From NCBI GenBank assembly GCA_947497245.1, contig CANMFO010000001.1, forward strand, positions 1,612,001 to 1,676,000: a DNA stretch of 64,000 bases, in the 5' to 3' direction. Under the pieces are notes generated by a model, which searched no databases, had not been told where the DNA came from, and saw only the letters and a program-made list of their open reading frames with translations. Below are positions 1 to 64,000 of the stretch, piece by piece (the stretch's first letter is position 1; the number at the start of each line of letters is the position of its first letter). This DNA comes from an uncultured Flavobacteriaceae bacterium (GTDB taxonomy: Bacteria > Bacteroidota > Bacteroidia > Flavobacteriales > Flavobacteriaceae). Made by a program: the position numbers and the translations under genes.

Positions 1-1
1 C

Positions 2-199
2 GACTGGGATGCCCAGCATTGGCGGTGCTTCCTGGGGGAAAAGGAAATCATCGACTGGCCCCGTCCGGTATTGTTGCGGTTCCTGATGCTCAACCATTGG
101 TACCACCACCGGGGTGAACTGGTCACCTACCTAAGGACCTTGGGCGTACTGATTCCCTCGATCTATGGCCCTTCGGCGGATGAAAACCCGTTTGCTTGA
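2..199 (+). CDS. DinB family protein, C-terminal fragment
   Basis: The window opens inside a gene whose last 65 codons can be read in frame 2, ending in TGA. The fragment contains LNHWYHHRGELVTYLR followed by a GVLIPSIYGPS tail, which matches the last helix and C-terminus of DinB/YfiT-like four-helix-bundle proteins. The second and third histidines of the HxxxHRG-like segment belong to the family's usual His metal site. DinB proteins are metal-dependent thiol transferases or damage-inducible proteins, and the precise function here is unknown. The gene is read towards the cox operon and is cut by the window edge, so start and full length cannot be given. Confidence 0.8.
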   Translation, partial: DWDAQHWRCFLGEKEIIDWPRPVLLRFLMLNHWYHHRGELVTYLRTLGVLIPSIYGPSADENPFA

Positions 200-240
200 C
201 CATGGACCATATCCCTTGGCGTAATTGGTAAGGGTACAAC

Positions 241-281
241 GGCCTGCCCTCCAAACCCACCAAAGTGGTCCGGGGCAGGCC
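241..281. other. Hairpin between dinB and the cox operon end
   Basis: A 9-bp perfect stem pairs GGCCTGCCC (241-249) with GGGCAGGCC (273-281). A second small CCAC/GTGG stem lies in its loop. It is 42 bases downstream of the dinB stop and could terminate that transcript, but it is not followed by a T-run on either strand, so a terminator role is only a guess. Confidence 0.35.
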
Positions 282-316
282 CTCTTCCGATGGCCATAGG
301 GAGAGCTCCTTTTGGA

Positions 317-382
317 GTTGCTTAGTATGTCATAAAAAGTTACTCAGTAAGTCCCCGAGAGTTGCTCAGTAAGTCCCTAGGA
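317..382. repeat. Three direct repeats with a 22-bp period
   Basis: Three units start at 317, 339 and 361, exactly 22 bp apart. The core reads GTTGCTCAGTAAGTCCC in the third copy. The second copy has one mismatch over these 17 bases and the first is more diverged in its second half. A period of 22 is not a multiple of three and no reading frame crosses the block, so it is not a coding repeat. Two helical turns place all three copies on one face of the DNA, as expected for tandem protein-binding sites, but no binding protein is known. Confidence 0.7.
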
Positions 383-441
383 GTGGCCTCTACCCTTTTA
401 TTTGGGCTGCCCACAAAGCCTTCCTGGAAATCGGGGACATC

Positions 442-459
442 ATGGCAATCCATTGCCAT
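442..459 (-). terminator. Short inverted repeat at the end of the cox operon
   Basis: ATGGCAAT and ATTGCCAT face each other across a 2-base gap, 14 bases beyond the stop of the last cox gene. It could fold into a 6-bp stem with a 4-base loop. There is no T-run after it in the direction of transcription, so it is at best a weak or factor-assisted terminator. Confidence 0.3.
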
Positions 460-472
460 TAAAGTATGAACA

Positions 473-1483
473 TCAGCCTTTGATATAGGCCCCCGGCTCT
501 TTCTCAAAGCTCACCTTGCAGCCGTCACAGCAGAAATAGACCTTTTCGCCCCGGTATTCCACCACATGTTTGGGATTGGTCTTGGAGACGGGTACCTGGC
601 AGACCGGGTTGATGTAGTATTCCTCCGCAAACTGGTCTTCCATTGGGGTCGGGGCCTGCGTTTCCGAGGTGTCTGTCCAGGGCTGCTCCGGCCTACTCTC
701 CGTTGCATTGCCGTTCCTAAAATGGTCGATGACCTCGGCCAGGATGCTGATGGCCACCTCACTGGCCAGTTTGGCGTTGATGTCCAAACCTACCGGACTC
801 CGCAATTGGGCGATCCGTTCTTCGCCCAATCCTTCTTGGGTGAGATAGTTTTTGATGTCCCCCGCTTTCTTTTTGCTTGCTACAAAGCCCACGTACGGCA
901 CCGGGGTCTCCAGGGCCTTTTTGACAGAGAGGTCATCGTCTTCCCCTTGGGTGGTGACAATGATGTAAGTGTTGGAGAGGTTCTTAAAACCTGAGAAATC
1001 TACTTGGTCCGATACCGTATGGGCAGTGGGAAACATTTGGGCATCCACGGCATTGGCGAGAACCGTGACCTTAAAATCGGAGGCCACGGCCAGCGATGAC
1101 AGTTTGCGGGCAATGTTGCTCTTGCCCACCACGATGATCTCGGGCTGCGGGACCACAGGTTCGATCAATACTTCCAAGGTACCCTTACTTTGACAGGACA
1201 TAACATATTCTTTATAGTTAGCAGTTTCCCGTGTGCCCCCTTCCGGGGAAATACGGACCCTTCGATAGCGTTTCGACTTAATGACATTAATAGCCTCTTT
1301 GATCACAATGCCACGTACACAGCCACCGCCTACCCAACCGATCAGTTCGCCCGTATCGAGGACGATGGCCTTGTCGCCCACCTTGCCCGAACTGGGGGCG
1401 ATGCGATCGATCACCTGTGCAATGGCGAAATTGGATCCCTTGGCCAAATGTTCCTCTATTTTCAATGCCAGTTCGTTAAACAT
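473..1483 (-). CDS. coxF: XdhC/CoxF family maturation factor with C-terminal YHS domain
   Basis: This 336-residue protein is the last gene of the cox operon. Residues 1-110 form an XdhC_CoxI domain with the conserved GWVGGGCVRG loop (Cys55). Residues 112-255 form the Rossmann-like XdhC C-terminal domain. After a Ser/Glu/Pro-rich linker, residues 291-333 are a YHS/TRASH-type domain with NPVC (Cys295) and YFCCDGC (Cys318, 319, 322) followed by FEKEPGAY. XdhC-family proteins bind molybdenum cofactor and help its sulfuration and insertion into xanthine dehydrogenase-family enzymes; CoxF is the member that goes with CO dehydrogenase. YHS domains bind soft metals, so this copy may also handle copper for the Mo-Cu site, which is inference. 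Its ATG overlaps the end of coxE by 8 bases, suggesting coupled translation. The symbol is by position and family; CoxI is the closest alternative name. Confidence 0.85.
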   Translation of the reverse strand: MFNELALKIEEHLAKGSNFAIAQVIDRIAPSSGKVGDKAIVLDTGELIGWVGGGCVRGIVIKEAINVIKSKRYRRVRISPEGGTRETANYKEYVMSCQSKGTLEVLIEPVVPQPEIIVVGKSNIARKLSSLAVASDFKVTVLANAVDAQMFPTAHTVSDQVDFSGFKNLSNTYIIVTTQGEDDDLSVKKALETPVPYVGFVASKKKAGDIKNYLTQEGLGEERIAQLRSPVGLDINAKLASEVAISILAEVIDHFRNGNATESRPEQPWTDTSETQAPTPMEDQFAEEYYINPVCQVPVSKTNPKHVVEYRGEKVYFCCDGCKVSFEKEPGAYIKG

Positions 1484-2612
1484 CCATTAATACTTTTTCC
1501 AACTTTAATAGACTGTCCAGATTATGGGCCGATTCGAAGGCGTCTAGATGGGGCATCACGTTTACAATGCCCTTCTGGATGGGCCGGTAGCCCTTCATGC
1601 CCTTCAGCGGGTTCAGCCAGACCAGCGTTTTGCACCTTCTGCGAATGGTGCGGACCGCTTCGCGCAATTGGACGACACTGCCCGTTTCCAGGCCATCGCT
1701 CAGAATGACCACAATATGCTTTTGGCTCAGGAACTTGCTCCCGTAGACCGAGAGGAACTCTGTAAGCGATTCCCCGATCTTGGTACCGCTCGACCAGGAA
1801 TGTACCTCTTTCCCGATCTGCTTCAAGATCCGTTGCTCGTTGTTCGCCCTTAGCAAAGGGGTCACATGGGTCAGCTGTGTACTAAAGGTAAAAAACTCCA
1901 AGCTCTTAAAATACTTTTTCAGTACCAGTACATAGCGCAACAGGTAATAGCTATAGGTGTCCATGGAGCCGCTCACGTCCAGGATAAACACCACTTTGCG
2001 CTTTTCCTTCCGCTTTTTTTTATGGGCCAGGTCCAACAGCAGTCCCCCCTTATCAATGCCGTGGCGTACCGTCCTACGGATATCGATGGCGCCCTTGTTG
2101 GCGTTTTCGAGCCTTCTCTTAAAGCGCATGCTCATCTGATGGAACAGCTCCTCGGCCAATTCCTCCAGGCGTTCCCTATCGGTGACCTCGACCTTGGAAA
2201 AGTCCGTCATCCGCAAGCGGATGCTCTCGTTCGCCCCCACGGTCTGTTTGGCCTCTTGTTTTTGCTCTGGTGGCCTGGGTATCTGGAACTGGGCACCCAA
2301 AAAGATGACCGTAGCCGTATCGGGATCTTTTTTGGGTTGTTTGAGGGCCGTTTTCCGTTGTTCGAGCTTATCCTCATAATAGCGGCTCCAAAAACGGTCG
2401 AACATTTCATCGAAACGGTCAAAGTGTTCCTTACGCTTGCAAAAAATGGCCTTTAGGCTGTACTGGAACAGCTTCCTATCCAACAGGTAGCCCCGTTCGG
2501 CTATCTCAAAAGCGTCCCGGGTCTCTTGGGGCCCGAGCACAAACTGCCTTTCCCGACAATAAAAGGTAAAGTCGATCAGGCGCTCTTTGAATGTTTTGTT
2601 TACTTGGACCAC
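1476..2612 (-). CDS. coxE: CoxE-like VWA domain protein, CO dehydrogenase maturation
   Basis: A 378-residue protein of the CoxE/VWA family. The N-terminal 200 residues are charged and helical. The von Willebrand A domain starts with FILDVSGSMDTY, where Asp212, Ser214 and Ser216 form the MIDAS metal site, followed by SSGTKIGESL and VILSDGLETG. In CO-oxidising bacteria CoxE works with the AAA ATPase CoxD, a MoxR-type chaperone pair that remodels the apo-enzyme so that the Mo-S-Cu centre can be completed. The only usable start after the in-frame stop at 2637 is GTG at 2612, 24 bases after coxD. The gene overlaps the next one by 8 bases. Confidence 0.88.
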   Translation of the reverse strand: MVQVNKTFKERLIDFTFYCRERQFVLGPQETRDAFEIAERGYLLDRKLFQYSLKAIFCKRKEHFDRFDEMFDRFWSRYYEDKLEQRKTALKQPKKDPDTATVIFLGAQFQIPRPPEQKQEAKQTVGANESIRLRMTDFSKVEVTDRERLEELAEELFHQMSMRFKRRLENANKGAIDIRRTVRHGIDKGGLLLDLAHKKKRKEKRKVVFILDVSGSMDTYSYYLLRYVLVLKKYFKSLEFFTFSTQLTHVTPLLRANNEQRILKQIGKEVHSWSSGTKIGESLTEFLSVYGSKFLSQKHIVVILSDGLETGSVVQLREAVRTIRRRCKTLVWLNPLKGMKGYRPIQKGIVNVMPHLDAFESAHNLDSLLKLEKVLMDV

Positions 2613-2636
2613 AATGCGATTTTGAAATGAAAGCCA

Positions 2637-3509
2637 TTAGGGTATGGGAACCAAAAACTCCTGTACCTTCTTGTTGCGCACAAACTCGATATCGTCCTTG
2701 TGCTTCAATACACTGCCGATGGTATTGTGCACCAACTCATCGGTAATATGGGCGGCGTTCATCAGCAAGAGCGTTTTGGCCCAATCCAACGATTCCGCGA
2801 TGCCCGGCGGCTTGTGCAGGCTCGACTTGCGCAGGTTGTGGATAAAGGTGACCACCTGGCTTGCCAACTGCTCATCGATATCCGGTAATTTCTTGGCAAT
2901 GATATCGATTTCCTTGGCCTTGGACGGAAAATCTACCCAATGGTAAAGGCAGCGCCTCCGCAGTGCATCGCTCAGTTCGCGGGTGCGGTTCGAGGTCAGG
3001 ACCACCATCGGTTTTGATACCGCCCGGATCGTGCCCAGTTCAGGGATGCTAATCTGGAAATCGGACAACAGCTCCAACAGATAGGCCTCAAATTCCTCAT
3101 CGGCCCGATCGATCTCATCGATCAGGAGCACCACCGGTTTTTCCGCGCTGATCGATTGCAGGAGCGGCCGCTTTAGGACGTAGTCCATGCCAAAGATCTT
3201 ATTCCCCAGGGCCTGTTTGTCCCGTTCCTGTTCAAAGAGCTTGATGTGCAACAACTGTTTTTGGTAGTTCCATTCGTAAATAGTGGTGTTTACGTCGAGC
3301 CCCTCATAACATTGCAAGCGAATCAAATGGGTATGGAGATGTGCCGCCAGGGTCTTGGCCAACACGGTCTTTCCCACCCCTGGGTTTCCTTCCAAAAGCA
3401 GGGGTTTCTCTAAATTTTTCAAGAGAAATACCGAAGTGGCCAGTTCCTCACTGAGGATATAGTCGTGCCCATAAAAATCCTTGATCAGTGCGTCGATTTC
3501 TTTGTTCAA
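2637..3509 (-). CDS. coxD: CoxD, MoxR-family AAA+ ATPase
   Basis: A 290-residue MoxR-type AAA+ ATPase, close to the usual CoxD length. Walker A is GNPGVGKT (41-48), Walker B is LLIDEID (128-134), and a sensor-1 region VVLTSNRTRELSDALRRRC follows with arginine fingers. In Oligotropha, CoxD is the chaperone needed to make the sulfurated, copper-loaded active site. Its position between coxG and coxE, with the VWA partner directly downstream, is the standard MoxR-VWA pairing. It acts in the cytoplasm. The ATG start is well placed, since upstream sequence is a 75-base spacer after coxG. Confidence 0.9.
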   Translation of the reverse strand: MNKEIDALIKDFYGHDYILSEELATSVFLLKNLEKPLLLEGNPGVGKTVLAKTLAAHLHTHLIRLQCYEGLDVNTTIYEWNYQKQLLHIKLFEQERDKQALGNKIFGMDYVLKRPLLQSISAEKPVVLLIDEIDRADEEFEAYLLELLSDFQISIPELGTIRAVSKPMVVLTSNRTRELSDALRRRCLYHWVDFPSKAKEIDIIAKKLPDIDEQLASQVVTFIHNLRKSSLHKPPGIAESLDWAKTLLLMNAAHITDELVHNTIGSVLKHKDDIEFVRNKKVQEFLVPIP

Positions 3510-3584
3510 TAGCCTAGTTTTAATAGTAATATACGAAAGCCACGCCCGGAAGCATCGCTTTTTGACTAAATTTTAAGAAGTGTG

Positions 3585-4055
3585 CTATGCCGCCGCCTCG
3601 GCAGCTTCCAACTTTTTGGAGAAGTTGCTGACGAACTGTTTGAACAATTGGTTGGAGACGGTAGAAATCAACCGCGACCCGAACTGGGCGATCTTGCCAT
3701 TGACCGTAACATCCATAATGGCGTCCAACTTTACCCCACCCCCTTCACGCTCGTTCAGGTCGATGGTCATTTTCATTTCGGCATTTCCCTGGCCCTTGGC
3801 ATCCACACCGTTCCCAGTGAGGATTATTTTTCGCTTGTCGACATCGACCTCATCGTAATAGATATCGGCATCATACTTGACACCCATAGGGCCAAATTTC
3901 ATCCCGACCTTGCCCTTGTAGTGGTTGTCGCCGACCTTTTCGTCAATGGAAACGCCGGGCACGCAATCCATGATCTTTTCGGGATCAATGAGATGTTCCC
4001 AAACCAGTTCGGTGCCCTGAGGGACTTCAAAAGATTTATCCAATGTTGTTTTCAT
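3585..4055 (-). CDS. coxG: CoxG-like SRPBCC protein
   Basis: A 156-residue SRPBCC (START/Bet v1-like) protein with the CoxG hallmarks DPEKIMDCVPGVS near the N-terminus and GNAEMKMTIDL plus NGKIAQFGSRL in the second half. CoxG proteins link CO dehydrogenase to the membrane and quinone pool; the fold has a hydrophobic cavity. Many CoxG proteins carry a C-terminal linker and membrane helix, but this one ends soon after the last amphipathic helix at EAAEAAA, so any membrane contact must come from the domain itself. It sits between coxL and coxD in the operon, 67 bases after coxL. Confidence 0.87.
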   Translation of the reverse strand: MKTTLDKSFEVPQGTELVWEHLIDPEKIMDCVPGVSIDEKVGDNHYKGKVGMKFGPMGVKYDADIYYDEVDVDKRKIILTGNGVDAKGQGNAEMKMTIDLNEREGGGVKLDAIMDVTVNGKIAQFGSRLISTVSNQLFKQFVSNFSKKLEAAEAAA

Positions 4056-4122
4056 ACTATTTTTTATCCGCTACTTCATATTTCGTATTTCTCAGCTCGT
4101 ACTTCCTCCCCAACTCCCTATT

Positions 4123-6480
4123 TTATGTATGTGCCTGTATCGCTTCCCACACTTTTGCAGGGGTGATCGGAATATCCAGATGTTCGATGCCCAAAGGGGA
4201 CAGGGCGTCGATAATGGCATTGGCGATGGCCGGTGGCGCCCCTACGGTCGGGGATTCGGCAACCCCTTTGGCCCCCAACGGATGGTGGGGGGATGGGGTG
4301 ATGGTATGTCCGGTTTCCCAATGGGGCGACTCCACGGCCGTGGGCACCAGATAATCCATCAAGGTGCCGTTCAGCACATTTCCCTCGTCGTCATATTCAA
4401 TGCCCTCGTACATGGCCGGGGCGATTCCTTGGGTGAGTCCGCCGTGTACCTGCCCTTCCACGATCATCGGATTGATGATGTTACCGCAGTCGTCGATGGC
4501 CACAAAACGCTTCACATCAATGGCACCGGTTTCCTGCTCCACCTCGACCACACAGATATACGCCCCATTGGGGAAGGTCAGGTTCGGTGGGTCGTAGTAG
4601 TGGGTGGCCTCAAAACCGGGTTCCATTCCCGGCGGAATGTTCGTATAGGCCGCAAAGGCTACATCCTGGATCGTCTTGGATTTTTCAGGGGCACCCTTTA
4701 CAAAGTATTTGCCCACTTCCCATTCGATATCCTCTTCACTCACTTCCAACAGATGGGCCGCGATCTTCTTGCCCTTGTCCTTCAGTTTCCGGGCCGCGAT
4801 GGCGGCAGCTGCTCCCGCGGTGGGGGTACTCCTACTCGCGTAGGTGCCCAGGCCGTAAGGAGCGGTGTCGGTATCGCCCTCTTCGATCTCAATATCGGTA
4901 TAGGGAATGCCGAGTTCTTCGGCCAAAATCTGTGCATAGGTGGTCTCATGCCCCTGGCCTTGCGATTTGGTCCCGAAACGGGCCATCGCCTTTCCAGTGG
5001 GGTGTACGCGTATCTCGGCACTGTCGAACATGGCGATGCCCAAAATATCAAAGTCCTTCGAGGGTCCGGCACCCACCACCTCCGTAAAGGTGCACAGGCC
5101 AATGCCCATCAATTTTCCCTCCTTGCGTTTTTCGGCCTGTTCCTTCTTATAATCGTCATAACCGACCATATCCATGGCCTTTTTCAGGGTTGCCTCGTAA
5201 TCCCCGCTGTCATAGCTCCACCCCAAGGGAGAATCATAGGGAAATTGTTCTTTTTTGATAAAGTTCTCCAAACGCAGCAGGGCCGGATCTTTATCGATCT
5301 TCGCGGCGAGCTTGTCCACCATCCGTTCGATGGCATGTACTGCTTCAGTGACCCGAAAGGAGCAGCGATAGGCCACGCCCCCTGGAGCCTTGTTGGTGTA
5401 GACCGCATCGAGTTCCGCAAAAGCATGCTCATAGTCGTACGAACCGGTGCAGATGGAAAACATGCCCGTAGGGTATTTTGAGGGATTCGCCGAGGAATCC
5501 GTATAGCCGTGATCGGCCAGGGTGGATACTTTAAATGCCTGGATCTTTCCATCCTTGGTAGCAGCCAGCTCACAATCCATATGATAGTCCCGGGCGAAAC
5601 CGTTGACCAAGTTCTCAGAGCGGTCCTCGATCCACTTCACGGGCTTTCCGATCAGGAAAGAGGCCGCAATCGCCACCACATAGGCGGGATAGACAGGCAC
5701 CTTTCCGCCAAAACCGCCCCCGATATCCGGGGAAATGATCCGTATTTTTTCTTCAGACAGTCCTACATGTCCCGCTACCAGGGCCACTACGGTACGAATG
5801 GCGTGGGGGGCCTGGGTGGTGAGGTAGACCAAAAGCTTTTGGGTATCCTTATCGTAAGACGCCACACAGCCGCAGGTTTCAATGGAAGCCACATGGATTC
5901 GTGGCAGGTAGATACGTTCCTTGACCACCACGTCGGCATTGGCAATGACCGCATCGGTCTTGGCGCGGTCTCCCCGCTCCCAGTGGTATATCTGGTTGTC
6001 CTTTTGGCCTTCCTTGTCCGGGCGCAGCAGGGGCGCGTCTTCGTCCAGGGCCTTATAGGGGTCCACAATGGCCTGCATAGGCTCATAATCGACCTCTACC
6101 GCCTCGGCACCGTCTACGGCGACATAGCGGTCGGTAGCGATTACGGCACACACCTCCTGCGATTGGTGCATCACCGTATCGGTGGGCAGTACCATCTGTG
6201 TATCCGAGAGCAAGGTGGGCATCCAGTGCAGGTTGTACTGGGCCAGGTCCTCTCCCGTAATAACGGCAAGTACCCCTGGAATGGCCAGGGCCTTATCTTT
6301 TTTGATGCTCTTGATCTTTGCATAGGCATATGGACTCCGCACCATTACCATGGTCAGCATGCCCGGCAATTTCACATCATCCACATAATTGCCCTTTCCG
6401 TGCAAAAAGCGGGCATCTTCTTTTCTTTTCACAGAGTGACCCATTCCGCCTACCTCCGCTGATGTTTTACATTTGAACAT
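4123..6480 (-). CDS. coxL: CoxL, form I aerobic CO dehydrogenase large subunit
   Basis: A 785-residue molybdenum hydroxylase large subunit. The active-site loop is VAYRCSFR (369-376) with Cys373, the residue that binds copper in the Mo-S-Cu centre. This is the form I signature (AYXCSFR); form II and xanthine dehydrogenases have other loops such as AYRGAGR. Other cofactor motifs are GGGFGGK (254-260), SQGQGHET in the middle of the C-terminal half, and GAKGVAESP with the likely catalytic Glu742. It oxidises CO to CO2 and passes two electrons to the Fe-S clusters of CoxS and FAD of CoxM. The chain is slightly shorter than the Oligotropha subunit (about 809). It is the third gene of the operon, 19 bases after coxS. 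The long open frame on the opposite strand here is a mirror artefact. Confidence 0.95.
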   Translation of the reverse strand: MFKCKTSAEVGGMGHSVKRKEDARFLHGKGNYVDDVKLPGMLTMVMVRSPYAYAKIKSIKKDKALAIPGVLAVITGEDLAQYNLHWMPTLLSDTQMVLPTDTVMHQSQEVCAVIATDRYVAVDGAEAVEVDYEPMQAIVDPYKALDEDAPLLRPDKEGQKDNQIYHWERGDRAKTDAVIANADVVVKERIYLPRIHVASIETCGCVASYDKDTQKLLVYLTTQAPHAIRTVVALVAGHVGLSEEKIRIISPDIGGGFGGKVPVYPAYVVAIAASFLIGKPVKWIEDRSENLVNGFARDYHMDCELAATKDGKIQAFKVSTLADHGYTDSSANPSKYPTGMFSICTGSYDYEHAFAELDAVYTNKAPGGVAYRCSFRVTEAVHAIERMVDKLAAKIDKDPALLRLENFIKKEQFPYDSPLGWSYDSGDYEATLKKAMDMVGYDDYKKEQAEKRKEGKLMGIGLCTFTEVVGAGPSKDFDILGIAMFDSAEIRVHPTGKAMARFGTKSQGQGHETTYAQILAEELGIPYTDIEIEEGDTDTAPYGLGTYASRSTPTAGAAAAIAARKLKDKGKKIAAHLLEVSEEDIEWEVGKYFVKGAPEKSKTIQDVAFAAYTNIPPGMEPGFEATHYYDPPNLTFPNGAYICVVEVEQETGAIDVKRFVAIDDCGNIINPMIVEGQVHGGLTQGIAPAMYEGIEYDDEGNVLNGTLMDYLVPTAVESPHWETGHTITPSPHHPLGAKGVAESPTVGAPPAIANAIIDALSPLGIEHLDIPITPAKVWEAIQAHT

Positions 6481-6499
6481 AATTTCTTTTTTAAGGAGG

Positions 6500-6985
6500 T
6501 TAAACGGTTTCCGATTGGTTCTGCATTTCCTTGGCCGCCTGCTGAACGGACTTTACAATGTTGTTGTATCCGGTACATCGGCAGAGGTTGCCCGAGATGC
6601 CCCAGCGAATTTCCTCCTCCGACGGGTCGGGATTGTTCTTCAACAGATCAAGAGACCGCATGATCATGCCCGGGGTACAGAATCCACAGTGCAGTCCATG
6701 CTGATCATGGAAAGCCTGCTGCAGGGGGTGATTGGTGCCTTCGGCGGCCACACCCTCTATGGTCGTGATCTCGGCACCATCGGCCCTAACGGCAAGGTAG
6801 GTGCATGATTTGACGGATTTCCCGTCCAGCAGAATGGTACAGGCCCCGCAATTGGAGGTATCGCAACCGATATGGGTTCCGGTAAGGTCCAGGTTCTCCC
6901 GAATGAAATGTACCAAAAGCAAGCGGGAATCCACTTCGGCGGTGACGCTTTCTCCGTTGATCGTAACTGTTATTTCATGTTTCAT
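6500..6985 (-). CDS. coxS: CoxS, CO dehydrogenase iron-sulfur small subunit
   Basis: A 161-residue protein with two [2Fe-2S] sites in the usual order. The plant-ferredoxin-type N-terminal domain has Cys41, Cys46, Cys49 and Cys61 ([10 protein letters not shown] then SC). The helical C-terminal domain has HCGFCTPGM (Cys100, Cys103) and NLCRCTGY (Cys135, Cys137). It carries electrons from the Mo centre in CoxL to FAD in CoxM. It is the second gene of the operon, 9 bases after coxM, giving the order M-S-L seen in classical cox clusters. Confidence 0.95.
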
Positions 6986-6994
6986 GGTATATTA

Positions 6995-7864
6995 TTATTG
7001 TTGGGCCCTTTCCAGAGCCTTGTTCAACATTCTTTTGGTAATGGTATTGACTATCGATCTTTTATAGGCTTCCGATCCCCTTAGGTCGGAAGAAGGCTCG
7101 CAGTCCTCGCCGGCCATGGTCCCCACTTGCTCGATCAGATCATCGGTTATTTTCTTCCCTCTGAGCAATTCCTCGCCCCTGTCCAGCCGCATGGGTACAG
7201 CGCTGACATTGGTCAGGCCTATCCCTATTTCCCGACAAACCCCGCTATCATCCAACTCTACATGTACAGCGACCCCCGCAGTGGCATAATCCCCAACTTT
7301 GCGTTCTACTTTGTGGTAAGCGCCCCCACTCCCCTTTTTGGTTTTGGGTACTTGGATTTCCACTAGGACATCGGAAGGTTCCAGGGCCGTCATATAGAAC
7401 CCATGGAAAAATTCGTCGATGGGAATGGATTTTTGTCCGTCCGTCCCTTCCGCGATTACCGTGGCCCGCATGGCGAGCATCAGCGCAGGTTGATCGTTCG
7501 CGGCATCGCCATGGGCGATATTCCCACCTATGGTGCCCACGTTCCGTACCGAAGGGTCGGCCGTTAATTTGATGGCATCCGAAAATATGGGGTAGTTTTC
7601 CCGGATCAGGGCGGAATGCTCCATTTCCGTTTGGGTGGTCAAGGCACCGATCTTGAGCAGGTCACCCTCCTCTTTGATATAGGAAAGTCCTTCGATCTTG
7701 CTGATATCGATAATATGTTCCGGAGTGGCGAACCTAAGTTTCATCATGGGGAGCAGACTATGTCCGCCCGACATATACTTGGCTTCTTCCCCATGGGTTT
7801 GCGACAACGCGATCGCATCTTTTACCGAGGTCGCCTTGTGATAGGTAAAATTAGCTGGAATCAT
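6995..7864 (-). CDS. coxM: CoxM, CO dehydrogenase FAD subunit
   Basis: A 289-residue FAD-binding subunit of the CO dehydrogenase/xanthine dehydrogenase medium-subunit family. The two flavin motifs are at the same places as in Oligotropha CoxM: SGGHS (32-36) followed by LLPMMKLR, and TIGGN (111-115). The C-terminal CO_deh_flav_C domain begins near residue 175. It takes electrons from CoxS and hands them to the respiratory chain. It is the first gene of the operon, with a promoter-like sequence 34-64 bases upstream of its ATG. Confidence 0.94.
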   Translation of the reverse strand: MIPANFTYHKATSVKDAIALSQTHGEEAKYMSGGHSLLPMMKLRFATPEHIIDISKIEGLSYIKEEGDLLKIGALTTQTEMEHSALIRENYPIFSDAIKLTADPSVRNVGTIGGNIAHGDAANDQPALMLAMRATVIAEGTDGQKSIPIDEFFHGFYMTALEPSDVLVEIQVPKTKKGSGGAYHKVERKVGDYATAGVAVHVELDDSGVCREIGIGLTNVSAVPMRLDRGEELLRGKKITDDLIEQVGTMAGEDCEPSSDLRGSEAYKRSIVNTITKRMLNKALERAQQ

Positions 7865-7897
7865 AATTTTTTAGGGATTTATTTATGAGATAACCAT

Positions 7898-7928
7898 TAA
7901 ATATATCGTTTTTATTTTGATTTGACAA
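7898..7928 (-). promoter_or_regulatory. Probable promoter of the cox operon
   Basis: On the minus strand TTG (7928-7926) and TATATTTA (7905-7898) are separated by 20 bases, close to the Bacteroidota sigma consensus TTG-N17-23-TAnnTTTG with one mismatch at the last base. Transcription would start about 25 bases before the coxM ATG. The region is AT-rich compared with the flanking genes. Confidence 0.5.
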
Positions 7929-8055
7929 TTAGACTTCATTTTGTTTAACGTTTTAACAATCCTAGTTTTACAGTATTTGCTTTCGCTGGCCGTATCGGTT
8001 GCATCCCTTACATTTTTGATATATTCCGTACCTTTAACAAGATTGTAATTTCCTT

Positions 8056-9237
8056 TTGAAAATGTACTCCCAACCCTATATGGATTACAATGCCACCACC
8101 CCTTGTGCCAAGGAGGTGATCGACGCGATGCTGCCCTATTTCCAGGAAGATTTCGGCAACCCGTCGAGCAGCCACCATCCCTACGGTTGGTTGGCGAAAA
8201 GTGCAGTGGAGGATGCGACCCATGAAATCGCAGGGACCTTGGGCATTTCTCCCAATAGCCTGATCTACACTTCAGGATCTACCGAAAGCATCAATATGAT
8301 CTTAAAGGGCGTTGTCCGAAAGTTCGGCGCCAAAGGGAACCACATCATCACTACCCGGGCAGAGCACAAAGCCGTTCTGGATACCTGCGCTTTTTTGGAG
8401 GAGGAAGGTTTTGAGGTCTCCTATTTGGGCGTGGATGCCAAGGGGCTCGTGGATACCCACGATTTGAAGGAAGCCCTGCGGCCCGATACGCTCTTGGTTT
8501 CCATAATGTACGCCAACAATGAGACCGGAGTGGTGCAACCCTTGGAGGAAATTGCGGAACTGACCCATGCCAACGGTTCACTGCTTTTTTCGGACACGAC
8601 ACAGGCACTGGGCAAGATGGCCCTGGACCCGGTTTTGGAACAGGTGGATTTTGCCTGCTTTTCGGCCCACAAAGTGTACGGCCCCAAGGGCATCGGATTG
8701 GTATATGTCAAGGACAATGAGGAGGGTGTAGCGCTGCCCAGTTTTATCCAAGGGGGTGGCCAACAGAAAGGTCAACGGGGCGGTACCATCAATACCCCTC
8801 TTATTGTTGGAATGGCCAAGGCCATCCAACTGGCCCAGGTCGATTTGGAAACGGAACAGTTGCGGCTCGAAACCTTGCGAAATCGGTTGGAAGCAGAACT
8901 GCTGGCCATTGAACGGACCATTTCCAACAGTAGAACGGCCCAACGTTTGCCAAACACGGCCCATATTTCCTTTCCCTATGTGGATGGCGCCAATTTGTTG
9001 ACCGCTTTGGGTCGGCAGATTGCCGTCTCGAACGGGTCGGCCTGTAATTCGGCTTCCGTGGAACCCTCCCATGTTCTGCTGGCCATGGGGGTGGAACGCA
9101 GTCTGGCCTATGCCTCCCTGCGCATGAGTCTTGGGCGGTACACCACCGATGGGGATATTGAAAAAGCTATCGAGATCATAGGTTCCGAGGTGGCAAGGCA
9201 GCGGGAGCGGAATATTCTTTGGGAGCGAAGAAGGTGA
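8056..9237 (+). CDS. Cysteine desulfurase (NifS/IscS family), next to cox operon
   Basis: A 393-residue class V aminotransferase-fold enzyme of the NifS/IscS type. It shows the N-terminal YNATTP motif, TSGSTESIN for PLP phosphate binding, His104 in RAEHKA, the PLP lysine in FSAHKVYGPKG (Lys206), and the catalytic cysteine in SNGSACNSASVEPS (Cys330). It removes sulfur from cysteine to form a persulfide. It is read divergently from coxM across a 191-base gap and lies between two XdhC genes, so a likely job is to supply the sulfido ligand for the Mo centre of CO dehydrogenase. That role is inference; a general Fe-S role is the alternative, as another desulfurase sits at 54.5 kb. A TTG-less TACCTTTA element lies about 20 bases upstream. 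Confidence 0.9.
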   Translation: MKMYSQPYMDYNATTPCAKEVIDAMLPYFQEDFGNPSSSHHPYGWLAKSAVEDATHEIAGTLGISPNSLIYTSGSTESINMILKGVVRKFGAKGNHIITTRAEHKAVLDTCAFLEEEGFEVSYLGVDAKGLVDTHDLKEALRPDTLLVSIMYANNETGVVQPLEEIAELTHANGSLLFSDTTQALGKMALDPVLEQVDFACFSAHKVYGPKGIGLVYVKDNEEGVALPSFIQGGGQQKGQRGGTINTPLIVGMAKAIQLAQVDLETEQLRLETLRNRLEAELLAIERTISNSRTAQRLPNTAHISFPYVDGANLLTALGRQIAVSNGSACNSASVEPSHVLLAMGVERSLAYASLRMSLGRYTTDGDIEKAIEIIGSEVARQRERNILWERRR

Positions 9238-9397
9238 TTCTTTTTGGTTCTCCCCTAATACCCGACCGAGGAAATACGAACAATCGTTATAGAGCTAACA
9301 GAAAGTGGTCATTTTGGTCTTCTTGTAACGGTACTGTAACATTCCGGATTTACACATAGTCTAATGATAAACGCCAATAATCCTTAAAAACGAATCC

Positions 9398-10849
9398 ATG
9401 GTAAAAAAACATAGTTTTTTTTCGTTCTGTACACTCTTTTTGTCCTTCTTCGCTCAAAGTCAGGACGGGGTGGAACCCATTGTCATCGGGCAGCAATATT
9501 CCATACCCTCGGAAGTTCTCGGTCAAGAAAGACCGGTCCTCGTCTATCTTCCCGAAAGTTACAAGAAAAAAGAGCGGACCTATCCGGTGATGTATTTGTT
9601 GGATGGGGGCGGAAATTTTCACCATACCACGGCTTGCGTGAAATTTTTGGCCAAAAACGGACGTATCCCGGAGATGATCGTGGTAGGCATCCCCAATACG
9701 GATGACCGGACCCGGGACCTGACCCCGCCCATCGTAACGGGAGGAGGGGATTTTCCAACTTCCGGCGGAGCCGACAACCTTATCCGTTTCATGGAAAAGG
9801 AACTGATGCCCTGGGTCGATGCAAAGTACCGGACGGAGAACTACAAATTATTGGTCGGGCATTCCTTTGGGGGCCTTTTCGCCATTCATACCCTGATACA
9901 CCATCCCGGTATCTTCAACTCGTACCTCGCCATAAGCCCCAGTTTATGGTGGGACAACCAAAACCTGGTGCTGGAGCAGAGCAAAGCGTTTTTCGAGAAT
10001 CAGCAGGACCTTGCCGGGCACCTTTTCATGACAATGGGAAACGAGGGCAACGCCATGTTGGGCGGGGCCTGGAAATTGGCCGCCCTGTTGGAAGAGAAGA
10101 GTCCGGCAGACCTGCACTGGGAATTTGAGCTCATGGAAGAGGAGACCCATGGGAGCATACCCCACCGAAGCACCTACAAGGGACTGGAGTTTATTTTTGG
10201 GGAATGGAACCTGAACAATAGCCGGGAAAATCTTATCTCCGGAGGAATCGACGCCATACAAGAATACGAAGCATCCCTGGAGAAGCTCTACGGGCTTTCC
10301 CCAAAATGGGAGGAACAGATCCTGTCGGGATTGGGGCAGGCCATGCTTGACAAAGAGCATGGGGAGAAAGCGGTTCCCGTATTCAAAAAGGCCACCGAGC
10401 TGTTTCCGGAATCCGATCAGATTTGGTTTCAATACGGGCAGAGCTTGGCAACGGCCGGACAATCCCAAGAGGCCATTAATAGCTTGAAAAAGGCATTGGA
10501 ACTGAACAAAGAAAGCCTTCAGGCCCTCACCTCCCTAAAAAATTTGGGGGAAGATGTATCCGGACTGCTGCCCAACGTAAAACTTTCCAAAAAACAATTG
10601 AAGGGCTATGTGGGAAAGTACGATCTTGAGGTAGCCGCGGTGCTGACGATCACATCCGATGGAAAACAACTTTGGGCAGAGGCCAAACCCCACTTGGACA
10701 AGGAAGCCCTGACGCCCTTGGGAGAACACCGCTTTTTTGTACTCAGCAAGAACTCGACGATCGTTTTTAAACAACAGGATGGTGCCATAACCGCTTTGGT
10801 CGCCGAAACCCCGGACGGAACCATTAAAGGAGAAAGAAAAGCGGACTGA
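9398..10849 (+). CDS. Secreted esterase (Esterase_D family) with TPR tail
   Basis: A 483-residue exported protein. Residues 1-22 are a signal peptide ending around AQSQ. The alpha/beta-hydrolase domain (about 25-275) belongs to the esterase D/enterochelin-esterase-like family, with YPVMYLLDGGGNF, the nucleophile elbow GHSFGG (Ser156) and a likely catalytic His in EETHGSIPH. Residues about 300-390 hold tetratricopeptide-like repeats (AVPVFKKATELFPESDQIWF and QEAINSLKKALELN), followed by a small beta domain. Such proteins hydrolyse carboxylic esters, for example acyl-sugar or siderophore esters; the substrate here is not visible. It stands alone between the desulfurase and the next small gene. 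Confidence 0.88.
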   Translation: MVKKHSFFSFCTLFLSFFAQSQDGVEPIVIGQQYSIPSEVLGQERPVLVYLPESYKKKERTYPVMYLLDGGGNFHHTTACVKFLAKNGRIPEMIVVGIPNTDDRTRDLTPPIVTGGGDFPTSGGADNLIRFMEKELMPWVDAKYRTENYKLLVGHSFGGLFAIHTLIHHPGIFNSYLAISPSLWWDNQNLVLEQSKAFFENQQDLAGHLFMTMGNEGNAMLGGAWKLAALLEEKSPADLHWEFELMEEETHGSIPHRSTYKGLEFIFGEWNLNNSRENLISGGIDAIQEYEASLEKLYGLSPKWEEQILSGLGQAMLDKEHGEKAVPVFKKATELFPESDQIWFQYGQSLATAGQSQEAINSLKKALELNKESLQALTSLKNLGEDVSGLLPNVKLSKKQLKGYVGKYDLEVAAVLTITSDGKQLWAEAKPHLDKEALTPLGEHRFFVLSKNSTIVFKQQDGAITALVAETPDGTIKGERKAD

Positions 10850-10862
10850 CCCGCAGCAAGAA

Positions 10863-11213
10863 ATGCCAGGAACGAACTATCGTATATATGTCATAGAACT
10901 TTCCAAGCGGGTCTTTACCGAAAACCGAAGGTTCCGGGAGGCGAATCCTCAGTTCAATGGGGTATTGCAATGCCTGTACGTGGGCATGACCAGCAAGCCT
11001 CCCAAAGAGCGGTTCGAACAGCACAAAACAGGATATGTCAACAGAAAGGGACATAAACTTTCCTCGAACATCGTACAGAAATATGGTTCCTATCTTCGCC
11101 CCAGTCTGTACAACCATATTGACCCGATTCCCTCGCGGACGGCGGCCCTTAAAATGGAAGAGACCCTTGCACTGGAACTAAGAAGGCAGGGCTATGCGGT
11201 TTGGTTCAATTAA
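10863..11213 (+). CDS. Small GIY-YIG-like protein
   Basis: A 116-residue protein with CLYVGMTSKPPKERFEQH in the middle, which resembles the start of a GIY-YIG nuclease fold (LYVG for the second motif, then Arg and His at usual spacing). The classical GIY motif at the N-terminus would be represented by YRIYVIEL. A late glutamate (EETLAL) could be the metal ligand. It starts 13 bases after the esterase stop. Stand-alone GIY-YIG proteins can be nucleases or degenerate relatives; activity cannot be judged from this. Confidence 0.7.
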   Translation: MPGTNYRIYVIELSKRVFTENRRFREANPQFNGVLQCLYVGMTSKPPKERFEQHKTGYVNRKGHKLSSNIVQKYGSYLRPSLYNHIDPIPSRTAALKMEETLALELRRQGYAVWFN

Positions 11214-11279
11214 TGGCAGCTAAAATGGGGCACGGTCTACATGCCCAGCAAAGTTTGCTGATGGACCAGTTTGTAGGAC

Positions 11280-12386
11280 TCAATCCCGATCATGAATGGG
11301 GCCGGTCTTGTCCCGCAGCATCCCGCCGGTATTGCCCGAAAACACACTTAAGACCTCCCCAAAAATACTGGTCGCGATCTCTTCTGGGGTGTTTGCCCCG
11401 ATTTCCAGGCCACAGGGGGCGAAAATGCGCTGGCGTTGCCCCTCCGAGAATTTGATGCCTTTGGATCTGAACTCCAGCATCATTTTGTCAAAACGTTTTC
11501 TGGGGCCCAAGGAAGCAATGTAGGGGGCTTCACTATTGATCAACTCCAACAGATTGGCAGCATCGGTCTTGTAGTCATGCGCCATCAAGATTATCGCGGT
11601 GCGCGTGTCGATTTTAGGGCGTGCCTCCATATCTTTCGGATAGATGTTGGCCACCGACCGTAGTTTTTCCTTCCTCAATTTTTGGACATTTCCGACCAAA
11701 CTCACTTCCCAGTCCAATACCTGGGCCATTTCCAGCATGGGGTACACATCGTAATTGTCCCCGTAAATGGCCAAGTGGAATTGGGGGGGTATCAATTCGA
11801 TAAAAACACTGGCCTTGGTCCCTTCCGATTCAAAATGATAAGTCCTTGATTTTTTGTTTTCCAACACCTCGGCAATCCTTCCCAATATAAAATCCCGAAA
11901 CCCTGCATGGGTGCAATCGTTCAATGTGGCGGTATCGGAATCAAAGTAAAAGCTTTTGCCCAGGGCAATGGATTCCATGTCCCCATCAAGGGCAGTAATG
12001 GTCGCAATGACGTGCTCTCCCCTTTCGGCCACGCATTTTTGCAACATGGCCATCATATCCGATTCTTCGGAAATGGGAGAGATCAGTACATCGATAATGC
12101 CATTACATCCCAGACCTATCCCGATCTCCTTTTCCTTGGAAGTATCATAGGTAACTATTGAAGGCTGTTGTTTTAAGATAGCAATCTGTGAGCGTTGCAG
12201 GGCGTCGCCTTCCAGACATCCGCCGCTTATCCCGCCTTCAAAAACACCGGATTCGAACACGATCATACGGGCCCCTTCCCTGCGGTACGAGGATTCCTCC
12301 ACCCGGACCACCTGGGCAATCGCGCATTGTTCCCCTGCATTTTTATAGGAATCGTAAAGTTGTATGATCGATTTTATTTCTTTCAT
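11280..12386 (-). CDS. XdhC family protein (second copy)
   Basis: A complete XdhC-family protein of 368 residues from the chosen start. The XdhC_CoxI domain carries SSYRREGARMIV and GGISGGCLEGD with the conserved cysteine, and the Rossmann-like C-terminal domain contains LAIYGDNYDVYP and APCGLEIGANTPEEIA. It probably binds Mo cofactor and helps sulfuration or delivery to a molybdenum hydroxylase. The frame is open 14 codons further upstream to an ATG at 12428, but family proteins start close to MKEIKSII, so the ATG at 12386 was chosen. It is read away from moaA. Unlike the copy in the cox operon it has no YHS domain, so the two may serve different steps. Confidence 0.88.
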   Translation of the reverse strand: MKEIKSIIQLYDSYKNAGEQCAIAQVVRVEESSYRREGARMIVFESGVFEGGISGGCLEGDALQRSQIAILKQQPSIVTYDTSKEKEIGIGLGCNGIIDVLISPISEESDMMAMLQKCVAERGEHVIATITALDGDMESIALGKSFYFDSDTATLNDCTHAGFRDFILGRIAEVLENKKSRTYHFESEGTKASVFIELIPPQFHLAIYGDNYDVYPMLEMAQVLDWEVSLVGNVQKLRKEKLRSVANIYPKDMEARPKIDTRTAIILMAHDYKTDAANLLELINSEAPYIASLGPRKRFDKMMLEFRSKGIKFSEGQRQRIFAPCGLEIGANTPEEIATSIFGEVLSVFSGNTGGMLRDKTGPIHDRD

Positions 12387-12457
12387 TGGAATTTTTGTTG
12401 CGAAAAACCGAATCCGACATTTCTGCATTTTTCAGTTTCCACGAAAATTGGGGTTCC

Positions 12458-12465
12458 CAAAGGTA
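12458..12465 (-). promoter_or_regulatory. Possible -7 element upstream of the second xdhC
   Basis: TACCTTTG on the minus strand matches TAnnTTTG exactly. No clear TTG at -33 was found. It would give a leader of about 65 bases to the ATG at 12386. Confidence 0.3.
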
Positions 12466-12618
12466 TTGATTATTACCCATTTGGACATTACCCTGCACCA
12501 GCGGGCCTTTGGGGTCGAACTGCGCCTGGTGGCGATATAGAGCCCGAATGCCCGTTTTTTTGGAAATAATTGGGTCCAATATATCCAAAATATGGTTATC
12601 TTCAATTTTCTAAAGGCA

Positions 12619-12645
12619 AGCGTTGGGCTCTGACCGCCCAACGCT
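12619..12645 (+). promoter_or_regulatory. Perfect 10-bp stem-loop in the moaA leader
   Basis: AGCGTTGGGC (12619-12628) and GCCCAACGCT (12636-12645) are perfect inverted repeats around a 7-base loop, ending 19 bases before the moaA ATG. There is no T-run after it, so it is not an ordinary terminator. It could be an RNA hairpin that controls moaA translation or a DNA operator for the molybdopterin operon. No known molybdenum-cofactor riboswitch architecture was recognised. Confidence 0.6.
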
Positions 12646-12664
12646 ATCCGTTTAGGTCTAAGCT

Positions 12665-13648
12665 ATGAAGGACTCATTCGACAGAACCATAGATTACGTG
12701 CGTATTGCCGTAACGGATCGGTGCAATCTCAGGTGTTTTTACTGCATGCCGGCGGAAGGGATTCCGTATGAACCCAAACAGCATTTGCTAAGTTATGAAG
12801 AGATTACCCGAGTGCTCCGTGTCCTGGGGGGACTTGGATTTCGAAAGGTCCGTTTTACCGGTGGTGAGCCCTTTTTGCGGAAAGATTTTATGCAGCTGTT
12901 GGAGAACACAGCGGGCCTGCCCGATTACGACTCCATCCATATTACCTCCAACGGAACGCTCCTGCAAAAACACATTCCCAGGCTGAAGCAACTCGGCATC
13001 ACCAAGATCAACCTCAGCATTGATTCGTTGGATCCGGAACGTTTTCATAAGATTACACGGCGGAACGACTTTGACAAAGTAATGCGGACCTTTGCCCTTT
13101 TGGTCGAAAACGGGTTTAAGATCAAGCTCAACGCGGTGATCATGCACGGTATCAACACCCAGGATATCATCCCCCTGGCCGAACTGGCCAAGACGCACCC
13201 GGTAGATGTCCGTTTTATTGAGGAGATGCCCTTTAACGGAGGTTACAAGGAAAATTTAAAGCTGTACAGGGCCAAAGACATCCACACCGACCTGAAAGCA
13301 CAGTACCCTGGCCTGGAAATGCTGCCCTCCGAACATGGCGATACGGCCGATTTGATCAAAGTGCCCGGCTACCAAGGAAATATTGGGGTCATTGCAGCTT
13401 TTTCCCGGACCTTTTGCCATACCTGTAACCGACTTCGGATTTCTTCGAAAGGGGAGATCAAGACCTGTCTGTACGATGGGGGTGTTTTCAATATAAGGGA
13501 CTACATGCGCTCGGGTGTGACCGATAAGGAACTGGCCAAAAAATTCCAAGAGTTGGTCAAACTCAAACCCAAAGACGGCTTTGCCGCCGAACAATCCAGA
13601 ACGAACACTACAACGCCCTTGGAAAGCATGAGCGTGATCGGAGGTTGA
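12665..13648 (+). CDS. moaA: MoaA, GTP 3',8-cyclase
   Basis: A 327-residue radical SAM enzyme for the first step of molybdopterin synthesis, GTP to 3',8-cyclo-GTP. The N-terminal [4Fe-4S] cluster motif is CNLRCFYC (Cys20, Cys24, Cys27), followed by FTGGEP for SAM. The C-terminal substrate-binding cluster is CHTCNRLR plus KTCLYDGG. The chain ends in the typical Gly-Gly tail (SVIGG), which is needed for GTP cleavage. It works with MoaC. It is the first gene of a plus-strand operon with moeA, one base apart. Confidence 0.95.
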   Translation: MKDSFDRTIDYVRIAVTDRCNLRCFYCMPAEGIPYEPKQHLLSYEEITRVLRVLGGLGFRKVRFTGGEPFLRKDFMQLLENTAGLPDYDSIHITSNGTLLQKHIPRLKQLGITKINLSIDSLDPERFHKITRRNDFDKVMRTFALLVENGFKIKLNAVIMHGINTQDIIPLAELAKTHPVDVRFIEEMPFNGGYKENLKLYRAKDIHTDLKAQYPGLEMLPSEHGDTADLIKVPGYQGNIGVIAAFSRTFCHTCNRLRISSKGEIKTCLYDGGVFNIRDYMRSGVTDKELAKKFQELVKLKPKDGFAAEQSRTNTTTPLESMSVIGG

Positions 13649-13649
13649 T

Positions 13650-14864
13650 ATGGACAATACCTTCATTACATATGAAAAGGCCCTATCGATCTTAGCCGAG
13701 CACAAAACCGATTTTCCCACTGAAATCCGAAACCTGGAGGACAGCATCGGTGCCTATTTGGCCGAAGATCTGGTCGCGGACCGGGATTTCCCACCTTTTG
13801 ACCGGGTTACGATGGATGGTATCGCCATCGCCTATGAAGCCTTTGAAAAAGGGCAAAGGGAATTTCCCATAGAAGCAGTTGCCGCCGCGGGCACGCCACA
13901 ACAGACCCTCGGGGATTCCCAAAACTGTATCGAGGTCATGACGGGGGCCATTATGCCCCATAAGGTGGATACGGTGATCCGGTATGAGGACCTGGAGATT
14001 TCCAATAGACGGGCAACCGTGCTTCCCGAAAGCCTGCAATGCAAACAAAATGTACATTTTAAGGGCATGGACATTTCCAAGGGAACGGTCATCGTGCCCC
14101 AGGGCGGACGACTTTCAAGTGCCGAGATCAATATTGCGGCGGCAGTGGGAAAGGCGGACTTGAAAGTCAAAAAAATGCCCAGGGTGATCATATTTTCCAC
14201 TGGGGACGAACTGGTACCCGTGGCCGAAAGCCCCGAGTTGCACCAAATCCGAAGATCCAACGTTTATGGGATTCAGGCTACTTTACTGGAATGGGGAATA
14301 CCGGCAGACCTACAACATCTGCCGGATCACAAGGACACGATGAACAGGATCATTGCAGAAGTGCTGTCCACCTATGACCTGCTTGTTTTTACCGGAGGAG
14401 TGTCCAAAGGAAAGTTCGACTACCTGCCCGACGTACTGGAAGCGCTGCATATCAAAAAACACTTTCATAAAATACAGCAACGGCCCGGAAAACCTTTTTG
14501 GTTCGGGACCAACAAGGGCGGAAAAAAAATATTTGCCCTTCCGGGAAATCCGGTTTCCTCTTTTGTTTGCGTGTACGTCTATCTGCGGTTTTGGTTGAAA
14601 AGATCCTTGGGAATAAAGGACGTTCCCATATTCGTTGAACTTAAAAACGATGTTGCCTTCCGGCCGGATCTGGTCTATTTTCTGGAGGCCAAATTGGAAA
14701 GCAGGGCCGATGGTACCCTGGTCGCAGATCCTGTAAAAGGAAATGGTTCGGGCGATTTTGTCAATTTGGTAAGGACCGATGGTTTTTTGGTGCTGCCGCA
14801 AAATAAGCGGGAATTTAAGCAGGGAGAAGTATATCCTTTTGTATCTTATAGGGCAAAACTATAG
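13650..14864 (+). CDS. moeA: MoeA, molybdopterin molybdenumtransferase
   Basis: A 404-residue MoeA with all domains: the N-terminal linker domain with AYLAEDLVADRDFPPFDRVTMDG, the MoCF-biosynthesis/MPT-binding domain with FTGGVSKGKFDYL, the LPGNPVSS loop, and the C-terminal beta domain. It inserts molybdate into adenylylated molybdopterin. The ATG lies one base after moaA, preceded by GGAGG at a good distance, so this is one of the few genes here with a clear Shine-Dalgarno-like sequence. A separate MogA/MoaB adenylyltransferase is not seen in the window. Confidence 0.94.
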   Translation: MDNTFITYEKALSILAEHKTDFPTEIRNLEDSIGAYLAEDLVADRDFPPFDRVTMDGIAIAYEAFEKGQREFPIEAVAAAGTPQQTLGDSQNCIEVMTGAIMPHKVDTVIRYEDLEISNRRATVLPESLQCKQNVHFKGMDISKGTVIVPQGGRLSSAEINIAAAVGKADLKVKKMPRVIIFSTGDELVPVAESPELHQIRRSNVYGIQATLLEWGIPADLQHLPDHKDTMNRIIAEVLSTYDLLVFTGGVSKGKFDYLPDVLEALHIKKHFHKIQQRPGKPFWFGTNKGGKKIFALPGNPVSSFVCVYVYLRFWLKRSLGIKDVPIFVELKNDVAFRPDLVYFLEAKLESRADGTLVADPVKGNGSGDFVNLVRTDGFLVLPQNKREFKQGEVYPFVSYRAKL

Positions 14865-14873
14865 GATTTCAAC

Positions 14874-15329
14874 ATGGAAACTGTGCAGACCGGTTGTTGT
14901 AAAGCAAAGCGGAAGCCGTCAAAAAAAGGGGGCGGGGCCAACGGGTCCATGTCTTTCCTTTCCACCCTATTGTTGATCTTGCTCCCGAAATGCCCGCTCT
15001 GCCTGACCGCCTACATGAGCGCGGTCGTCATGTTCCTCGATATCGAGAATTCACAATTGGCCCCGTTCCTAATGCATGCCAAACCGGTCTTGGGGGCGGT
15101 GATCGTATTGATGATCGTATTGAACAGCAGGGGCAAAAGAACCCTGATTTCCCTGGGTATCGCAGGCGTGGCCATGACCTTTCTATTGTTGAAGACCTAC
15201 TATTCCATAGCCGTCCTGCCCGATGGGCTACTGTATACCGCTTTTTTCTTCGCCATCTGGTACAATGGGAATTTTCGCTACTTTTTCCACTTTATCCGCT
15301 CCAATGGTCAAAAAGTGGGGGGTTCTTGA
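14874..15329 (+). CDS. Small membrane protein with CPLC motif, molybdopterin operon
   Basis: A 151-residue protein not assigned to a known family. The first 25 residues are basic with a CC pair (residues 8-9). A first membrane helix starts at SMSFLSTLLLILL and ends in PKCPLCLTAY, a CxxC pair right at the membrane face. Three more hydrophobic segments follow (about 65-83, 90-107, 113-130). It begins 9 bases after moeA and is surely cotranscribed with moaA and moeA. The CPxC-type pair suggests redox or metal handling at the membrane; nothing firmer can be said. MerC-like transporters share a small four-helix layout but not clear sequence. Confidence 0.8.
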   Translation: METVQTGCCKAKRKPSKKGGGANGSMSFLSTLLLILLPKCPLCLTAYMSAVVMFLDIENSQLAPFLMHAKPVLGAVIVLMIVLNSRGKRTLISLGIAGVAMTFLLLKTYYSIAVLPDGLLYTAFFFAIWYNGNFRYFFHFIRSNGQKVGGS

Positions 15330-15330
15330 T

Positions 15331-16110
15331 TTAAATCGTCATTTGAAATCCGTTGATCAGCAACACCCGGATGCCCACCATAAGCACCAGAATGGCCGTA
15401 ATGATCTTAATGCCACTGCCCGTGAGCTTGCCCAGACTCAACCGAATGCCCATTTGGCCGCCGATGAACACCGCAATCACCAGACCTATGGCTTCCACCC
15501 AGGGCAGTTCAAAGGTGCCATTGGTCACTAGGCCACCGATACCCGAAATGGAGTTGACCAGGATAAAAAAACTGGCCAGCGCCGCTATTTTGATCGATTT
15601 GTCCCATTTCATATGGTTCAGAACAGGTGCCAGAAAGATCCCCCCTCCGATGCCCACCAAACCGGACAATAGGCCAATGCCCGCTCCGAGCAGGTAGGTG
15701 ACATATGGAGGATAATCCGTATTGACCGAATCCGATTTCTTGGGGTCAAATGTCTGAACGATCAAGGCCAATGCGGATACAATGAGGGAACCTCCCAGCA
15801 GCATAAAAAAGATATGTTCCTGTAATTTGAACCGTGCCCCGATAAAAGCCATGGGGATACTGGTCACGATAAAGGGGAGGAACTTCTTAAAATCGAGATG
15901 GCCACTTTTATAATAGAGATAGCTGCTGCCGGAAACCACCACCAGATTGCAGACCAGGGCCGTACTCCGAATGGCAAAAAAACTGGTGAACACCAAGGTC
16001 AAGAGGGCAAGGTAACTGGATCCGCCACCGAAGCCCACAGAAGAATACAGCGTGGCAATGACCAAAAAGCCGAGGAATAAAAATATAAGTTCCGGAACGG
16101 TTAGGAGCAC
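15331..16110 (-). CDS. TauE/SafE (TSUP) family transporter
   Basis: A 259-residue membrane protein of the TSUP family with two homologous halves, each with a conserved turn: YSSVGFGGGSSYLALL near the N-terminus and LVGIGGGIFLAPVL in the middle. About eight hydrophobic segments are seen. TSUP proteins export or import small anions such as sulfite, sulfoacetate or organosulfur compounds. It is the last gene of the moaD-E-C-mobA-moeB operon, overlapping moeB by 10 bases, which ties it to cofactor synthesis. It may move a sulfur or oxyanion species for this pathway. It converges on the CPLC membrane gene with a single base between the stops. Confidence 0.88.
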   Translation of the reverse strand: MLLTVPELIFLFLGFLVIATLYSSVGFGGGSSYLALLTLVFTSFFAIRSTALVCNLVVVSGSSYLYYKSGHLDFKKFLPFIVTSIPMAFIGARFKLQEHIFFMLLGGSLIVSALALIVQTFDPKKSDSVNTDYPPYVTYLLGAGIGLLSGLVGIGGGIFLAPVLNHMKWDKSIKIAALASFFILVNSISGIGGLVTNGTFELPWVEAIGLVIAVFIGGQMGIRLSLGKLTGSGIKIITAILVLMVGIRVLLINGFQMTI

Positions 16111-17174
16111 GTAGCGAGAAATTGGTTGACCCCACCCAATATACTATAAAATTTGGTTTCGCTGTATTGTGGTTGGAGTTTTAAGGCGGCCATATCGCTG
16201 CGCTTTCCAGACTGGCACAGCAAGTAGACCGATGCATCCAAATCGATTCCCCGAAGCGCCCCGTCCAACTCGTCCAAAGGAATATGAATCGTATTGGGAA
16301 GGTGATAGGCCTCATACTCCGCAGGGGTCCTGACATCTATGATTTGGGCATTCCCGCCCTTCTCCAACACCTCTTGAAGTGCATCAACGGTGATATTCGG
16401 CACCGTGGCACAGGAATCCTCCCAGCCATATGAATCTTGCAATCGGGTCACTTTTAAGTTGGTTGGCCGAAGGGGAAAACTAATTTTTTGATAGGACTGT
16501 CGCAAACCGTCGAAAAGCAATAGTCGGCCCGAAAGCAGCTCCCCCAACCCTGTAATGAGCTTAACGGTCTCCAAGGCCTGAAGGTTGCCGACAATTCCAG
16601 GAATGATTCCCAGTACCCCATGCTCATTGCAGTTGGGCACCTCGTTTTCCTTGGGCATGGTCGGGAACAGACAACGGTAGGTAGGTCCACCCTGGCAATT
16701 GAAGACGCTCACCTGCCCTTCATAGCCATGCAATGCCCCATATACAAAAGGTTTTTTCAAAATCACGCAGGCATCGTTGGTCAGGTAGCGGGTAGGGAAA
16801 TTATCGGAAGTGTCCACGACCACATCGTAAGCCCCTATGAGTTCCAAGGCGTTTTCCACGTTCAAGAACGTTTCATGGCCCCTTAACTCCGTATCTGGGT
16901 TTTGGGCTTTCAAGCGGTTCAGGGCCACAGAAACTTTGGATCGGCCCACATCGGCATCGCCATAAAGCACTTGTCGATGAAGGTTGGTAACGGAAACCTT
17001 GTCATTGTCCACAATCCCCAAGGTACCCACGCCCATGGCATTCAGGTAGGTCAGCACGGGCACGCCCAGGCCTCCGGCCCCGATCACCAAAACTTTGGCG
17101 TCGGCCAGTTTCTTTTGGCCCTCCGGACCAAACTCTTTTAAAATGGTCTGTCTGGTATATCGTGCCGAATTCAT
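16101..17174 (-). CDS. moeB: MoeB/ThiF-type adenylyltransferase with rhodanese domain
   Basis: A 357-residue E1-like enzyme. Residues 1-240 are the ThiF/MoeB domain with the ATP loop GAGGLG (32-37), DNDKVSVTNLHRQ, SDNFPTRYLTND and the conserved Cys182 in VPNCNEHGVLG. Residues about 262-357 are a rhodanese domain with IDVRTPAEYEAYHLP and the active-site loop CQSGKRS (Cys320). It adenylylates the MoaD C-terminus and can receive sulfur on the rhodanese domain, like MoeZ or MOCS3. Of the four zinc cysteines of E. coli MoeB, the first is replaced (TYRC) and the last pair is missing, so zinc binding is probably lost. It overlaps mobA by four bases (ATGA). Confidence 0.92.
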   Translation of the reverse strand: MNSARYTRQTILKEFGPEGQKKLADAKVLVIGAGGLGVPVLTYLNAMGVGTLGIVDNDKVSVTNLHRQVLYGDADVGRSKVSVALNRLKAQNPDTELRGHETFLNVENALELIGAYDVVVDTSDNFPTRYLTNDACVILKKPFVYGALHGYEGQVSVFNCQGGPTYRCLFPTMPKENEVPNCNEHGVLGIIPGIVGNLQALETVKLITGLGELLSGRLLLFDGLRQSYQKISFPLRPTNLKVTRLQDSYGWEDSCATVPNITVDALQEVLEKGGNAQIIDVRTPAEYEAYHLPNTIHIPLDELDGALRGIDLDASVYLLCQSGKRSDMAALKLQPQYSETKFYSILGGVNQFLATCS

Positions 17175-17767
17175 ACCACTGCCAATTTTATCAAAGCCTC
17201 CCTGTATTCCTCCTCAGAATTTGCATTCAAGAGTACATGCCCGTTTTTGGGAAAAACCAATCGGGTATTGTTGTTGATCAAAAATTTACGTGGACAGCTA
17301 CCATTTCCGCTTTCCAGGTATGCAATGGAGTCTGCAAAGGCATGGGGTTCCCATATGGCGCACAGAGGTTCTGGCAATGGGTTTTCCTTTAGGGCAAAGG
17401 CCGTGGACATTGCCTTGGGGTCCCGTGCGGTAATCAGTTCCCGCAAGGCGGGAAGGTCCATCAATGGAAGGTCACAGGCCAGTACCAGCCACGCTGCTTC
17501 CGGATGACTTTTATGGGCGGAAAGGAGTCCGTTATAGGGCCCCTTGAATTCATTGCGGTCCACGATGGCCTGCATTTCGGGGGGCAACCCGTCTTGTTGG
17601 TCCTCCCTGAGGCTTACGAAGGTCCGTTCACAGACCTGGCCCAATAGGCCGTACAAATATTCGCGCTGGGGAATGCCATGATAGGGAATCAGTCCCTTAT
17701 CCGTTCCCATGCGCGTACTTTTCCCCCCGGATAGCACCAATCCGTAAAGCTTAGCGATTGAAGTCAT
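17171..17767 (-). CDS. mobA: MobA-like molybdenum cofactor nucleotidyltransferase
   Basis: A 198-residue NTP transferase with the MobA N-terminal motif VLSGGKSTRMGTDKG and ACDLPLMDLPAL for metal binding. MobA-family enzymes attach GMP (or CMP in MocA) to Mo-molybdopterin. CO dehydrogenases use the cytosine form, so this protein could be the CTP-using variant; the sequence alone does not settle it. The frame is open further upstream, but the ATG at 17767, preceded by GGGAGGG, fits the family start. It overlaps moaC by 17 bases and moeB by four. Confidence 0.9.
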   Translation of the reverse strand: MTSIAKLYGLVLSGGKSTRMGTDKGLIPYHGIPQREYLYGLLGQVCERTFVSLREDQQDGLPPEMQAIVDRNEFKGPYNGLLSAHKSHPEAAWLVLACDLPLMDLPALRELITARDPKAMSTAFALKENPLPEPLCAIWEPHAFADSIAYLESGNGSCPRKFLINNNTRLVFPKNGHVLLNANSEEEYREALIKLAVV

Positions 17768-18224
17768 GTTTCCCTCCCGTTTTTTGTTCCAGTTGAATTT
17801 CAGAAATGGTAATGTCGTGCGAAAGCGCCTTGCACATATCGTAAACGGTAAGCGCACTCACTGAGACCCCGGTCAGGGCTTCCATTTCAACCCCTGTCTG
17901 TTCGTTGCACTTCACCCTGCAGACGATTTGCAGGGCATTGGGTATCGGTTCGATGTCAATCTGTATTTTTGACAAGTTCAGTTGATGGCAGAGCGGAACA
18001 AGTTCAGCCGTTTTCTTGACCGCTTGAATACCGGCAATCACTGCGGTTTGGACAATACTTCCCTTGGTTCCCAAAAAATCCTGTGAAGCCAGTTTGGCAA
18101 AAACATCGGGTGGAAAACGAACCTTCCCCGATGCCACGGCGGTCCGTACGGTAGGCCGTTTGTTCGATACATCCACCATGGATGCCTTCCCTGCCTCATC
18201 GATATGTGAAAGTTCCTTTGCCAT
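17751..18224 (-). CDS. moaC: MoaC, cyclic pyranopterin monophosphate synthase
   Basis: A 157-residue MoaC with the family motifs MVDVSNKRPTVRTA, KKTAELVPLCHQL and the GVEMEALTGVSVSALTVYDMCKA core with catalytic Lys and Asp residues. It converts the MoaA product into cyclic pyranopterin monophosphate. It is the third gene of the moaD-moaE-moaC-mobA-moeB-TSUP operon. Confidence 0.95.
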   Translation of the reverse strand: MAKELSHIDEAGKASMVDVSNKRPTVRTAVASGKVRFPPDVFAKLASQDFLGTKGSIVQTAVIAGIQAVKKTAELVPLCHQLNLSKIQIDIEPIPNALQIVCRVKCNEQTGVEMEALTGVSVSALTVYDMCKALSHDITISEIQLEQKTGGKHDFNR

Positions 18225-18268
18225 TTAATTATCCAAGTACGTTTACAGGTCTTAAGGGACACCCGGGC

Positions 18269-18688
18269 CTAGGGATGGGCAGATACCCAAACCGTTTTGT
18301 TCCTAAAGATTTCCTTCTTCCAAATCGGTACGGTCTGTTTGAGGGTATCGATTAAAAAGCGACAGGCCGCAAAACAGGCATCGCGATGCGCGGATGAGGC
18401 CCCAACAACCACTACCGGCTCCTCAACCTCCTTGACCCCGACCGCATGGCGTACGACCACCCGGTTCAGCTCCCATTTTTTGGTAGCTTCCATCGCTATT
18501 TTTTCCATTTCCTTCAGGGCCATCGCCTTATAGGTCTCAAACTCCAGGGAGATCACTTCTTCCTTCCCGGTGAATTCCCGAACGGACCCCACGAATACGC
18601 AGCTGCCCCCGCTCCCGGGATGTGAAAGTTCTGCATAGACCTGTGCCACATCAATGGCCTCTACAATTTCAATTTTTATCCGTTCCAT
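18269..18688 (-). CDS. moaE: MoaE, molybdopterin synthase catalytic subunit
   Basis: A 139-residue MoaE. GGSCVFVGSVREFTG matches the N-terminal strand, the core has VVVRHAVGVKEVEEPVVVVGASSAHRDAC, and the conserved catalytic lysines sit in LKQTVPIWKKEIF. Together with MoaD it puts the dithiolene sulfurs into the pterin. Its ATG overlaps the last base of the moaD stop region. Confidence 0.95.
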   Translation of the reverse strand: MERIKIEIVEAIDVAQVYAELSHPGSGGSCVFVGSVREFTGKEEVISLEFETYKAMALKEMEKIAMEATKKWELNRVVVRHAVGVKEVEEPVVVVGASSAHRDACFAACRFLIDTLKQTVPIWKKEIFRNKTVWVSAHP

Positions 18689-18930
18689 CAGCCACCACTT
18701 ACCGGGGGAATAACTGCAATTTCGTCCCCGCTGCCCAAAGATACATCATCTGCGGCATATTCACTGTTGACGGCGATTGCCAGGGAAGACAGTTTGCCGA
18801 ATTCTGGAAAGGCGCCGACCAAAAATGTCTTGAGCTCCGCTACGGAACCGGGGAACCTGTTCCCGCCGGTAATGTCCAGTTCGGGTTTCCCCACAATATC
18901 CTTCGCTATTCCAAATAACAGTACTTTCAT
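18688..18930 (-). CDS. moaD: MoaD, molybdopterin synthase sulfur carrier
   Basis: An 80-residue ubiquitin-like protein with the C-terminal IPPVSGG. The double glycine is the end that MoeB adenylylates and that carries the thiocarboxylate used by MoaE. It is the first gene of the minus-strand molybdopterin operon. Confidence 0.93.
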   Translation of the reverse strand: MKVLLFGIAKDIVGKPELDITGGNRFPGSVAELKTFLVGAFPEFGKLSSLAIAVNSEYAADDVSLGSGDEIAVIPPVSGG

Positions 18931-19001
18931 ATATTTTTCTTTTTCGCCGTATATCCTAAAATAGTGAAAAAATAATTCTTCGTTTCTGGATTAGGGGTTT
19001 T

Positions 19002-19817
19002 TTAACCTTTTTTCCCAACCGCTGTTACAGCGTGTTCCGGTTTGGCGTAAAAAGCTGCCGGTTTCGCTTTTTCGCTCAATGACACGTTTTCGAAACGTGC
19101 CGTGCCCCCTGCTGCTTTGATGTCCCTTCCCTCATATTCGTGCCAGGTAATCGATCTGGGGAGCACAAGTCCGTCCAACAGGGCCCAATCGTTGTAGCGG
19201 ATCCAGCGTATGTTATCGGATTTCTGCCCGCTCCGATAGGTGACCGTATAGCCCAACCAGGCCATTTGATGTGTATCCGGGTCGAAATGGACGAAATACT
19301 CATCTTTGGGCGACGCCCCGATCCCATCGCCATACCCGATACGGATCCCGGGATAGTATTTTCCCTCGTATTCCAGGTTTTCCGTCTCCCCATAATGAAT
19401 GCCGTCGTCTCCCAATACAAAGGGCATTGCATAGAAATAGAACATCAGGTTATGGTAAAATACAGGGTCGCCCTTATAGGTCTTTTCCCGATCCAACAGC
19501 CAAACTTCCGAACCATCAAAACCCATGGAAATGGCGCCCATGTCAATTCGGTCTCTCCTTGAATGTAAATCAACGGTATGCCTTTCCCCAAATTCCCCTT
19601 CCTTTTCTGCAGGCATTTCAAATATCAGGGTTTTTTTGCTTTTCCATACCTCGATACCGCCATGGGCATCAAAAACCTTTGTCAAATCTTCGGGAAAGGG
19701 TGTTTCGGCCGTTTCGGACCCCTGTCCCCCAGGTTCCACTTTTGTTTCCTTGGGCAACTCTTTACAGGATATGGCCATGGTCGTGAGGACGGCCAACAAA
19801 ATTCGTTTTGTGCTCAT
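19002..19817 (-). CDS. Predicted lipoprotein of the DUF6503 type
   Basis: A 271-residue exported lipoprotein. The signal sequence MSTKRILLAVLTTMAISC ends with a lipobox-like AISC. The mature part has a conserved-looking FDAHGGIEVWKSKKTL start, then beta-rich sequence with repeated DGSEVWLLD and FDPDTHQMAWLGYTV segments. It resembles outer-membrane lipoprotein families found in Bacteroidota (DUF6503-like), possibly with a LolA/LppX-like half-barrel. The function is unknown. An ATG six codons upstream would break the signal peptide layout, so 19817 was chosen. It is divergent from the methyltransferase gene. Confidence 0.8.
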   Translation of the reverse strand: MSTKRILLAVLTTMAISCKELPKETKVEPGGQGSETAETPFPEDLTKVFDAHGGIEVWKSKKTLIFEMPAEKEGEFGERHTVDLHSRRDRIDMGAISMGFDGSEVWLLDREKTYKGDPVFYHNLMFYFYAMPFVLGDDGIHYGETENLEYEGKYYPGIRIGYGDGIGASPKDEYFVHFDPDTHQMAWLGYTVTYRSGQKSDNIRWIRYNDWALLDGLVLPRSITWHEYEGRDIKAAGGTARFENVSLSEKAKPAAFYAKPEHAVTAVGKKG

Positions 19818-19872
19818 TGTTCTTTGGTTTTGCAATATGTCGGGGAAGCGGTAAATTGTTTACGCAATCACG

Positions 19873-19880
19873 TATTTTTG
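19873..19880 (+). promoter_or_regulatory. -7 element before the RNA methyltransferase
   Basis: TATTTTTG matches TAnnTTTG and ends five bases before the ATG, which would give a very short or no leader. A TTG lies 14 bases further upstream, which is shorter than the usual spacing, so the promoter is only possible. Confidence 0.35.
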
Positions 19881-19885
19881 TGTTC

Positions 19886-20749
19886 ATGGACAAAATTAAG
19901 CAAATCAGCAGCCTACAGAATAGCTTGGTCAAGAAAGTTTTGCAACTTCAGGAGAAGTCCCGAGAACGAAAAAAGACAGGCCTTTTTGTATTGGAGGGAA
20001 TACGGGAACTGCAATTGGCCCTAAAGGGAAATTACCAAATCACCTCTGTGCTGTTCCTGGCGGAACTCCTTCCCGAAAAGGAAGTTTCCGTCCTTTTTGA
20101 GGGAACTGCATTTCGGCCCGAGATCACTGAAGTATCCAAAGAGGTGTACCAAAAGCTGGCCTATCGGGAGACCACGGAAGGCCTTATTGCCCTGGCAGTC
20201 GCCAAATTACATTCCTTGGACCAATTGGTCCCCAAAACCGGAAACCCCCTTATACTTGTTGCGGAAGCTCCAGAAAAGCCGGGGAACATTGGTGCACTCC
20301 TACGCACGGCCGATGCGGCCAACGTAGATGCCGTTATCATCGCCAACCCAAAGACCGATCTTTACAATCCGAATGTCATACGGTCCAGCATCGGTTGTAT
20401 CTTCACCAATCCGCTGGCAACGGGAAGCACGGCCGAGGTCATTGCCTATTTAAAGAAAAAAAACATATCTATTTACTGTGCTGCCCTATCGGCCTCCCAA
20501 AGCTATGTGGAAATTGACTTTACCGTGCCAGTAGCCATTGTTGTGGGTACAGAGTCCGTCGGCCTTTCCCCGGCCTGGTTGGAGCAATCGCATCAAAACA
20601 TCATCATTCCCATGCAGGGCGAAATCGACTCCATGAACGTTTCCGTATCGGCGGCAATACTTATCTTTGAGGCGAAGCGACAAAGGGGGTTTCCAATTAC
20701 TCCCCTAAAAGCTTCAAAGCAGCCAAGCCAGAATAATAGAAACAAATAA
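19886..20749 (+). CDS. TrmH/SpoU family RNA 2'-O-methyltransferase
   Basis: A 287-residue SpoU-class (SPOUT) methyltransferase. The N-terminal substrate-binding domain has KVLQLQEKSRERKKTGLFVLEG. The knotted catalytic domain shows the three SpoU motifs: PGNIGALLRTADAANVD, IVVGTESVGLS and IPMQGEIDSMNVSVSAAI. It methylates ribose 2'-O in rRNA or tRNA; which site cannot be told. The chosen ATG at 19886 starts the conserved region; the frame is open upstream without homology. Confidence 0.92.
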   Translation: MDKIKQISSLQNSLVKKVLQLQEKSRERKKTGLFVLEGIRELQLALKGNYQITSVLFLAELLPEKEVSVLFEGTAFRPEITEVSKEVYQKLAYRETTEGLIALAVAKLHSLDQLVPKTGNPLILVAEAPEKPGNIGALLRTADAANVDAVIIANPKTDLYNPNVIRSSIGCIFTNPLATGSTAEVIAYLKKKNISIYCAALSASQSYVEIDFTVPVAIVVGTESVGLSPAWLEQSHQNIIIPMQGEIDSMNVSVSAAILIFEAKRQRGFPITPLKASKQPSQNNRNK

Positions 20750-20760
20750 CACCAAGACCG

Positions 20761-21987
20761 TTGAGCAACCTATTTTACATTATCATTGGTATTCTTGTGC
20801 TCCAATTTTTTGTCGAGACCCTTTTGGATTACCTGAACGCCACACGCTACGCCGATCCGGTCCCTAAGGAACTGGATGACGTTTTTGACGCCGCGGAATA
20901 CCAAAAATCCCAAGATTATAAAAACACCAAATATCAATTTGGCATATACAGCTCCACATTCTCTTTTATGCTCACCTTGGGGTTTTTACTTTTCGGGGGA
21001 TTCGAATGGGTGGACCAACTCGTTCGGGGAATGACGGACAGCACTATTTTAATGGCACTGTTGTTCTTTGGGATCATCATGATAGGAAGCGATATCGTCA
21101 CCCTGCCCTTTTCATATTATTCCACCTTTGTGATCGAGGGGAGATTTGGGTTCAACAAGACCACTAGGGTATTGTTTTTGGCCGACAAGGTCAAGGGATG
21201 GCTTATGACCGTCCTTCTTGGGGGAAGCGTGCTGGCTCTCGTCATCTGGTTCTACCAATGGGCCGGGGACCAGTTCTGGATCTATGCCTGGATCTTGGTG
21301 GCCTTGTTTTCCGTGTTCATGAACCTTTTTTACAGCAAATTGATCGTACCCCTTTTCAACAAACAAACGCCCTTGGAAGCCGGAAGCCTGAAGCACAAAA
21401 TTGAAAGGTATGCCAAAGATGTGGGCTTTGATCTTAGGAATATTTTTGTCATCGACGGTTCCAAGCGTTCCACCAAGGCCAACGCGTATTTTTCCGGGTT
21501 TGGAAAAGAAAAACGGGTGACCCTTTACGACACGCTGATCCACGATTTGGAGGAAGAGGAAATCGTAGCCGTTTTGGCCCACGAGGTAGGCCATTACAAA
21601 CGAAAACACATCGTTTTCAATCTTGGCGCATCCATACTCTTGACCGGCCTGACCCTGTTCATATTGTCGCTTTTCATCAACCATCCCGAGGTATCCATGG
21701 CCATTGGGGTGTCGCAGCCCAGTTTTCACGCCGCATTGATCGGGTTTGGGATCTTGTACAGTCCAATCTCGGAGATCACCGGATTGGTCATGAACCACCT
21801 CTCTAGAAAGTTCGAGTATCAGGCCGATGATTACGCAAAAAACACCTATGCCGCCATGCCTTTGATCAGCTCCCTCAAAAAGCTCTCAAAGAACAGTCTG
21901 AGCAACCTCACTCCCCACCCTGCCTATGTTTTCATGCACTATTCGCACCCTCCCCTAGTGGATAGGATCAAGAACCTGAAAAGGTAG
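20761..21987 (+). CDS. M48 family metallopeptidase (Ste24/CAAX protease-like)
   Basis: A 408-residue integral membrane zinc protease of the Ste24 type. The N-terminal half has several membrane helices and the NATRYADPVP segment of the family. The zinc site is HEVGH (274-278) with a distal glutamate in EYQADDYA. It probably degrades or processes misfolded membrane proteins. The only fitting start is TTG at 20761, 11 bases after the methyltransferase stop, so the two genes may be cotranscribed. Confidence 0.9.
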   Translation: MSNLFYIIIGILVLQFFVETLLDYLNATRYADPVPKELDDVFDAAEYQKSQDYKNTKYQFGIYSSTFSFMLTLGFLLFGGFEWVDQLVRGMTDSTILMALLFFGIIMIGSDIVTLPFSYYSTFVIEGRFGFNKTTRVLFLADKVKGWLMTVLLGGSVLALVIWFYQWAGDQFWIYAWILVALFSVFMNLFYSKLIVPLFNKQTPLEAGSLKHKIERYAKDVGFDLRNIFVIDGSKRSTKANAYFSGFGKEKRVTLYDTLIHDLEEEEIVAVLAHEVGHYKRKHIVFNLGASILLTGLTLFILSLFINHPEVSMAIGVSQPSFHAALIGFGILYSPISEITGLVMNHLSRKFEYQADDYAKNTYAAMPLISSLKKLSKNSLSNLTPHPAYVFMHYSHPPLVDRIKNLKR

Positions 21988-22007
21988 ATGGCCTGAAATG
22001 AACCCGA

Positions 22008-22035
22008 ATCCCGAACACGGTATAAAATTCGGGAT
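22008..22035. other. Inverted repeat after the M48 gene
   Basis: ATCCCGAA (22008-22015) and TTCGGGAT (22028-22035) form an 8-bp stem around 12 bases, 20 bases after the M48 stop. There is no T-run, so it is at best a weak terminator. Confidence 0.4.
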
Positions 22036-22074
22036 AGAATGACCTCTTACACCGACAAACGGGCATACTTTTTG

Positions 22075-22105
22075 TTGTATAGTACTAAGGATTATGGTAC
22101 TTTTA
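22075..22105 (+). promoter_or_regulatory. Probable promoter of the (p)ppGpp synthetase gene
   Basis: TTG (22075-22077), 20 bases, then TACTTTTA (22098-22105) fits the Bacteroidota promoter with one mismatch. The -7 element ends only seven bases before the ATG, so the transcript would have almost no leader. Confidence 0.5.
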
Positions 22106-22112
22106 ATATAGT

Positions 22113-24317
22113 ATGACACAGACGGCTTTAGAAATAGAGAACAAGGAAATCACCAAGCAGTACAAGGAATTGCTGCGCATAAGTTATCAGACCCTGTCGG
22201 CCGCCGACAAAAAACTGATACGATCTGCGTTCGAAGTGGCTTTGGACGCCCACAAGGATCAGCGACGAAAGTCTGGGGAAGCCTATATCTTCCACCCTAT
22301 TGCCGTGGCCAAGATCGTGGCCTCCGAGATCGGCCTCGATGCCATATCGATAGCCTCGGCCCTTTTGCACGATGTTGTGGAAGATACCGAATATACCCTG
22401 GATGACATAGAACGGATGTTCGGGGAGACCGTGGCCCGCATTGTTGACGGATTGACCAAGATCGCCCACCTCAAAAAAGACATGAACATCTCCCAGCAGG
22501 CGGAGAATTTCAGAAAAATGTTGCTTACCCTACATGATGATGTACGGGTCATCATCATCAAGATCGCCGACCGCTATCACAACATGCTCACCATGGATGC
22601 CATGCCTGAGCACAAGCAGGTGAAAATGGCCTCCGAGACGCTCTATATCTACGCCCCTTTGGCCCATAGGATCGGACTTTATAACATCAAGACCGAGTTG
22701 GAGGATCTTAGCCTCAAGTATACCGAGCCCGAAGTATATGAGGACATTCTGGGCAAAATGGAAGAATCCAAAGAAGAGCAACTCGCCTATATCGAAGCCT
22801 TTAAAAAGGTGATCGAGAACTCCCTGGACGAGGAAAAATTGGAATATGTGATCAAAGGTCGGATGAAGTCCATTTTTTCAATGCGAAAAAAAATGCAGGC
22901 ACAGAATGTGTCCTTCGATGAGATCTTCGACAAGTTCGCCATCCGAATCATCTATCAATCGGACGATCACAACGAGAAGTTTTTGGCATGGAAAATCTAC
23001 TCTATCGTTACCGATCATTTTACACCCAACCCCGTTCGCCTTCGGGATTGGATTTCCTCGCCAAAATCTACGGGATACGAGGCCTTGCATATCACCGTTA
23101 TGGGTCCGGAGGGAAAATGGGTGGAGGTCCAGATCCGCAGTGAGCGCATGCATGAAATTGCGGAAAAGGGCTATGCCGCGCATTTTAAATACAAGCACGG
23201 TGAGCAAAAAGAGCAGGGAATCGAGGATTGGCTCAACAAATTGCAGGAAGCCCTGGAAAATGCCAACACCAATGCCGTGGATTTTGTTGAAGAGTTTAAA
23301 CTGAACCTCTATGCCAAGGAAATATTTGTGTTTACCCCAAAAGGGGAGTTGAAATCCCTTCCCAAAGGGGCCACCCCGTTAGATTTTGCCTTCAATATAC
23401 ACACCGAGGTCGGGATGCGTACGCGAGGGGCCAAGGTAAACGGAAAATTGGTTCCCCTGGGCACGCCCCTGAACAGCGGGGACCAGGTAGAGATCATTAC
23501 TTCCGATCAGGCAAAACCGAATCAAAACTGGTTGGACTATGCCACCACGGCCCGGGCGAGATCCAAGATCAAATCTTCCCTCAGGGACGAGCAAAAGGCC
23601 ATTGCCATGGATGGCAAGGAGGTACTTAGAAGAAAATTGAGGACCCAAAAAATATCGCTGAACGAGGATACCGTGAACAAAATGGTGATCTACTTCAAGT
23701 TAAAAACCAGTTTGGATCTTTTTTACAGGGTGGGCACCGGAGCTATCGACAACCAAATGATCAAAGACTTTGCCTCCTCGTACAGCAATGCGTTCATCAG
23801 TTTCTTTAAAAATAAAATTAGGAGAAATCCGGCTCCCGAGGATATCAACAAAGATGAGATCACGTCGAAATACGATATGCTCGTGTTCGGGAAGGACGAG
23901 GAAAAACTGGATTATAAACTTTCGCAGTGCTGCAATCCGATTCCAGGTGACGAAGTTTTTGGTTTTATCAGCGTTAACGAAGGAATTAAGGTCCATAAGA
24001 AGAATTGTCCCAACGCCATTTCGCTGCAAAGTAACTATGCCTACCGCATCATCAGTGCCAAATGGATCGATTCCTCCCAAGAAGAGTTCCAGTCGGAGAT
24101 AAAACTCACGGGAATCGATAATCTTGGATTGGTAAGCGAGATCACGGAGGTCATTTCCGACAATATGCACGTGAACATGCGCAACCTCAACTTCAGCACG
24201 GACGGTGGAACCTTTACCGGTAGAATTACGGTCGTGGTAAAAAATAACGGGATCCTCAAGAAATTGATCACCAATCTGAAGCAGATAGATGGCATAGACA
24301 AAGTCACCCGGATTTAA
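22113..24317 (+). CDS. Bifunctional (p)ppGpp synthetase/hydrolase, RelA/SpoT family
   Basis: A 734-residue long RSH protein, the usual length. The HD hydrolase domain keeps SALLHDVVEDT and IKIADRYHNM. The synthetase domain has GRMKSIFSMRKKM, FDKFAIRII and SSPKSTGYEALHI. Then come a TGS domain (KEIFVFTPKGELKSLPKG), the helical and zinc-finger-like region (LSQCCNPIPGDEVFG) and a C-terminal ACT domain. Since the HD site is intact, it should both make and degrade (p)ppGpp and run the stringent response. It is followed by fur. Confidence 0.95.
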   Translation: MTQTALEIENKEITKQYKELLRISYQTLSAADKKLIRSAFEVALDAHKDQRRKSGEAYIFHPIAVAKIVASEIGLDAISIASALLHDVVEDTEYTLDDIERMFGETVARIVDGLTKIAHLKKDMNISQQAENFRKMLLTLHDDVRVIIIKIADRYHNMLTMDAMPEHKQVKMASETLYIYAPLAHRIGLYNIKTELEDLSLKYTEPEVYEDILGKMEESKEEQLAYIEAFKKVIENSLDEEKLEYVIKGRMKSIFSMRKKMQAQNVSFDEIFDKFAIRIIYQSDDHNEKFLAWKIYSIVTDHFTPNPVRLRDWISSPKSTGYEALHITVMGPEGKWVEVQIRSERMHEIAEKGYAAHFKYKHGEQKEQGIEDWLNKLQEALENANTNAVDFVEEFKLNLYAKEIFVFTPKGELKSLPKGATPLDFAFNIHTEVGMRTRGAKVNGKLVPLGTPLNSGDQVEIITSDQAKPNQNWLDYATTARARSKIKSSLRDEQKAIAMDGKEVLRRKLRTQKISLNEDTVNKMVIYFKLKTSLDLFYRVGTGAIDNQMIKDFASSYSNAFISFFKNKIRRNPAPEDINKDEITSKYDMLVFGKDEEKLDYKLSQCCNPIPGDEVFGFISVNEGIKVHKKNCPNAISLQSNYAYRIISAKWIDSSQEEFQSEIKLTGIDNLGLVSEITEVISDNMHVNMRNLNFSTDGGTFTGRITVVVKNNGILKKLITNLKQIDGIDKVTRI

Positions 24318-24325
24318 TGAAGGTT

Positions 24326-24359
24326 TGGAAATGGAATCAAAATTTAACTGTACATTTGC
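24326..24359 (+). promoter_or_regulatory. Possible promoter of fur
   Basis: TACATTTG (24352-24359) is a perfect -7 element. A TTG at 24326-24328 lies 23 bases upstream, at the long end of allowed spacing. The leader to the fur ATG would be about 20 bases. Confidence 0.45.
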
Positions 24360-24384
24360 AAATTGAGACGAAGGGAATCCAGCT

Positions 24385-24840
24385 ATGGCAACCAATAAAA
24401 ATCAGGAAATAGTAAAGAACGTATTTACTTCCTTTTTGGAAGATAACGGGCATAGGAAAACCCCCGAACGCTATGCCATACTTCAAGAAATCTACGAAAG
24501 CGACGAACATTTCGATATAGAATCCCTCTATATCAATATGAAAAACAAAAACTACCGGGTCAGCCGCGCCACGCTTTACAACACCATAGAATTGCTATTG
24601 GATTGCAAATTGGTACGCAAACACCAATTTGGCAAGAACCAGGCGCAGTACGAGAAGTCGTATTTTGACCGACAGCACGACCATGTGATCTTGACGGATA
24701 CCGGGGAGGTCGTAGAGTTCTGCGACCCGCGCATACAATCGATCAAAAAGACCATTGAAGAGGTTTTCAATATTAAGATCAACAACCACTCGCTCTACTT
24801 TTATGGCACCAGGAACAAAGAGGAAAAAACAAAAAACTAA
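24385..24840 (+). CDS. Fur family transcriptional regulator
   Basis: A 151-residue Fur-family repressor with a winged helix ([14 protein letters not shown], then [14 protein letters not shown]) and the metal-sensing segment [20 protein letters not shown]. It lacks the paired CxxC zinc motifs of E. coli Fur. It likely senses iron or a related metal and controls uptake genes. Fur, Zur and PerR cannot be told apart with certainty here. It lies 20 bases upstream of purA and could be cotranscribed with it. Confidence 0.9.
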
Positions 24841-24860
24841 CCGATAAGAAGAACACTATA

Positions 24861-26132
24861 ATGGCGGTAGATTTACTACTAGGATTACAATGGGGAGACG
24901 AGGGAAAAGGTAAGATCGTCGACGTACTGACCAAAAATTATGACATTATAGCCCGATTTCAAGGCGGCCCCAATGCCGGACACACATTGGAATTTGATGG
25001 TATAAAACATGTGCTCCACACCATTCCCTCGGGAATCTTTCACAAGAACGCCATAAACATCGTGGGCAATGGAGTGGTGATCGATCCGGTAATCTTCAAA
25101 AAAGAACTCGATAATCTGGAAAAATTCGATATCGACTTGAAATCAAAGCTGCTCATTTCCAGAAAGGCCCATTTGATCCTACCCACCCATCGTTTATTGG
25201 ACGCCGCCTCCGAAACCGCCAAGGGAAAAGCCAAAATAGGGTCCACGCTAAAGGGCATCGGGCCCACCTATATGGACAAGACCGGACGAAACGGCATGCG
25301 CGTCGGAGATTTGGAAATGGAGGGTTGGAAGGAAAAATACCGTGCCCTGGCCGACAAGCACGAAGCCATGATCGCCTTTCACGGCGTGGAGCTTCAATAC
25401 GACCTAAAGGAATTGGAAGCTGAATTCCTTACTGCGGTGAAAACGCTCAAAAGCCTGAACTTCATCGATAGCGAGGAATATCTGTTCCAAGCGCAAAAGG
25501 AAGGCAAAAAAATACTCGCGGAGGGCGCTCAGGGTTCCCTTTTGGACATAGATTTTGGAACCTACCCCTTTGTTACCTCCAGCAACACCACGGCCGCCGG
25601 GGCCTGCACGGGACTCGGGGTGGCCCCCAATAGGATCGGAGAGGTATTTGGGATTTTCAAGGCCTACGCCACCAGGGTGGGAAGTGGCCCCTTCCCTACC
25701 GAGCTTTTTGATGAAGACGGTGCGACCATGGGTCGGATAGGCAACGAGTTTGGTGCCACCACGGGCAGGCCACGGCGTTGCGGCTGGTTGGACCTAGTGG
25801 CCTTGAAATATGCCGTTCAGGTCAATGGCGTGACCGCGTTGATGATGATGAAGGGCGATGTCTTAAGCGGGTTTGAAAAATTGAAGGTCTGTACGGCCTA
25901 CAAGTACAAGGGGGAAAAAATTTCCCATTTGCCCTACAACATCGAGTCTGAAAATGTGACCCCGATTTATACTGAAATGGAGGGCTGGGCCAAGGATTTG
26001 ACGCAATTGAGCGCCCCGGACCAATTTCCCCAGGGCCTCAACGCCTATATCGATTTTCTGGAAAAAGAACTGGAAGTGCCCATTAAAATTGTTTCCGTGG
26101 GGCCAGACCGTACCCAGACCATACACCGCTAA
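24861..26132 (+). CDS. purA: Adenylosuccinate synthase PurA
   Basis: A 423-residue PurA of normal length. It starts with the GTP loop GLQWGDEGKGKIVD and contains GGPNAGHTL, STLKGIGPTYMDK, EGAQGSLLDIDFGTYPFVTSSNTT and GVTALMMMKGDVLSGF. It makes adenylosuccinate from IMP, aspartate and GTP in AMP synthesis. Downstream, an acetyltransferase gene starts one base after its stop. Confidence 0.97.
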   Translation: MAVDLLLGLQWGDEGKGKIVDVLTKNYDIIARFQGGPNAGHTLEFDGIKHVLHTIPSGIFHKNAINIVGNGVVIDPVIFKKELDNLEKFDIDLKSKLLISRKAHLILPTHRLLDAASETAKGKAKIGSTLKGIGPTYMDKTGRNGMRVGDLEMEGWKEKYRALADKHEAMIAFHGVELQYDLKELEAEFLTAVKTLKSLNFIDSEEYLFQAQKEGKKILAEGAQGSLLDIDFGTYPFVTSSNTTAAGACTGLGVAPNRIGEVFGIFKAYATRVGSGPFPTELFDEDGATMGRIGNEFGATTGRPRRCGWLDLVALKYAVQVNGVTALMMMKGDVLSGFEKLKVCTAYKYKGEKISHLPYNIESENVTPIYTEMEGWAKDLTQLSAPDQFPQGLNAYIDFLEKELEVPIKIVSVGPDRTQTIHR

Positions 26133-26133
26133 A

Positions 26134-26601
26134 GTGATCCAAGAGCTTGACCATACGAGCCAGGACGCCGCAACAAAGATCAGGGCCGTTTTTCAAGCCG
26201 CCTATACCGTCGAGGCCCGACTGCTTGGGGCAATCGACTTTCCACCCCTCAAAAGAGGCCTAAAAGGGTTTTTAAACAGTGAAACCAGCTTCTATGGTTT
26301 TTACAAGGAAGGGGAAATAGTGGCGGTGGTCGAGATCAAATGGGAATCTGCATACTCCCGCCTGCATATCCAAAGCCTGGTGGTCGACCCAAGTTGTTTT
26401 CGGCAGGGGATCGCCCAAGAACTGCTGGAATTTGTCTTCAATCGATTTGAAGCCTCCGAGTTTACGGTTGAAACGGGAATTGACAATGTTCCGGCAAGGG
26501 CATTGTACCTGAAAAATGGGTTTCTCGAAACCGGGCAATGGGACACCGATCACGGTATCCGAAAGGTTCGTTTTGAAAAGAGGGCCAGCAATATGTTTTA
26601 A
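26134..26601 (+). CDS. GNAT family N-acetyltransferase
   Basis: A 155-residue GNAT acetyltransferase. Motif A for acetyl-CoA binding is VVDPSCFRQGIAQELLEF, and ARALYLKNGFLETGQ is the usual C-terminal segment. The frame is open into purA, but the GTG at 26134, one base after the purA stop, is the sensible start. The substrate is unknown. Confidence 0.85.
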   Translation: MIQELDHTSQDAATKIRAVFQAAYTVEARLLGAIDFPPLKRGLKGFLNSETSFYGFYKEGEIVAVVEIKWESAYSRLHIQSLVVDPSCFRQGIAQELLEFVFNRFEASEFTVETGIDNVPARALYLKNGFLETGQWDTDHGIRKVRFEKRASNMF

Positions 26602-26686
26602 TACATGTTACACCTTTAACAAAATAAGTCCGTAAAAGAATCTATTCTGTATATCAGGGTTTCCATGCTGTCTTTTTTTTCCTAAA

Positions 26687-26714
26687 TTGTAGCGTGAAAA
26701 AATCATTAGCTTTT
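26687..26714 (+). promoter_or_regulatory. Possible promoter of the carbohydrate cluster
   Basis: TTG (26687-26689), 17 bases, then TAGCTTTT (26707-26714) resembles TTG-N17-TAnnTTTG with one mismatch. It lies 92 bases before the first gene, so it would drive the four-gene cluster with a leader of about 85 bases. Confidence 0.35.
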
Positions 26715-26805
26715 AGGCCTTCCAACCCTGCACTTCGCAATTGGGCCACATCCATGGAAAATGAAAGATCCCGATCATTGACAGAACACAACTAAAACCA
26801 ATAAT

Positions 26806-28203
26806 ATGAACAAACTGGATAGAAGAAATTTTTTAAGAAAGACTTCCCTTGCCGGTGCTGCTGTATCAATGGGACCAATGGTATCCCACGGAGCGGAACT
26901 GTATTCCGAAAGGGCCCTGTCTCACAAATATATGGGCGATTTTGCGGCTCCCAAGTTAGAAACGGTTCGAGCGGCATTTATCGGGGTTGGAAACAGAGGA
27001 CCCGGACACCTTAAGTTTTTTGCCGAATTACCGGGTACGGAAGTAGTTGCCATCAGCGACCTGTATGAGGACAAGGCCAAAAAATGGGGGGCGGAGGCAG
27101 AAAAAATTGGGGGCGGAAAAAGACATAAAAACATCGCACTTTACCATGGGGATGAAAACAAATGGAGAACGATGTTGCAGGAGGTGAAACCAGATGTGGT
27201 GTTTGTGATCACGAATTGGAAGAACCACGCTCCAATGGTCATCGAGGCCATGAAAAGTGGTGCCCACGCCTTTGTCGAAGTGCCCATCGCCCTAACTTTG
27301 GAAGAAATGTGGGCAATAGTCGATACCAGTGAGCAGACCGGGAAACATTGTATGATGATGGAAAACGTCAATTACAACCGGGACGAGCTGATGTTCCTAA
27401 ATATGTGCCGACAGGGAGTAATCGGGGAGCCCTTGCACGCAGAGGCATCCTACATACATGAATTGCGGGGCCAGATGGAGGAACAGGAACGCGGAACAGG
27501 GTCGTGGAGAACACCACACTATGCCCATAGGGATGGAAATTTGTACCCTACCCACGGGCTGGGCCCGGTGGCCCAGTACCTGAACCTGGCCCGAAAGGAT
27601 GATACTTTTGCGACCATGGTCTCTTTTTCGACGCCCTCCCTGGGCAGGAAGCTATATGCGGAAAAAAATTATCCGGCGGACCATAAATGGAACCAACTCG
27701 ATTATAAAGGGGGCGACCTGAATACTTCGATCATCAAGACCAATTTGGGGCGTACCATAATGGTGCAATGGGACGAAACCAGTCCCAGACCATATTCAAG
27801 ACACAATCTGATACAGGGCACCAAAGGGATTCTTGCGGGCTTCCCGACCCGGGTAGCCCTGGAAGGGGGAATCGAAGGAGTTACCGAAAACCATCACCAG
27901 TGGGCCCAGGGGGAACAATTGGACGCCCTATATGAAAAATACGACCATCCACTCTACAAAAGGTTGAACGAGGCGGCCAAGGGAAGTGGACATGGCGGTA
28001 TGGACGGGATTATGATGTACCGCATTGTAGAATGCCTTCAAAAAGGCATCCCATTGGATCAAAATGTATACGAAGGCTGTTTTTGGAGTGCGGTAAGCCC
28101 TTTAAGCGAGCGATCGGTCGCCCAGGGCGGCGCGCCCCAGGCTTTTCCAGATTTTACCCGGGGGAACTGGAAAAATACGGCACCCTTACAGATCATTGCC
28201 TAA
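26806..28203 (+). CDS. Tat-exported Gfo/Idh/MocA protein, GH109-like
   Basis: A 465-residue protein with a twin-arginine signal (LDRRNFLRKTSLAG). The Rossmann fold starts at AAFIGVGNRGPGHL. The series NHAPMVIEAMKSGAHAFVEV, TGKHCMMMENVNYNRDEL and HAEASYIHELRGQ matches glycoside hydrolase family 109, whose founding member is an NAD-dependent alpha-N-acetylgalactosaminidase. It therefore probably acts on glycans in the periplasm by an oxidation-elimination mechanism. The exact sugar is inference. It leads a cluster with a DUF1080 lipoprotein, another oxidoreductase and an SGNH hydrolase. Confidence 0.88.
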   Translation: MNKLDRRNFLRKTSLAGAAVSMGPMVSHGAELYSERALSHKYMGDFAAPKLETVRAAFIGVGNRGPGHLKFFAELPGTEVVAISDLYEDKAKKWGAEAEKIGGGKRHKNIALYHGDENKWRTMLQEVKPDVVFVITNWKNHAPMVIEAMKSGAHAFVEVPIALTLEEMWAIVDTSEQTGKHCMMMENVNYNRDELMFLNMCRQGVIGEPLHAEASYIHELRGQMEEQERGTGSWRTPHYAHRDGNLYPTHGLGPVAQYLNLARKDDTFATMVSFSTPSLGRKLYAEKNYPADHKWNQLDYKGGDLNTSIIKTNLGRTIMVQWDETSPRPYSRHNLIQGTKGILAGFPTRVALEGGIEGVTENHHQWAQGEQLDALYEKYDHPLYKRLNEAAKGSGHGGMDGIMMYRIVECLQKGIPLDQNVYEGCFWSAVSPLSERSVAQGGAPQAFPDFTRGNWKNTAPLQIIA

Positions 28204-28223
28204 CCCATCCGATTCCATATTTT

Positions 28224-29000
28224 ATGAAACGAACACATTCCGGACCAAAGGTGAAAATTCAATATGCTATGGTTTTGCTGTTGTTGACGGCAGCCTGCAA
28301 GCAGGACAAAAAAAAGGTTGTAACCGAGGCAAAAACCGCTCCCGAAATGGCAACTTCGGATGAATGGATATATCTATTTGATGGCAGCTCCACGGAAGGT
28401 TGGAGGGCCTTTAACGGGGAAACCCTACCGGCCGCATGGGTCGTCAAAGATGGCGCCTTGACCTTTGACACCGAAAAAAGGCTCGAATCCGAAAGGAAGG
28501 GCGGCAAAGATATCATTTATGCAAAGCAGGAATTTGATAATTTCGAGCTATACCTGGAGTGGAAAATCCCGGAAGGGGGCAACAGCGGGGTATTCTACCA
28601 TCTCCAGGAAGGTCACGGGGGCCCTGCGGAAATCTCTCCGGAATACCAGTTGCTCGATGATCTCAAATGGGAAGAGATCAACAACGCAAAACTGGAAGAT
28701 TGGCAAAAGACCGGGGCAGATTATGCCATGCACGTCCCGGACGAAAGTCAAAAAATCGTAAAACCGGCGGGAGAGTGGAATTCTTCCAGGATCATCTTCA
28801 CCCCCGAACGGGTGGAGCATTGGCTCAATGGAAAAATGTTGTTGTCGTTTGTACCATGGTCCGCAGATTGGGAAGAAAGAAAGGGCAAGGGCAAATGGAA
28901 GGATTTCCCAAAATACGGTACGTTCAAAAAAGGATATATTGGACTACAGGATCACGACAGCCCCCTGTGGTTCAAAAACATAAAAATCAAAAAATTATAA
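28224..29000 (+). CDS. DUF1080 (3-keto-disaccharide hydrolase-like) lipoprotein
   Basis: A 258-residue lipoprotein with signal and lipobox LLLLTAAC. The mature domain starts WIYLFDGSSTEGWRAFNG and contains EWKIPEGGNSGVFYHLQE and LWFKNIKIKKL, all typical of DUF1080, a concanavalin-like jelly roll. Members act on 3-keto-glycosides or bind sugars. It sits between two Gfo/Idh/MocA oxidoreductases, the usual context for the 3-keto sugar route. The ATG at 28224 was chosen because it begins the signal peptide, although the frame is open upstream into the previous gene. Confidence 0.88.
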   Translation: MKRTHSGPKVKIQYAMVLLLLTAACKQDKKKVVTEAKTAPEMATSDEWIYLFDGSSTEGWRAFNGETLPAAWVVKDGALTFDTEKRLESERKGGKDIIYAKQEFDNFELYLEWKIPEGGNSGVFYHLQEGHGGPAEISPEYQLLDDLKWEEINNAKLEDWQKTGADYAMHVPDESQKIVKPAGEWNSSRIIFTPERVEHWLNGKMLLSFVPWSADWEERKGKGKWKDFPKYGTFKKGYIGLQDHDSPLWFKNIKIKKL

Positions 29001-29016
29001 TTTAAGGCTCAAGTAT

Positions 29017-30345
29017 ATGGACAAAAGAGAGTTTATCAAAAAAAGTAGTTTGGGCGTCTTGGGCGTAGCGTTGGCTCCCTCCTTGCTAAGGACAATTTCA
29101 GAAAAAGGACGTTTGCGCACCGCGCATATCGGAGTCGGCGGAATGGGGGGCGAGGACCTCAAGGCCATTTCATCCCATAAATTGGTAGATGTCACCGCCC
29201 TGTGCGATGTGGACGCCGACAGGTTGGCCGCGGCCCATAAAATGCATCCAAAGGCCAAAATATACTCCGATTACAGAAAACTGTTGAAGGAAATGGCAGA
29301 TGACATCGATGCCGTGATCGTTTCCACTCCAGACCATACCCATGCACCCGCCTCGATGATGGCGATGAACATGGACAAACCTGTGTACTGCCAAAAACCC
29401 CTGACCCACCATGTTTCAGAAGCAAGGGCCATGAGAAAGTTGGCGGAGGATAAAAAACTGGTCACCCAAATGGGCATCCAAGTGCACTCCTTCTACGATT
29501 ACAAACTGGCCACCTTGCTCATCCAATCGGGAATCATCGGAAAAGTGAGTCGCGTAAGGGCCTGGTCCCCTAAAAATTGGGGGTATGACGGCCCGGCACC
29601 TGTCGGCAATGATCCCGTACCTTCCACTTTGGACTGGAATCTTTGGTTGGGCACTTCCTCCAAAAAACCATATAAAAAAGGCGTTTACCATCCGGGCAAT
29701 TGGAGAAAGTTGGTCGACTATGGCTGTGGTACCCTGGGCGATATGGGCGTTCATATTTTCGATACGCCGTACAATGCCCTGGAACTCGATGTTCCAAGGA
29801 CCATTATCAATGAATGTCGGGAACCCAATGGTTTTGGATATCCCGAAAACAACACGGTCACTTATGAATTCCCGGGCACGAAACATACCACGGAAACCTT
29901 AAAATGGGTATGGTCCGACGGACCAGGCGCCCCCGCGCCGCATGAAGATCTTAAATTGCCCGGCGGAGAGGCCCTACACGACCAAGGAGCTATGTTCATA
30001 GGTGAAAAAGGAAGATTGTACCTTCCCCATTTCCAAAAACTTCCCAAACTCATTGTCGATGGTAAGTACAAGGATATGGACATTGAGTCCTTCAAGCTGG
30101 GAGCACCCGTAAGGGACTACGAATCTGAAGGCAAAAAGCATTACCACCAATTCGTGGATGCCTGTCTGGGCAAATCGGAATGTTCCGCGCCCTTTTCATA
30201 TGCGGCCCGATTGACAGAGACCATCCTGTTAGGGGTCATCGCCGGGCGCTTCCCCAACCAGACCTTGCATTGGGACAATGCCTCCGCTCGATTTTCTGAA
30301 GAGGAGGCCAATCAGTATTTGGATTCGGAGTACCGCAATTTTTGA
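29017..30345 (+). CDS. Gfo/Idh/MocA family oxidoreductase
   Basis: A 442-residue NAD(P)-dependent oxidoreductase. It has an export-signal-like start (MDKREFIKKSSLGVLGVALA), resembling a Tat signal but with Lys-Arg instead of Arg-Arg. The Rossmann motif is HIGVGGMGGEDL, then VSTPDHTHAPASMMAM and the catalytic-lysine motif CQKPLTHH. The C-terminal domain contains DYGCGTLGDMGVHIFD. It probably oxidises a sugar, in step with the neighbouring DUF1080 protein. It is 16 bases after the DUF1080 gene. Confidence 0.9.
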   Translation: MDKREFIKKSSLGVLGVALAPSLLRTISEKGRLRTAHIGVGGMGGEDLKAISSHKLVDVTALCDVDADRLAAAHKMHPKAKIYSDYRKLLKEMADDIDAVIVSTPDHTHAPASMMAMNMDKPVYCQKPLTHHVSEARAMRKLAEDKKLVTQMGIQVHSFYDYKLATLLIQSGIIGKVSRVRAWSPKNWGYDGPAPVGNDPVPSTLDWNLWLGTSSKKPYKKGVYHPGNWRKLVDYGCGTLGDMGVHIFDTPYNALELDVPRTIINECREPNGFGYPENNTVTYEFPGTKHTTETLKWVWSDGPGAPAPHEDLKLPGGEALHDQGAMFIGEKGRLYLPHFQKLPKLIVDGKYKDMDIESFKLGAPVRDYESEGKKHYHQFVDACLGKSECSAPFSYAARLTETILLGVIAGRFPNQTLHWDNASARFSEEEANQYLDSEYRNF

Positions 30346-30392
30346 CGTACAAGACTGCTCCAGATACCTCAACGGGCGGGTAAGTTAAGAAC

Positions 30393-32159
30393 ATGAAAAT
30401 ACACTTTACCCTCATTTGCTGCTTTCAAATCTTGTGCGTTTTGGCACAGGAGTCTCCCATTATATGGTGGAATCCTGAACAAAGTGAAATCCGGGCCCTG
30501 GAAGGACAGGCGTGGCCACATGAGGTACAAAGTCCTTATGATCGCTTGCCGGCACGGGCCGAAAACAAGGTTCGGCAGGCCGTGTGGGACTTGTCACGGC
30601 ACGCTGCGGGCCTTACGGTCAGGTTCCGTTCCAATGCTCCGGAAATTAAGGTGCGCTATAAGGTTAGACTTCGAAAGGCAATGGATCATATGCCTGCCAC
30701 AGGGGTCAGCGGACTGGACCTTTACGCCAAGGATAGCGATGGCCAATGGCTTTGGTGCAACGGCAAAAGAGACTTTTCAGACACCATAACCTATCATTTT
30801 GACGGTTTGCGATCCAATGATGGCTATCATGACCGGGGCAGGGAATACCGCCTTAACCTTCCTCTCTACAACAGTGTGGAGTGGTTGGAAATCGGAGTTC
30901 CCGAAAATGCGCATTTTGAGCCGTTGCCCGCGAGACCGGAAAAACCCATAGTGGTCTATGGTACCTCTATCGCCCATGGCGCCTGCGCCTCCCGACCGGG
31001 AATGGCCTGGACGAATATCCTAAGTAGAAAAATGGACCGTCAGTTGATAAATCTCGCCTTTTCCGGAAATGGAAGGTTGGAAAGGGAATTGATCGACCTG
31101 CTGGTTGAAATCGAAGCCAAGGTATATGTACTGGACTGTCTTCCCAATCTCTGGAGATCGGAAGAATATAGCGATGAAACACTGGAAGGTAGAATTCTAA
31201 ACTCCGTCCGCCAACTCAAAAAAGAACGGCCAAATACACCGGTGCTGCTTACCGAACACGCCGGGTACACCGATGGGCTGGTCCATACCCATCGACAACA
31301 GCTTTACACACGGGTGAACCAAATTCAGAAAAAGGCCTTTGAAAAGTTGAGGAATGAAGGTATTGATGGACTTTACTATCTTTCCTACGAGGAAATTGGA
31401 CTGCAATTGGATGACATGGTCGACGGGACACATCCCAGCGATCTGGGCATGATGCACTATGCCGAAAGCTACGAAAGGAAATTGCGCACGGTTTTGAACG
31501 AACCGAAAGGAGCGGTTTCCACAACACGACCAGTGACCCAGTATCGGGAGCCCGATAACTATGACTGGGAAAAGCGGCACCATGAGATCCTAACAATGAA
31601 TCGGGTCAACCCCCCTAAAAAAGTATTTCTTGCCAATTCCATCGTCCATTTTTGGGGCGGGGAACCGCGAACCAAATTGGTGCGGGAAGAAGCTTCCTGG
31701 AAGGATCATTTCGCTCCAATGGGCCTTCGGAACCAAGCATACGGCTGGGATCGTATCGAGAATGTGCTGTGGCGTGTATACCATGGGGAACTGGATGGCT
31801 TCGAAGCCGAACAGGTCTTTGTCATGATAGGGACCAATAATCTGCATTTAAACACGGACGGGGAAATTATCAAGGGATTGGACCTATTGATCCGGGCCAT
31901 AAAAGTAAGGCAGCCGAAGGCCGAACTGATGTTGTTGGGGCTATTGCCAAGACGTGACCAAGAAACGAGAATTGCGGCTCTAAACCTCCGGATCGCCCAG
32001 TTGGCCGGAAAACTGGAGGTGGGCCATACCGATCTCGGTTCCATATTTTTGGACTCGGGACAAAAAATAAGGGAAGGCCTGTTTTTAGATGGCCTGCACC
32101 CCAATGCAACAGGATATCTAAAATTGAGGGAGGCCCTGAAACCCTTTTTGGCAGAATAA
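30393..32159 (+). CDS. Protein with two SGNH/GDSL hydrolase domains
   Basis: A 588-residue secreted protein with signal MKIHFTLICCFQILCVLAQ. An N-terminal beta domain (about 20-165) is followed by a first SGNH domain with YGTSIAHGACASRPGMAW, AFSGNGRLERE and DGTHPSDLGMMHYA. A second SGNH domain (about 405-588) has FLANSIVHFWGGEP, MIGTNNLHLN and DGLHPNATGYLKL. The first looks like a complete SGNH set; the second replaces the usual GDS by ANS, but keeps Ser, Asn and the Asp/His. Such enzymes deacetylate or deesterify glycans. It ends the carbohydrate cluster. Confidence 0.88.
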   Translation: MKIHFTLICCFQILCVLAQESPIIWWNPEQSEIRALEGQAWPHEVQSPYDRLPARAENKVRQAVWDLSRHAAGLTVRFRSNAPEIKVRYKVRLRKAMDHMPATGVSGLDLYAKDSDGQWLWCNGKRDFSDTITYHFDGLRSNDGYHDRGREYRLNLPLYNSVEWLEIGVPENAHFEPLPARPEKPIVVYGTSIAHGACASRPGMAWTNILSRKMDRQLINLAFSGNGRLERELIDLLVEIEAKVYVLDCLPNLWRSEEYSDETLEGRILNSVRQLKKERPNTPVLLTEHAGYTDGLVHTHRQQLYTRVNQIQKKAFEKLRNEGIDGLYYLSYEEIGLQLDDMVDGTHPSDLGMMHYAESYERKLRTVLNEPKGAVSTTRPVTQYREPDNYDWEKRHHEILTMNRVNPPKKVFLANSIVHFWGGEPRTKLVREEASWKDHFAPMGLRNQAYGWDRIENVLWRVYHGELDGFEAEQVFVMIGTNNLHLNTDGEIIKGLDLLIRAIKVRQPKAELMLLGLLPRRDQETRIAALNLRIAQLAGKLEVGHTDLGSIFLDSGQKIREGLFLDGLHPNATGYLKLREALKPFLAE

Positions 32160-32542
32160 CCGATTAACCCCCCCTAGGCGCACTGGTAGCTTTCAAATTG
32201 GGAAAAGGTACAACGCGACACTGGGCCACCAGTTGCTCTCAAAGAAACCACCTGACCAAAGGAAGCCATCTCCAAGGCTATTGGCGGTTGTGGTTGGGGG
32301 CGGGAACCTTGGCCGTTTTGGGCTTGGTTCCCATGCTTTGTCAAGGTACGCATCAAATAGAATGGGTGCTCCCGTTTTGGTTTTCACAGTTGTGGCCGCT
32401 TTGTGCCCGACATCGGAAACAGGAAAACGGAAAAGGGTACACCCCAACAACATCGACCATCACGTTCATTCAGGCGAAAGCCATACCCCTCTGCCCATCC
32501 TTAAATCTATCCCAATCTTTTATTCCCTAGATTAAAAAAACT
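32160..32542. other. Intergenic stretch without a convincing gene
   Basis: About 400 bases lie between the SGNH gene and the OstA-like gene. Open frames of up to about 110 codons exist on both strands, but none has a recognisable domain, signal peptide or conserved motif, and their composition is repetitive in Pro, Gly and Lys. A decayed gene is possible. No terminator with a T-run was found. The right end holds the -7 element described next. Confidence 0.6.
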
Positions 32543-32550
32543 TATTTTTG
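32543..32550 (+). promoter_or_regulatory. -7 element of the OstA-like gene
   Basis: TATTTTTG matches TAnnTTTG exactly and ends 14 bases before the TTG start, supporting that non-ATG start. No clear TTG was found at -33. Confidence 0.4.
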
Positions 32551-32564
32551 GCAAAAATCAGGGT

Positions 32565-34331
32565 TTGGGCAAACTATTGTTCTTTGTTGTTTTTCTTCTG
32601 TCGATCCATTTCGGGTCTGCCCAGGAAAATGACGCCGTAGGGAAACAGGCGGCAGTGGACACCACGCAGGTGGCCGAGGGGGAGAGTACCCAGATCAATA
32701 TCGTCTACGGGGCCAACTTCACCAAAGATGAGGAGCAGTTCCCAGGGGCCTTTATATTCAGCAAGGACGATCGGCAAGTACAATTCGAACATCAAGGGGC
32801 CGACCTTTGGTGCGATATTGCCATTCACTATCAAAAAGAGAACCGGTTAAGGGCCATCGGGAATGTCCGTATGCAACAGGGCGATTCAGTGGAATTGACC
32901 AGTGGCAAGATCGATTACGATGGTGAGACCAAATTGGCCAAGTCGTATGAAGAGGTGGTGTTCGTGAACAACACCATGACCCTGCGCACCGATACCCTGT
33001 ACTTTGATAGGGAAAAACAAGAGTCCTATTATCAGGATTTTGGTACGGTGGTCGATTCAACGAATACATTGACCAGCGAAATCGGCCGGTATTTCATGGA
33101 GCTCAAAAAAGCCCAGTTTTTGGACAGTGTCCACATCCAAAACCCCGAGTTCACCTTGGATTCCGAACAACTCGATTATTATACCACTTCCAAGAATGCG
33201 TATATGTACGGACCGTCGACCATTACCGGTGAAACCTATAAAATGTATTGTGAAAGGGGATTTTACGACACAAATGTCGAAAGCGGGTACGGTATCAAAA
33301 ATACGAGGATCGATTACAATAACCGAATTATTGAGGGCGACAGCGTGTATTTTGAAAAGGCAACCGAATTTGCCTCGGCCACAAACAACATCACCGTAAC
33401 CGATACCATCAACAAGGGGGTTATCCGGGCCCATTATGCCGAGGTATACAAGGCCAGAGATTCCGTTTTTGCGACCAAAAGGGCAGTGTCAATAAGTCTC
33501 GTACAGCAAGATTCGCTATATGTCCATGGCGATACGCTTATGGTAACCGGAAAACCAGAAAATCGAATCCTAAGGGCCTTTCGGAACGCCAAATTCTATA
33601 AGACCGATCTAAGCGGCAAATGCGATTCCATCCACTCCACCCAAAAAACGGGTGTCATCCAATTGATCAAAAACCCGGTGATCTGGAACGGGGAAAACCA
33701 AATGACGGGAGACAGTATCCATATCATTTCCGATCTGAAGACGGAAAAGCTCGATTCGCTCAAAGTGCTGGACAATGCCTTTGTCATCTCCCAAGACACC
33801 ATCGGAAAGGTAGGGTTTAACCAGGCCAAGGGAAAAGATCTTTTTGGAAAATTCATAGACAATGAACTTAAGATCATCGATCTGGTCAAAAATACAGAGG
33901 TCATTTACTATATGTACGATGAGGACGACATACTCACGGGAATAGATAAGACCATATGCAGTGCCATTCGCATTACCATGGCCAACAATGATGTGGAGGA
34001 CCTTACTTTTTTTACCGATCCCGACGGGGACATCTTCCCGGAAAAGGACCTTCCCGTGGAGAGTCGAAAGCTCCGGGGTTTTATTTGGCGGGGCGATGAG
34101 CGCATTTTGACGAAATACGACATCTTCGACGAGGACGACAACCATATTGAAATGGTGGTCATCAAGGGTGTCAACAGCCCTATAGACACTGATGCCGAGG
34201 TGGAACAGCGGGATTTAAACCAAGGAGATCCCATCAACAAGATTCCTAGTCCCGATGCCAAGGATCCAAGTAACGATCAGGCCACAAAGCCCAGATTACG
34301 ACCCAAAGTGGAAAAGGTAAAGACGAATTAG
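32565..34331 (+). CDS. OstA-like LPS-transport protein
   Basis: A 588-residue exported protein with signal GKLLFFVVFLLSIHFGSAQ. The body holds repeated OstA/LptA-like beta segments, for example VQFEHQGADLWCDIAIHYQ, GNVRMQQGDSVELTSGKIDY and GDTLMVTGKPENRILRAF. It is the flavobacterial OstA-like periplasmic protein thought to bridge lipopolysaccharide transport. The last 60 residues are polar. The start is TTG; there is no ATG near the signal peptide. Confidence 0.88.
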   Translation: MGKLLFFVVFLLSIHFGSAQENDAVGKQAAVDTTQVAEGESTQINIVYGANFTKDEEQFPGAFIFSKDDRQVQFEHQGADLWCDIAIHYQKENRLRAIGNVRMQQGDSVELTSGKIDYDGETKLAKSYEEVVFVNNTMTLRTDTLYFDREKQESYYQDFGTVVDSTNTLTSEIGRYFMELKKAQFLDSVHIQNPEFTLDSEQLDYYTTSKNAYMYGPSTITGETYKMYCERGFYDTNVESGYGIKNTRIDYNNRIIEGDSVYFEKATEFASATNNITVTDTINKGVIRAHYAEVYKARDSVFATKRAVSISLVQQDSLYVHGDTLMVTGKPENRILRAFRNAKFYKTDLSGKCDSIHSTQKTGVIQLIKNPVIWNGENQMTGDSIHIISDLKTEKLDSLKVLDNAFVISQDTIGKVGFNQAKGKDLFGKFIDNELKIIDLVKNTEVIYYMYDEDDILTGIDKTICSAIRITMANNDVEDLTFFTDPDGDIFPEKDLPVESRKLRGFIWRGDERILTKYDIFDEDDNHIEMVVIKGVNSPIDTDAEVEQRDLNQGDPINKIPSPDAKDPSNDQATKPRLRPKVEKVKTN

Positions 34332-34344
34332 GCGTACGGCCCCC

Positions 34345-35526
34345 ATGAAAAAGGACTTTTTCAAATACCAAGCCCAAACAACGCCCCATCCCCTGGCGCT
34401 GGAAATATCGCACGCCTCGGGGAGCTATATCTACGATGTACAGGGAAATGCCCATCTCGATTTTGTGGCCGGGGTCTCTGTCTGCACGTTGGGACATTGT
34501 CATCCGAAAGTGGTCGAAGCCATTCAGGAACAGACCAAAAAGTACATGCATGTCATGGTATATGGGGAGTATGTACAGCAGCCCGCAGTGGACTACGCAA
34601 AATTACTGGCTTCCCTTCTACCCGCACCCTTGGAAACCACCTATCTTGTCAATTCCGGTACGGAGGCCATAGAAGGGGCCTTAAAACTGGCCAAACGGTA
34701 TACCGGACGAAGCGAGATCATCGCGGCCCACCGTGCATACCATGGGAACACCATGGGCAGCCTTAGTGTCATGGGCCACGAACAAAGAAAAAGCGTATTT
34801 AGGCCGTTACTTCCCGATGTGCGGTTTGTCCGGTTCAATGCGCCGTCGGAACTCCAGAATATTACGGAAAGGACAGCAGCGGTCCTTTTGGAGACCATTC
34901 AGGGCGGCGCAGGCTTTATTTTGCCGGAAAAGGGGTATCTGGAAAAGGTCCGGCAACGCTGTGATGAAGTTGGGGCACTCTTGATATTGGATGAGATACA
35001 GCCCGGATTTGGACGCACCGGCAAGTTGTTCGCCTTTCAGCACCAAAATTGCATCCCTGATATTCTCGTTATGGGCAAAGGTATGGCTTCCGGTCTCCCG
35101 GTGGGAGCCTTTACCGCTTCAAGGCAGGTAATGGCCTGCCTGAGGGACCGTCCAAAATTGGGCCATATCACCACTTTTGGGGGCAATGCGGTAGTTGCCG
35201 CTGCAAGTTTGGCCACCTTACGACAGATTACGGGGTCCCAGCTTATTCCCGCTACATTGGAAAAGGAAAGGTTGTTTCGAAAGCGGCTACAACATTCGGG
35301 CATTAGGGAAATTCGGGGAAAGGGGCTCATGCTGGCGCTGATCATGGAGGAGGCCAAAATGGCCGATTTCCTGATTTTGGAATGCGCCAAAAAAGGCTTG
35401 GTGCTATTTTGGTTACTATTTGAAACTAAGGCAGTTAGAATCTCCCCTCCCCTTACGATTTCCGAAGAGGAAATCGAAAAGGGATGCCGCACCATATTGC
35501 AAGTTTTAACGGAATACAAACAATAA
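34345..35526 (+). CDS. Class III PLP-dependent aminotransferase
   Basis: A 393-residue class III aminotransferase. PLP contacts include NSGTEAIEGALKLAKRYTG, AYHGNTMGSLS and LDEIQPGFGRTGKLFA (Asp216), with the Schiff-base lysine in LVMGKGMASGLPVGAF (Lys245). Related enzymes work on ornithine, acetylornithine, GABA or similar amino donors; the substrate is not clear. It follows the OstA gene by 13 bases and may be cotranscribed. Confidence 0.92.
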   Translation: MKKDFFKYQAQTTPHPLALEISHASGSYIYDVQGNAHLDFVAGVSVCTLGHCHPKVVEAIQEQTKKYMHVMVYGEYVQQPAVDYAKLLASLLPAPLETTYLVNSGTEAIEGALKLAKRYTGRSEIIAAHRAYHGNTMGSLSVMGHEQRKSVFRPLLPDVRFVRFNAPSELQNITERTAAVLLETIQGGAGFILPEKGYLEKVRQRCDEVGALLILDEIQPGFGRTGKLFAFQHQNCIPDILVMGKGMASGLPVGAFTASRQVMACLRDRPKLGHITTFGGNAVVAAASLATLRQITGSQLIPATLEKERLFRKRLQHSGIREIRGKGLMLALIMEEAKMADFLILECAKKGLVLFWLLFETKAVRISPPLTISEEEIEKGCRTILQVLTEYKQ

Positions 35527-35624
35527 AGTGTTAACTAATTTGTTAATAAACTAGCCTAAATTGGGAGTCGAAAGTACGTCCATAAAGACTATTTTTAGTT
35601 CCGTAGTTTAACCAAAACGTTCCT

Positions 35625-37025
35625 ATGGCGTTAGAATCTGAGGAAAGACCGAGCCAGTCCATTACCAAGTTCGAATCCATGCTCAAGACGGATGATATCT
35701 ATTTCTTTGATGCTGAGGACTTTGAAGAGATTATTCACCACTATCTCAACCATGGAAAAGTAGCATTGGCAAAAAAGGCCATCAAAATTGGTCTGCAACA
35801 GCATCCGGCCTGTGTGGAGCTCAAACTCCTCGACGTGGAGGTCCTGGTCTTTGAGAACAACCTGGAGTTGGCGGAGCGTATGTTGGACGAGCTACAGGTA
35901 CTTGCCGGTAACAATGAGGAAATCTACATACAACGGGCCAATATATATTCCAAAAAAGACAACCACGAGGCCGCCGTCGAATTGCTGCACCAAGCGCTGA
36001 AACTTACGGATGACAGTTTTGACATTCATTCCCTCCTGGGCATGGAATATCTTTTTATGGACGATTTTAAACTGGCCAAGGAGAGTTTTATGAAATGCGT
36101 CTCTTTTGATGAACAGGACTATTCTTCCCTGTACAACGTAGTGTATTGTTTTGAATTCCTGGAGGACTTCGATGGGGCCATCCACTACCTCAATGACTAT
36201 CTGGAAAGAAACCCGTACTGCGAAGTGGCCTGGCACCAGTTGGGCAAGCAATACTATAGCAAGGACATGTTCCCGGAAGCGCTCGCCGCCTTTGATTTTG
36301 CCATTATCTCAGATGACAGGTTTATGGGCGCCTATTTCGAAAAGGGCAAGGTCCTGGAGAAATTGGGAAGGTACGGGGACGCCATAGAAAACTACGAAAC
36401 CACCCTAAAGTTAGAGGATCCCACTTCCCACGCTTATTTACGCATCGGGCGGTGTTATGAAAAGGAGGGCAATGACGAAATGGCGAAGTACCACTATTAC
36501 AAAACAGTGCACGAAGATCCCTTGTTGGACAAAGGCTGGTTGGTCATTACGGAGTTCTATCACCGGAAGGGCGACTTTAAAAAGGCCCTGTATTACATAA
36601 ACAAGGCCCTGAACATCGATGGTGACAACCCGGAATATTGGAAAAAATGCGGTAAGATCCATACCGCTCTCCGTGATTTCGACAATGCGGACTTTGCCTA
36701 TAAACACGCGGTGGACCTAGGAAACTATGAGCTGGATACCTGGCTCAACTGGTCGGAGGTCTCCCGTATGGATGACAATCCAGGCACCGCCATTCAGATA
36801 TTATCGCAAGGTGCCGAATTCTATCCGGAGAGTTCTGAAATTTTTTACAAAAGAGCAGGTTTTTACCTCATGAAGGGAGACCAAGCCAATGGACGGATCG
36901 ACCTTATGAACGCGCTGAGGCACGATTTTAAGAAACTCGATATCTTCCAAAGGGAATTTCCCCAGTTCTGTGACCTGGATTGGGTATTGGAGCTGATCTC
37001 CGCCTCCAAGAAAACTTCGCGATAA
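35625..37025 (+). CDS. TPR repeat protein
   Basis: A 466-residue soluble protein made almost wholly of tetratricopeptide repeats, such as EAVELLHQALKLTDDSFDIHS, GAIHYLNDYLERNPYCEVAW and KALYYINKALNIDGDNPEYW. No signal peptide is present. TPR proteins scaffold protein complexes. It sits upstream of two DUF368 genes, an order often kept in flavobacteria, and starts 98 bases after the aminotransferase. Confidence 0.88.
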   Translation: MALESEERPSQSITKFESMLKTDDIYFFDAEDFEEIIHHYLNHGKVALAKKAIKIGLQQHPACVELKLLDVEVLVFENNLELAERMLDELQVLAGNNEEIYIQRANIYSKKDNHEAAVELLHQALKLTDDSFDIHSLLGMEYLFMDDFKLAKESFMKCVSFDEQDYSSLYNVVYCFEFLEDFDGAIHYLNDYLERNPYCEVAWHQLGKQYYSKDMFPEALAAFDFAIISDDRFMGAYFEKGKVLEKLGRYGDAIENYETTLKLEDPTSHAYLRIGRCYEKEGNDEMAKYHYYKTVHEDPLLDKGWLVITEFYHRKGDFKKALYYINKALNIDGDNPEYWKKCGKIHTALRDFDNADFAYKHAVDLGNYELDTWLNWSEVSRMDDNPGTAIQILSQGAEFYPESSEIFYKRAGFYLMKGDQANGRIDLMNALRHDFKKLDIFQREFPQFCDLDWVLELISASKKTSR

Positions 37026-37111
37026 TAATCGGCGTTCTGGTGTGGTATCCTATCCAGAATTGGCCATATTTGTAAACCCTATTTAGAAAACAACACAAAT
37101 CCACCGAATTT

Positions 37112-38026
37112 ATGGAGAACCGAAATCTATTGCAGCACTTTGTCATAGTCCTTAAAGGGATGGCAATGGGCGTGGCCGAACTGGTTCCCGGAGTTTCCGG
37201 GGGCACCATAGCTTTTGTTGCCGGTATTTACGAAGAGTTCATCGCATCTATAAACAATGTCAATCCGCGCACTTTACAGGTTTGGCGCAAGGAGGGTTTT
37301 AAACCGTTTTGGCAACACTTGAACGGCACTTTTTTGGTGATGCTTTTTTTGGGGATGGGCATTAGTATTTTCTCGTTTTCAAAGATCATAAGCTGGTTGC
37401 TCGAAAATCAGCCCATTCCGTTATGGTCCTTTTTCTTTGGGCTGGTACTGGCCAGTGTGGTCGTGGTGGCCAAAGCCATCGGAAAGTGGAATATGACCAC
37501 TGTGGTCCTACTACTGCTAGGTGCGGTATTTGCTTATTTCATCACCACTTTACCTCCCTCACAAAGTACGGGAAGCCTCCCATTTTTGTTCTTCTCCGGG
37601 GCATTGGCGGTCTGTGCCATGATCTTGCCCGGTATCTCGGGATCCTACATTTTGGTACTCCTCGGCTCGTACAAGACCATCCTGGATGCCGTTGATGATA
37701 GAGATTTTAAAATATTGGCCGTGGTAGCCCTCGGAGCCATCTTTGGGCTGTTGAGCTTTGCCAAATTGCTGAAATGGATGTTTGATCACCATAAAAATAT
37801 CACCTTGTCCATACTGACTGGCTTTATTCTTGGCTCCCTCAACAAAATATGGCCCTGGAAAAAGGTTTTGGAGACCAAGACCATAGGCAAAAAAGTACTG
37901 GTCATCGATGAAAACATCTCCCCCTTTTCCTTCGAGGGGGAACATCAATTAATGTTCGCAATAGTGGCCGCTATCGTTGGTTTTTCCCTTATTTTTATAC
38001 TGGAAAAGCTGGCTTCCCAAAAATAA
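37112..38026 (+). CDS. DUF368 membrane protein, first copy
   Basis: A 304-residue polytopic membrane protein with the DUF368 signature AELVPGVSGGTIAFVAGIYEEFI near the N-terminus and the second glycine-rich repeat CAMILPGISGSYILVLLG in the middle. DUF368 proteins (PopT type) have been linked to undecaprenyl phosphate recycling across the membrane. About eight to nine hydrophobic helices are seen. The second copy begins 13 bases downstream. Confidence 0.9.
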   Translation: MENRNLLQHFVIVLKGMAMGVAELVPGVSGGTIAFVAGIYEEFIASINNVNPRTLQVWRKEGFKPFWQHLNGTFLVMLFLGMGISIFSFSKIISWLLENQPIPLWSFFFGLVLASVVVVAKAIGKWNMTTVVLLLLGAVFAYFITTLPPSQSTGSLPFLFFSGALAVCAMILPGISGSYILVLLGSYKTILDAVDDRDFKILAVVALGAIFGLLSFAKLLKWMFDHHKNITLSILTGFILGSLNKIWPWKKVLETKTIGKKVLVIDENISPFSFEGEHQLMFAIVAAIVGFSLIFILEKLASQK

Positions 38027-38039
38027 CGGTGTACCCTCT

Positions 38040-39059
38040 ATGTTTGAACCAAGGACCTTTTTGGATAAATTTTTTCTGGTCGTTAAAGGGCTTTGTATGG
38101 GCGCCGCCAACAAAGTACCGGGAGTCTCCGGGGGTATCGTGGCCTTTGTGGGAGGATTTTATGAGGAGTTTATCTATTCGCTCCAAAAAGTAAACCTCAA
38201 GGCGTTCAAGTTACTGTTCAACGGTCGGTTCAAAAGTTTTTATCGCTACACAAACGGGTCGTTCCTGACCCTACTGATCTTCGGGATGTTGGTCAGTTAT
38301 TTTAGCATATCGAAGATATTGGACTACTTTCTGGAACAGAAGGAACTCTTCGTCTGGGCCACTTTTTTTGGGATGATCCTTGGTTCCATCTACTATATTT
38401 CCAAAGATTTTGAACATTGGAACAAAAAAACCATCCCAGCCGGCATAATCGGTCTGGCTGTCGGCATTTCCATCAGCTTTTTGAGTCCCGCCAAAGAGAA
38501 CGATAACCTTTTGTTCATCTTTTTGTGCGGAATCATCAGTGTTTCAGGAATGACGCTCCCCGGTCTTTCCGGATCGTTCATTCTCATTTTGCTGGGCAAT
38601 TATGTCCTGCTGTTGGTCGACTCGGTGAACGCGTTGTACGATACTTTTGCCGAAATGGCGAAAGGCGATTTCAGTTTTGTGAAAAATAGTGAAAGGTTAG
38701 AGACCCTAAAGATTCTTGCCGTATTCACCGCAGGCTCCGCTACCGGTCTGGTGACCCTATCGCATCTGCTCAGTTATGTGCTGAAACATTACAAACACAT
38801 TGCCACAGCGACCATTATTGGGTTTATTACGGGTTCGCTCGGGGTGGTTTGGCCCTGGAAAAGGACCATGTACAAAACAGCTGCGGACGGACAACTTCTT
38901 TTGGACTCCAACGGAAAAGAGATCATCGTCAACTACCAACGTTATTTTCCCGATTTTGGAATCTCCGAAACTTGGTGGGCCCTTTTTTTTGTTCTGGTTG
39001 GAATTGGTATCTTGTTAGGATTGGATTGGTATGGAAAAAACAGAAAAAAGGCGGGTTAG
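38040..39059 (+). CDS. DUF368 membrane protein, second copy
   Basis: A 339-residue paralogue of the preceding gene. It has GAANKVPGVSGGIVAFVGGF and SGMTLPGLSGSFILILLGNY at the same relative places, plus extra residues near the loop before the last helices. The family likely moves undecaprenyl phosphate. The ATG at 38040 was chosen because the family starts with MFEPRTFLDK-type sequence; the open frame reaches further up. It overlaps aroE by 29 bases. Confidence 0.9.
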   Translation: MFEPRTFLDKFFLVVKGLCMGAANKVPGVSGGIVAFVGGFYEEFIYSLQKVNLKAFKLLFNGRFKSFYRYTNGSFLTLLIFGMLVSYFSISKILDYFLEQKELFVWATFFGMILGSIYYISKDFEHWNKKTIPAGIIGLAVGISISFLSPAKENDNLLFIFLCGIISVSGMTLPGLSGSFILILLGNYVLLLVDSVNALYDTFAEMAKGDFSFVKNSERLETLKILAVFTAGSATGLVTLSHLLSYVLKHYKHIATATIIGFITGSLGVVWPWKRTMYKTAADGQLLLDSNGKEIIVNYQRYFPDFGISETWWALFFVLVGIGILLGLDWYGKNRKKAG

Positions 39060-39786
39060 ATTCGGATTGATAGGACGTAATATTTCCTATTCTTTTTCCA
39101 GGGGGTACTTTGCCAAAAAGTTTAGAACCCTGGGTCTCGATGACCATTCCTACGAGAATTTTGACCTTCCCGAGATCGGGGACTTTGAATCGCTGGTCGG
39201 CTCTGACAAAAATATAAAGGGACTTAACGTGACCATTCCCTACAAGGAAGACATATTGCCCTTTTTGACCGAAATTGACGCCCAGGCAAAGCAAATTGGC
39301 GCGGTGAATACCATAAAAATCAATGGAGGTGGATTGAAAGGCTTTAATACGGATGCCCATGGTTTTCAAAAGTCCCTGGAGCCCTTTTTAAAAAAAAATC
39401 ATCGCAGCGCCCTGATCTTGGGCACTGGTGGAGCCTCCAAAGCGGTGGCTTATGTCTTTGATGAACTGGGAATAGCCTACAAAAGGGTCTCCCGAAAGCC
39501 AAAGGCCGACCAATTGAAGTATCATGACCTTACGGAAAAAATAATGGGGGAACATCTGATACTTGTAAATTGCACCCCTTTGGGCACCCATCCAAACGTT
39601 TTGGAAAAGCCCGGGATCCCTTATCACTTCATAACAACGGACCACTTGCTCTTCGACCTTATCTACAACCCGGAAAAAACGGCTTTTATGAAAGAAGGGG
39701 AAGCTAGGGGCGCTGCCATTTGCAATGGCTATCGCATGCTGGAACTCCAGGCTGAAAAAGCATGGGAAATATGGACGGGCGAATAG
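39031..39786 (+). CDS. aroE: Shikimate dehydrogenase AroE
   Basis: A 251-residue shikimate dehydrogenase, slightly short for the family but complete. Substrate motifs are GRNISYSFSRGYF and NVTIPYKEDI with the catalytic lysine, then FNTDAHGF with the aspartate. The NADP loop is LGTGGASKAVAYV. It makes shikimate from 3-dehydroshikimate. The start lies within the end of the second DUF368 gene. Confidence 0.94.
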   Translation: MEKTEKRRVRFGLIGRNISYSFSRGYFAKKFRTLGLDDHSYENFDLPEIGDFESLVGSDKNIKGLNVTIPYKEDILPFLTEIDAQAKQIGAVNTIKINGGGLKGFNTDAHGFQKSLEPFLKKNHRSALILGTGGASKAVAYVFDELGIAYKRVSRKPKADQLKYHDLTEKIMGEHLILVNCTPLGTHPNVLEKPGIPYHFITTDHLLFDLIYNPEKTAFMKEGEARGAAICNGYRMLELQAEKAWEIWTGE

Positions 39787-40034
39787 GGCCCAAGATTCCA
39801 CTGCTCGTAACAACTTCATCACCAATTCCCTACCGCTCCCTTGGGATGTTGCCTTGAGGGAAGCCCTTAAAAATCGGAGCGGGAATCCCAAAGCCATTGA
39901 TTGCTGGGAAGGAATCCCGGGCAATGGCCGCCCACTTTCAGCCGGATGTGCCAAACTAAAAAGACTTTTGCAATCACTTTGCGGTTAGAAGGGTTGTCAC
40001 TATCTTACGGTATGTTTTGGGATAATGAGAAAAC

Positions 40035-42239
40035 ATGGAGAAAATGCCAGAAGAGAAAGATCAGGAAATACAGGAGTCCCTAGAGGGTAAGGAAGCGCAG
40101 AATGATGCAAAGGTAGTTCCGAATGCCGCGGAAAAAAGTGAAAACGAAAAACTTGTAAAAGAAGTTCAAGAATCCCCAGTCGATATGGAAAAATCAGAGG
40201 AGGCCCAAGCGGTTTCCGATACCGGGGAACAAAAGGAGACCGTTGCCCCTACCGAAGCCAAGGAAGTCCAGGACGATCCCAAGGTCGTTTCGGATTCCGG
40301 GGACCTCTCGGGGAAAGAGGCCTCCACTTCCGAGAAAAGCGATGACGAGACCGATAAAAAGGCGAAAGAAAGGGATGAGGAAAAGGTGCTTGCGGAAATT
40401 GATGAGGAAAACGCCGAGGATGCCGAGGACCACTACAACAAGCATAGGCACCACATCCCCTTATTGGACTACCATTCCATGCCCATGGAAAATTTGGTGG
40501 GCGAACTACAGCGATTGGTGCGTAACGAAAAGGTCCAGGCCATTAAAAAACATGTGGATGGCATTAAATACGAGTTCGACCTCAAGTTCCAAGATTTCAT
40601 AGAAGGGAAGAAGGAGGAATTTATCAGTGGGGGCGGTAATGAAATTGATTTTAAGTACAATTCCAATACCAAGCGACAGTTTAACGAGGTCTATGCCGAT
40701 TACCGCGAGAAACGGGACCAATACTACAAAAACCTGGAGAACACCCTTAAGGAAAACCTTACCAAACGATTGGAGATCATCGAAGGAATCAAGGGGTTGG
40801 TCAATGTTGAGGAAGATATCAATACCACCTACAAGAACTTCAAGGAGCTTCAGGAAAGATGGCGCGGGGCGGGCCCAGTTCCAAGGAACAATTACAACGA
40901 TGTGTGGCGCACCTACCAGCACCATATCGAAATTTTCTACGACTTCCTTCACCTGAACCGCGAACTTCGCGATCTTGATTTTAAACACAACCTGGAGGAA
41001 AAGACCAAACTGGTAGAGCGCGCCGAGGCCCTGGCCAATGAAAAAGATCTTGGAAAGGCCTTTAGGGACCTGCAACAATTGCACAAAATCTGGAAAGAGG
41101 AAATAGGTCCCGTGGACCGGGAACATCGGGATGCGATTTGGGAGCGTTTCAGCAACGCCACCAAGATACTCCATCAAAGGCGGCAGGAACACCAAAAAGA
41201 ACTGGACACCCTCTACGAGGAAAATTTGGTGCAGAAAAATGGGATTATTTCAAAAATCAGTGCCATCGCCGACGCCGTGGCGAACAACCACAGGGCGCTA
41301 CAACAGCAGATCCGCGAAATCGGGGAACTACGGGACGCCTTCTTTAAGGCAGGTAAAGTCCCCCAGCATTCCAACGAGGCAACATGGACGGCTTTTAAAG
41401 GGGCCACGCGAAAGTTCAATCACAACAAGAACACCTTCTACAAAAACCTCAAAAAAGAACAACAGCAGAATCTCGATAAAAAAAGGGAACTGTTGGCACT
41501 GGCCGTTTCACTGAAAGACAGCGAGGAATGGGAGATGGCGACCCAAGAAATGAAGCGTATCCAGAGCGATTGGAAAAAAATAGGACATGTGCCCCGCAAA
41601 TTTTCCGATAGTATATGGAAAGAGTTCAAAACGGCCTGCAACCACTATTTCGATCGGTTGCACGCTTTGAAGAACAGTGCCCACAAGGAGGAAGCCGAAA
41701 ACTTGGTAAAAAAGACCGCCTGTCTCGAAAGGCTTCGGGCGTTCGCACCTAGTGGGGAGAGGAGCGCCGACCTGGAAAAGGTCAAAGAATTCATAGCAGA
41801 ATGGAAGGGATACGGAAGAGTGCCCTTCAAACAAAAGAACATTGACCAAAAGTTCAACAAAACCTTGGATGCCCTATTCAAAAAAATGGATGTGGGCCGA
41901 CAGGAATCCGAACTCTTGAGATACGGCAATAAAATACATCGGTTGTCAAAAGCCGAGGACAGCGGTAGGGCCCTGAGCAATGAGCGGCAGTTCATACGCA
42001 AGAAAATCGAGGAGTCCAAAAGCCAAATCCGACAGTTGGAGAACAACATGCAATTCTTTTCGAACACCTCAGAAGACAGCCCCTTGGTCAAAGAGGTGGT
42101 CAAAAACCTGAACGGGCACAAAGAGGCCCTCGAAACCTGGAAGGGCAAGTTGAAAAAGCTGAACATCATGGCAAACAATCTCAACAAGGCCGCGGAGGAA
42201 GACGACGCTGCGGAAGCGGCCCGTTCGGAGGAAGAGTGA
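40035..42239 (+). CDS. DUF349 repeat protein
   Basis: A 734-residue acidic, highly charged protein. The first 135 residues are a low-complexity Glu/Lys/Ser tail. The rest is a series of DUF349 helical repeats, each with a W-x-x-x-G-P/x-V motif, such as LQERWRGAGPVPRNNYNDVW, IWKEEIGPVDREHRDAIW and IQSDWKKIGHVPRKFSDSIW. The C-terminus is a coiled coil. The family is common in Bacteroidota; its role is unknown. A second ATG three codons later is an equal start choice. Confidence 0.88.
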   Translation: MEKMPEEKDQEIQESLEGKEAQNDAKVVPNAAEKSENEKLVKEVQESPVDMEKSEEAQAVSDTGEQKETVAPTEAKEVQDDPKVVSDSGDLSGKEASTSEKSDDETDKKAKERDEEKVLAEIDEENAEDAEDHYNKHRHHIPLLDYHSMPMENLVGELQRLVRNEKVQAIKKHVDGIKYEFDLKFQDFIEGKKEEFISGGGNEIDFKYNSNTKRQFNEVYADYREKRDQYYKNLENTLKENLTKRLEIIEGIKGLVNVEEDINTTYKNFKELQERWRGAGPVPRNNYNDVWRTYQHHIEIFYDFLHLNRELRDLDFKHNLEEKTKLVERAEALANEKDLGKAFRDLQQLHKIWKEEIGPVDREHRDAIWERFSNATKILHQRRQEHQKELDTLYEENLVQKNGIISKISAIADAVANNHRALQQQIREIGELRDAFFKAGKVPQHSNEATWTAFKGATRKFNHNKNTFYKNLKKEQQQNLDKKRELLALAVSLKDSEEWEMATQEMKRIQSDWKKIGHVPRKFSDSIWKEFKTACNHYFDRLHALKNSAHKEEAENLVKKTACLERLRAFAPSGERSADLEKVKEFIAEWKGYGRVPFKQKNIDQKFNKTLDALFKKMDVGRQESELLRYGNKIHRLSKAEDSGRALSNERQFIRKKIEESKSQIRQLENNMQFFSNTSEDSPLVKEVVKNLNGHKEALETWKGKLKKLNIMANNLNKAAEEDDAAEAARSEEE

Positions 42240-42373
42240 ATCCGGACAGGTGTAAAAAATGTAAACGTCGTATCGACACCATAGGGGCAAGCATTCAGCA
42301 TCAAAGTTCCGCTGGACCATCGGTTGCCTAAACCTATATCCTTTCAATAAAAAATCACCACGAACAAGTTGCC

Positions 42374-42877
42374 ATGGAGCCATTTGAACAAATCGTCAAA
42401 AAACTCGGTTTAACACCCCATCCCGAAGGGGGTTTTTTCAAAGAAACCTATAGAAGTAAGGGCGAGATCAACACGGATAGCCTACCTTCCGATTATGATG
42501 GAAAAAGAAACTATGCCACCAGCATTTACTTTCTGCTCACCTCCGATACCTTTTCGGCCTTCCACAGAATCAGACAAGACGAAATTTGGCACTTTTACGA
42601 CGGCTCCCCGATACGCTTGCATACCATTTCCGAAACAGGGGAACACAAGGAACACCTTATTGGGCGGGATTTCTCCAAGGGACAGGTACCACAGCTCGTT
42701 GTTCCTGGAGGACAGTGGTTCGCGGCGACCGTGGTGCGCGAAAACGATTATGCCTTGGTAGGGTGCACGGTGTCCCCGGGCTTCAGCTTCCAAGATTTTG
42801 AACTTCCGTCCAAAAAAGAACTGATCGCCAAATTTCCCATGCACGCACAACTGATCGATGCGTTCACAAATCATTGA
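42374..42877 (+). CDS. DUF985 cupin protein
   Basis: A 167-residue cupin of the DUF985 (Cupin_5) family. Marks are LTPHPEGGFFKETYRS, the metal-site-like SAFHRIRQDEIWHFYDG, VVPGGQWFAATV and GCTVSPGFSFQDFEL. Such proteins may bind a metal and a small sugar-like ligand. It is 18 bases before the cyclase gene, likely one transcript. Confidence 0.9.
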   Translation: MEPFEQIVKKLGLTPHPEGGFFKETYRSKGEINTDSLPSDYDGKRNYATSIYFLLTSDTFSAFHRIRQDEIWHFYDGSPIRLHTISETGEHKEHLIGRDFSKGQVPQLVVPGGQWFAATVVRENDYALVGCTVSPGFSFQDFELPSKKELIAKFPMHAQLIDAFTNH

Positions 42878-42895
42878 AACGATTACGATCGCCCT

Positions 42896-43657
42896 ATGAA
42901 AATCATCGACCTTTCCAAGCCCATACAGTACAATCCCTCCGACCCTTGGTTCATGAAGGTAAGAATAAAACATAAACCCCATCGAAAGGCAAAATGGCTG
43001 ATCCGTGCCCTAGGCCTGCCCTTTAAACTTTTTCCGAAGGATTTTGTGGGTTGGGCGGACGATAGCATCCGAAAAATGGGGGTCCATTCGACCACCCATA
43101 TAGATGCTCCCTGGCATTATTCCCCTACCACCAACGGAAAAAGGTCAAAAACCATAGACGAAATTCCCTTGGAATGGTGCTTTGGTGAGGGCTTGGTGAT
43201 CGATATGAAGCACAAAGCTGACTTTGACCCCATTACCAAAAACGATATTGTGTCTTTTTTGAAGAAGAACGACCTGTCGCTGGAGGCGGGGAACATCGTG
43301 CTGATCAAAACCGGCAGGGATGTTTACAACGGCACCAAGGATTTCCATAAAAGAGGTACCGGAATGAGTGCAGGGGCCACCGAATGGCTCATCGACCAAG
43401 GGATCAAAGTGATGGGCATTGATGCCTGGGGATGGGACCTGCCCCTACCCTATATGCTAAAAAAGGCAAAGGAAACCGGAAATTCAGAACTGTTTTGGGA
43501 AGCCCATTTGGTAGGTAAAAGAAAGGAATATTGCCATATGGAACAATTGGTGAACCTGGACGCGCTTCCCTATGTCGGTTTTAAGGTGGCCGTCTTTCCC
43601 TTGAAAATTGTTGGCGCTTCGGCCGCACCGGCCCGGGTGGTGGCACTATTGGATTAG
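42896..43657 (+). CDS. Cyclase family protein (kynurenine formamidase-like)
   Basis: A 253-residue protein with the metal-binding motif HSTTHIDAPWHY (HxxxHxD) and later HKRGTGMSAGATEWL, matching the cyclase/KynB fold. Members hydrolyse N-formylkynurenine or related amides and can be lyases of isatin. The substrate here is not clear, as no tryptophan degradation gene lies next to it. Confidence 0.88.
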   Translation: MKIIDLSKPIQYNPSDPWFMKVRIKHKPHRKAKWLIRALGLPFKLFPKDFVGWADDSIRKMGVHSTTHIDAPWHYSPTTNGKRSKTIDEIPLEWCFGEGLVIDMKHKADFDPITKNDIVSFLKKNDLSLEAGNIVLIKTGRDVYNGTKDFHKRGTGMSAGATEWLIDQGIKVMGIDAWGWDLPLPYMLKKAKETGNSELFWEAHLVGKRKEYCHMEQLVNLDALPYVGFKVAVFPLKIVGASAAPARVVALLD

Positions 43658-43727
43658 CCGGCCATTTTTTCAATTTCGATCATGTCGCGCGAGGCTTTCG
43701 AAAGTCCACATTATGCCCCTGGCCACC

Positions 43728-46700
43728 CTACTCCGGTTTCTTTACCTTTAAAGTCGTCAGGTATTCCACCAAATCGACCAACTCGTCCTCCCGCATTACC
43801 TTGTGCAATCCTTCGGTCATCAAGGATTGATCCATGGCCCGAATATCGGCGACCTCTTCAAGCGGTACCTTCGTATGCACCCCGCCCATCATGTTCAGGG
43901 TAAGATCATCTTCGGTCCTGCCCAAAATATAACCGGTATATGTGGAGCTGTCCCTCATTTTGACAGAGTATCCTTCATAGCCAAAACTGATCCCTGCGCT
44001 GGGGCTGATGATGTTCGAATACAAAAACTGTTTTGAGAGTTTGTTACCTATATCGGAAAGCGCGGGGCCAAATTCAATTCCGGTACCCCCTGCCACATGG
44101 CATGAACTGCAGTACATTTCATATATTTCCCTGCCACGGCCTACGTTTCCCTTCTCCGCCATCAAGCGATCCACATCGATATCGGTGTTTGTATCCGAAT
44201 CCAAAAAACTGGGGGCATTTTCACGGATTTCATTGTCCCAACTGTTCATTAGTTTGAGTACAGCGGTAGTTTTATGCTCTTCCGCCAATTTCCCTTTCTC
44301 CAAAAGTGCGTATAATCTGTGCTGTCCGTCCCAAGTGTTTCCCAAGGCTTCCACTACCTTTCGTTTCAATGGATGGCTAAGATTCTTTTTCCCGAGACTC
44401 TCCACGAGCAGATCGGCCGCCAAAGGGTTGTTTATATTGCCCAACAGGCTCAACACCTCCATCTTATCGGATTCCGCCATATTGGATTCCAGGTTATCCG
44501 CTACCAATTGTTTCCCTCCCGATGCAAATAATATTGCGCCTGCTTCATTTCGCAGATCTTCATCCAATCGGGAATTGGAGACCATACGCAACAAAGCTTC
44601 TTTTTGGTCCAGGATCTTTAGGTTCTTGATGGCCACCAACCACTCGGGGGTACCTTCTATATTCGGTAAGATACTCTTTACCAGTTGCATATTCCTATGG
44701 GACCCGTTCACAAAATCTTCATCCAACTGGCCGATTGCCAGTGCCTGTATTTCAGGGCCCAAGGGGTGCTCATTTTCCAAAAGCGCCATCAAAATAGCAT
44801 TTTTATCCCCATTCCGTTTAAAGCTAAAGGCTCTAAAATAGGACGGTAGTTTTTCCCTTGAAACATTTTTATCCCGTATCATCTCAGCCAAAAGGGGCAC
44901 GGTTGCATCGGCCTGCACCCGCCAGACAATTTCCTTTCCCGCTCCATTCTTCCAAGAATCGGCCACTTCGGTCTTCCAAAAACGAAAGTAAAGATTGGGA
45001 TATTTATCCGAACCGATACCTAGGGCTTCCAAATACCAACGATCGCCGCCTTGGTATTGTTTTGCGAGGGCGGCCCACAGCTCCGCGGCCCTGGTCGTTC
45101 CCAAATTCTTTAGGGCAATGGCCACTTCACGGCGTACCTGAACCGATTCATCGTCCACCATTCTGGTCAGGTATCCTTCCAGATTCGTCGGATCCATGTA
45201 TCGGGCCATTCTGATTCCCTGGATTCGAAATTGGGCCTCCTTGTCCGAAAGGGCCAAGTTGATATACTCCCTGGTCTTCGTTGGGATTTTCACTCCGATC
45301 CACAGCGCCCTTGCCTTGGCCGTTCCGCCTTTCGCCATTAAGGTCGATAAATGTGGCTCGGCCCCTTCACCCATTTGATTGAGGTATTGCCAGGACCTAT
45401 AGAACATATCCATGTTGCCCGACAACAGCCCCTTGGAAGCATCCTCTCCGGTAGCCATATTGTATGGTGCAGGTCTATAGTTCCCATCCAACGAAAGGTG
45501 ATATATCCTTCCCTGTAGAAGGTCCTCGGCCTTATGGCCACCAACACCGCCATCGTACCAATCGCATATGAAAAGAGATCCATCCGGGGCAACCGTCACA
45601 TCGGAGGGCCTGAACCAATCGTCATGACTCCCTACCAAATCCTCGACTTTTGCTTCGTAACCCGCTCCCTTTTCCGAGATACCATAGGCGCGCACTACAT
45701 TATGGCCCGGTTCACAATGGATCAATTTATTTTGATACGCTTTGGGCAGCAATCGATCTTCATAGACCAAAATTCCCGTAGGGGAACCCGAACCTGTCTG
45801 CAGCAGGTTGGGCACCGTTCCCGGATCGTTCAAATGCCAGTGCCTTTTAGGGATTTCCTCGCTCCATCCGGGTCTGCGCTCCCGCCAATTGCTACCGGTC
45901 AATTTGTCCTTAAACCCATAATTGCCATATTCGAGCAAAAAATTCAAACGGGTACCTTGGTTTCCATCATCGTCATTGTCGGATTGCCACAGGTTGCCAT
46001 GGGAATCCATCGCAAGTTCATAGGGGTTCCTGAAATTATGTGCCAGTACCTCAATGTTCTTGCCGTCCGGGTCCATGCGAAAAACCATCCCTTCCCGATA
46101 CGGATTGCCATCGGCAACCACCTCGTCTCCATGGATATCCAGTATTGACCTACCCTCCTTGTCCAACAAGCGCTTCCCGTTGTTTCCGTAGTTAAAGTAC
46201 AAACGTCCGTCGGGGCCGAATACCACTGCATGCACCCCATGATCGTGGTCGGCCCCCTCAATTCCCGTGAACAGTACCTCCTTCGAATCCGGAACATCAT
46301 CCCCATCGGAATCGGTAAATATCAGCACATTGGGACTCACGGAAACGATGATCTTATCGCCCAGTACCACGATTCCCAAAGCCGAATTTACATCCTCGCC
46401 CTGGTAAAAGACCTTTCGGCTGTCGGCGGTACCATCTCCATCGGTGTCTTCCAAAATCAAAATCCTATCGCCCTGGTCGTCATAGGTATTGTTTGGATTG
46501 GCAAACAAACGGTAATTTCGACCCTCGCACACCCATATCCTGCCCTTGACATCTATGGCCATGTTCGTGGGATTGCTGACCATGGGTTCCGAAGCAAAGA
46601 GGGACAGTTTCAGACCATCGGCCACCTCCATCGACTGCAGCGCATTTTCGGGTTTTCGCTTTTCTTCTTCCGAAAGCAGTGCAAAAGCATGTTCCGAACC

Positions 46701-46781
46701 GGAATTTTCTTTGTTTTTGCAAGAAAGGGACAGTACCCAAAATATCAGTAGCAATGGACGTAGTGTTTTGAACAACATCAA
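43728..46781 (-). CDS. PVC-type cytochrome c lipoprotein with beta-propeller and HEAT repeats
   Basis: A 1017-residue exported lipoprotein with lipobox SLSC after a short signal. Residues about 50-430 are a beta-propeller of the membrane-bound dehydrogenase/PQQ type, with calcium-like DTDGDGTAD and DSDGDDVPD loops and repeated GRIWVCEGRNYR-like strands. The middle third holds HEAT-like repeats, for example DESVQVRREVAIALKNLG. The C-terminal part is a cytochrome c domain with CSSCH (891-895). These proteins probably oxidise sugars, and family members often accompany Gfo/Idh/MocA and DUF1080 genes. A terminator separates it from rny upstream, so it is its own unit. Confidence 0.9.
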   Translation of the reverse strand: MMLFKTLRPLLLIFWVLSLSCKNKENSGSEHAFALLSEEEKRKPENALQSMEVADGLKLSLFASEPMVSNPTNMAIDVKGRIWVCEGRNYRLFANPNNTYDDQGDRILILEDTDGDGTADSRKVFYQGEDVNSALGIVVLGDKIIVSVSPNVLIFTDSDGDDVPDSKEVLFTGIEGADHDHGVHAVVFGPDGRLYFNYGNNGKRLLDKEGRSILDIHGDEVVADGNPYREGMVFRMDPDGKNIEVLAHNFRNPYELAMDSHGNLWQSDNDDDGNQGTRLNFLLEYGNYGFKDKLTGSNWRERRPGWSEEIPKRHWHLNDPGTVPNLLQTGSGSPTGILVYEDRLLPKAYQNKLIHCEPGHNVVRAYGISEKGAGYEAKVEDLVGSHDDWFRPSDVTVAPDGSLFICDWYDGGVGGHKAEDLLQGRIYHLSLDGNYRPAPYNMATGEDASKGLLSGNMDMFYRSWQYLNQMGEGAEPHLSTLMAKGGTAKARALWIGVKIPTKTREYINLALSDKEAQFRIQGIRMARYMDPTNLEGYLTRMVDDESVQVRREVAIALKNLGTTRAAELWAALAKQYQGGDRWYLEALGIGSDKYPNLYFRFWKTEVADSWKNGAGKEIVWRVQADATVPLLAEMIRDKNVSREKLPSYFRAFSFKRNGDKNAILMALLENEHPLGPEIQALAIGQLDEDFVNGSHRNMQLVKSILPNIEGTPEWLVAIKNLKILDQKEALLRMVSNSRLDEDLRNEAGAILFASGGKQLVADNLESNMAESDKMEVLSLLGNINNPLAADLLVESLGKKNLSHPLKRKVVEALGNTWDGQHRLYALLEKGKLAEEHKTTAVLKLMNSWDNEIRENAPSFLDSDTNTDIDVDRLMAEKGNVGRGREIYEMYCSSCHVAGGTGIEFGPALSDIGNKLSKQFLYSNIISPSAGISFGYEGYSVKMRDSSTYTGYILGRTEDDLTLNMMGGVHTKVPLEEVADIRAMDQSLMTEGLHKVMREDELVDLVEYLTTLKVKKPE

Positions 46782-46945
46782 AATAGTGATTGATTAGTTC
46801 TTAAAATTAAAGAAAAATACGATGGGCCCCGTGCTCCGTGGATAGGTCTTTTCCCAATTCTTTTAACATTCCAACGGTATTTTCCAATTGGCGTACCCTG
46901 CCCTACGGCTGTTCAACACAACGGTTCGCCTATAAAGGCAGGGAC

Positions 46946-46979
46946 AAAAAAAAAGAGCCCTTTGGATGGCTCTTTTTTT
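46946..46979. terminator. Bidirectional rho-independent terminator after rny
   Basis: GAGCC and GGCTC pair across an 8-base loop, and the stem is extended by an A-run on one side and a T-run on the other. Transcripts in either direction would therefore end in U. On the minus strand it lies 16 bases after the rny stop, so it ends the zapB-zapA-rny unit. Confidence 0.85.
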
Positions 46980-46994
46980 AAAGACTGAAGTTCG

Positions 46995-48569
46995 CTATTT
47001 TGCAACGTTCACCGCGCGGGTTTCCCGGATTACGGTAACCTTTACCTGTCCTGGATAGGTCATATCGGTCTGTATCTTCTGGGAAATCTCAAAAGATAGT
47101 TCGGCAGCCTTGTCATCGCTCACTTTTTCGCTTTCAACGATTACGCGAAGTTCCCTGCCCGCCTGTATGGCATATGCTTTTTGAACTCCGCCAAAACCAA
47201 AGGCTATATCCTCCAAATCCTTGAGGCGTTGAATGTACGAATCGAGCACCTGCCTCCTGGCACCTGGTCTCGCGCCACTGATGGCATCACAGACCTGCAC
47301 TATCGGAGAGATCAGTGTTTTCATTTCAATCTCGTCGTGGTGGGCCCCAATGGCGTTGCACACATCTTCTTTTTCCCCAAATTTTTCGGCCCACTGCATT
47401 CCCAAAATAGCATGTGGGGTCTCAATTTCCGCTTCGGTGTTGGGCACCTTACCGATATCGTGCAGGAGTCCGGCACGTTTGGCAAGCTTTGGGTTCAGTC
47501 CCAGTTCAGCCGCCATCACACCACATAATTTGGCTACTTCCCGTGAATGTTGTAGTAGGTTTTGACCATAGGAAGATCGATATTTCATGCGTCCGACCGC
47601 CCTGATGAGCTCTGGATGCAATCCGTGTATCCCCAGATCTATTACGGCCCGCTTGCCCACCTCAACGATTTCCTGTTCTATCTGTTTCTCGGTCTTTTTT
47701 ACAATTTCCTCTATTCTTGCCGGATGGATCCTGCCATCGGTCACCAATTTGTGCAAGGACAAACGCGCCACTTCCCTACGTACCGAATCAAAACAGGACA
47801 GGATGATGGCTTCGGGGGTATCGTCAACGATGATCTCTACTCCAGTGGCCGATTCCAAAGCCCTTATGTTTCGGCCCTCCCGTCCGATGATACGTCCCTT
47901 AACATCGTCGGATTCCAGATTAAACACCGAAACGCAATTCTCCACTGCTTCCTCTGTACCGATTCGTTGGATGGTGTTGACCACTATTTTCCGGGCCTCC
48001 TGTTCGGCGGTTAACTTGGCCTCCTCCACGGTGCCTTGAATATAGGTCATGGCATCCGTTCTTGCGGTCTCTTTCAAAGATTCCAACAACTGACTTTTGG
48101 CATCTTCCGCGGAAAGCCCCGAGATGACCTCCAACTGCTGTACCTGGTTCTTGTGCAGCTTTTCGAGTTCCGCTTGTTTTTTGCCATAGAACTCGCTCTT
48201 ATGTTCCACGTCCTTGATCTTCCGCTCCAACTCGCTGTTCAATTTTTTGCTCTTGGCCAACTCACTGCTGACCTGTGATTCCTTGTCCCTGGTACGCTTC
48301 TCGGTCTCATTGATTTTTTTGTCCTTGTTGATGATGACCTTTTCATGTTCCGCCTTCAACTCCAAAAACTTTTCCTTGGCCTGGAAAATCTTATCCTTTT
48401 TGATGTTCTCACCTTCCGATTTGGCATTTTTGATGATGGTGTCGGCCTCTTTTTTGGCATTGGCGGTGGTTCTGGACGCCTTTCCCTTTTCAAGGAATTT
48501 AGCGATTGCGAATCCTATTACAAGGCCTACGACCGCTGCTACTATTGTTGTTATTGATGTGCTATCCAT
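46995..48569 (-). CDS. rny: Ribonuclease Y
   Basis: A 524-residue RNase Y. The N-terminal membrane helix is [19 protein letters not shown], then a long coiled coil (about 30-200), a KH domain with [15 protein letters not shown] and an HD domain with GLLHDIGK and [11 protein letters not shown]. It is a membrane-tethered endoribonuclease that starts mRNA decay. An open frame extends 36 codons upstream through the structured RNA region, but the ATG at 48569 fits the family. Confidence 0.95.
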
Positions 48570-48590
48570 GGTTTGAGAATTAATTAAACG

Positions 48591-48710
48591 AAAAAGCCCA
48601 CATTGGGGAAGTTTTGCACAAACTCCAATAAACAGGTTTAGGGCTAACAGACCGATCAAGGATCCTTGTACTGGCAAGGCTTGCTTTTACGATCTAAACT
48701 CACCCTTTTT
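48591..48710 (-). ncRNA. ssrS: Structured RNA between zapA and rny, likely 6S RNA
   Basis: The minus strand here can fold as a 120-base RNA. AAAAAG at the 5' end pairs with CTTTTT at the 3' end, GTTTAG (48699-48694) pairs with CTAAAC (48641-48636), and a terminal hairpin covers 48683-48657 with loop CCAGTA. Between the last two lies an open bubble, as in 6S RNA. A hairpin at 48629-48602 and a run of five T's end the RNA. A near -7 element (TTAATTTG, 48721-48714) lies just upstream. Flavobacterial 6S RNA is known and is often next to zapA, as ssrS is in E. coli. A leader of rny is the alternative. Confidence 0.5.
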
Positions 48711-48778
48711 AAACAAATTAACGTTGAGTTTGTCAAAAGATAATACCAATGTGGGCAGTAACTTTTATTTATAAGAAC

Positions 48779-49075
48779 TTATTTCATACCAAGCCTGGTG
48801 TTCACCAACTCGTCCAATGCCTTCAGGCGCTCCAAGGCCTCCAGGGTTCCCTGCGACTGATCGATGCCTTTCTGCTCAATTTTGGAAGCAAATTGCAAGG
48901 CGCACATGGCCAACACGTCCTGCTTATCGCGAACGGCATAGCTCTGCTCGAACTTTTTTGCCAATTGCTCAATGTTCTTAGCCGCTTTCCGTAAGCCTTC
49001 TTCCTGGCTTGGGTCAATGGTAAGGGGATATACCCTATCCGCAATCGAAAGCTTGATCTTGAGCTTTTCTGACAT
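48779..49075 (-). CDS. zapA: Cell division protein ZapA
   Basis: A 98-residue ZapA with the small N-terminal beta domain (LKIKLSIADRVYPLTID) and a long C-terminal helix for dimerisation. ZapA stabilises FtsZ filaments at mid-cell. Gene order zapB-like, zapA, then the putative 6S RNA and rny is conserved in many flavobacteria. Confidence 0.9.
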   Translation of the reverse strand: MSEKLKIKLSIADRVYPLTIDPSQEEGLRKAAKNIEQLAKKFEQSYAVRDKQDVLAMCALQFASKIEQKGIDQSQGTLEALERLKALDELVNTRLGMK

Positions 49076-49089
49076 ACTATCTTGGACAA

Positions 49090-49380
49090 TTATTCAGAAA
49101 GTTGTGCGATGCAATGGTCCAACTCCCTGATCAATGTGTTTATCTTAAGCTTAGCTTGTGTTTTATTGGTATTACTGCCCAGCATCGAATTCGCCATTTT
49201 GAGCGCGTTGTACTTCTCCTCCCACTCGGATACGGAACTGTTCACGGTCTCCTTTTCATTCTGTATGGAAACTAGTTCTTTTTCCAATTCTCGATTCGCC
49301 CGATGCAACATCTCCAAACGGTGCAACAACTTGCTAATTTTGTTTTCCAGGGAATCAACGATTTGAACCAATTCGCTCAT
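49090..49380 (-). CDS. Small coiled-coil protein, ZapB-like
   Basis: A 96-residue protein that is coiled coil over most of its length, with leucine heptads in IVDSLENKISKLLHRLEMLH. It lies 14 bases upstream of zapA, so a role with ZapA in divisome stabilisation is likely. E. coli ZapB is an all-helical protein of similar build, but sequence identity cannot be judged by eye. Confidence 0.8.
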   Translation of the reverse strand: MSELVQIVDSLENKISKLLHRLEMLHRANRELEKELVSIQNEKETVNSSVSEWEEKYNALKMANSMLGSNTNKTQAKLKINTLIRELDHCIAQLSE

Positions 49381-49404
49381 AAACGAAATTCAATACTCTT
49401 TACA

Positions 49405-49435
49405 CAAAGTTAACATACATCTCACGACTTAGCAA
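49405..49435 (-). promoter_or_regulatory. Promoter of the zapB-like/zapA/rny unit
   Basis: On the minus strand TTG (49435-49433), 20 bases, then TAACTTTG (49412-49405) matches the Bacteroidota consensus with correct spacing. Start of transcription would be about 18 bases before the zapB-like ATG. Confidence 0.62.
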
Positions 49436-49672
49436 TACTTTTTTCAAATATTCTTCAAGTAATACTTTAATCCCCAAAAACCCGTTCAATACAGGGTACT
49501 GATAATAATTTGGAAGGTTTTCCCGATTCGAAGTGGTTAATTACGTTCATCTGTTTAAATTTATCCCGTTTTTGTCGGAGAGGGGCCATTCTCCGATAAC
49601 TATGCCGCCCCGTTTACCACCGGCGCCATGTCGAAAACTATTTTGGCCCATTTTATGCTATGCAGTATAGAT

Positions 49673-51364
49673 ATGAGGAAAATAATTCTAGGATTGCTTT
49701 TATGCTGTTCGATCGGTTCTAACGGACAGGAAAATTATCCCAAAGATGCGTTTAGATCTCCATTGGACATTCCCTTGGTACTTGCCGGAACTTTTGGGGA
49801 ACTGCGCTCCAACCATTTTCATTCAGGAATTGATATCAAGACACAACAACGCCAAGGTCTTCCGATATACGCCATAGGCGATGGCACGGTTACCCGCATT
49901 AAAATATCGCTCTGGGGGTATGGCAAGGTACTGTACGTTGCACACCCGAACGGATACACCTCGGTCTATGGGCATCTGCAAAAATTCGCTCCGGAGATAG
50001 AGGCGTACATCAAGAAAATACAGTACCGAAAGCGCTCATACGAGGTAGAGGTGTTCCCTGATTTTGGTGAGGTGAAGGTCGAAAAGGGACAGGTGATCGC
50101 CTATGGGGGGAATACTGGGGGATCTTCGGGGCCCCACTTGCATTTTGAGATTCGGAGCAGTATTTCCGAAAAACCGACCAACCCCTTGCTCTACGGTCTT
50201 GAGGTGCGGGACGCTACCGATCCCGTTTTGGAAAAAATCTATGCCTATCCATTGTCCAAAGACGCCCAGGTAAATCAGAGCGGGGATAAGGTGGAAGTGA
50301 AGTTTTCCAGACAAACGGATGGCACCTTCCTGGCCAACAGGATTTCTGCAATGGGCACCATAGGGTTCGGTTTTAGGGGTTTCGACAGGCAAGATCTGGC
50401 CGCAAACAAGAATGGGATCTATTCCGTACAGCTCATCGTAAACGGAAAAGTGTACACTGATTATGATTTTGAGACTTTTTCTTTCGGCGAGACCCGATAC
50501 ATAAACACCCTGATCGACTACGATCATTTCGGAACTTACCAACGGCGCGTACAGCGGTGTTTTAAAGCTCCAGGGAACCGGCTTGGTATATACAACACCC
50601 TTTACAACGATGGCAAGATCGCCGTTCAAGAGGGGCTGACCTACAGTGTGGTGTTGGTCCTCAAAGACCTTGATGGAAATATGACCAAGGCGATCATCCC
50701 CGTGACGGGAAAAAAAGAGGAGATCATCATTCCAAAGAAAGAACGGAAAACCGATCAGTTCTTGGTCGCCAAAAAAAACAACAACTACGACCTGGGCGGG
50801 GCCAAGGTATATTTTCCGGCCAATTCCTTCTATGAAGATTTCTATATCGATTTGCAAAAAGGAAACGATACGGTAACCATCCACAACAACAAAGTACCCG
50901 TACACCGCAACTTTACCATTACCTTTGATGTGGCAAAGTACAGCGCCGAGGATAGGAAAAAACTTTTCATAGCCCGCTTGGACAAAAATGGGGAACCGAA
51001 CTATGCATCGACCTATAAGCGGGGCGATACCTTTACCACGCGTACGAGAAACCTGGGCACCTATACCTTGGCCAGAGATACCATTGCACCGAAAATAAGG
51101 GCAAAGAATTTCAAGGAAAAACAATGGTTGAACAACTATAGTTACCTGAGCCTCCGTATTTCGGATGACATAAGCGGCATAAAAACGTATTCCGCCACCC
51201 TTAACGGGGATTGGATCCTTATGGAATACGAGCCAAAGACCAGAACGCTTACCTACAACTTTGATGACAAGATCTTGGACCAAACGAAATGCGAACTCAA
51301 AGTTTTGGTCACGGACAACGTAGGGAACGAGACCGCTTTTGAGGGCATTTTTTATCGAAAATAG
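49673..51364 (+). CDS. Secreted M23 family peptidase
   Basis: A 563-residue exported zinc peptidase. The signal peptide is MRKIILGLLLCCSIGSNGQ. The M23 (LytM) domain has SNHFHSGIDI and HLHFEI with the zinc ligands, and TGGSSGPHLH in between. The remaining 330 residues are beta-rich and unassigned. It likely cuts peptidoglycan cross-links. The ATG at 49673 was chosen since it begins the signal peptide. A TonB-dependent receptor gene follows after five bases, so the two are cotranscribed. Confidence 0.9.
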   Translation: MRKIILGLLLCCSIGSNGQENYPKDAFRSPLDIPLVLAGTFGELRSNHFHSGIDIKTQQRQGLPIYAIGDGTVTRIKISLWGYGKVLYVAHPNGYTSVYGHLQKFAPEIEAYIKKIQYRKRSYEVEVFPDFGEVKVEKGQVIAYGGNTGGSSGPHLHFEIRSSISEKPTNPLLYGLEVRDATDPVLEKIYAYPLSKDAQVNQSGDKVEVKFSRQTDGTFLANRISAMGTIGFGFRGFDRQDLAANKNGIYSVQLIVNGKVYTDYDFETFSFGETRYINTLIDYDHFGTYQRRVQRCFKAPGNRLGIYNTLYNDGKIAVQEGLTYSVVLVLKDLDGNMTKAIIPVTGKKEEIIIPKKERKTDQFLVAKKNNNYDLGGAKVYFPANSFYEDFYIDLQKGNDTVTIHNNKVPVHRNFTITFDVAKYSAEDRKKLFIARLDKNGEPNYASTYKRGDTFTTRTRNLGTYTLARDTIAPKIRAKNFKEKQWLNNYSYLSLRISDDISGIKTYSATLNGDWILMEYEPKTRTLTYNFDDKILDQTKCELKVLVTDNVGNETAFEGIFYRK

Positions 51365-51369
51365 GACTT

Positions 51370-53838
51370 TTGAAATGTACTATATCCTTATTTGCTTTAT
51401 CGGTGCTGTGCCACCTCGGTGTGGTTAGGGGGCAAACCGCCACTATTACCGGTGTGGTGCTCAATGAAAAAGAGGTGCCCCTGGAAGGTGTGAACATTAA
51501 AGTACGGAACAGCGGGAGTTTTTCGGATTCCAGTGGTTTTTATGTGCTCCAAATCATTGCCGATAAGCCTACGACCATTACTTTTTCACATTTGGGACAT
51601 AAGGATGTGGTCCTGGAGAACTTGATCCTCACCACCAATGAGACCTTTGAGTTCAATCCGGTACTCAAGACCGATGTGATCCAAATGGCGGGGGTTACCG
51701 TGTCCCCGACGGGCGAAAGGGAGTTGGACGGCATCGTTGCCGTTTCCCCTGAAGTAGTGAGAAAAATTCCCGGGGCGAACGCCGGAGTGGAAAATGTACT
51801 TAAACTGCTGCCAGGCGTATCGTCCAGCAACGAATTGAGCACCCAATATTCGGTAAGGGGCGGAAATTATGACGAAAACCTGGTGTATGTCAACGAAATT
51901 GAAGTCTACCGCCCTTTTCTGGTGCGTTCGGCCCAACAGGAAGGACTGAGCTTCGTAAATAGTGATATGGTACAGGACCTAAAATTTTCTCCAGGTGGGT
52001 TCCAGGCCAAGTACGGGGACAAGCTGTCTTCCGTATTGGACATTACCTATAAGAACCCAGCAACTTTTGGCGCCAGCCTCGATGTTAGTTTTTTAGGGGC
52101 ATCCGCAACCGTGGAGACGCTTTCGAAGAACAAGGGTTTCAGCAGCATTGTGGGCATCCGTTATCGCAACAACGGTCTTTTGGTGAACAGTCAAGAGACC
52201 GAAACCAATTTCAATCCCACCTTTGCGGACGTCCAAGGGTATTTTACCTACCGGTTTTCGACCCAATTCAATCTGAATTTTTTCGGAAATGTTTCGGTCA
52301 ATGATTATCAGAACGAACCCCTAAGAAGGCAGACCAATTTTGGAACCCTTAACAACCCCAGGGCCTTGACCATTTTTTATGAGGGCAATGAAAACAATAG
52401 GTTCAATACGGCATTGGCAGCCCTGAAGGGCAACTACACCCTGAACCAAAACGTCACCCTAAAGTTGATAGCGTCGATCTACCATACCGCGGAGGAAGAA
52501 TATTCAGATGTTGTCGCACAATACGAACTTGGGGAACTTGATACCGATCTGGGAAGTGATACCCTTGGGGAGGTAACGTCATCCAGGGGTTTTGGCACCG
52601 AGTTCAATAGGGCCCGGAACGATTTGGACGCCTTGATCTTCAATCTGGAACAAAAGGGGAAATATACCAAAGAGGGCACCGTGCTGCAATGGGGAGCCAA
52701 ATACACCCACGAAGATATACGGGACCAGTTGCGGGAGTCCGAATTCATTGATTCGGCCGGATTTTATATCAGACCGCCGCTTTCAGGTTTCACGAACAAC
52801 CAGCCTGACGAACCCTTCAATGCACCAATTGTACCGTTCGAAGGGGTAAATGCCACCAACTTCGTGAAAACCAATCGGTTTAGTGCATACGTGCAGTACA
52901 GTGACCAAAGCCAGTGGAAGGGCGCCAACATGTACTACAATTTTGGTCTTAGGGCACAACATTGGACCGTCAGCGGCACGGGGGTGGAAAAGGCCTCGCA
53001 CACGATTTTTAGCCCAAGGGCCCAATTCGCGATCAAACCAAATTGGAAAAGGGACATGCTGTTTCGCCTTTCAGGCGGACTGTACCAACAACCGCCTTTT
53101 TATCGTGAACTACGCGACCGGGAAGGGAACATCAGGACCGATGTCAAGGCACAGCGATCCATCCATTTCGTTTTGGGCAATGAATACAGTTTCACCCTTT
53201 GGGACCGTCCCTTTACCCTTGTGGGCGAGGCGTACTACAAGATGTTACATCAGGTGAACCCCTATACCCTTGAGGACGTCCGCATTCGATATGCCGCGAA
53301 CAATAATGCCAAGGCATATGTCCAAGGTGCCGAACTCCGGCTGAACGGCGCCTTTGTCCCCGGTACGGAATCATGGGTAAGTTTGGGCTATCTAAAAACA
53401 GAGGAAGACATCGACCAAAGGGGGTATATCGCACGACCTACCGACCAACGCTTAAAACTGGGGATTTTGTTCCAAGATTATCTGCCCGATATCCCCAGCT
53501 TAAAGATGTACCTGAACCTGGTGTACAATACCGGGGTACCGGGTGGTTCACCAAGTTATGCGGATCCCTACATTTTTCAGAACAGATTAAGGGATTATAA
53601 GCGGGCAGATTTGGGAATTTCCTATATTTTTGTGGATAATGACAAAAAGTACCCCAAGGACCATTGGTTACACCGATTCATGGGCCTGAGCGCCGGTTTT
53701 GAGATTTTTAATTTGTTCAATACCCAAAACTCCATAACCAATACCTGGGTCCGGGACGTGGATAGTAAACAGCAATTTGCCATTCCCAACTTCATGACGG
53801 GCCGTGTTTTTAACCTTAGGGTGAGCATGCGACTGTAG
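51370..53838 (+). CDS. TonB-dependent receptor with carboxypeptidase-like N-terminal domain
   Basis: An 822-residue outer-membrane receptor. The signal is followed by a carboxypeptidase-regulatory-like domain (TITGVVLNEKEVPLEGVNIK to LTTNETFEF), then the plug with VRGGNYDENLVYVNEIEV and a 22-strand-type barrel ending in NLRVSMRL with an aromatic-poor end. It imports an unknown ligand across the outer membrane. The start is TTG at 51370, because the ATG five bases later is out of frame. It lacks a SusD neighbour. Confidence 0.9.
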   Translation: MKCTISLFALSVLCHLGVVRGQTATITGVVLNEKEVPLEGVNIKVRNSGSFSDSSGFYVLQIIADKPTTITFSHLGHKDVVLENLILTTNETFEFNPVLKTDVIQMAGVTVSPTGERELDGIVAVSPEVVRKIPGANAGVENVLKLLPGVSSSNELSTQYSVRGGNYDENLVYVNEIEVYRPFLVRSAQQEGLSFVNSDMVQDLKFSPGGFQAKYGDKLSSVLDITYKNPATFGASLDVSFLGASATVETLSKNKGFSSIVGIRYRNNGLLVNSQETETNFNPTFADVQGYFTYRFSTQFNLNFFGNVSVNDYQNEPLRRQTNFGTLNNPRALTIFYEGNENNRFNTALAALKGNYTLNQNVTLKLIASIYHTAEEEYSDVVAQYELGELDTDLGSDTLGEVTSSRGFGTEFNRARNDLDALIFNLEQKGKYTKEGTVLQWGAKYTHEDIRDQLRESEFIDSAGFYIRPPLSGFTNNQPDEPFNAPIVPFEGVNATNFVKTNRFSAYVQYSDQSQWKGANMYYNFGLRAQHWTVSGTGVEKASHTIFSPRAQFAIKPNWKRDMLFRLSGGLYQQPPFYRELRDREGNIRTDVKAQRSIHFVLGNEYSFTLWDRPFTLVGEAYYKMLHQVNPYTLEDVRIRYAANNNAKAYVQGAELRLNGAFVPGTESWVSLGYLKTEEDIDQRGYIARPTDQRLKLGILFQDYLPDIPSLKMYLNLVYNTGVPGGSPSYADPYIFQNRLRDYKRADLGISYIFVDNDKKYPKDHWLHRFMGLSAGFEIFNLFNTQNSITNTWVRDVDSKQQFAIPNFMTGRVFNLRVSMRL

Positions 53839-53874
53839 GATTTGGCGGTTGGGGTCTTATGTATAAAAAGAGAA

Positions 53875-54537
53875 ATGAAAAATAATATTCTGCTTTCGAT
53901 GCTGCTTTTGGCGGGCTTTGTATTGAACGCGCAAAAAAACATATACGAGAGCGATCAGTTCGATGAGCTCAGCAAGGAACACAAGGTGTTGGCCATATTG
54001 CCCTTTTTGACGCACCTGGATCTCAAGGATGACCTGACCAAGGACGAGCTTAAGGCCTTGGAAAAAAAAGAGGGCCTTGCGGTTCAAAATGCCTTGGAGA
54101 CCTATTTTTCAAAAAGAAAGAAGAAAAAGAAATTCTCGGTAGCGTTCCAAAACATAAAAAACACCAATGCCATATTGGCCCAGAACGACATTTCGTACGA
54201 CAACATGGACATTTACACTACCAAGCAACTAAGCGAAGTGCTCGGGGTAGACGGTATAATCAGCGGGAACCTAGATCTAAACGTGCTCCTTTCCAAAGGA
54301 GTTCCCACTGAATTCAGCATTATCGATTATTTTCTCGGGAAGGCCAATTATGGACGCATAGGAATCAAGATCAGCGATGGGGACAAGGGAAAACTGCTCT
54401 GGAAATACGAAAAGGAAATCAATAAAAAATCGGGTAAAAATACCGATGACCTTATCGATCGGATGATGAAACTAGCGACCCGAAAATTTCCGTACGATCG
54501 GGAAAAAAGAAAGGAAAGGCGAAGGCAGGCCAACTAG
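53875..54537 (+). CDS. Secreted protein of unknown function
   Basis: A 220-residue exported protein with signal MKNNILLSMLLLAGFVLNAQ. The mature part has HKVLAILPFLTHLDLKDD and LSEVLGVDGIISGNLDL, which recall secreted proteins with a CsgG/TolB-N-like fold, and a very basic end (REKRKERRRQ). No family is recognised with confidence. It converges with the desulfurase gene and shares a CTAG stop with it. Confidence 0.75.
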   Translation: MKNNILLSMLLLAGFVLNAQKNIYESDQFDELSKEHKVLAILPFLTHLDLKDDLTKDELKALEKKEGLAVQNALETYFSKRKKKKKFSVAFQNIKNTNAILAQNDISYDNMDIYTTKQLSEVLGVDGIISGNLDLNVLLSKGVPTEFSIIDYFLGKANYGRIGIKISDGDKGKLLWKYEKEINKKSGKNTDDLIDRMMKLATRKFPYDREKRKERRRQAN

Positions 54538-55688
54538 CTCGCTAAAAAATCCTTGAGTACCCCGATTACATAATCCAGTTCTTCCCGGGTGTTGTATTTT
54601 GAAAAGGAGAACCGTAAGGAAGGCTTCCGCAAATCTTCTTCCGACAGTATTTCAGAAAGCACGTGAGAACCCTTATCACTTCCAGATTGACAGGCACTGC
54701 CCTTGGAACATGCAATTCCCTTGAGATCAAGATGGAACAACAACATCAGGGCCTTTTGCTCTGAAACGGGTAGGCTTACATTGACCAGGGTATACGTACT
54801 TTTGTCCATATCCCCCGAATATCCATTGAATTTGGCATCAGGGATCTCCCGGGCCATGCCTTGGATAAAATGTTGCTTCAATCCGCGAACATAGGTCCGT
54901 TCCTCTTCCAAATTATCGTACGCGGCAACAAAGGAGGTCTCCAGACCCACGATATTATGGAAGGATTCCGTCCCGCCCCTAAAGCCACGTTCTTGGGAAC
55001 CCCCGGAAATAAAAGCTTTTAAGCCCGAATTTTTTCTGACAAAGGCAAAACCGACTCCCTTGGGACCATGGAACTTATGGGAGGCCGCTGTCAAAAAATC
55101 TATGCCCGACTCTTGAAGATCCCATTCATAATGGCCTATGGACTGTACGGTATCGGAATGGAGCAGCGCGGAATGCTCTTTACAAAGAGCACAGAGTTTC
55201 TCCATATCGATGATATTTCCGATTTCGTTGTTCACGTGCATCAAGCTGACCAGTTTTTTGGAATCGTCCTGTCGCAACAAGGCTTCCAAATCGCCGTAGT
55301 CCGGATTGCCAAACCCGTCCAATGCAACAAACTTCAACGCGATACCGTATTCCCCGACCAAATCCTCGGCGGTATGCAGCACGGCATGGTGTTCTATTTT
55401 TGAGGTGATAATGGTCTTCACTCCCAAATCCCTTACGGCACTGCGCATGATCATGTTGTCCGCCTCGGTACCTCCTGAGGTGAATACAATCTCCGACGGG
55501 TGGGCGTTCAAGTATTTGGCGATCGTTTTTCTTGCGGTCTCCACCACCGTTTTGGCGGACCGTCCAAAGCTATGGGTAGACGATGGGTTTCCATAACAAT
55601 CGGCCAATGCCTTCTGCATTTTGGCGATAACGTCCGCCCTTACCTGGGTGGTGGCGGCGTTGTCGAGATATACCTTTTTCTGTTCCAA
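54534..55688 (-). CDS. Cysteine desulfurase (IscS/NifS type), second copy
   Basis: A 384-residue cysteine desulfurase. Motifs are VYLDNAATTQVR, FTSGGTEADNMI, KIEHHAVLHT, the PLP lysine in AASHKFHGPKGVGFAF and the catalytic cysteine in CSKGSACQSGSDKGSHVL. It probably supplies sulfur for Fe-S clusters or tRNA thiolation and is the housekeeping-type copy, in contrast to the one near cox. The TTG at 55688 (MEQKKVYLDN) fits the family start; an ATG 15 codons upstream would add a sequence seen in no relative and lies past the -7 element. Confidence 0.9.
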   Translation of the reverse strand: MEQKKVYLDNAATTQVRADVIAKMQKALADCYGNPSSTHSFGRSAKTVVETARKTIAKYLNAHPSEIVFTSGGTEADNMIMRSAVRDLGVKTIITSKIEHHAVLHTAEDLVGEYGIALKFVALDGFGNPDYGDLEALLRQDDSKKLVSLMHVNNEIGNIIDMEKLCALCKEHSALLHSDTVQSIGHYEWDLQESGIDFLTAASHKFHGPKGVGFAFVRKNSGLKAFISGGSQERGFRGGTESFHNIVGLETSFVAAYDNLEEERTYVRGLKQHFIQGMAREIPDAKFNGYSGDMDKSTYTLVNVSLPVSEQKALMLLFHLDLKGIACSKGSACQSGSDKGSHVLSEILSEEDLRKPSLRFSFSKYNTREELDYVIGVLKDFLAS

Positions 55689-55710
55689 TTCGCGTTCGTT
55701 TATAGTTTGC

Positions 55711-55718
55711 CAAAAATA
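55711..55718 (-). promoter_or_regulatory. -7 element of the second desulfurase gene
   Basis: TATTTTTG on the minus strand matches TAnnTTTG and precedes the TTG start by 22 bases. The flanking GGCAAA is the same as after the OstA -7 element. It argues that translation starts at the TTG and not at the upstream ATG (55733). Confidence 0.4.
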
Positions 55719-55785
55719 ACTTAAATAAGTCAATTTCTCAGCGCTTCACGATAATCCTATGGGTTATTTCCTTTACATTTGACCC

Positions 55786-56802
55786 ATGAAACGCATTCTT
55801 TGTTTTGTCCTATCGATCCTGTTTTTTTCCTGTGATGATGGGGACCTCCAAATTGAGGCGGTCAATTTTGACGACGCTGCCGTTGATTTTTGCGTCAGTG
55901 GTTCGGACGCCAAATTGGTGAATACCTTTTTCTTTAAGATCCAGGACGACGAGGCTTTGCTGCTGAACATGGGTACGGGCCAGTTTAAAAACACCACCTC
56001 TTTGGATGGTTCCATCTCCAGTACCCTTTCGTCCAGTGGGAGTCCCAGTCTGGTCTATCGTTTCTTCACCGGAACAGTAGCCAAAGGCTATTTTTGTGAC
56101 GAGGTGCCCGCATTGGAACCGAACGTCGTGAAAGAGAATACCGCAACCGGAGGGACGGTCACCGTCACCACTTCGGTAATCAAGGTCGATAAGACGAACA
56201 AGACCTACTCGCACAATATTGAGATCAAGGAACTTTCCCTGACCAATGACCAGGGCGAAAGGCTTACGGACAACTCCACCATCGACTTTGGGAGTTTTAC
56301 CACCGATACACCCAACAGTGCAAGTCTTGACGTTCCTTTTTCCAACTATACCGCACTTACCACGGCAGCCTGTGATACGCCGCCCACCACGGGCAGCACC
56401 AGGCTCTATAAGATCGTTAACGATGAGTTCGTCTCCTTGGACCTTCCCAACACTCTGATCGCCAATATGGCGACCGGGGGCACTCCCCGGACCATGCCCT
56501 TTGGAACCGAGGTGGTATTGAGCAACACTGTTTTGAATCTTTTGGCCAGCAAAGAACTGCTCTGCGCAGCATCGATCGATGCCGAAATGAGACAAGGGAG
56601 CTTCGTTTCTTCGGAAGGACAGATATCCGTGGCGACGGTGGAGAACGCACCCGATGCAGAGGGCAAGATAACCTATACCCACACCATTGTCCTGACCGGG
56701 GTAATCATGGTGCTCAAGGACGAGACCGACCCGGTAAACGACATTGCTTTGGACGTCATTCCCAGTATTGAATTTGGCACGTATACCACCACAGCCCCCT
56801 AG
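55786..56802 (+). CDS. Lipoprotein with two homologous halves
   Basis: A 338-residue lipoprotein with lipobox FFSC (Cys16). The protein consists of two repeats, about 36-173 and 196-335. Matching points are Cys36/Cys196, Cys104/Cys260, TYSHNIEIKELSL and TYTHTIVLTGVIM, and IDFGSFTT and IEFGTYTT. It looks like two beta-sandwich domains. The function is unknown. It converges with the Smr gene and shares a CTAG stop overlap. A perfect TACATTTG lies four bases before the ATG. Confidence 0.8.
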   Translation: MKRILCFVLSILFFSCDDGDLQIEAVNFDDAAVDFCVSGSDAKLVNTFFFKIQDDEALLLNMGTGQFKNTTSLDGSISSTLSSSGSPSLVYRFFTGTVAKGYFCDEVPALEPNVVKENTATGGTVTVTTSVIKVDKTNKTYSHNIEIKELSLTNDQGERLTDNSTIDFGSFTTDTPNSASLDVPFSNYTALTTAACDTPPTTGSTRLYKIVNDEFVSLDLPNTLIANMATGGTPRTMPFGTEVVLSNTVLNLLASKELLCAASIDAEMRQGSFVSSEGQISVATVENAPDAEGKITYTHTIVLTGVIMVLKDETDPVNDIALDVIPSIEFGTYTTTAP

Positions 56803-57347
56803 CCGTTCTGATGTATATGGACCTCCGTGGCCCCCAAACCATATTTTTGGTAATTGGCATCGTAGTAGGCTACATTTTCATACCGGTTGAAAAGAAAATA
56901 CAGTTCTTCCTTCAATACGCCCTCGCCTACCCCATGGATGAACACCACCTTCGGTATCCGTTTTTCCATGGCGAACCGTAGCTGCCGTTCTGCGGTCTCC
57001 AATTGCAAATTCAATATATCGTAATTGCCCATCCCCTTGGTAGATCGGACCAGTTGGTTTATATGTAGGTCTACCTCCATTCTTGGGGCATTGCGTTCCT
57101 TGGGTTTTGGCGCCAGGGCGGATTTCTTTTTAGGGATTTCCTTTTCAGCCTTTATTCGCGCCACTTCATAATGGGTCACGCGAATTGGGTCAGAGGGATC
57201 TGTTTTGACCAGTTCGCCCGGGGCGAATTTCAATAGGAAGCCCTCATCGCTTTCAATCGTGATTTCGTGCGGTCCTACGTCCACGACGGAACCGCAAATG
57301 GTATCGTCTATGGTTTCCACTTTATCCCCAATGGCAAAAACACCCAT
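56799..57347 (-). CDS. DUF2027/Smr domain protein
   Basis: A 182-residue protein. The N-terminal half is the DUF2027 domain with FAIGDKVETIDD and GSVVDVGPHEITIE. The C-terminal half is a Smr (MutS2-like) domain with MEVDLHINQLV and HGVGEGVLKEEL. Smr domains are nucleases that cut DNA or RNA branches; in ribosome rescue the SmrB type cuts mRNA between collided ribosomes. An upstream TTG (57368) sits inside the -7 element, so the ATG at 57347 is the start. Confidence 0.9.
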   Translation of the reverse strand: MGVFAIGDKVETIDDTICGSVVDVGPHEITIESDEGFLLKFAPGELVKTDPSDPIRVTHYEVARIKAEKEIPKKKSALAPKPKERNAPRMEVDLHINQLVRSTKGMGNYDILNLQLETAERQLRFAMEKRIPKVVFIHGVGEGVLKEELYFLFNRYENVAYYDANYQKYGLGATEVHIHQNG

Positions 57348-57365
57348 GATTTTGTTTTTATTCCC

Positions 57366-57373
57366 CAAAAATA
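57366..57373 (-). promoter_or_regulatory. -7 element of the Smr gene
   Basis: TATTTTTG on the minus strand, 18 bases before the ATG at 57347. It overlaps a possible upstream TTG start and so rules that start out. No TTG at -33 spacing is seen. Confidence 0.45.
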
Positions 57374-57411
57374 ATAGTATTTTTCGCTATAGAATTCCGA
57401 TTTGACAAAAA

Positions 57412-57723
57412 ATGCAGTTGGCTACTTTTCTATTGGTTTTGGAGGATTTTATGCTGCCGTGCCTGAACAAGAAACTGTTTGGCATTGATTGCCCGGGCTG
57501 TGGACTGCAGCGTTCGGTGGGCCTGTTGATCAAAGGCGATTTTACGGCCGCCTTTCATATGTACCCCGCCATTTACAGTATTATCGTACTGCTCCTTTTT
57601 TTGATATCGGGTATTTTCGTGAAGACCAAGTACGATAACTTCATCAAAATCTTTCTAATAGTGTCCAATGCCGTCATTATTGCGGGAAGTTATATCCTTA
57701 AAATGAACCACCTAATCCATTAA
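57412..57723 (+). CDS. DUF2752 membrane protein
   Basis: A 103-residue membrane protein of the DUF2752 family. The mark is CLNKKLFGIDCPGCGLQRSV with paired cysteines, followed by two helices. It is common in Bacteroidota and its function is unknown. The longest ATG start is given. The family usually begins a few residues before LPCLNKK, so the TTG at 57442 or the ATG at 57451 (with GGAGG ahead) are also possible. It is 10 bases before the next gene. Confidence 0.82.
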   Translation: MQLATFLLVLEDFMLPCLNKKLFGIDCPGCGLQRSVGLLIKGDFTAAFHMYPAIYSIIVLLLFLISGIFVKTKYDNFIKIFLIVSNAVIIAGSYILKMNHLIH

Positions 57724-57733
57724 AAACCACCTT

Positions 57734-58066
57734 ATGCAACAAGAAAAATTACCCAATGCAACGCTCATCCTGGTTTTCGGGATCTTATCAATAGTGACCT
57801 GCTGCTGTTATGGCATATTGGGCCTTATATTTTCCATCGTTGCTTTGGTCCTGGCAAGCAAGGCCACGGCGCTTTATAGGGCAAATCCTGAAAATTATTC
57901 GGACTATAACAATGTCAACATCGGAAGGATTTTGGCCATTATCGGTATCTTTTTGAACCTGTTGATGCTAGCCTATATCATCTGGATCATTTCGTATTTT
58001 GGATGGGAAACATTGCAAGATCCCGAGATGTTACAGGAAAAGATCCAAGAACTTCAAGGAGCATAG
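57734..58066 (+). CDS. CCC-motif (DUF4190-like) membrane protein, first copy
   Basis: A 110-residue protein with two or three hydrophobic segments and the CCC motif in LSIVTCCCYGILGLIFSIVAL, then YNNVNIGRILAIIGIFLNLL. The family is called CCC motif membrane protein. Its function is unknown. It is the second gene of a three-gene unit with DUF2752 and a paralogue. Confidence 0.82.
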   Translation: MQQEKLPNATLILVFGILSIVTCCCYGILGLIFSIVALVLASKATALYRANPENYSDYNNVNIGRILAIIGIFLNLLMLAYIIWIISYFGWETLQDPEMLQEKIQELQGA

Positions 58067-58069
58067 GAT

Positions 58070-58381
58070 ATGGGCCAGGAAACCTTACCAGGAGCCAGTA
58101 ATGCGCTCACCTTTGGAATATTGTCTATTGTTTTGACCGTTATCTGCTGTGGCCCATTTGGAGCAATTTTTAGCTTCATCGGCCTGTCCAACGCTAAAAA
58201 AGCGGAGCGGATACACCTGGAAAATCCAGGGGAGTTCACAGGCTATGAAAATGTAAAGACGGGAAGAATATTGTCCTATATCGGCATTGGGATCGCGGCG
58301 ATCTATTTGCTGTTCTCCATCCTCTATTTCGGCGCCATTGTTGCCATCTTGGCGTCAGGCGATTGGGGCGGGGCATACTGA
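58070..58381 (+). CDS. CCC-motif-related membrane protein, second copy
   Basis: A 103-residue paralogue of the previous gene, starting three bases after it. It has LSIVLTVICCGPFGAIFSFIGL, with CC instead of CCC, and YENVKTGRILSYIGIGIAAI. Its function is unknown. It ends just before a bidirectional terminator. Confidence 0.82.
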   Translation: MGQETLPGASNALTFGILSIVLTVICCGPFGAIFSFIGLSNAKKAERIHLENPGEFTGYENVKTGRILSYIGIGIAAIYLLFSILYFGAIVAILASGDWGGAY

Positions 58382-58400
58382 CGCAAGAATCATGGTCTTC

Positions 58401-58434
58401 AAAAAAAATCCCCTCCGGATGAGGGGGTTTTTTA
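58401..58434. terminator. Bidirectional terminator between convergent genes
   Basis: CCCCTC and GAGGGG pair across a short loop, with an A-run on the left and a T-run on the right. It ends the DUF2752/CCC unit on the plus strand. It also ends rocD on the minus strand, whose stop codon lies inside its right arm. Confidence 0.88.
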
Positions 58435-59712
58435 TTCTTCAAACTGTCGCAGGGTTTTTACGATGATCGCAATACAATCCAATAGTTGTTCCTTGTCCAT
58501 CACCAATGGGGGCGCGAATCGGATAATGTTCCCATGGGTCGGTTTGGCAAGAAGTCCGTTTTCCTTTAGGGCCATACAAATATCCCAGGCCGTTGAACTC
58601 TCAGGGGAATCATTGATCAATATGGCATTCAAGAGACCTTTTCCCCGAACGGCATTCACAAGCTTGCAACTTGGAATGAACGCATTGAGCTCTTCCCTGA
58701 AGATTTCTCCAAGTTCATGGGCATTCTGGGCCAATCCCTCTTCCTTCACCACTTCCAAAGCAGCGATTGCGATTGCTGCGGCGGTAGGGTTTCCGCCAAA
58801 GGTGCTCCCATGATTCCCTGGGCGTATCACACCCATTACCCCATCGTTGGCCAGAACAGCGGAGACAGGATACGCACCACCGGACAAGGCCTTTCCCAAG
58901 ATTAGGATATCGGCCTTTACCTCCGGGCTCCCGCTACAGTGCCTGTCTGCACAACGGCAGTTGCCACAGGTGGCCAACAGCCTTCCAGTACGCGCTATTC
59001 CGGTCTGCACCTCATCCGCGATGAACAGCACATTGTACTTTTCGCAAAGGGCCTTGGCCCCTGCCAAATAACCCTCGGATGGAACATGGACCCCAGCCTC
59101 CCCTTGAATGGGTTCCACCAAAAACCCGGCTATATTGCCATTCTTCTTCAAAGCCGATTCCAGGGCCTCAAGATTGTCGTACTCCACTTTGATGAACCCT
59201 TTGGTAAAGGGTCCAAAATTCTCACGGGCCACCTCATCGTTGGAAAAGGAGATAATGGTGGTGGTCCTTCCATGGAAATTATTGTTGCACACAATGATCT
59301 GTGCTTCATTCTCCGATATCCCCTTTTTCTCATAGGCCCATTTTCTGCATAATTTCAAGGCGGTTTCCACCGCTTCCGCCCCAGTATTCATGGGCAACAA
59401 TCTATCGAACCCAAAAGTTTCCGTTGCATATTTTTCATACCTGCCGAGCATGTCGTTATAGAATGCCCTTGAGGTTAAACCAAGGGTCTGTGCCTGCGCT
59501 ATCATCGCGGCCACAATTTTGGGATGGCAATGTCCTTGGTTAACTGCAGAATAGGCCGATAAGAAATCATAGTATCTCTTTCCTTCCACGTCCCACACAT
59601 ATACACCTTCCCCCCTGCTCAGGACCACAGGTAGCGGATGATAGTTATGGGCGCCGTATTTGTCTTCCAATGCGATCGCATCTTGGGAAGTTATTCTTTC
59701 TAAAACCGACAT
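58432..59712 (-). CDS. rocD: Ornithine aminotransferase RocD
   Basis: A 426-residue ornithine-oxo-acid aminotransferase. It has FLSAYSAVNQGHCHPK, MNTGAEAVETALKLCRKW, NFHGRTTTIISFSND and the Schiff-base lysine in LILGKALSGGAYPV (Lys274). Between RTGRLLAT and VKADILIL there is an insert with CGNCRCADRHC (Cys249, 252, 254, 259) that looks like a metal-binding knuckle. It converts ornithine to glutamate semialdehyde. It is read towards a terminator shared with the CCC genes. Confidence 0.93.
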   Translation of the reverse strand: MSVLERITSQDAIALEDKYGAHNYHPLPVVLSRGEGVYVWDVEGKRYYDFLSAYSAVNQGHCHPKIVAAMIAQAQTLGLTSRAFYNDMLGRYEKYATETFGFDRLLPMNTGAEAVETALKLCRKWAYEKKGISENEAQIIVCNNNFHGRTTTIISFSNDEVARENFGPFTKGFIKVEYDNLEALESALKKNGNIAGFLVEPIQGEAGVHVPSEGYLAGAKALCEKYNVLFIADEVQTGIARTGRLLATCGNCRCADRHCSGSPEVKADILILGKALSGGAYPVSAVLANDGVMGVIRPGNHGSTFGGNPTAAAIAIAALEVVKEEGLAQNAHELGEIFREELNAFIPSCKLVNAVRGKGLLNAILINDSPESSTAWDICMALKENGLLAKPTHGNIIRFAPPLVMDKEQLLDCIAIIVKTLRQFEE

Positions 59713-60026
59713 GATAAAAAATTACTTTAAATAAAACTTCAGCAATTCCTTCTTTGGGAGAGAAATCATCCTATTGTAGAGCTGCTAAATTACAAAAAAG
59801 AAGAACAATTCGACCATGCGGCCGCCCGGATTTGATGCCCATCGATCAAACCACGGCCGGTCAAGGTCCGGGCACCGAGCTGTGGCCCAGGATATTTTGC
59901 CCAAGTTTTTATTTCTTTTTTTTGAGCACTCCGTTATGAAAAGTGCCTGTGGCAAGAGAACCCAAAGTGGGGCACTTTCTCTCGAAAAGACCCGTCCAAA
60001 AAGGAAAGGGATGTCCCCTCCCAAGG
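59713..60026. other. Intergenic region between rocD and the sigma-partner gene
   Basis: About 310 bases. It should contain the rocD promoter; TAATTTAG upstream of the rocD ATG is one mismatch from a -7 element. A 6-bp TTTGAT/ATCAAA inverted repeat (59831-59850) and short CCGG repeats lie near the middle. Open frames here have no recognisable features. Nothing else is supported. Confidence 0.5.
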
Positions 60027-60407
60027 TTATTTCTCCAATTTATGCGACAGTGCCGCCACCTGAAGCTCCAATCGCTTCAATTCGCGGAGGATATCGTTCT
60101 TGTCCATCTGCATCCAGATGTAAAGCTTCAGCATCCCCATGGCGATCATACAAAGAAATCCGGCTGCGGACCATGTGATAAGTTCATTGGTCACTTGCGT
60201 ATCAAAGAACCGAACAGCGCAATAGGCAAAAATCAAAAAGAGCCCGATGTGCACAAAGGTCATAACACTTACCAACCAGCCCGTTTTGCCCTTGTGTGCC
60301 TGTCCGAGCTTGGCCAGTAAATTCTGCTCCTCCAGTTCGTCATAAAATTTCGCTTCTTCCCGGGTCAAGGTCTCTTTGATCAAATCATCAATTTTTTCTT
60401 TTTTCAT
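60027..60407 (-). CDS. DUF6768-like membrane protein paired with sigma factor
   Basis: A 126-residue protein with a helical N-terminus (KEKIDDLIKETLTREEAKFYDELEEQ), two membrane helices (about 46-66 and 78-98) and a C-terminal coiled coil. It resembles small membrane proteins called DUF6768 that sit behind sigma factor genes. It begins two bases after the sigma gene, so it could act as its membrane partner or anti-sigma-like regulator. That role is inference. Confidence 0.82.
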   Translation of the reverse strand: MKKEKIDDLIKETLTREEAKFYDELEEQNLLAKLGQAHKGKTGWLVSVMTFVHIGLFLIFAYCAVRFFDTQVTNELITWSAAGFLCMIAMGMLKLYIWMQMDKNDILRELKRLELQVAALSHKLEK

Positions 60408-60409
60408 AA

Positions 60410-60943
60410 TTACTTTTTAAGGATGGATTTTAATTTTTCCCGCGCATGGAACAATCTCGATTTTACGGTGCCCACGGAAATGTCCAGGATGCCGCCTATC
60501 TCCTTCAGGGAATACTCCTGCGTATAGAACAACTTGAGCACCACCTGTTGGTCATGCGGTAACGATCGGATGGCTTTTTGTAACCTTTGGATATCCGACT
60601 GACGCAATTCGGCCGCTTCCCGATCCTCGTCTTCCGCTCGCATCGCCTTCAATTTTTCCCTTTGGTACTTGTTACTGTCCAAAAAATCAAGGGATTTCCG
60701 GGTAACGATCCGCAGGGCCCAGCTACCAAAGGTATTCGGGTCCCGCAGCCCATTGAGTTTTTTTATGATAATCCCCCAGCAGTCCTGAACGATGTCCTGT
60801 GCGGCATCGATATCCCGCGTATACCAAAAAGAATGTCTGCACAATCGATGGTGGTGCCTTTTGACCAACAGCCCCAGCGCCTTTTTGTCCCCGGACTGGT
60901 GCTGCAATACCAACAATGCGTCAAATACTTTTTTGGTGGTCAT
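60410..60943 (-). CDS. RNA polymerase sigma-70 (ECF) factor
   Basis: A 177-residue ECF-type sigma factor. Region 2 has RDIDAAQDIVQDCWGIIIKKL and DPNTFGSWALRIVTRKSLDFL, region 4 has LPHDQQVVLKLFYTQEYSLKEIGGILDISVGTVKSRL split over the usual helix-turn-helix. The frame is open upstream, but the ATG at 60943 starts the conserved region. It is followed after two bases by a small membrane protein gene, typical for a regulated pair. Confidence 0.9.
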   Translation of the reverse strand: MTTKKVFDALLVLQHQSGDKKALGLLVKRHHHRLCRHSFWYTRDIDAAQDIVQDCWGIIIKKLNGLRDPNTFGSWALRIVTRKSLDFLDSNKYQREKLKAMRAEDEDREAAELRQSDIQRLQKAIRSLPHDQQVVLKLFYTQEYSLKEIGGILDISVGTVKSRLFHAREKLKSILKK

Positions 60944-61053
60944 TCCCAACGTTTCTGCCTTAAAGACCGGAAGAAGTCGAAAAGGTTCATTTTTTTTAAC
61001 TTTTTTTAATAGTTTCCTTCTAAAGATAGCCGTAATAAATGCAATTCGATTGT

Positions 61054-61061
61054 TACTTTTG
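61054..61061 (+). promoter_or_regulatory. -7 element of the rlmD gene
   Basis: TACTTTTG is a perfect TAnnTTTG and ends four bases before the rlmD ATG, predicting a leaderless or nearly leaderless mRNA. A TTG at the right spacing is not obvious. Confidence 0.35.
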
Positions 61062-61065
61062 CCCA

Positions 61066-62475
61066 ATGCGGAAAAAGAAGAAGAGGCAAGTTTTTGAACA
61101 GGTCGAAGTGATCGATGCAGGGGCCAGGGGAAAGACCATTGGCAAAGCGCCCGATGGCAGGGTCATTTTTCTGACCAATACCGTACCCGGCGACATTGTG
61201 GATGTACTGACCACAAAAAAACGGAAAGCTTATTTTGAGGGCATCGCCACCCATTTTCACCGCCTTTCGGACAAACGGGTCACACCCAACTGCCAACATT
61301 TTGGTGTTTGTGGCGGATGCAAATGGCAGGACATGGGCTATGAGCACCAACTGTTTTACAAGCAGAGGGAAGTGGAGAACAACCTACGCCGCATCGGACA
61401 TCTGGAACTTCCCGAACTATTGCCCATTATAGGGTCCGAGCAGCGATATCTTTATCGGAACAAAATGGAGTTCTCATTTTCCGACAGCCGTTGGATGACC
61501 TTGGAGGAAATCAATTCAGGCCTTGAGATCAAGGACAAAAATGCATTGGGTTTCCATATTCCCGGAATGTGGGATAAAATTCTGGATATAGAAAAATGTC
61601 ATTTGCAACAGGATCCCTCGAATGCCATTCGGCTAGAAGTAAAGGACTTTGCCTTGAAAAACGGGCTTTCCTTTTTCAACCCAAGGAACCAGCACGGGCT
61701 TTTACGTACATTAATGATTCGGACCGCTGCTACAGGTGAAATAATGGTATTGGTACAGTTTTTCGAGGATAGTCCGGAAAAGCGGGAGCTGTTGCTGGAC
61801 CACCTTATCAAAACCTTTCCAGAAATAACCGCCCTTCTCTATGTCATCAATGAAAAACAGAACGATACCATCTACGATCAGGAAATTCGCTGCCATTCGG
61901 GCCGCGATCATATTTTTGAGGAAATGGAGGGGCTCCAGTTCAAAATCAATGCAAAATCGTTCTACCAGACGAACTCCGCACAGGCCCACGAACTTTATAA
62001 AGTGGTGCGCGATTTTGCCGGACTGACCGGGGAGGAACTGGTTTACGATCTGTATACGGGAACGGGCACCATTGCCCAATTCATCGCTAAGGGAGCCAAG
62101 AAAGTAGTGGGAATAGAGTCCGTTCCCGATGCCATTGTGGCCGCAAAGGAAAATGCAGAACGGAATGGGCTGCAAAATGTCGTTTTTTTTGTGGGGGATA
62201 TGAAAACTGTTTTCAATCCGGAATTTATCGAGGCCCACGGAACACCCGATATTATCATTACCGACCCTCCCAGGGACGGCATGCATAAGGATGTGGTACG
62301 GCAGATCTTGGAAATTGCACCGCAAAGAGTGATCTATGTGAGCTGCAACAGTGCGACACAGGCAAGGGATCTTGAACTGATGAAAGCGCATTATGGTGTT
62401 TCCAGAGTACAGCCCGTCGATATGTTCCCGCAGACCCATCATGTTGAAAATGTCGTACTTTTGGAAAAGCTATAG
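61066..62475 (+). CDS. rlmD: 23S rRNA m5U methyltransferase RlmD
   Basis: A 469-residue RumA-type methyltransferase. An N-terminal TRAM domain is followed by Fe-S cysteines in CQHFGVCGGC and a later Cys (IEKCHLQ). The SAM domain has DLYTGTGTIAQF, DPPRDGMH and the catalytic VSCNSATQARDL. It methylates a uridine in 23S rRNA (U1939 in E. coli), or a close relative site. The ATG at 61066 is nine codons inside the open frame and starts the basic TRAM region. Confidence 0.93.
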   Translation: MRKKKKRQVFEQVEVIDAGARGKTIGKAPDGRVIFLTNTVPGDIVDVLTTKKRKAYFEGIATHFHRLSDKRVTPNCQHFGVCGGCKWQDMGYEHQLFYKQREVENNLRRIGHLELPELLPIIGSEQRYLYRNKMEFSFSDSRWMTLEEINSGLEIKDKNALGFHIPGMWDKILDIEKCHLQQDPSNAIRLEVKDFALKNGLSFFNPRNQHGLLRTLMIRTAATGEIMVLVQFFEDSPEKRELLLDHLIKTFPEITALLYVINEKQNDTIYDQEIRCHSGRDHIFEEMEGLQFKINAKSFYQTNSAQAHELYKVVRDFAGLTGEELVYDLYTGTGTIAQFIAKGAKKVVGIESVPDAIVAAKENAERNGLQNVVFFVGDMKTVFNPEFIEAHGTPDIIITDPPRDGMHKDVVRQILEIAPQRVIYVSCNSATQARDLELMKAHYGVSRVQPVDMFPQTHHVENVVLLEKL

Positions 62476-62479
62476 GTAC

Positions 62480-62977
62480 ATGAACAAGTTTAAAATTGCG
62501 TTGATCGTCGTATTGGGAATCGTTGCCTTTTCTGCCTGTGAAAAGGACGATATATGTGTCGATGGGGATACACCTTTACTGGTCCTAAGGTTTTACGATA
62601 AGGACGATACCACGGAAGTAAAGGCGGTATCGGACCTGGAGGTCAAAGGGCTCAATGGAACGGAGGCCCTCGCCGCTATTCCCAACGCTTCCGCGGACTC
62701 CATTGTGATCCCGCTTCGGGCCGATACCGGTACCACTTCCTTTAGCCTGTCCAGAAACCTGACCCCGACCGATGAAAACACGGCAAACATAGATACCATT
62801 ACCTTTAATTACGAGACCCGGGAAATTTTCGTCTCGCGTGCCTGTGGTTTTATCGTCAATTATGACGGACTGAATGGTTCCACTGCCTCGGATGCCGATG
62901 TTTGGATAGATGAAATACGAATAGTAACCCCTTCGGTGGAAAACTCAAGCTCGGCCCATGTCAAGATTCTGCACTAG
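62480..62977 (+). CDS. DUF6452 lipoprotein
   Basis: A 165-residue lipoprotein with signal MNKFKIALIVVLGIVAFSAC. The mature part includes CEKDDICVDGDTPLLVLRFYDK and a Ser/Thr-rich beta region ending in IDEIRIVTPSVENSSSAHVK. It matches the flavobacterial DUF6452 family and lies before DUF6048, its regular partner, with a 20-base overlap. Function unknown; an envelope role is likely. Confidence 0.85.
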   Translation: MNKFKIALIVVLGIVAFSACEKDDICVDGDTPLLVLRFYDKDDTTEVKAVSDLEVKGLNGTEALAAIPNASADSIVIPLRADTGTTSFSLSRNLTPTDENTANIDTITFNYETREIFVSRACGFIVNYDGLNGSTASDADVWIDEIRIVTPSVENSSSAHVKILH

Positions 62978-63725
62978 CATTTTTTTCCTTCTTGTTGTTT
63001 TTATGGGGTATTCCCAAAGAAAGCCCATTGATCTCAGTCCATCGGATACCCTGGAGTACAAGCAACCTTATGGACTGCGCGTGGGAATCGACCTGAGCCG
63101 GCCGCTCACTTCCTTTTTGAATGAGGACTATACAGGCTTGGAATTTGTGGGCGATTACCGACTTTCCCAAAAACTATATGTTGCTGCCGAATTGGGAAAC
63201 GAGAAAAAAACGAAACAGGAAGATACCTACAACTTTACGACTTCGGGCAGCTATATAAAGGTAGGGGTCGATTACAACACCTATGGCAATTGGTACGGCG
63301 AACAGAATATGATTACGATCGGGGGGCGATACGCGATAAGTAGTTTTAGCCAGACCGTAAACAACTATCAGATATTTCAATCGGATCGATATTGGAGTCC
63401 AGACGGTTTTGTGGATGGTTCGGGAGGAGCCCGTGAATTCAGTGGCCGGAGCAAGTCCTGGATCGAGGCGGTGGTGGGGATAAAAATGGAGATTTTTAAG
63501 AACCTGTACCTTGGGGGCAGCGTACGTATGGGCATTTTGGTCAGTGACCCCAAAGAAGAAGAATTCTGGAACCTCTTTATTCCCGGGTTCAACAAAGTTA
63601 CCGATGGCAGTCGGTTTGGTGTAGGCTACAACTATTCGATCACCTACCTGGTTCCCCTGTACAAGAAAACCAAAAAGGTGGAAAAGCCAGAGGAGAATGT
63701 GGAAGATCCTCCAGAACAGGAATAG
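62958..63725 (+). CDS. DUF6048 outer-membrane beta-barrel protein
   Basis: A 255-residue protein with signal ending in FMGYSQ, then alternating beta-strands such as YGLRVGIDLSRPL, YVAAELGNEKKTKQ and FGVGYNYSITYLVPLY, typical of an eight- to ten-stranded outer-membrane barrel. The tail is acidic (PEENVEDPPEQE). It corresponds to the DUF6048 family and overlaps the DUF6452 gene. Confidence 0.85.
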   Translation: MSRFCTSIFFLLVVFMGYSQRKPIDLSPSDTLEYKQPYGLRVGIDLSRPLTSFLNEDYTGLEFVGDYRLSQKLYVAAELGNEKKTKQEDTYNFTTSGSYIKVGVDYNTYGNWYGEQNMITIGGRYAISSFSQTVNNYQIFQSDRYWSPDGFVDGSGGAREFSGRSKSWIEAVVGIKMEIFKNLYLGGSVRMGILVSDPKEEEFWNLFIPGFNKVTDGSRFGVGYNYSITYLVPLYKKTKKVEKPEENVEDPPEQE

Positions 63726-63728
63726 GCC

Positions 63729-63959
63729 CTAAAGTTCCCTAAATCCCTTCATAAAAATCCACTTCATCAGTATTTTTTCACCATCCTCGCCCCGTATGGC
63801 CCCAAACTTAGGTGCCAGTACATTGGCAATGATCGCAGCGGTAACCGCCAAAAAAATGCGGTTGATGGGCAAAAAATAGCCTAGGGCCAACCGGGCGATC
63901 AGGAACAGGACGGCAAAACCGATAAAATTGAACAACAAAGCTTTGTACTTGGGTCGCAT
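63729..63959 (-). CDS. Small two-helix membrane protein
   Basis: A 76-residue protein with two hydrophobic helices (about 8-27 and 34-51) and a basic start (MRPKYK). It is convergent with the DUF6048 gene, three bases apart. It resembles small conserved flavobacterial membrane proteins but no family name can be given. Confidence 0.75.
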   Translation of the reverse strand: MRPKYKALLFNFIGFAVLFLIARLALGYFLPINRIFLAVTAAIIANVLAPKFGAIRGEDGEKILMKWIFMKGFREL

Positions 63960-64000
63960 ACCAATTCCTAAATTTTGTATTTCGCCTTTTTGCTGCCCTC

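Follow-up and report, generated by a model that had tools for sequence, protein, structure and literature searches.

A form I CO dehydrogenase operon in a flavobacterium, with a putative copper-carrying tail on its CoxF protein

The 64,000-nucleotide stretch of flavobacterial DNA analysed here, hereafter the window, almost certainly encodes an aerobic Mo-Cu CO dehydrogenase of form I (CoxM, CoxS and CoxL), and the CoxF protein of the same operon ends in a YHS domain that one lineage has exchanged for a copper-chaperone-type HMA domain. Taken as a whole, the explanation that we favour, at a probability of about two in three, is that of a form I operon beside molybdenum cofactor genes and a cysteine desulfurase, serving the use of trace CO, in which the CoxF tail is a putative copper carrier.

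The cox operon encodes a form I enzyme

The cox genes stand in operon order, coxM-S-L-G-D-E-F, on the minus strand, and run past the end of CoxL (4123) down to base 473, as follows.

6995..7864, minus strand: coxM, FAD-binding medium subunit (Pfam FAD_binding_5, CO_deh_flav_C; GGHSL at 33-37, TIGGN at 111-115)
6500..6985, minus strand: coxS, small subunit, two [2Fe-2S] domains (Pfam Fer2_2, Fer2; eight Cys)
4123..6480, minus strand: coxL, form I Mo-Cu catalytic subunit, 785 aa (TIGR02416, AYRCSFR with Cys373, tree)
3585..4055, minus strand: coxG, COXG-domain protein, probably linking the enzyme to the quinone pool (Pfam COXG, 81.7 bits)
2637..3509, minus strand: coxD, AAA+ ATPase (Pfam AAA, AAA_5; P-loop GNPGVGKT)
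1476..2612, minus strand: coxE, VWA protein (Pfam VWA_CoxE, 171.6 bits; DVSGS at residue 212)
473..1483, minus strand: coxF, XdhC-family maturation protein with a C-terminal YHS domain (Pfam XdhC_CoxI, XdhC_C, YHS; CoxF-clade member)

The role given for CoxG follows PMC13240472, citing Pelzmann 2014 and Kropp 2025.

The form I class, which an earlier note on this DNA had proposed from the sequence, is upheld by four lines of evidence. First, CoxL reaches 1222.8 bits against the curated model TIGR02416, the cut-off of which is 991.15. Second, the AYRCSFR loop that the note had described is indeed present at CoxL residues 370-376, with its Cys at 373; among solved structures, the CO dehydrogenase chains 8uem, 1ffu and 1n5w come closest, and in the alignment the loop falls on AYACSFR in 8uem and AYRCSFR in 1ffu. 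Third, open reading frames and Pfam domains give the gene order by which form I is recognised, namely, coxM-S-L together with coxD, coxE and coxF. Fourth, a tree of CoxL, the check suggested in that note, places the window protein in a flavobacterial form I clade (n=44, support 100), and not with form II: all 34 sequences of form II type, of which 31 have the form II loop motif and three lack it, make up a single clade of their own (support 100). One partial form I CoxL, L148, carries a form II label in this tree, yet it grouped with form I. CoxM also has its flavin motifs, and CoxS has eight cysteines (residues 41, 46, 49, 61, 100, 103, 135 and 137).

CoxF carries a YHS or HMA tail

In the window CoxF, an XdhC core and a YHS domain are joined in one reading frame, and a second XdhC-family protein encoded nearby serves as an internal control.

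482..613, minus strand: YHS domain of CoxF, residues 291-334 (PF04945, 40.6 bits; gathering cut-off 30.3)
11280..12428, minus strand: second XdhC-family protein, with neither YHS nor HMA (Pfam XdhC domains only; outside the CoxF clade)

We compared 140 loci with distinct CoxL, from which short or duplicate loci (L001-L037, L095-L112, L133-L139) had been excluded. Their 202 XdhC reading frames were reduced to 192 by removing ten shorter than 150 aa. A tree of the 192 cores, built from the core region alone, contains a CoxF clade of 121 proteins (support 98), the window CoxF among them; 19 loci have no member of this clade in the sequence covered, in several because a contig or stretch ends there, while in L211, L213, L214 and L216 no such end accounts for it.

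Using HMMs, we found a YHS tail in 103 of the 121 CoxF proteins, a CopZ-like HMA tail in six and neither in 12, whereas the remaining 71 XdhC proteins of these loci have neither a YHS nor an HMA domain. A separate Pfam count, at an E value of 0.001, gave YHS in 98/121 and HMA in 6/121, with neither listed for the other 71. The HMA tail occupies the same, C-terminal, end of CoxF as YHS. All 103 YHS tails have Cys at three ligand positions, and 102 have Asp or Asn at the fourth; in the window CoxF these residues are Cys295, Cys318, Cys322 and Asn292. The linkers ahead of YHS vary widely, the tail spans at least seven groups, and the CoxF of L171 has two YHS copies. The HMA tails share the motif GMSC[AS]HC in five cases and AMSCAHC in one. 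The tail from L073, a Rhodothermales CoxF, resembles those of copper ATPases and CopZ chaperones in its best matches (1cpz, 2qif, 1k0v, 7xuk), and domains of MerP and zinc ATPases rank below them. HMA domains also serve Zn or Hg, and such entries are among these matches.

Eight of the 12 tail-less CoxF proteins come from the Pseudomonadota set, where eight of nine CoxF have neither domain. Outside Pseudomonadota, L149 and L200 are tail-less, L205 ends where the domain would start, and L166 is cut by a contig end. The idea that a separate YHS or HMA protein helps the tail-less Pseudomonadota CoxF found no support, as two narrow local HMMs built from CoxF tails matched no other ORF in the representative loci. 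Our literature search returned no description of a CoxF with a C-terminal YHS or a swapped HMA.

In the core, Cys97 lies in a C-x-S-x-G stretch and is found in all 121 CoxF proteins. Across the clade, the motif proposed to bind Cu in Oligotropha CoxF, MCPSHGTM, keeps Cys and Gly in 121/121 and Ser in 96%, but not Met and His, and was thus rejected as a general copper site. When folds similar to the CoxF model were sought, 2we7/2we8 and 3on5, which we take to be XdhC-type structures, came first, followed by other proteins at E values above 0.001; no protein titled YHS was among the 50 matches listed. With the YHS tail alone, phenol hydroxylase chains were matched weakly (E 0.0023). Residues 260-278, the linker, are predicted at low confidence (pLDDT below 50), so the model gives no placement for the tail.

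Evolution of the tail

All six HMA proteins cluster in a single clade of the CoxF tree (support 97), paired with Bacteroidota YHS proteins (support 81), which argues for one exchange event. The CoxL tree was dropped as support for a single event, as the same six loci fall there in three places. A thinned CoxF tree, in which 92 of the 121 CoxF proteins were kept along with 11 other XdhC proteins out of 71, requires at least six state changes in the tail. The YHS fusion is possibly of single origin, and the 103 copies are therefore not independent.

A tentative proposal, to which we give slightly less than even odds, is that in most of the form I lineages sampled outside Pseudomonadota CoxF may be a two-part copper loader, in which the XdhC core would recognise the Mo site and a built-in carrier has been exchanged (YHS for CopZ-like HMA). 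Pseudomonadota would have lost this carrier or never had it; as the model organism for CoxF belongs to that phylum, this would account for the carrier having gone unremarked.

Sulfur and copper for the active site

Sulfuration of the Mo site in Oligotropha needs CoxD, and the source of the sulfur was left open (PMC4240915). The neighbourhood of the operon offers a candidate, together with molybdenum cofactor genes.

8056..9237, plus strand: cysteine desulfurase of NifS/IscS type, oriented divergently to coxM and a candidate sulfur donor (NCBIfam IscS and NifS matches below cut-offs)
12665..13648, plus strand: moaA, molybdenum cofactor synthesis (TIGR02666, 345.3 bits; cut-off 284.05)
13650..14864, plus strand: moeA-like (Pfam MoeA_N, MoCF_biosynth, MoeA_C)
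16101..17174, minus strand: moeB-like, ThiF and rhodanese protein (Pfam ThiF, Rhodanese)
17171..17857, minus strand: MobA-like nucleotidyltransferase (Pfam NTP_transf_3)

The desulfurase adjoins coxM in 35 of the 36 flavobacterial loci with at least 3.2 kb upstream and, at 61% identity or more, occurs in seven of 199 genomes, all within the eight that have a form I CoxL. It is a possible sulfur source for the Mo site.

In the mechanism that we propose, CoxD would sulfurate Mo, possibly with sulfur from the divergent NifS; the YHS domain of CoxF would bind copper through Cys295, Cys318 and Cys322, and would pass it, perhaps through core Cys97, to the Mo site close to Cys373 of CoxL once that site is sulfurated; and CoxG would hand electrons to quinone. 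As regards copper, the enzymes made by coxE and coxF mutants of Oligotropha contain no Cu, and a role as carrier of the copper was proposed for CoxF (PMC4240915). The coxF mutant also lacks the CoxE protein and the coxE mutant lacks CoxF (PMC4240915), so the copper defect cannot be attributed to CoxF alone, and we grade copper carriage by the tail lower for this reason. From the sequences, we lean only slightly towards it.

The main alternative, rather unlikely in our view, is that the YHS or HMA tail acts as a metal sensor or as a docking module for the maturation complex, thereby regulating or positioning CoxF with no hand-over of copper. The YHS of the Mycobacterium phlei adenylyl cyclase, which has been tested biochemically, is a probable copper sensor that switches the enzyme rather than a chaperone: copper activates the full-length protein with YHS but not the catalytic domain alone, and the other metals tried were inactive (PMC4626032). 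The response to copper itself counts in favour of copper carriage by the tail. Against carriage, the same source states that copper binding by the YHS of Cu-ATPases was not demonstrated, and that the YHS of toluene-4-hydroxylase was metal-free in the crystal. The Oligotropha CoxF manages without a tail (PMC4240915) and, taken with the tail-less Pseudomonadota proteins, this makes the tail dispensable for copper insertion in general. Sensing or docking fits less well with the swap for a CopZ-like domain in a protein linked to copper insertion, and a docking module alone would not require three metal-ligand cysteines in every one of the 103 copies. That the YHS tail is an incidental fusion from one ancestor, carried without a role, agrees with a possible single origin and repeated loss but is improbable given cysteines that stay invariant behind such different linkers in so many groups, the two copies in L171, and a replacement by a similar metal domain.

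Copper carriage by the tail, if correct, would matter for the Mo-S-Cu centre, which has been called unique, and for which the deliverer of copper is a proposal (PMC4240915). The exchange of a metal-binding YHS for a copper-chaperone HMA hints at the route by which the enzyme is supplied with copper, and a copper-type metal domain on CoxF, of chaperone type in one lineage, is a small, separable piece for direct tests of copper delivery. The conserved desulfurase provides the same opportunity for the sulfur step.

Occurrence in Bacteroidota and use of CO

Each year, aerobic CO oxidisers cause a net removal of about 250 Tg of CO from the atmosphere (PMC6794299). The hint of rarity in the earlier note, which called CO oxidation less well known in Bacteroidota than in Proteobacteria and Actinobacteria, was too strong, and rarity of CoxL was dropped as an argument: form I coxL is present in eight of 199 Flavobacteriaceae genomes, CoxL proteins 92-96% identical to that of the window occur in genomes titled Maribacter, Robiginitalea, Eudoraea, Robertkochia and Pelagihabitans, and form I or Mo-CODH genes of Bacteroidota have already been published (PMC6794299, PMC13203968, PMC13240472). 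The flavobacterial form I enzyme is of an already-known kind and adds little by itself. The host is probably a Maribacter-like marine flavobacterium.

We consider it very likely that this host oxidises CO in vivo, and trace CO is most likely a source of supplementary respiratory energy. No match to RuBisCO was obtained in the 99.91% complete genome, which suggests that CO is a supplement, not the basis of Calvin-cycle growth. It could be argued that the enzyme, form I by sequence, acts mainly on another substrate or is rarely expressed in this lineage, trace CO use being minor. CO use in the host is a prediction from genes; our literature search returned no paper joining coxL, Flavobacteriaceae and Maribacter (the available content of PMC12172471, on CO oxidation, concerns Rhodobacteraceae and related families, not Flavobacteriaceae), and an ocean survey names 13 characterised species of marine CO oxidisers, all of them Pseudomonadota (PMC13203968). 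Nevertheless, a CoxL above the TIGR02416 cut-off, an active-site loop kept intact in 140/140 loci, and coxG, coxD, coxE and coxF complete in all 38 loci with CoxL at least 90% identical and at least 3.7 kb downstream (a count that leaves out six more loci too short to judge) make this very doubtful.

Comparison with known systems

The closest known system is that of Oligotropha carboxidovorans CoxMSL and its relatives, with the same subunits, M-S-L order, AYRCSFR loop and coxD, E, F and G genes, although the order after coxL is G-D-E-F in the window and D-E-F-G in Oligotropha (PMC4240915). Its CoxF shares the XdhC core, the C-x-S-x-G stretch, the placement in coxDEF and the proposed role of copper carrier, but is described as a protein of 280 aa with no mention of YHS in the available text (PMC4240915), whereas the window CoxF has a YHS tail. 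The YHS of the M. phlei cyclase is also C-terminal and has three Cys plus Asp at the ligand positions, where the window CoxF has Asn; it regulates a cyclase, and CoxF is absent from what was available of PMC4626032. The GMSCxHC-type motif is common to CopZ/HMA copper chaperones and the tails of six CoxF proteins, but the chaperones are free, whereas the HMA of CoxF is fused to an XdhC core. Finally, the window's pair of XdhC-family protein and desulfurase would resemble the XdhC and NifS4 of R. capsulatus, where an XdhC-family protein is paired with a cysteine desulfurase for Mo sulfuration (PMC2997495), unlike the CO dehydrogenase of Oligotropha, in which sulfuration takes place on the folded enzyme (PMC4240915).

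Form I CO dehydrogenase and its operon

The gene calls and a motif check place coxM, coxS and coxL on the minus strand between 7864 and 4123, as in the earlier note, and the residues that it named, among them Cys373 of the AYRCSFR loop, are also correct. Its assignment to form I holds as well. First, CoxL clears the curated large-subunit model of aerobic CO dehydrogenase, with 1222.8 bits against a cut-off of 991.15, the remaining NCBIfam models that match it all falling below their own cut-offs. Second, the closest solved structures, 8uem, 1ffu and 1n5w, which we take to come from Mycobacterium smegmatis, Hydrogenophaga and Oligotropha, are all CO dehydrogenase chains. Third, in a tree of 175 CoxL sequences it groups with flavobacterial sequences in a clade of 44 members (support 100) and not with the 34 form II-type sequences, which form one clade (support 100). 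A second CoxL-like gene of the same genome (L126, G000:C1:164740-167052) reaches 674 bits, under the CO dehydrogenase cut-off, and is also under that of the glyceraldehyde dehydrogenase model; a search of this genome found no RuBisCO large subunit.

The [AS]YxCSFR loop is present in all 140 distinct form I loci collected. The form I CoxL of L142-L147, loci of the Pseudomonadota sample, have SYRCSFR instead of AYRCSFR and would be skipped by a strict AYxCSFR filter.

Genes of the region:
7864 to 473, minus: cox operon, in the order coxM, coxS, coxL, coxG, coxD, coxE, coxF
8056-9237, divergent from coxM: NifS/IscS-like desulfurase, standing alone
next, within 10 kb: second XdhC gene, moaA, and moeA-like, moeB-like and mobA-like genes

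All of coxG, coxD, coxE and coxF occur in each of the 38 loci that have at least 3.7 kb downstream, drawn from 44 whose CoxL shares 90% identity or more with that of the window; identities of 92-96% are found in genomes titled Maribacter, Robiginitalea, Eudoraea, Robertkochia and Pelagihabitans. Form I CoxL above the cut-off occurs in 8/199 Flavobacteriaceae and 8/395 Bacteroidota genomes, and in samples centred on Pseudomonadota (10/249), Actinomycetota (28/168), Chloroflexota (20/141), Acidobacteriota (3/99) and Gemmatimonadota (19/101), where every sample counts its centre genome, picked for having form I CoxL, and phylum names are inferred from the titles of the centre-locus records. The CO dehydrogenase finding is thus right yet already known, since passages of Cordero 2019 (PMC6794299), an ocean survey in mSphere from 2026 (PMC13203968) and a marine survey of the same year (PMC13240472) state form I coxL or Mo-CODH for Bacteroidota.

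A desulfurase beside coxM

Among flavobacterial cox loci that extend 3.2 kb or more upstream of coxL, 35 out of 36 carry the desulfurase. A match of at least 61% identity was found in 7 of 199 Flavobacteriaceae genomes, every one belonging to the eight that have form I CoxL; in the remaining one of these (G194) the search did not find it, and two extra matches, at 48%, lie in genomes without form I CoxL. In one genome (G050) it is on a contig other than that of cox. According to part of PMC2997495, XdhC and the desulfurase NifS4 work together in molybdenum sulfuration in Rhodobacter capsulatus. The product of 8056-9237 may be a sulfur donor dedicated to the Mo site.

A metal-type tail on CoxF

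CoxF of the window ends in a YHS domain (Pfam PF04945, 40.6 bits). We gathered the XdhC-family frames of the 140 form I loci and built a tree on the XdhC core, in which CoxF is a single clade of 121 (support 98); 103 of these carry YHS, six carry HMA and 12 neither, and both domains are absent from all 71 other XdhC proteins of the same loci. Pfam, as a separate check at E 0.001, gives YHS in 98/121 and HMA in 6/121 CoxF, five of the 103 missing that threshold, and lists neither domain for the 71. YHS is found in CoxF of the main Bacteroidota set (42/42), Actinomycetota (23/25), Chloroflexota (21/21), Gemmatimonadota (11/12), Acidobacteriota (2/3), Marinimicrobia (2/2) and Pseudomonadota (1/9), plus one unplaced; HMA is found in the more distant members of the Bacteroidota sample (5/5) and one Rhodothermales.

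CoxF of L171 (6804-7916) carries a tandem pair of YHS domains. That of L200 (11334-12212, Acidobacteriota sample), with neither YHS nor HMA, has its end close to a Cys-Cys pair. The form I loci L211, L213, L214 and L216 (Gemmatimonadota sample) have no XdhC-family frame in the 18 kb covered, and their CoxF may be elsewhere.

Searched with the window CoxF, 12 of 395 Bacteroidota genomes gave matches at E 1e-20 or below, a threshold that would not reveal weaker fusions. Eight are the genomes with form I CoxL: three of these matches extend into YHS and five, the HMA proteins, end short of it. The other four match more weakly (29-35% identity) as XdhC proteins, and neither domain shows at their C-termini.

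A literature search that did not extend to bioRxiv preprints or to the majority of subscription journals found no paper linking a YHS domain to XdhC, carbon monoxide dehydrogenase or coxF; the architecture may well be listed, uncommented, in domain databases. That CoxF is closest to XdhC homologues from other CO dehydrogenase operons was remarked earlier, in a passage of PMC2997495.

Copper and the CoxF tail

What hints most strongly at metal handling by the tail is that one metal-type domain replaces another in the same place. A quick maximum-likelihood tree of 103 rows, 92 being CoxF, with the core trimmed at residue 256, again recovers the CoxF clade (support 92) and an HMA clade (97), the latter paired with Bacteroidota YHS proteins (81), with at least six changes of tail state. 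The HMA exchange counts as one event; the CoxL tree splits the six HMA loci.

The HMA motif is GMSC[AS]HC, once AMSCAHC, and the best matches of the HMA tail of the Rhodothermales locus L073 are CopZ chaperones and copper ATPases. As for YHS, passages of PMC4626032 report that copper, and none of the other metals tried, activates a YHS-bearing mycobacterial cyclase whose ligands are probably three Cys and one Asp, that copper binding by the YHS of Cu-ATPases is not shown, and that one crystallised YHS contains no metal. The matching CoxF cysteines (Cys295, Cys318, Cys322) are kept in 103/103, with Asp or Asn at position 292 in 102/103. In the AlphaFold model the CoxF core is good, the tail middling to good (block means 74-88) and the linker poor; the model does not fix the position of the tail. 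Metal binding or transfer by the tail is putative.

The experimentally studied CoxF has no such tail, so some hosts must be able to do without it. CO dehydrogenase is set apart by its copper. As described in part of PMC4240915, Oligotropha coxE and coxF mutants make CO dehydrogenase without copper, each mutant also lacking the other protein, and CoxF was proposed to be a copper carrier.
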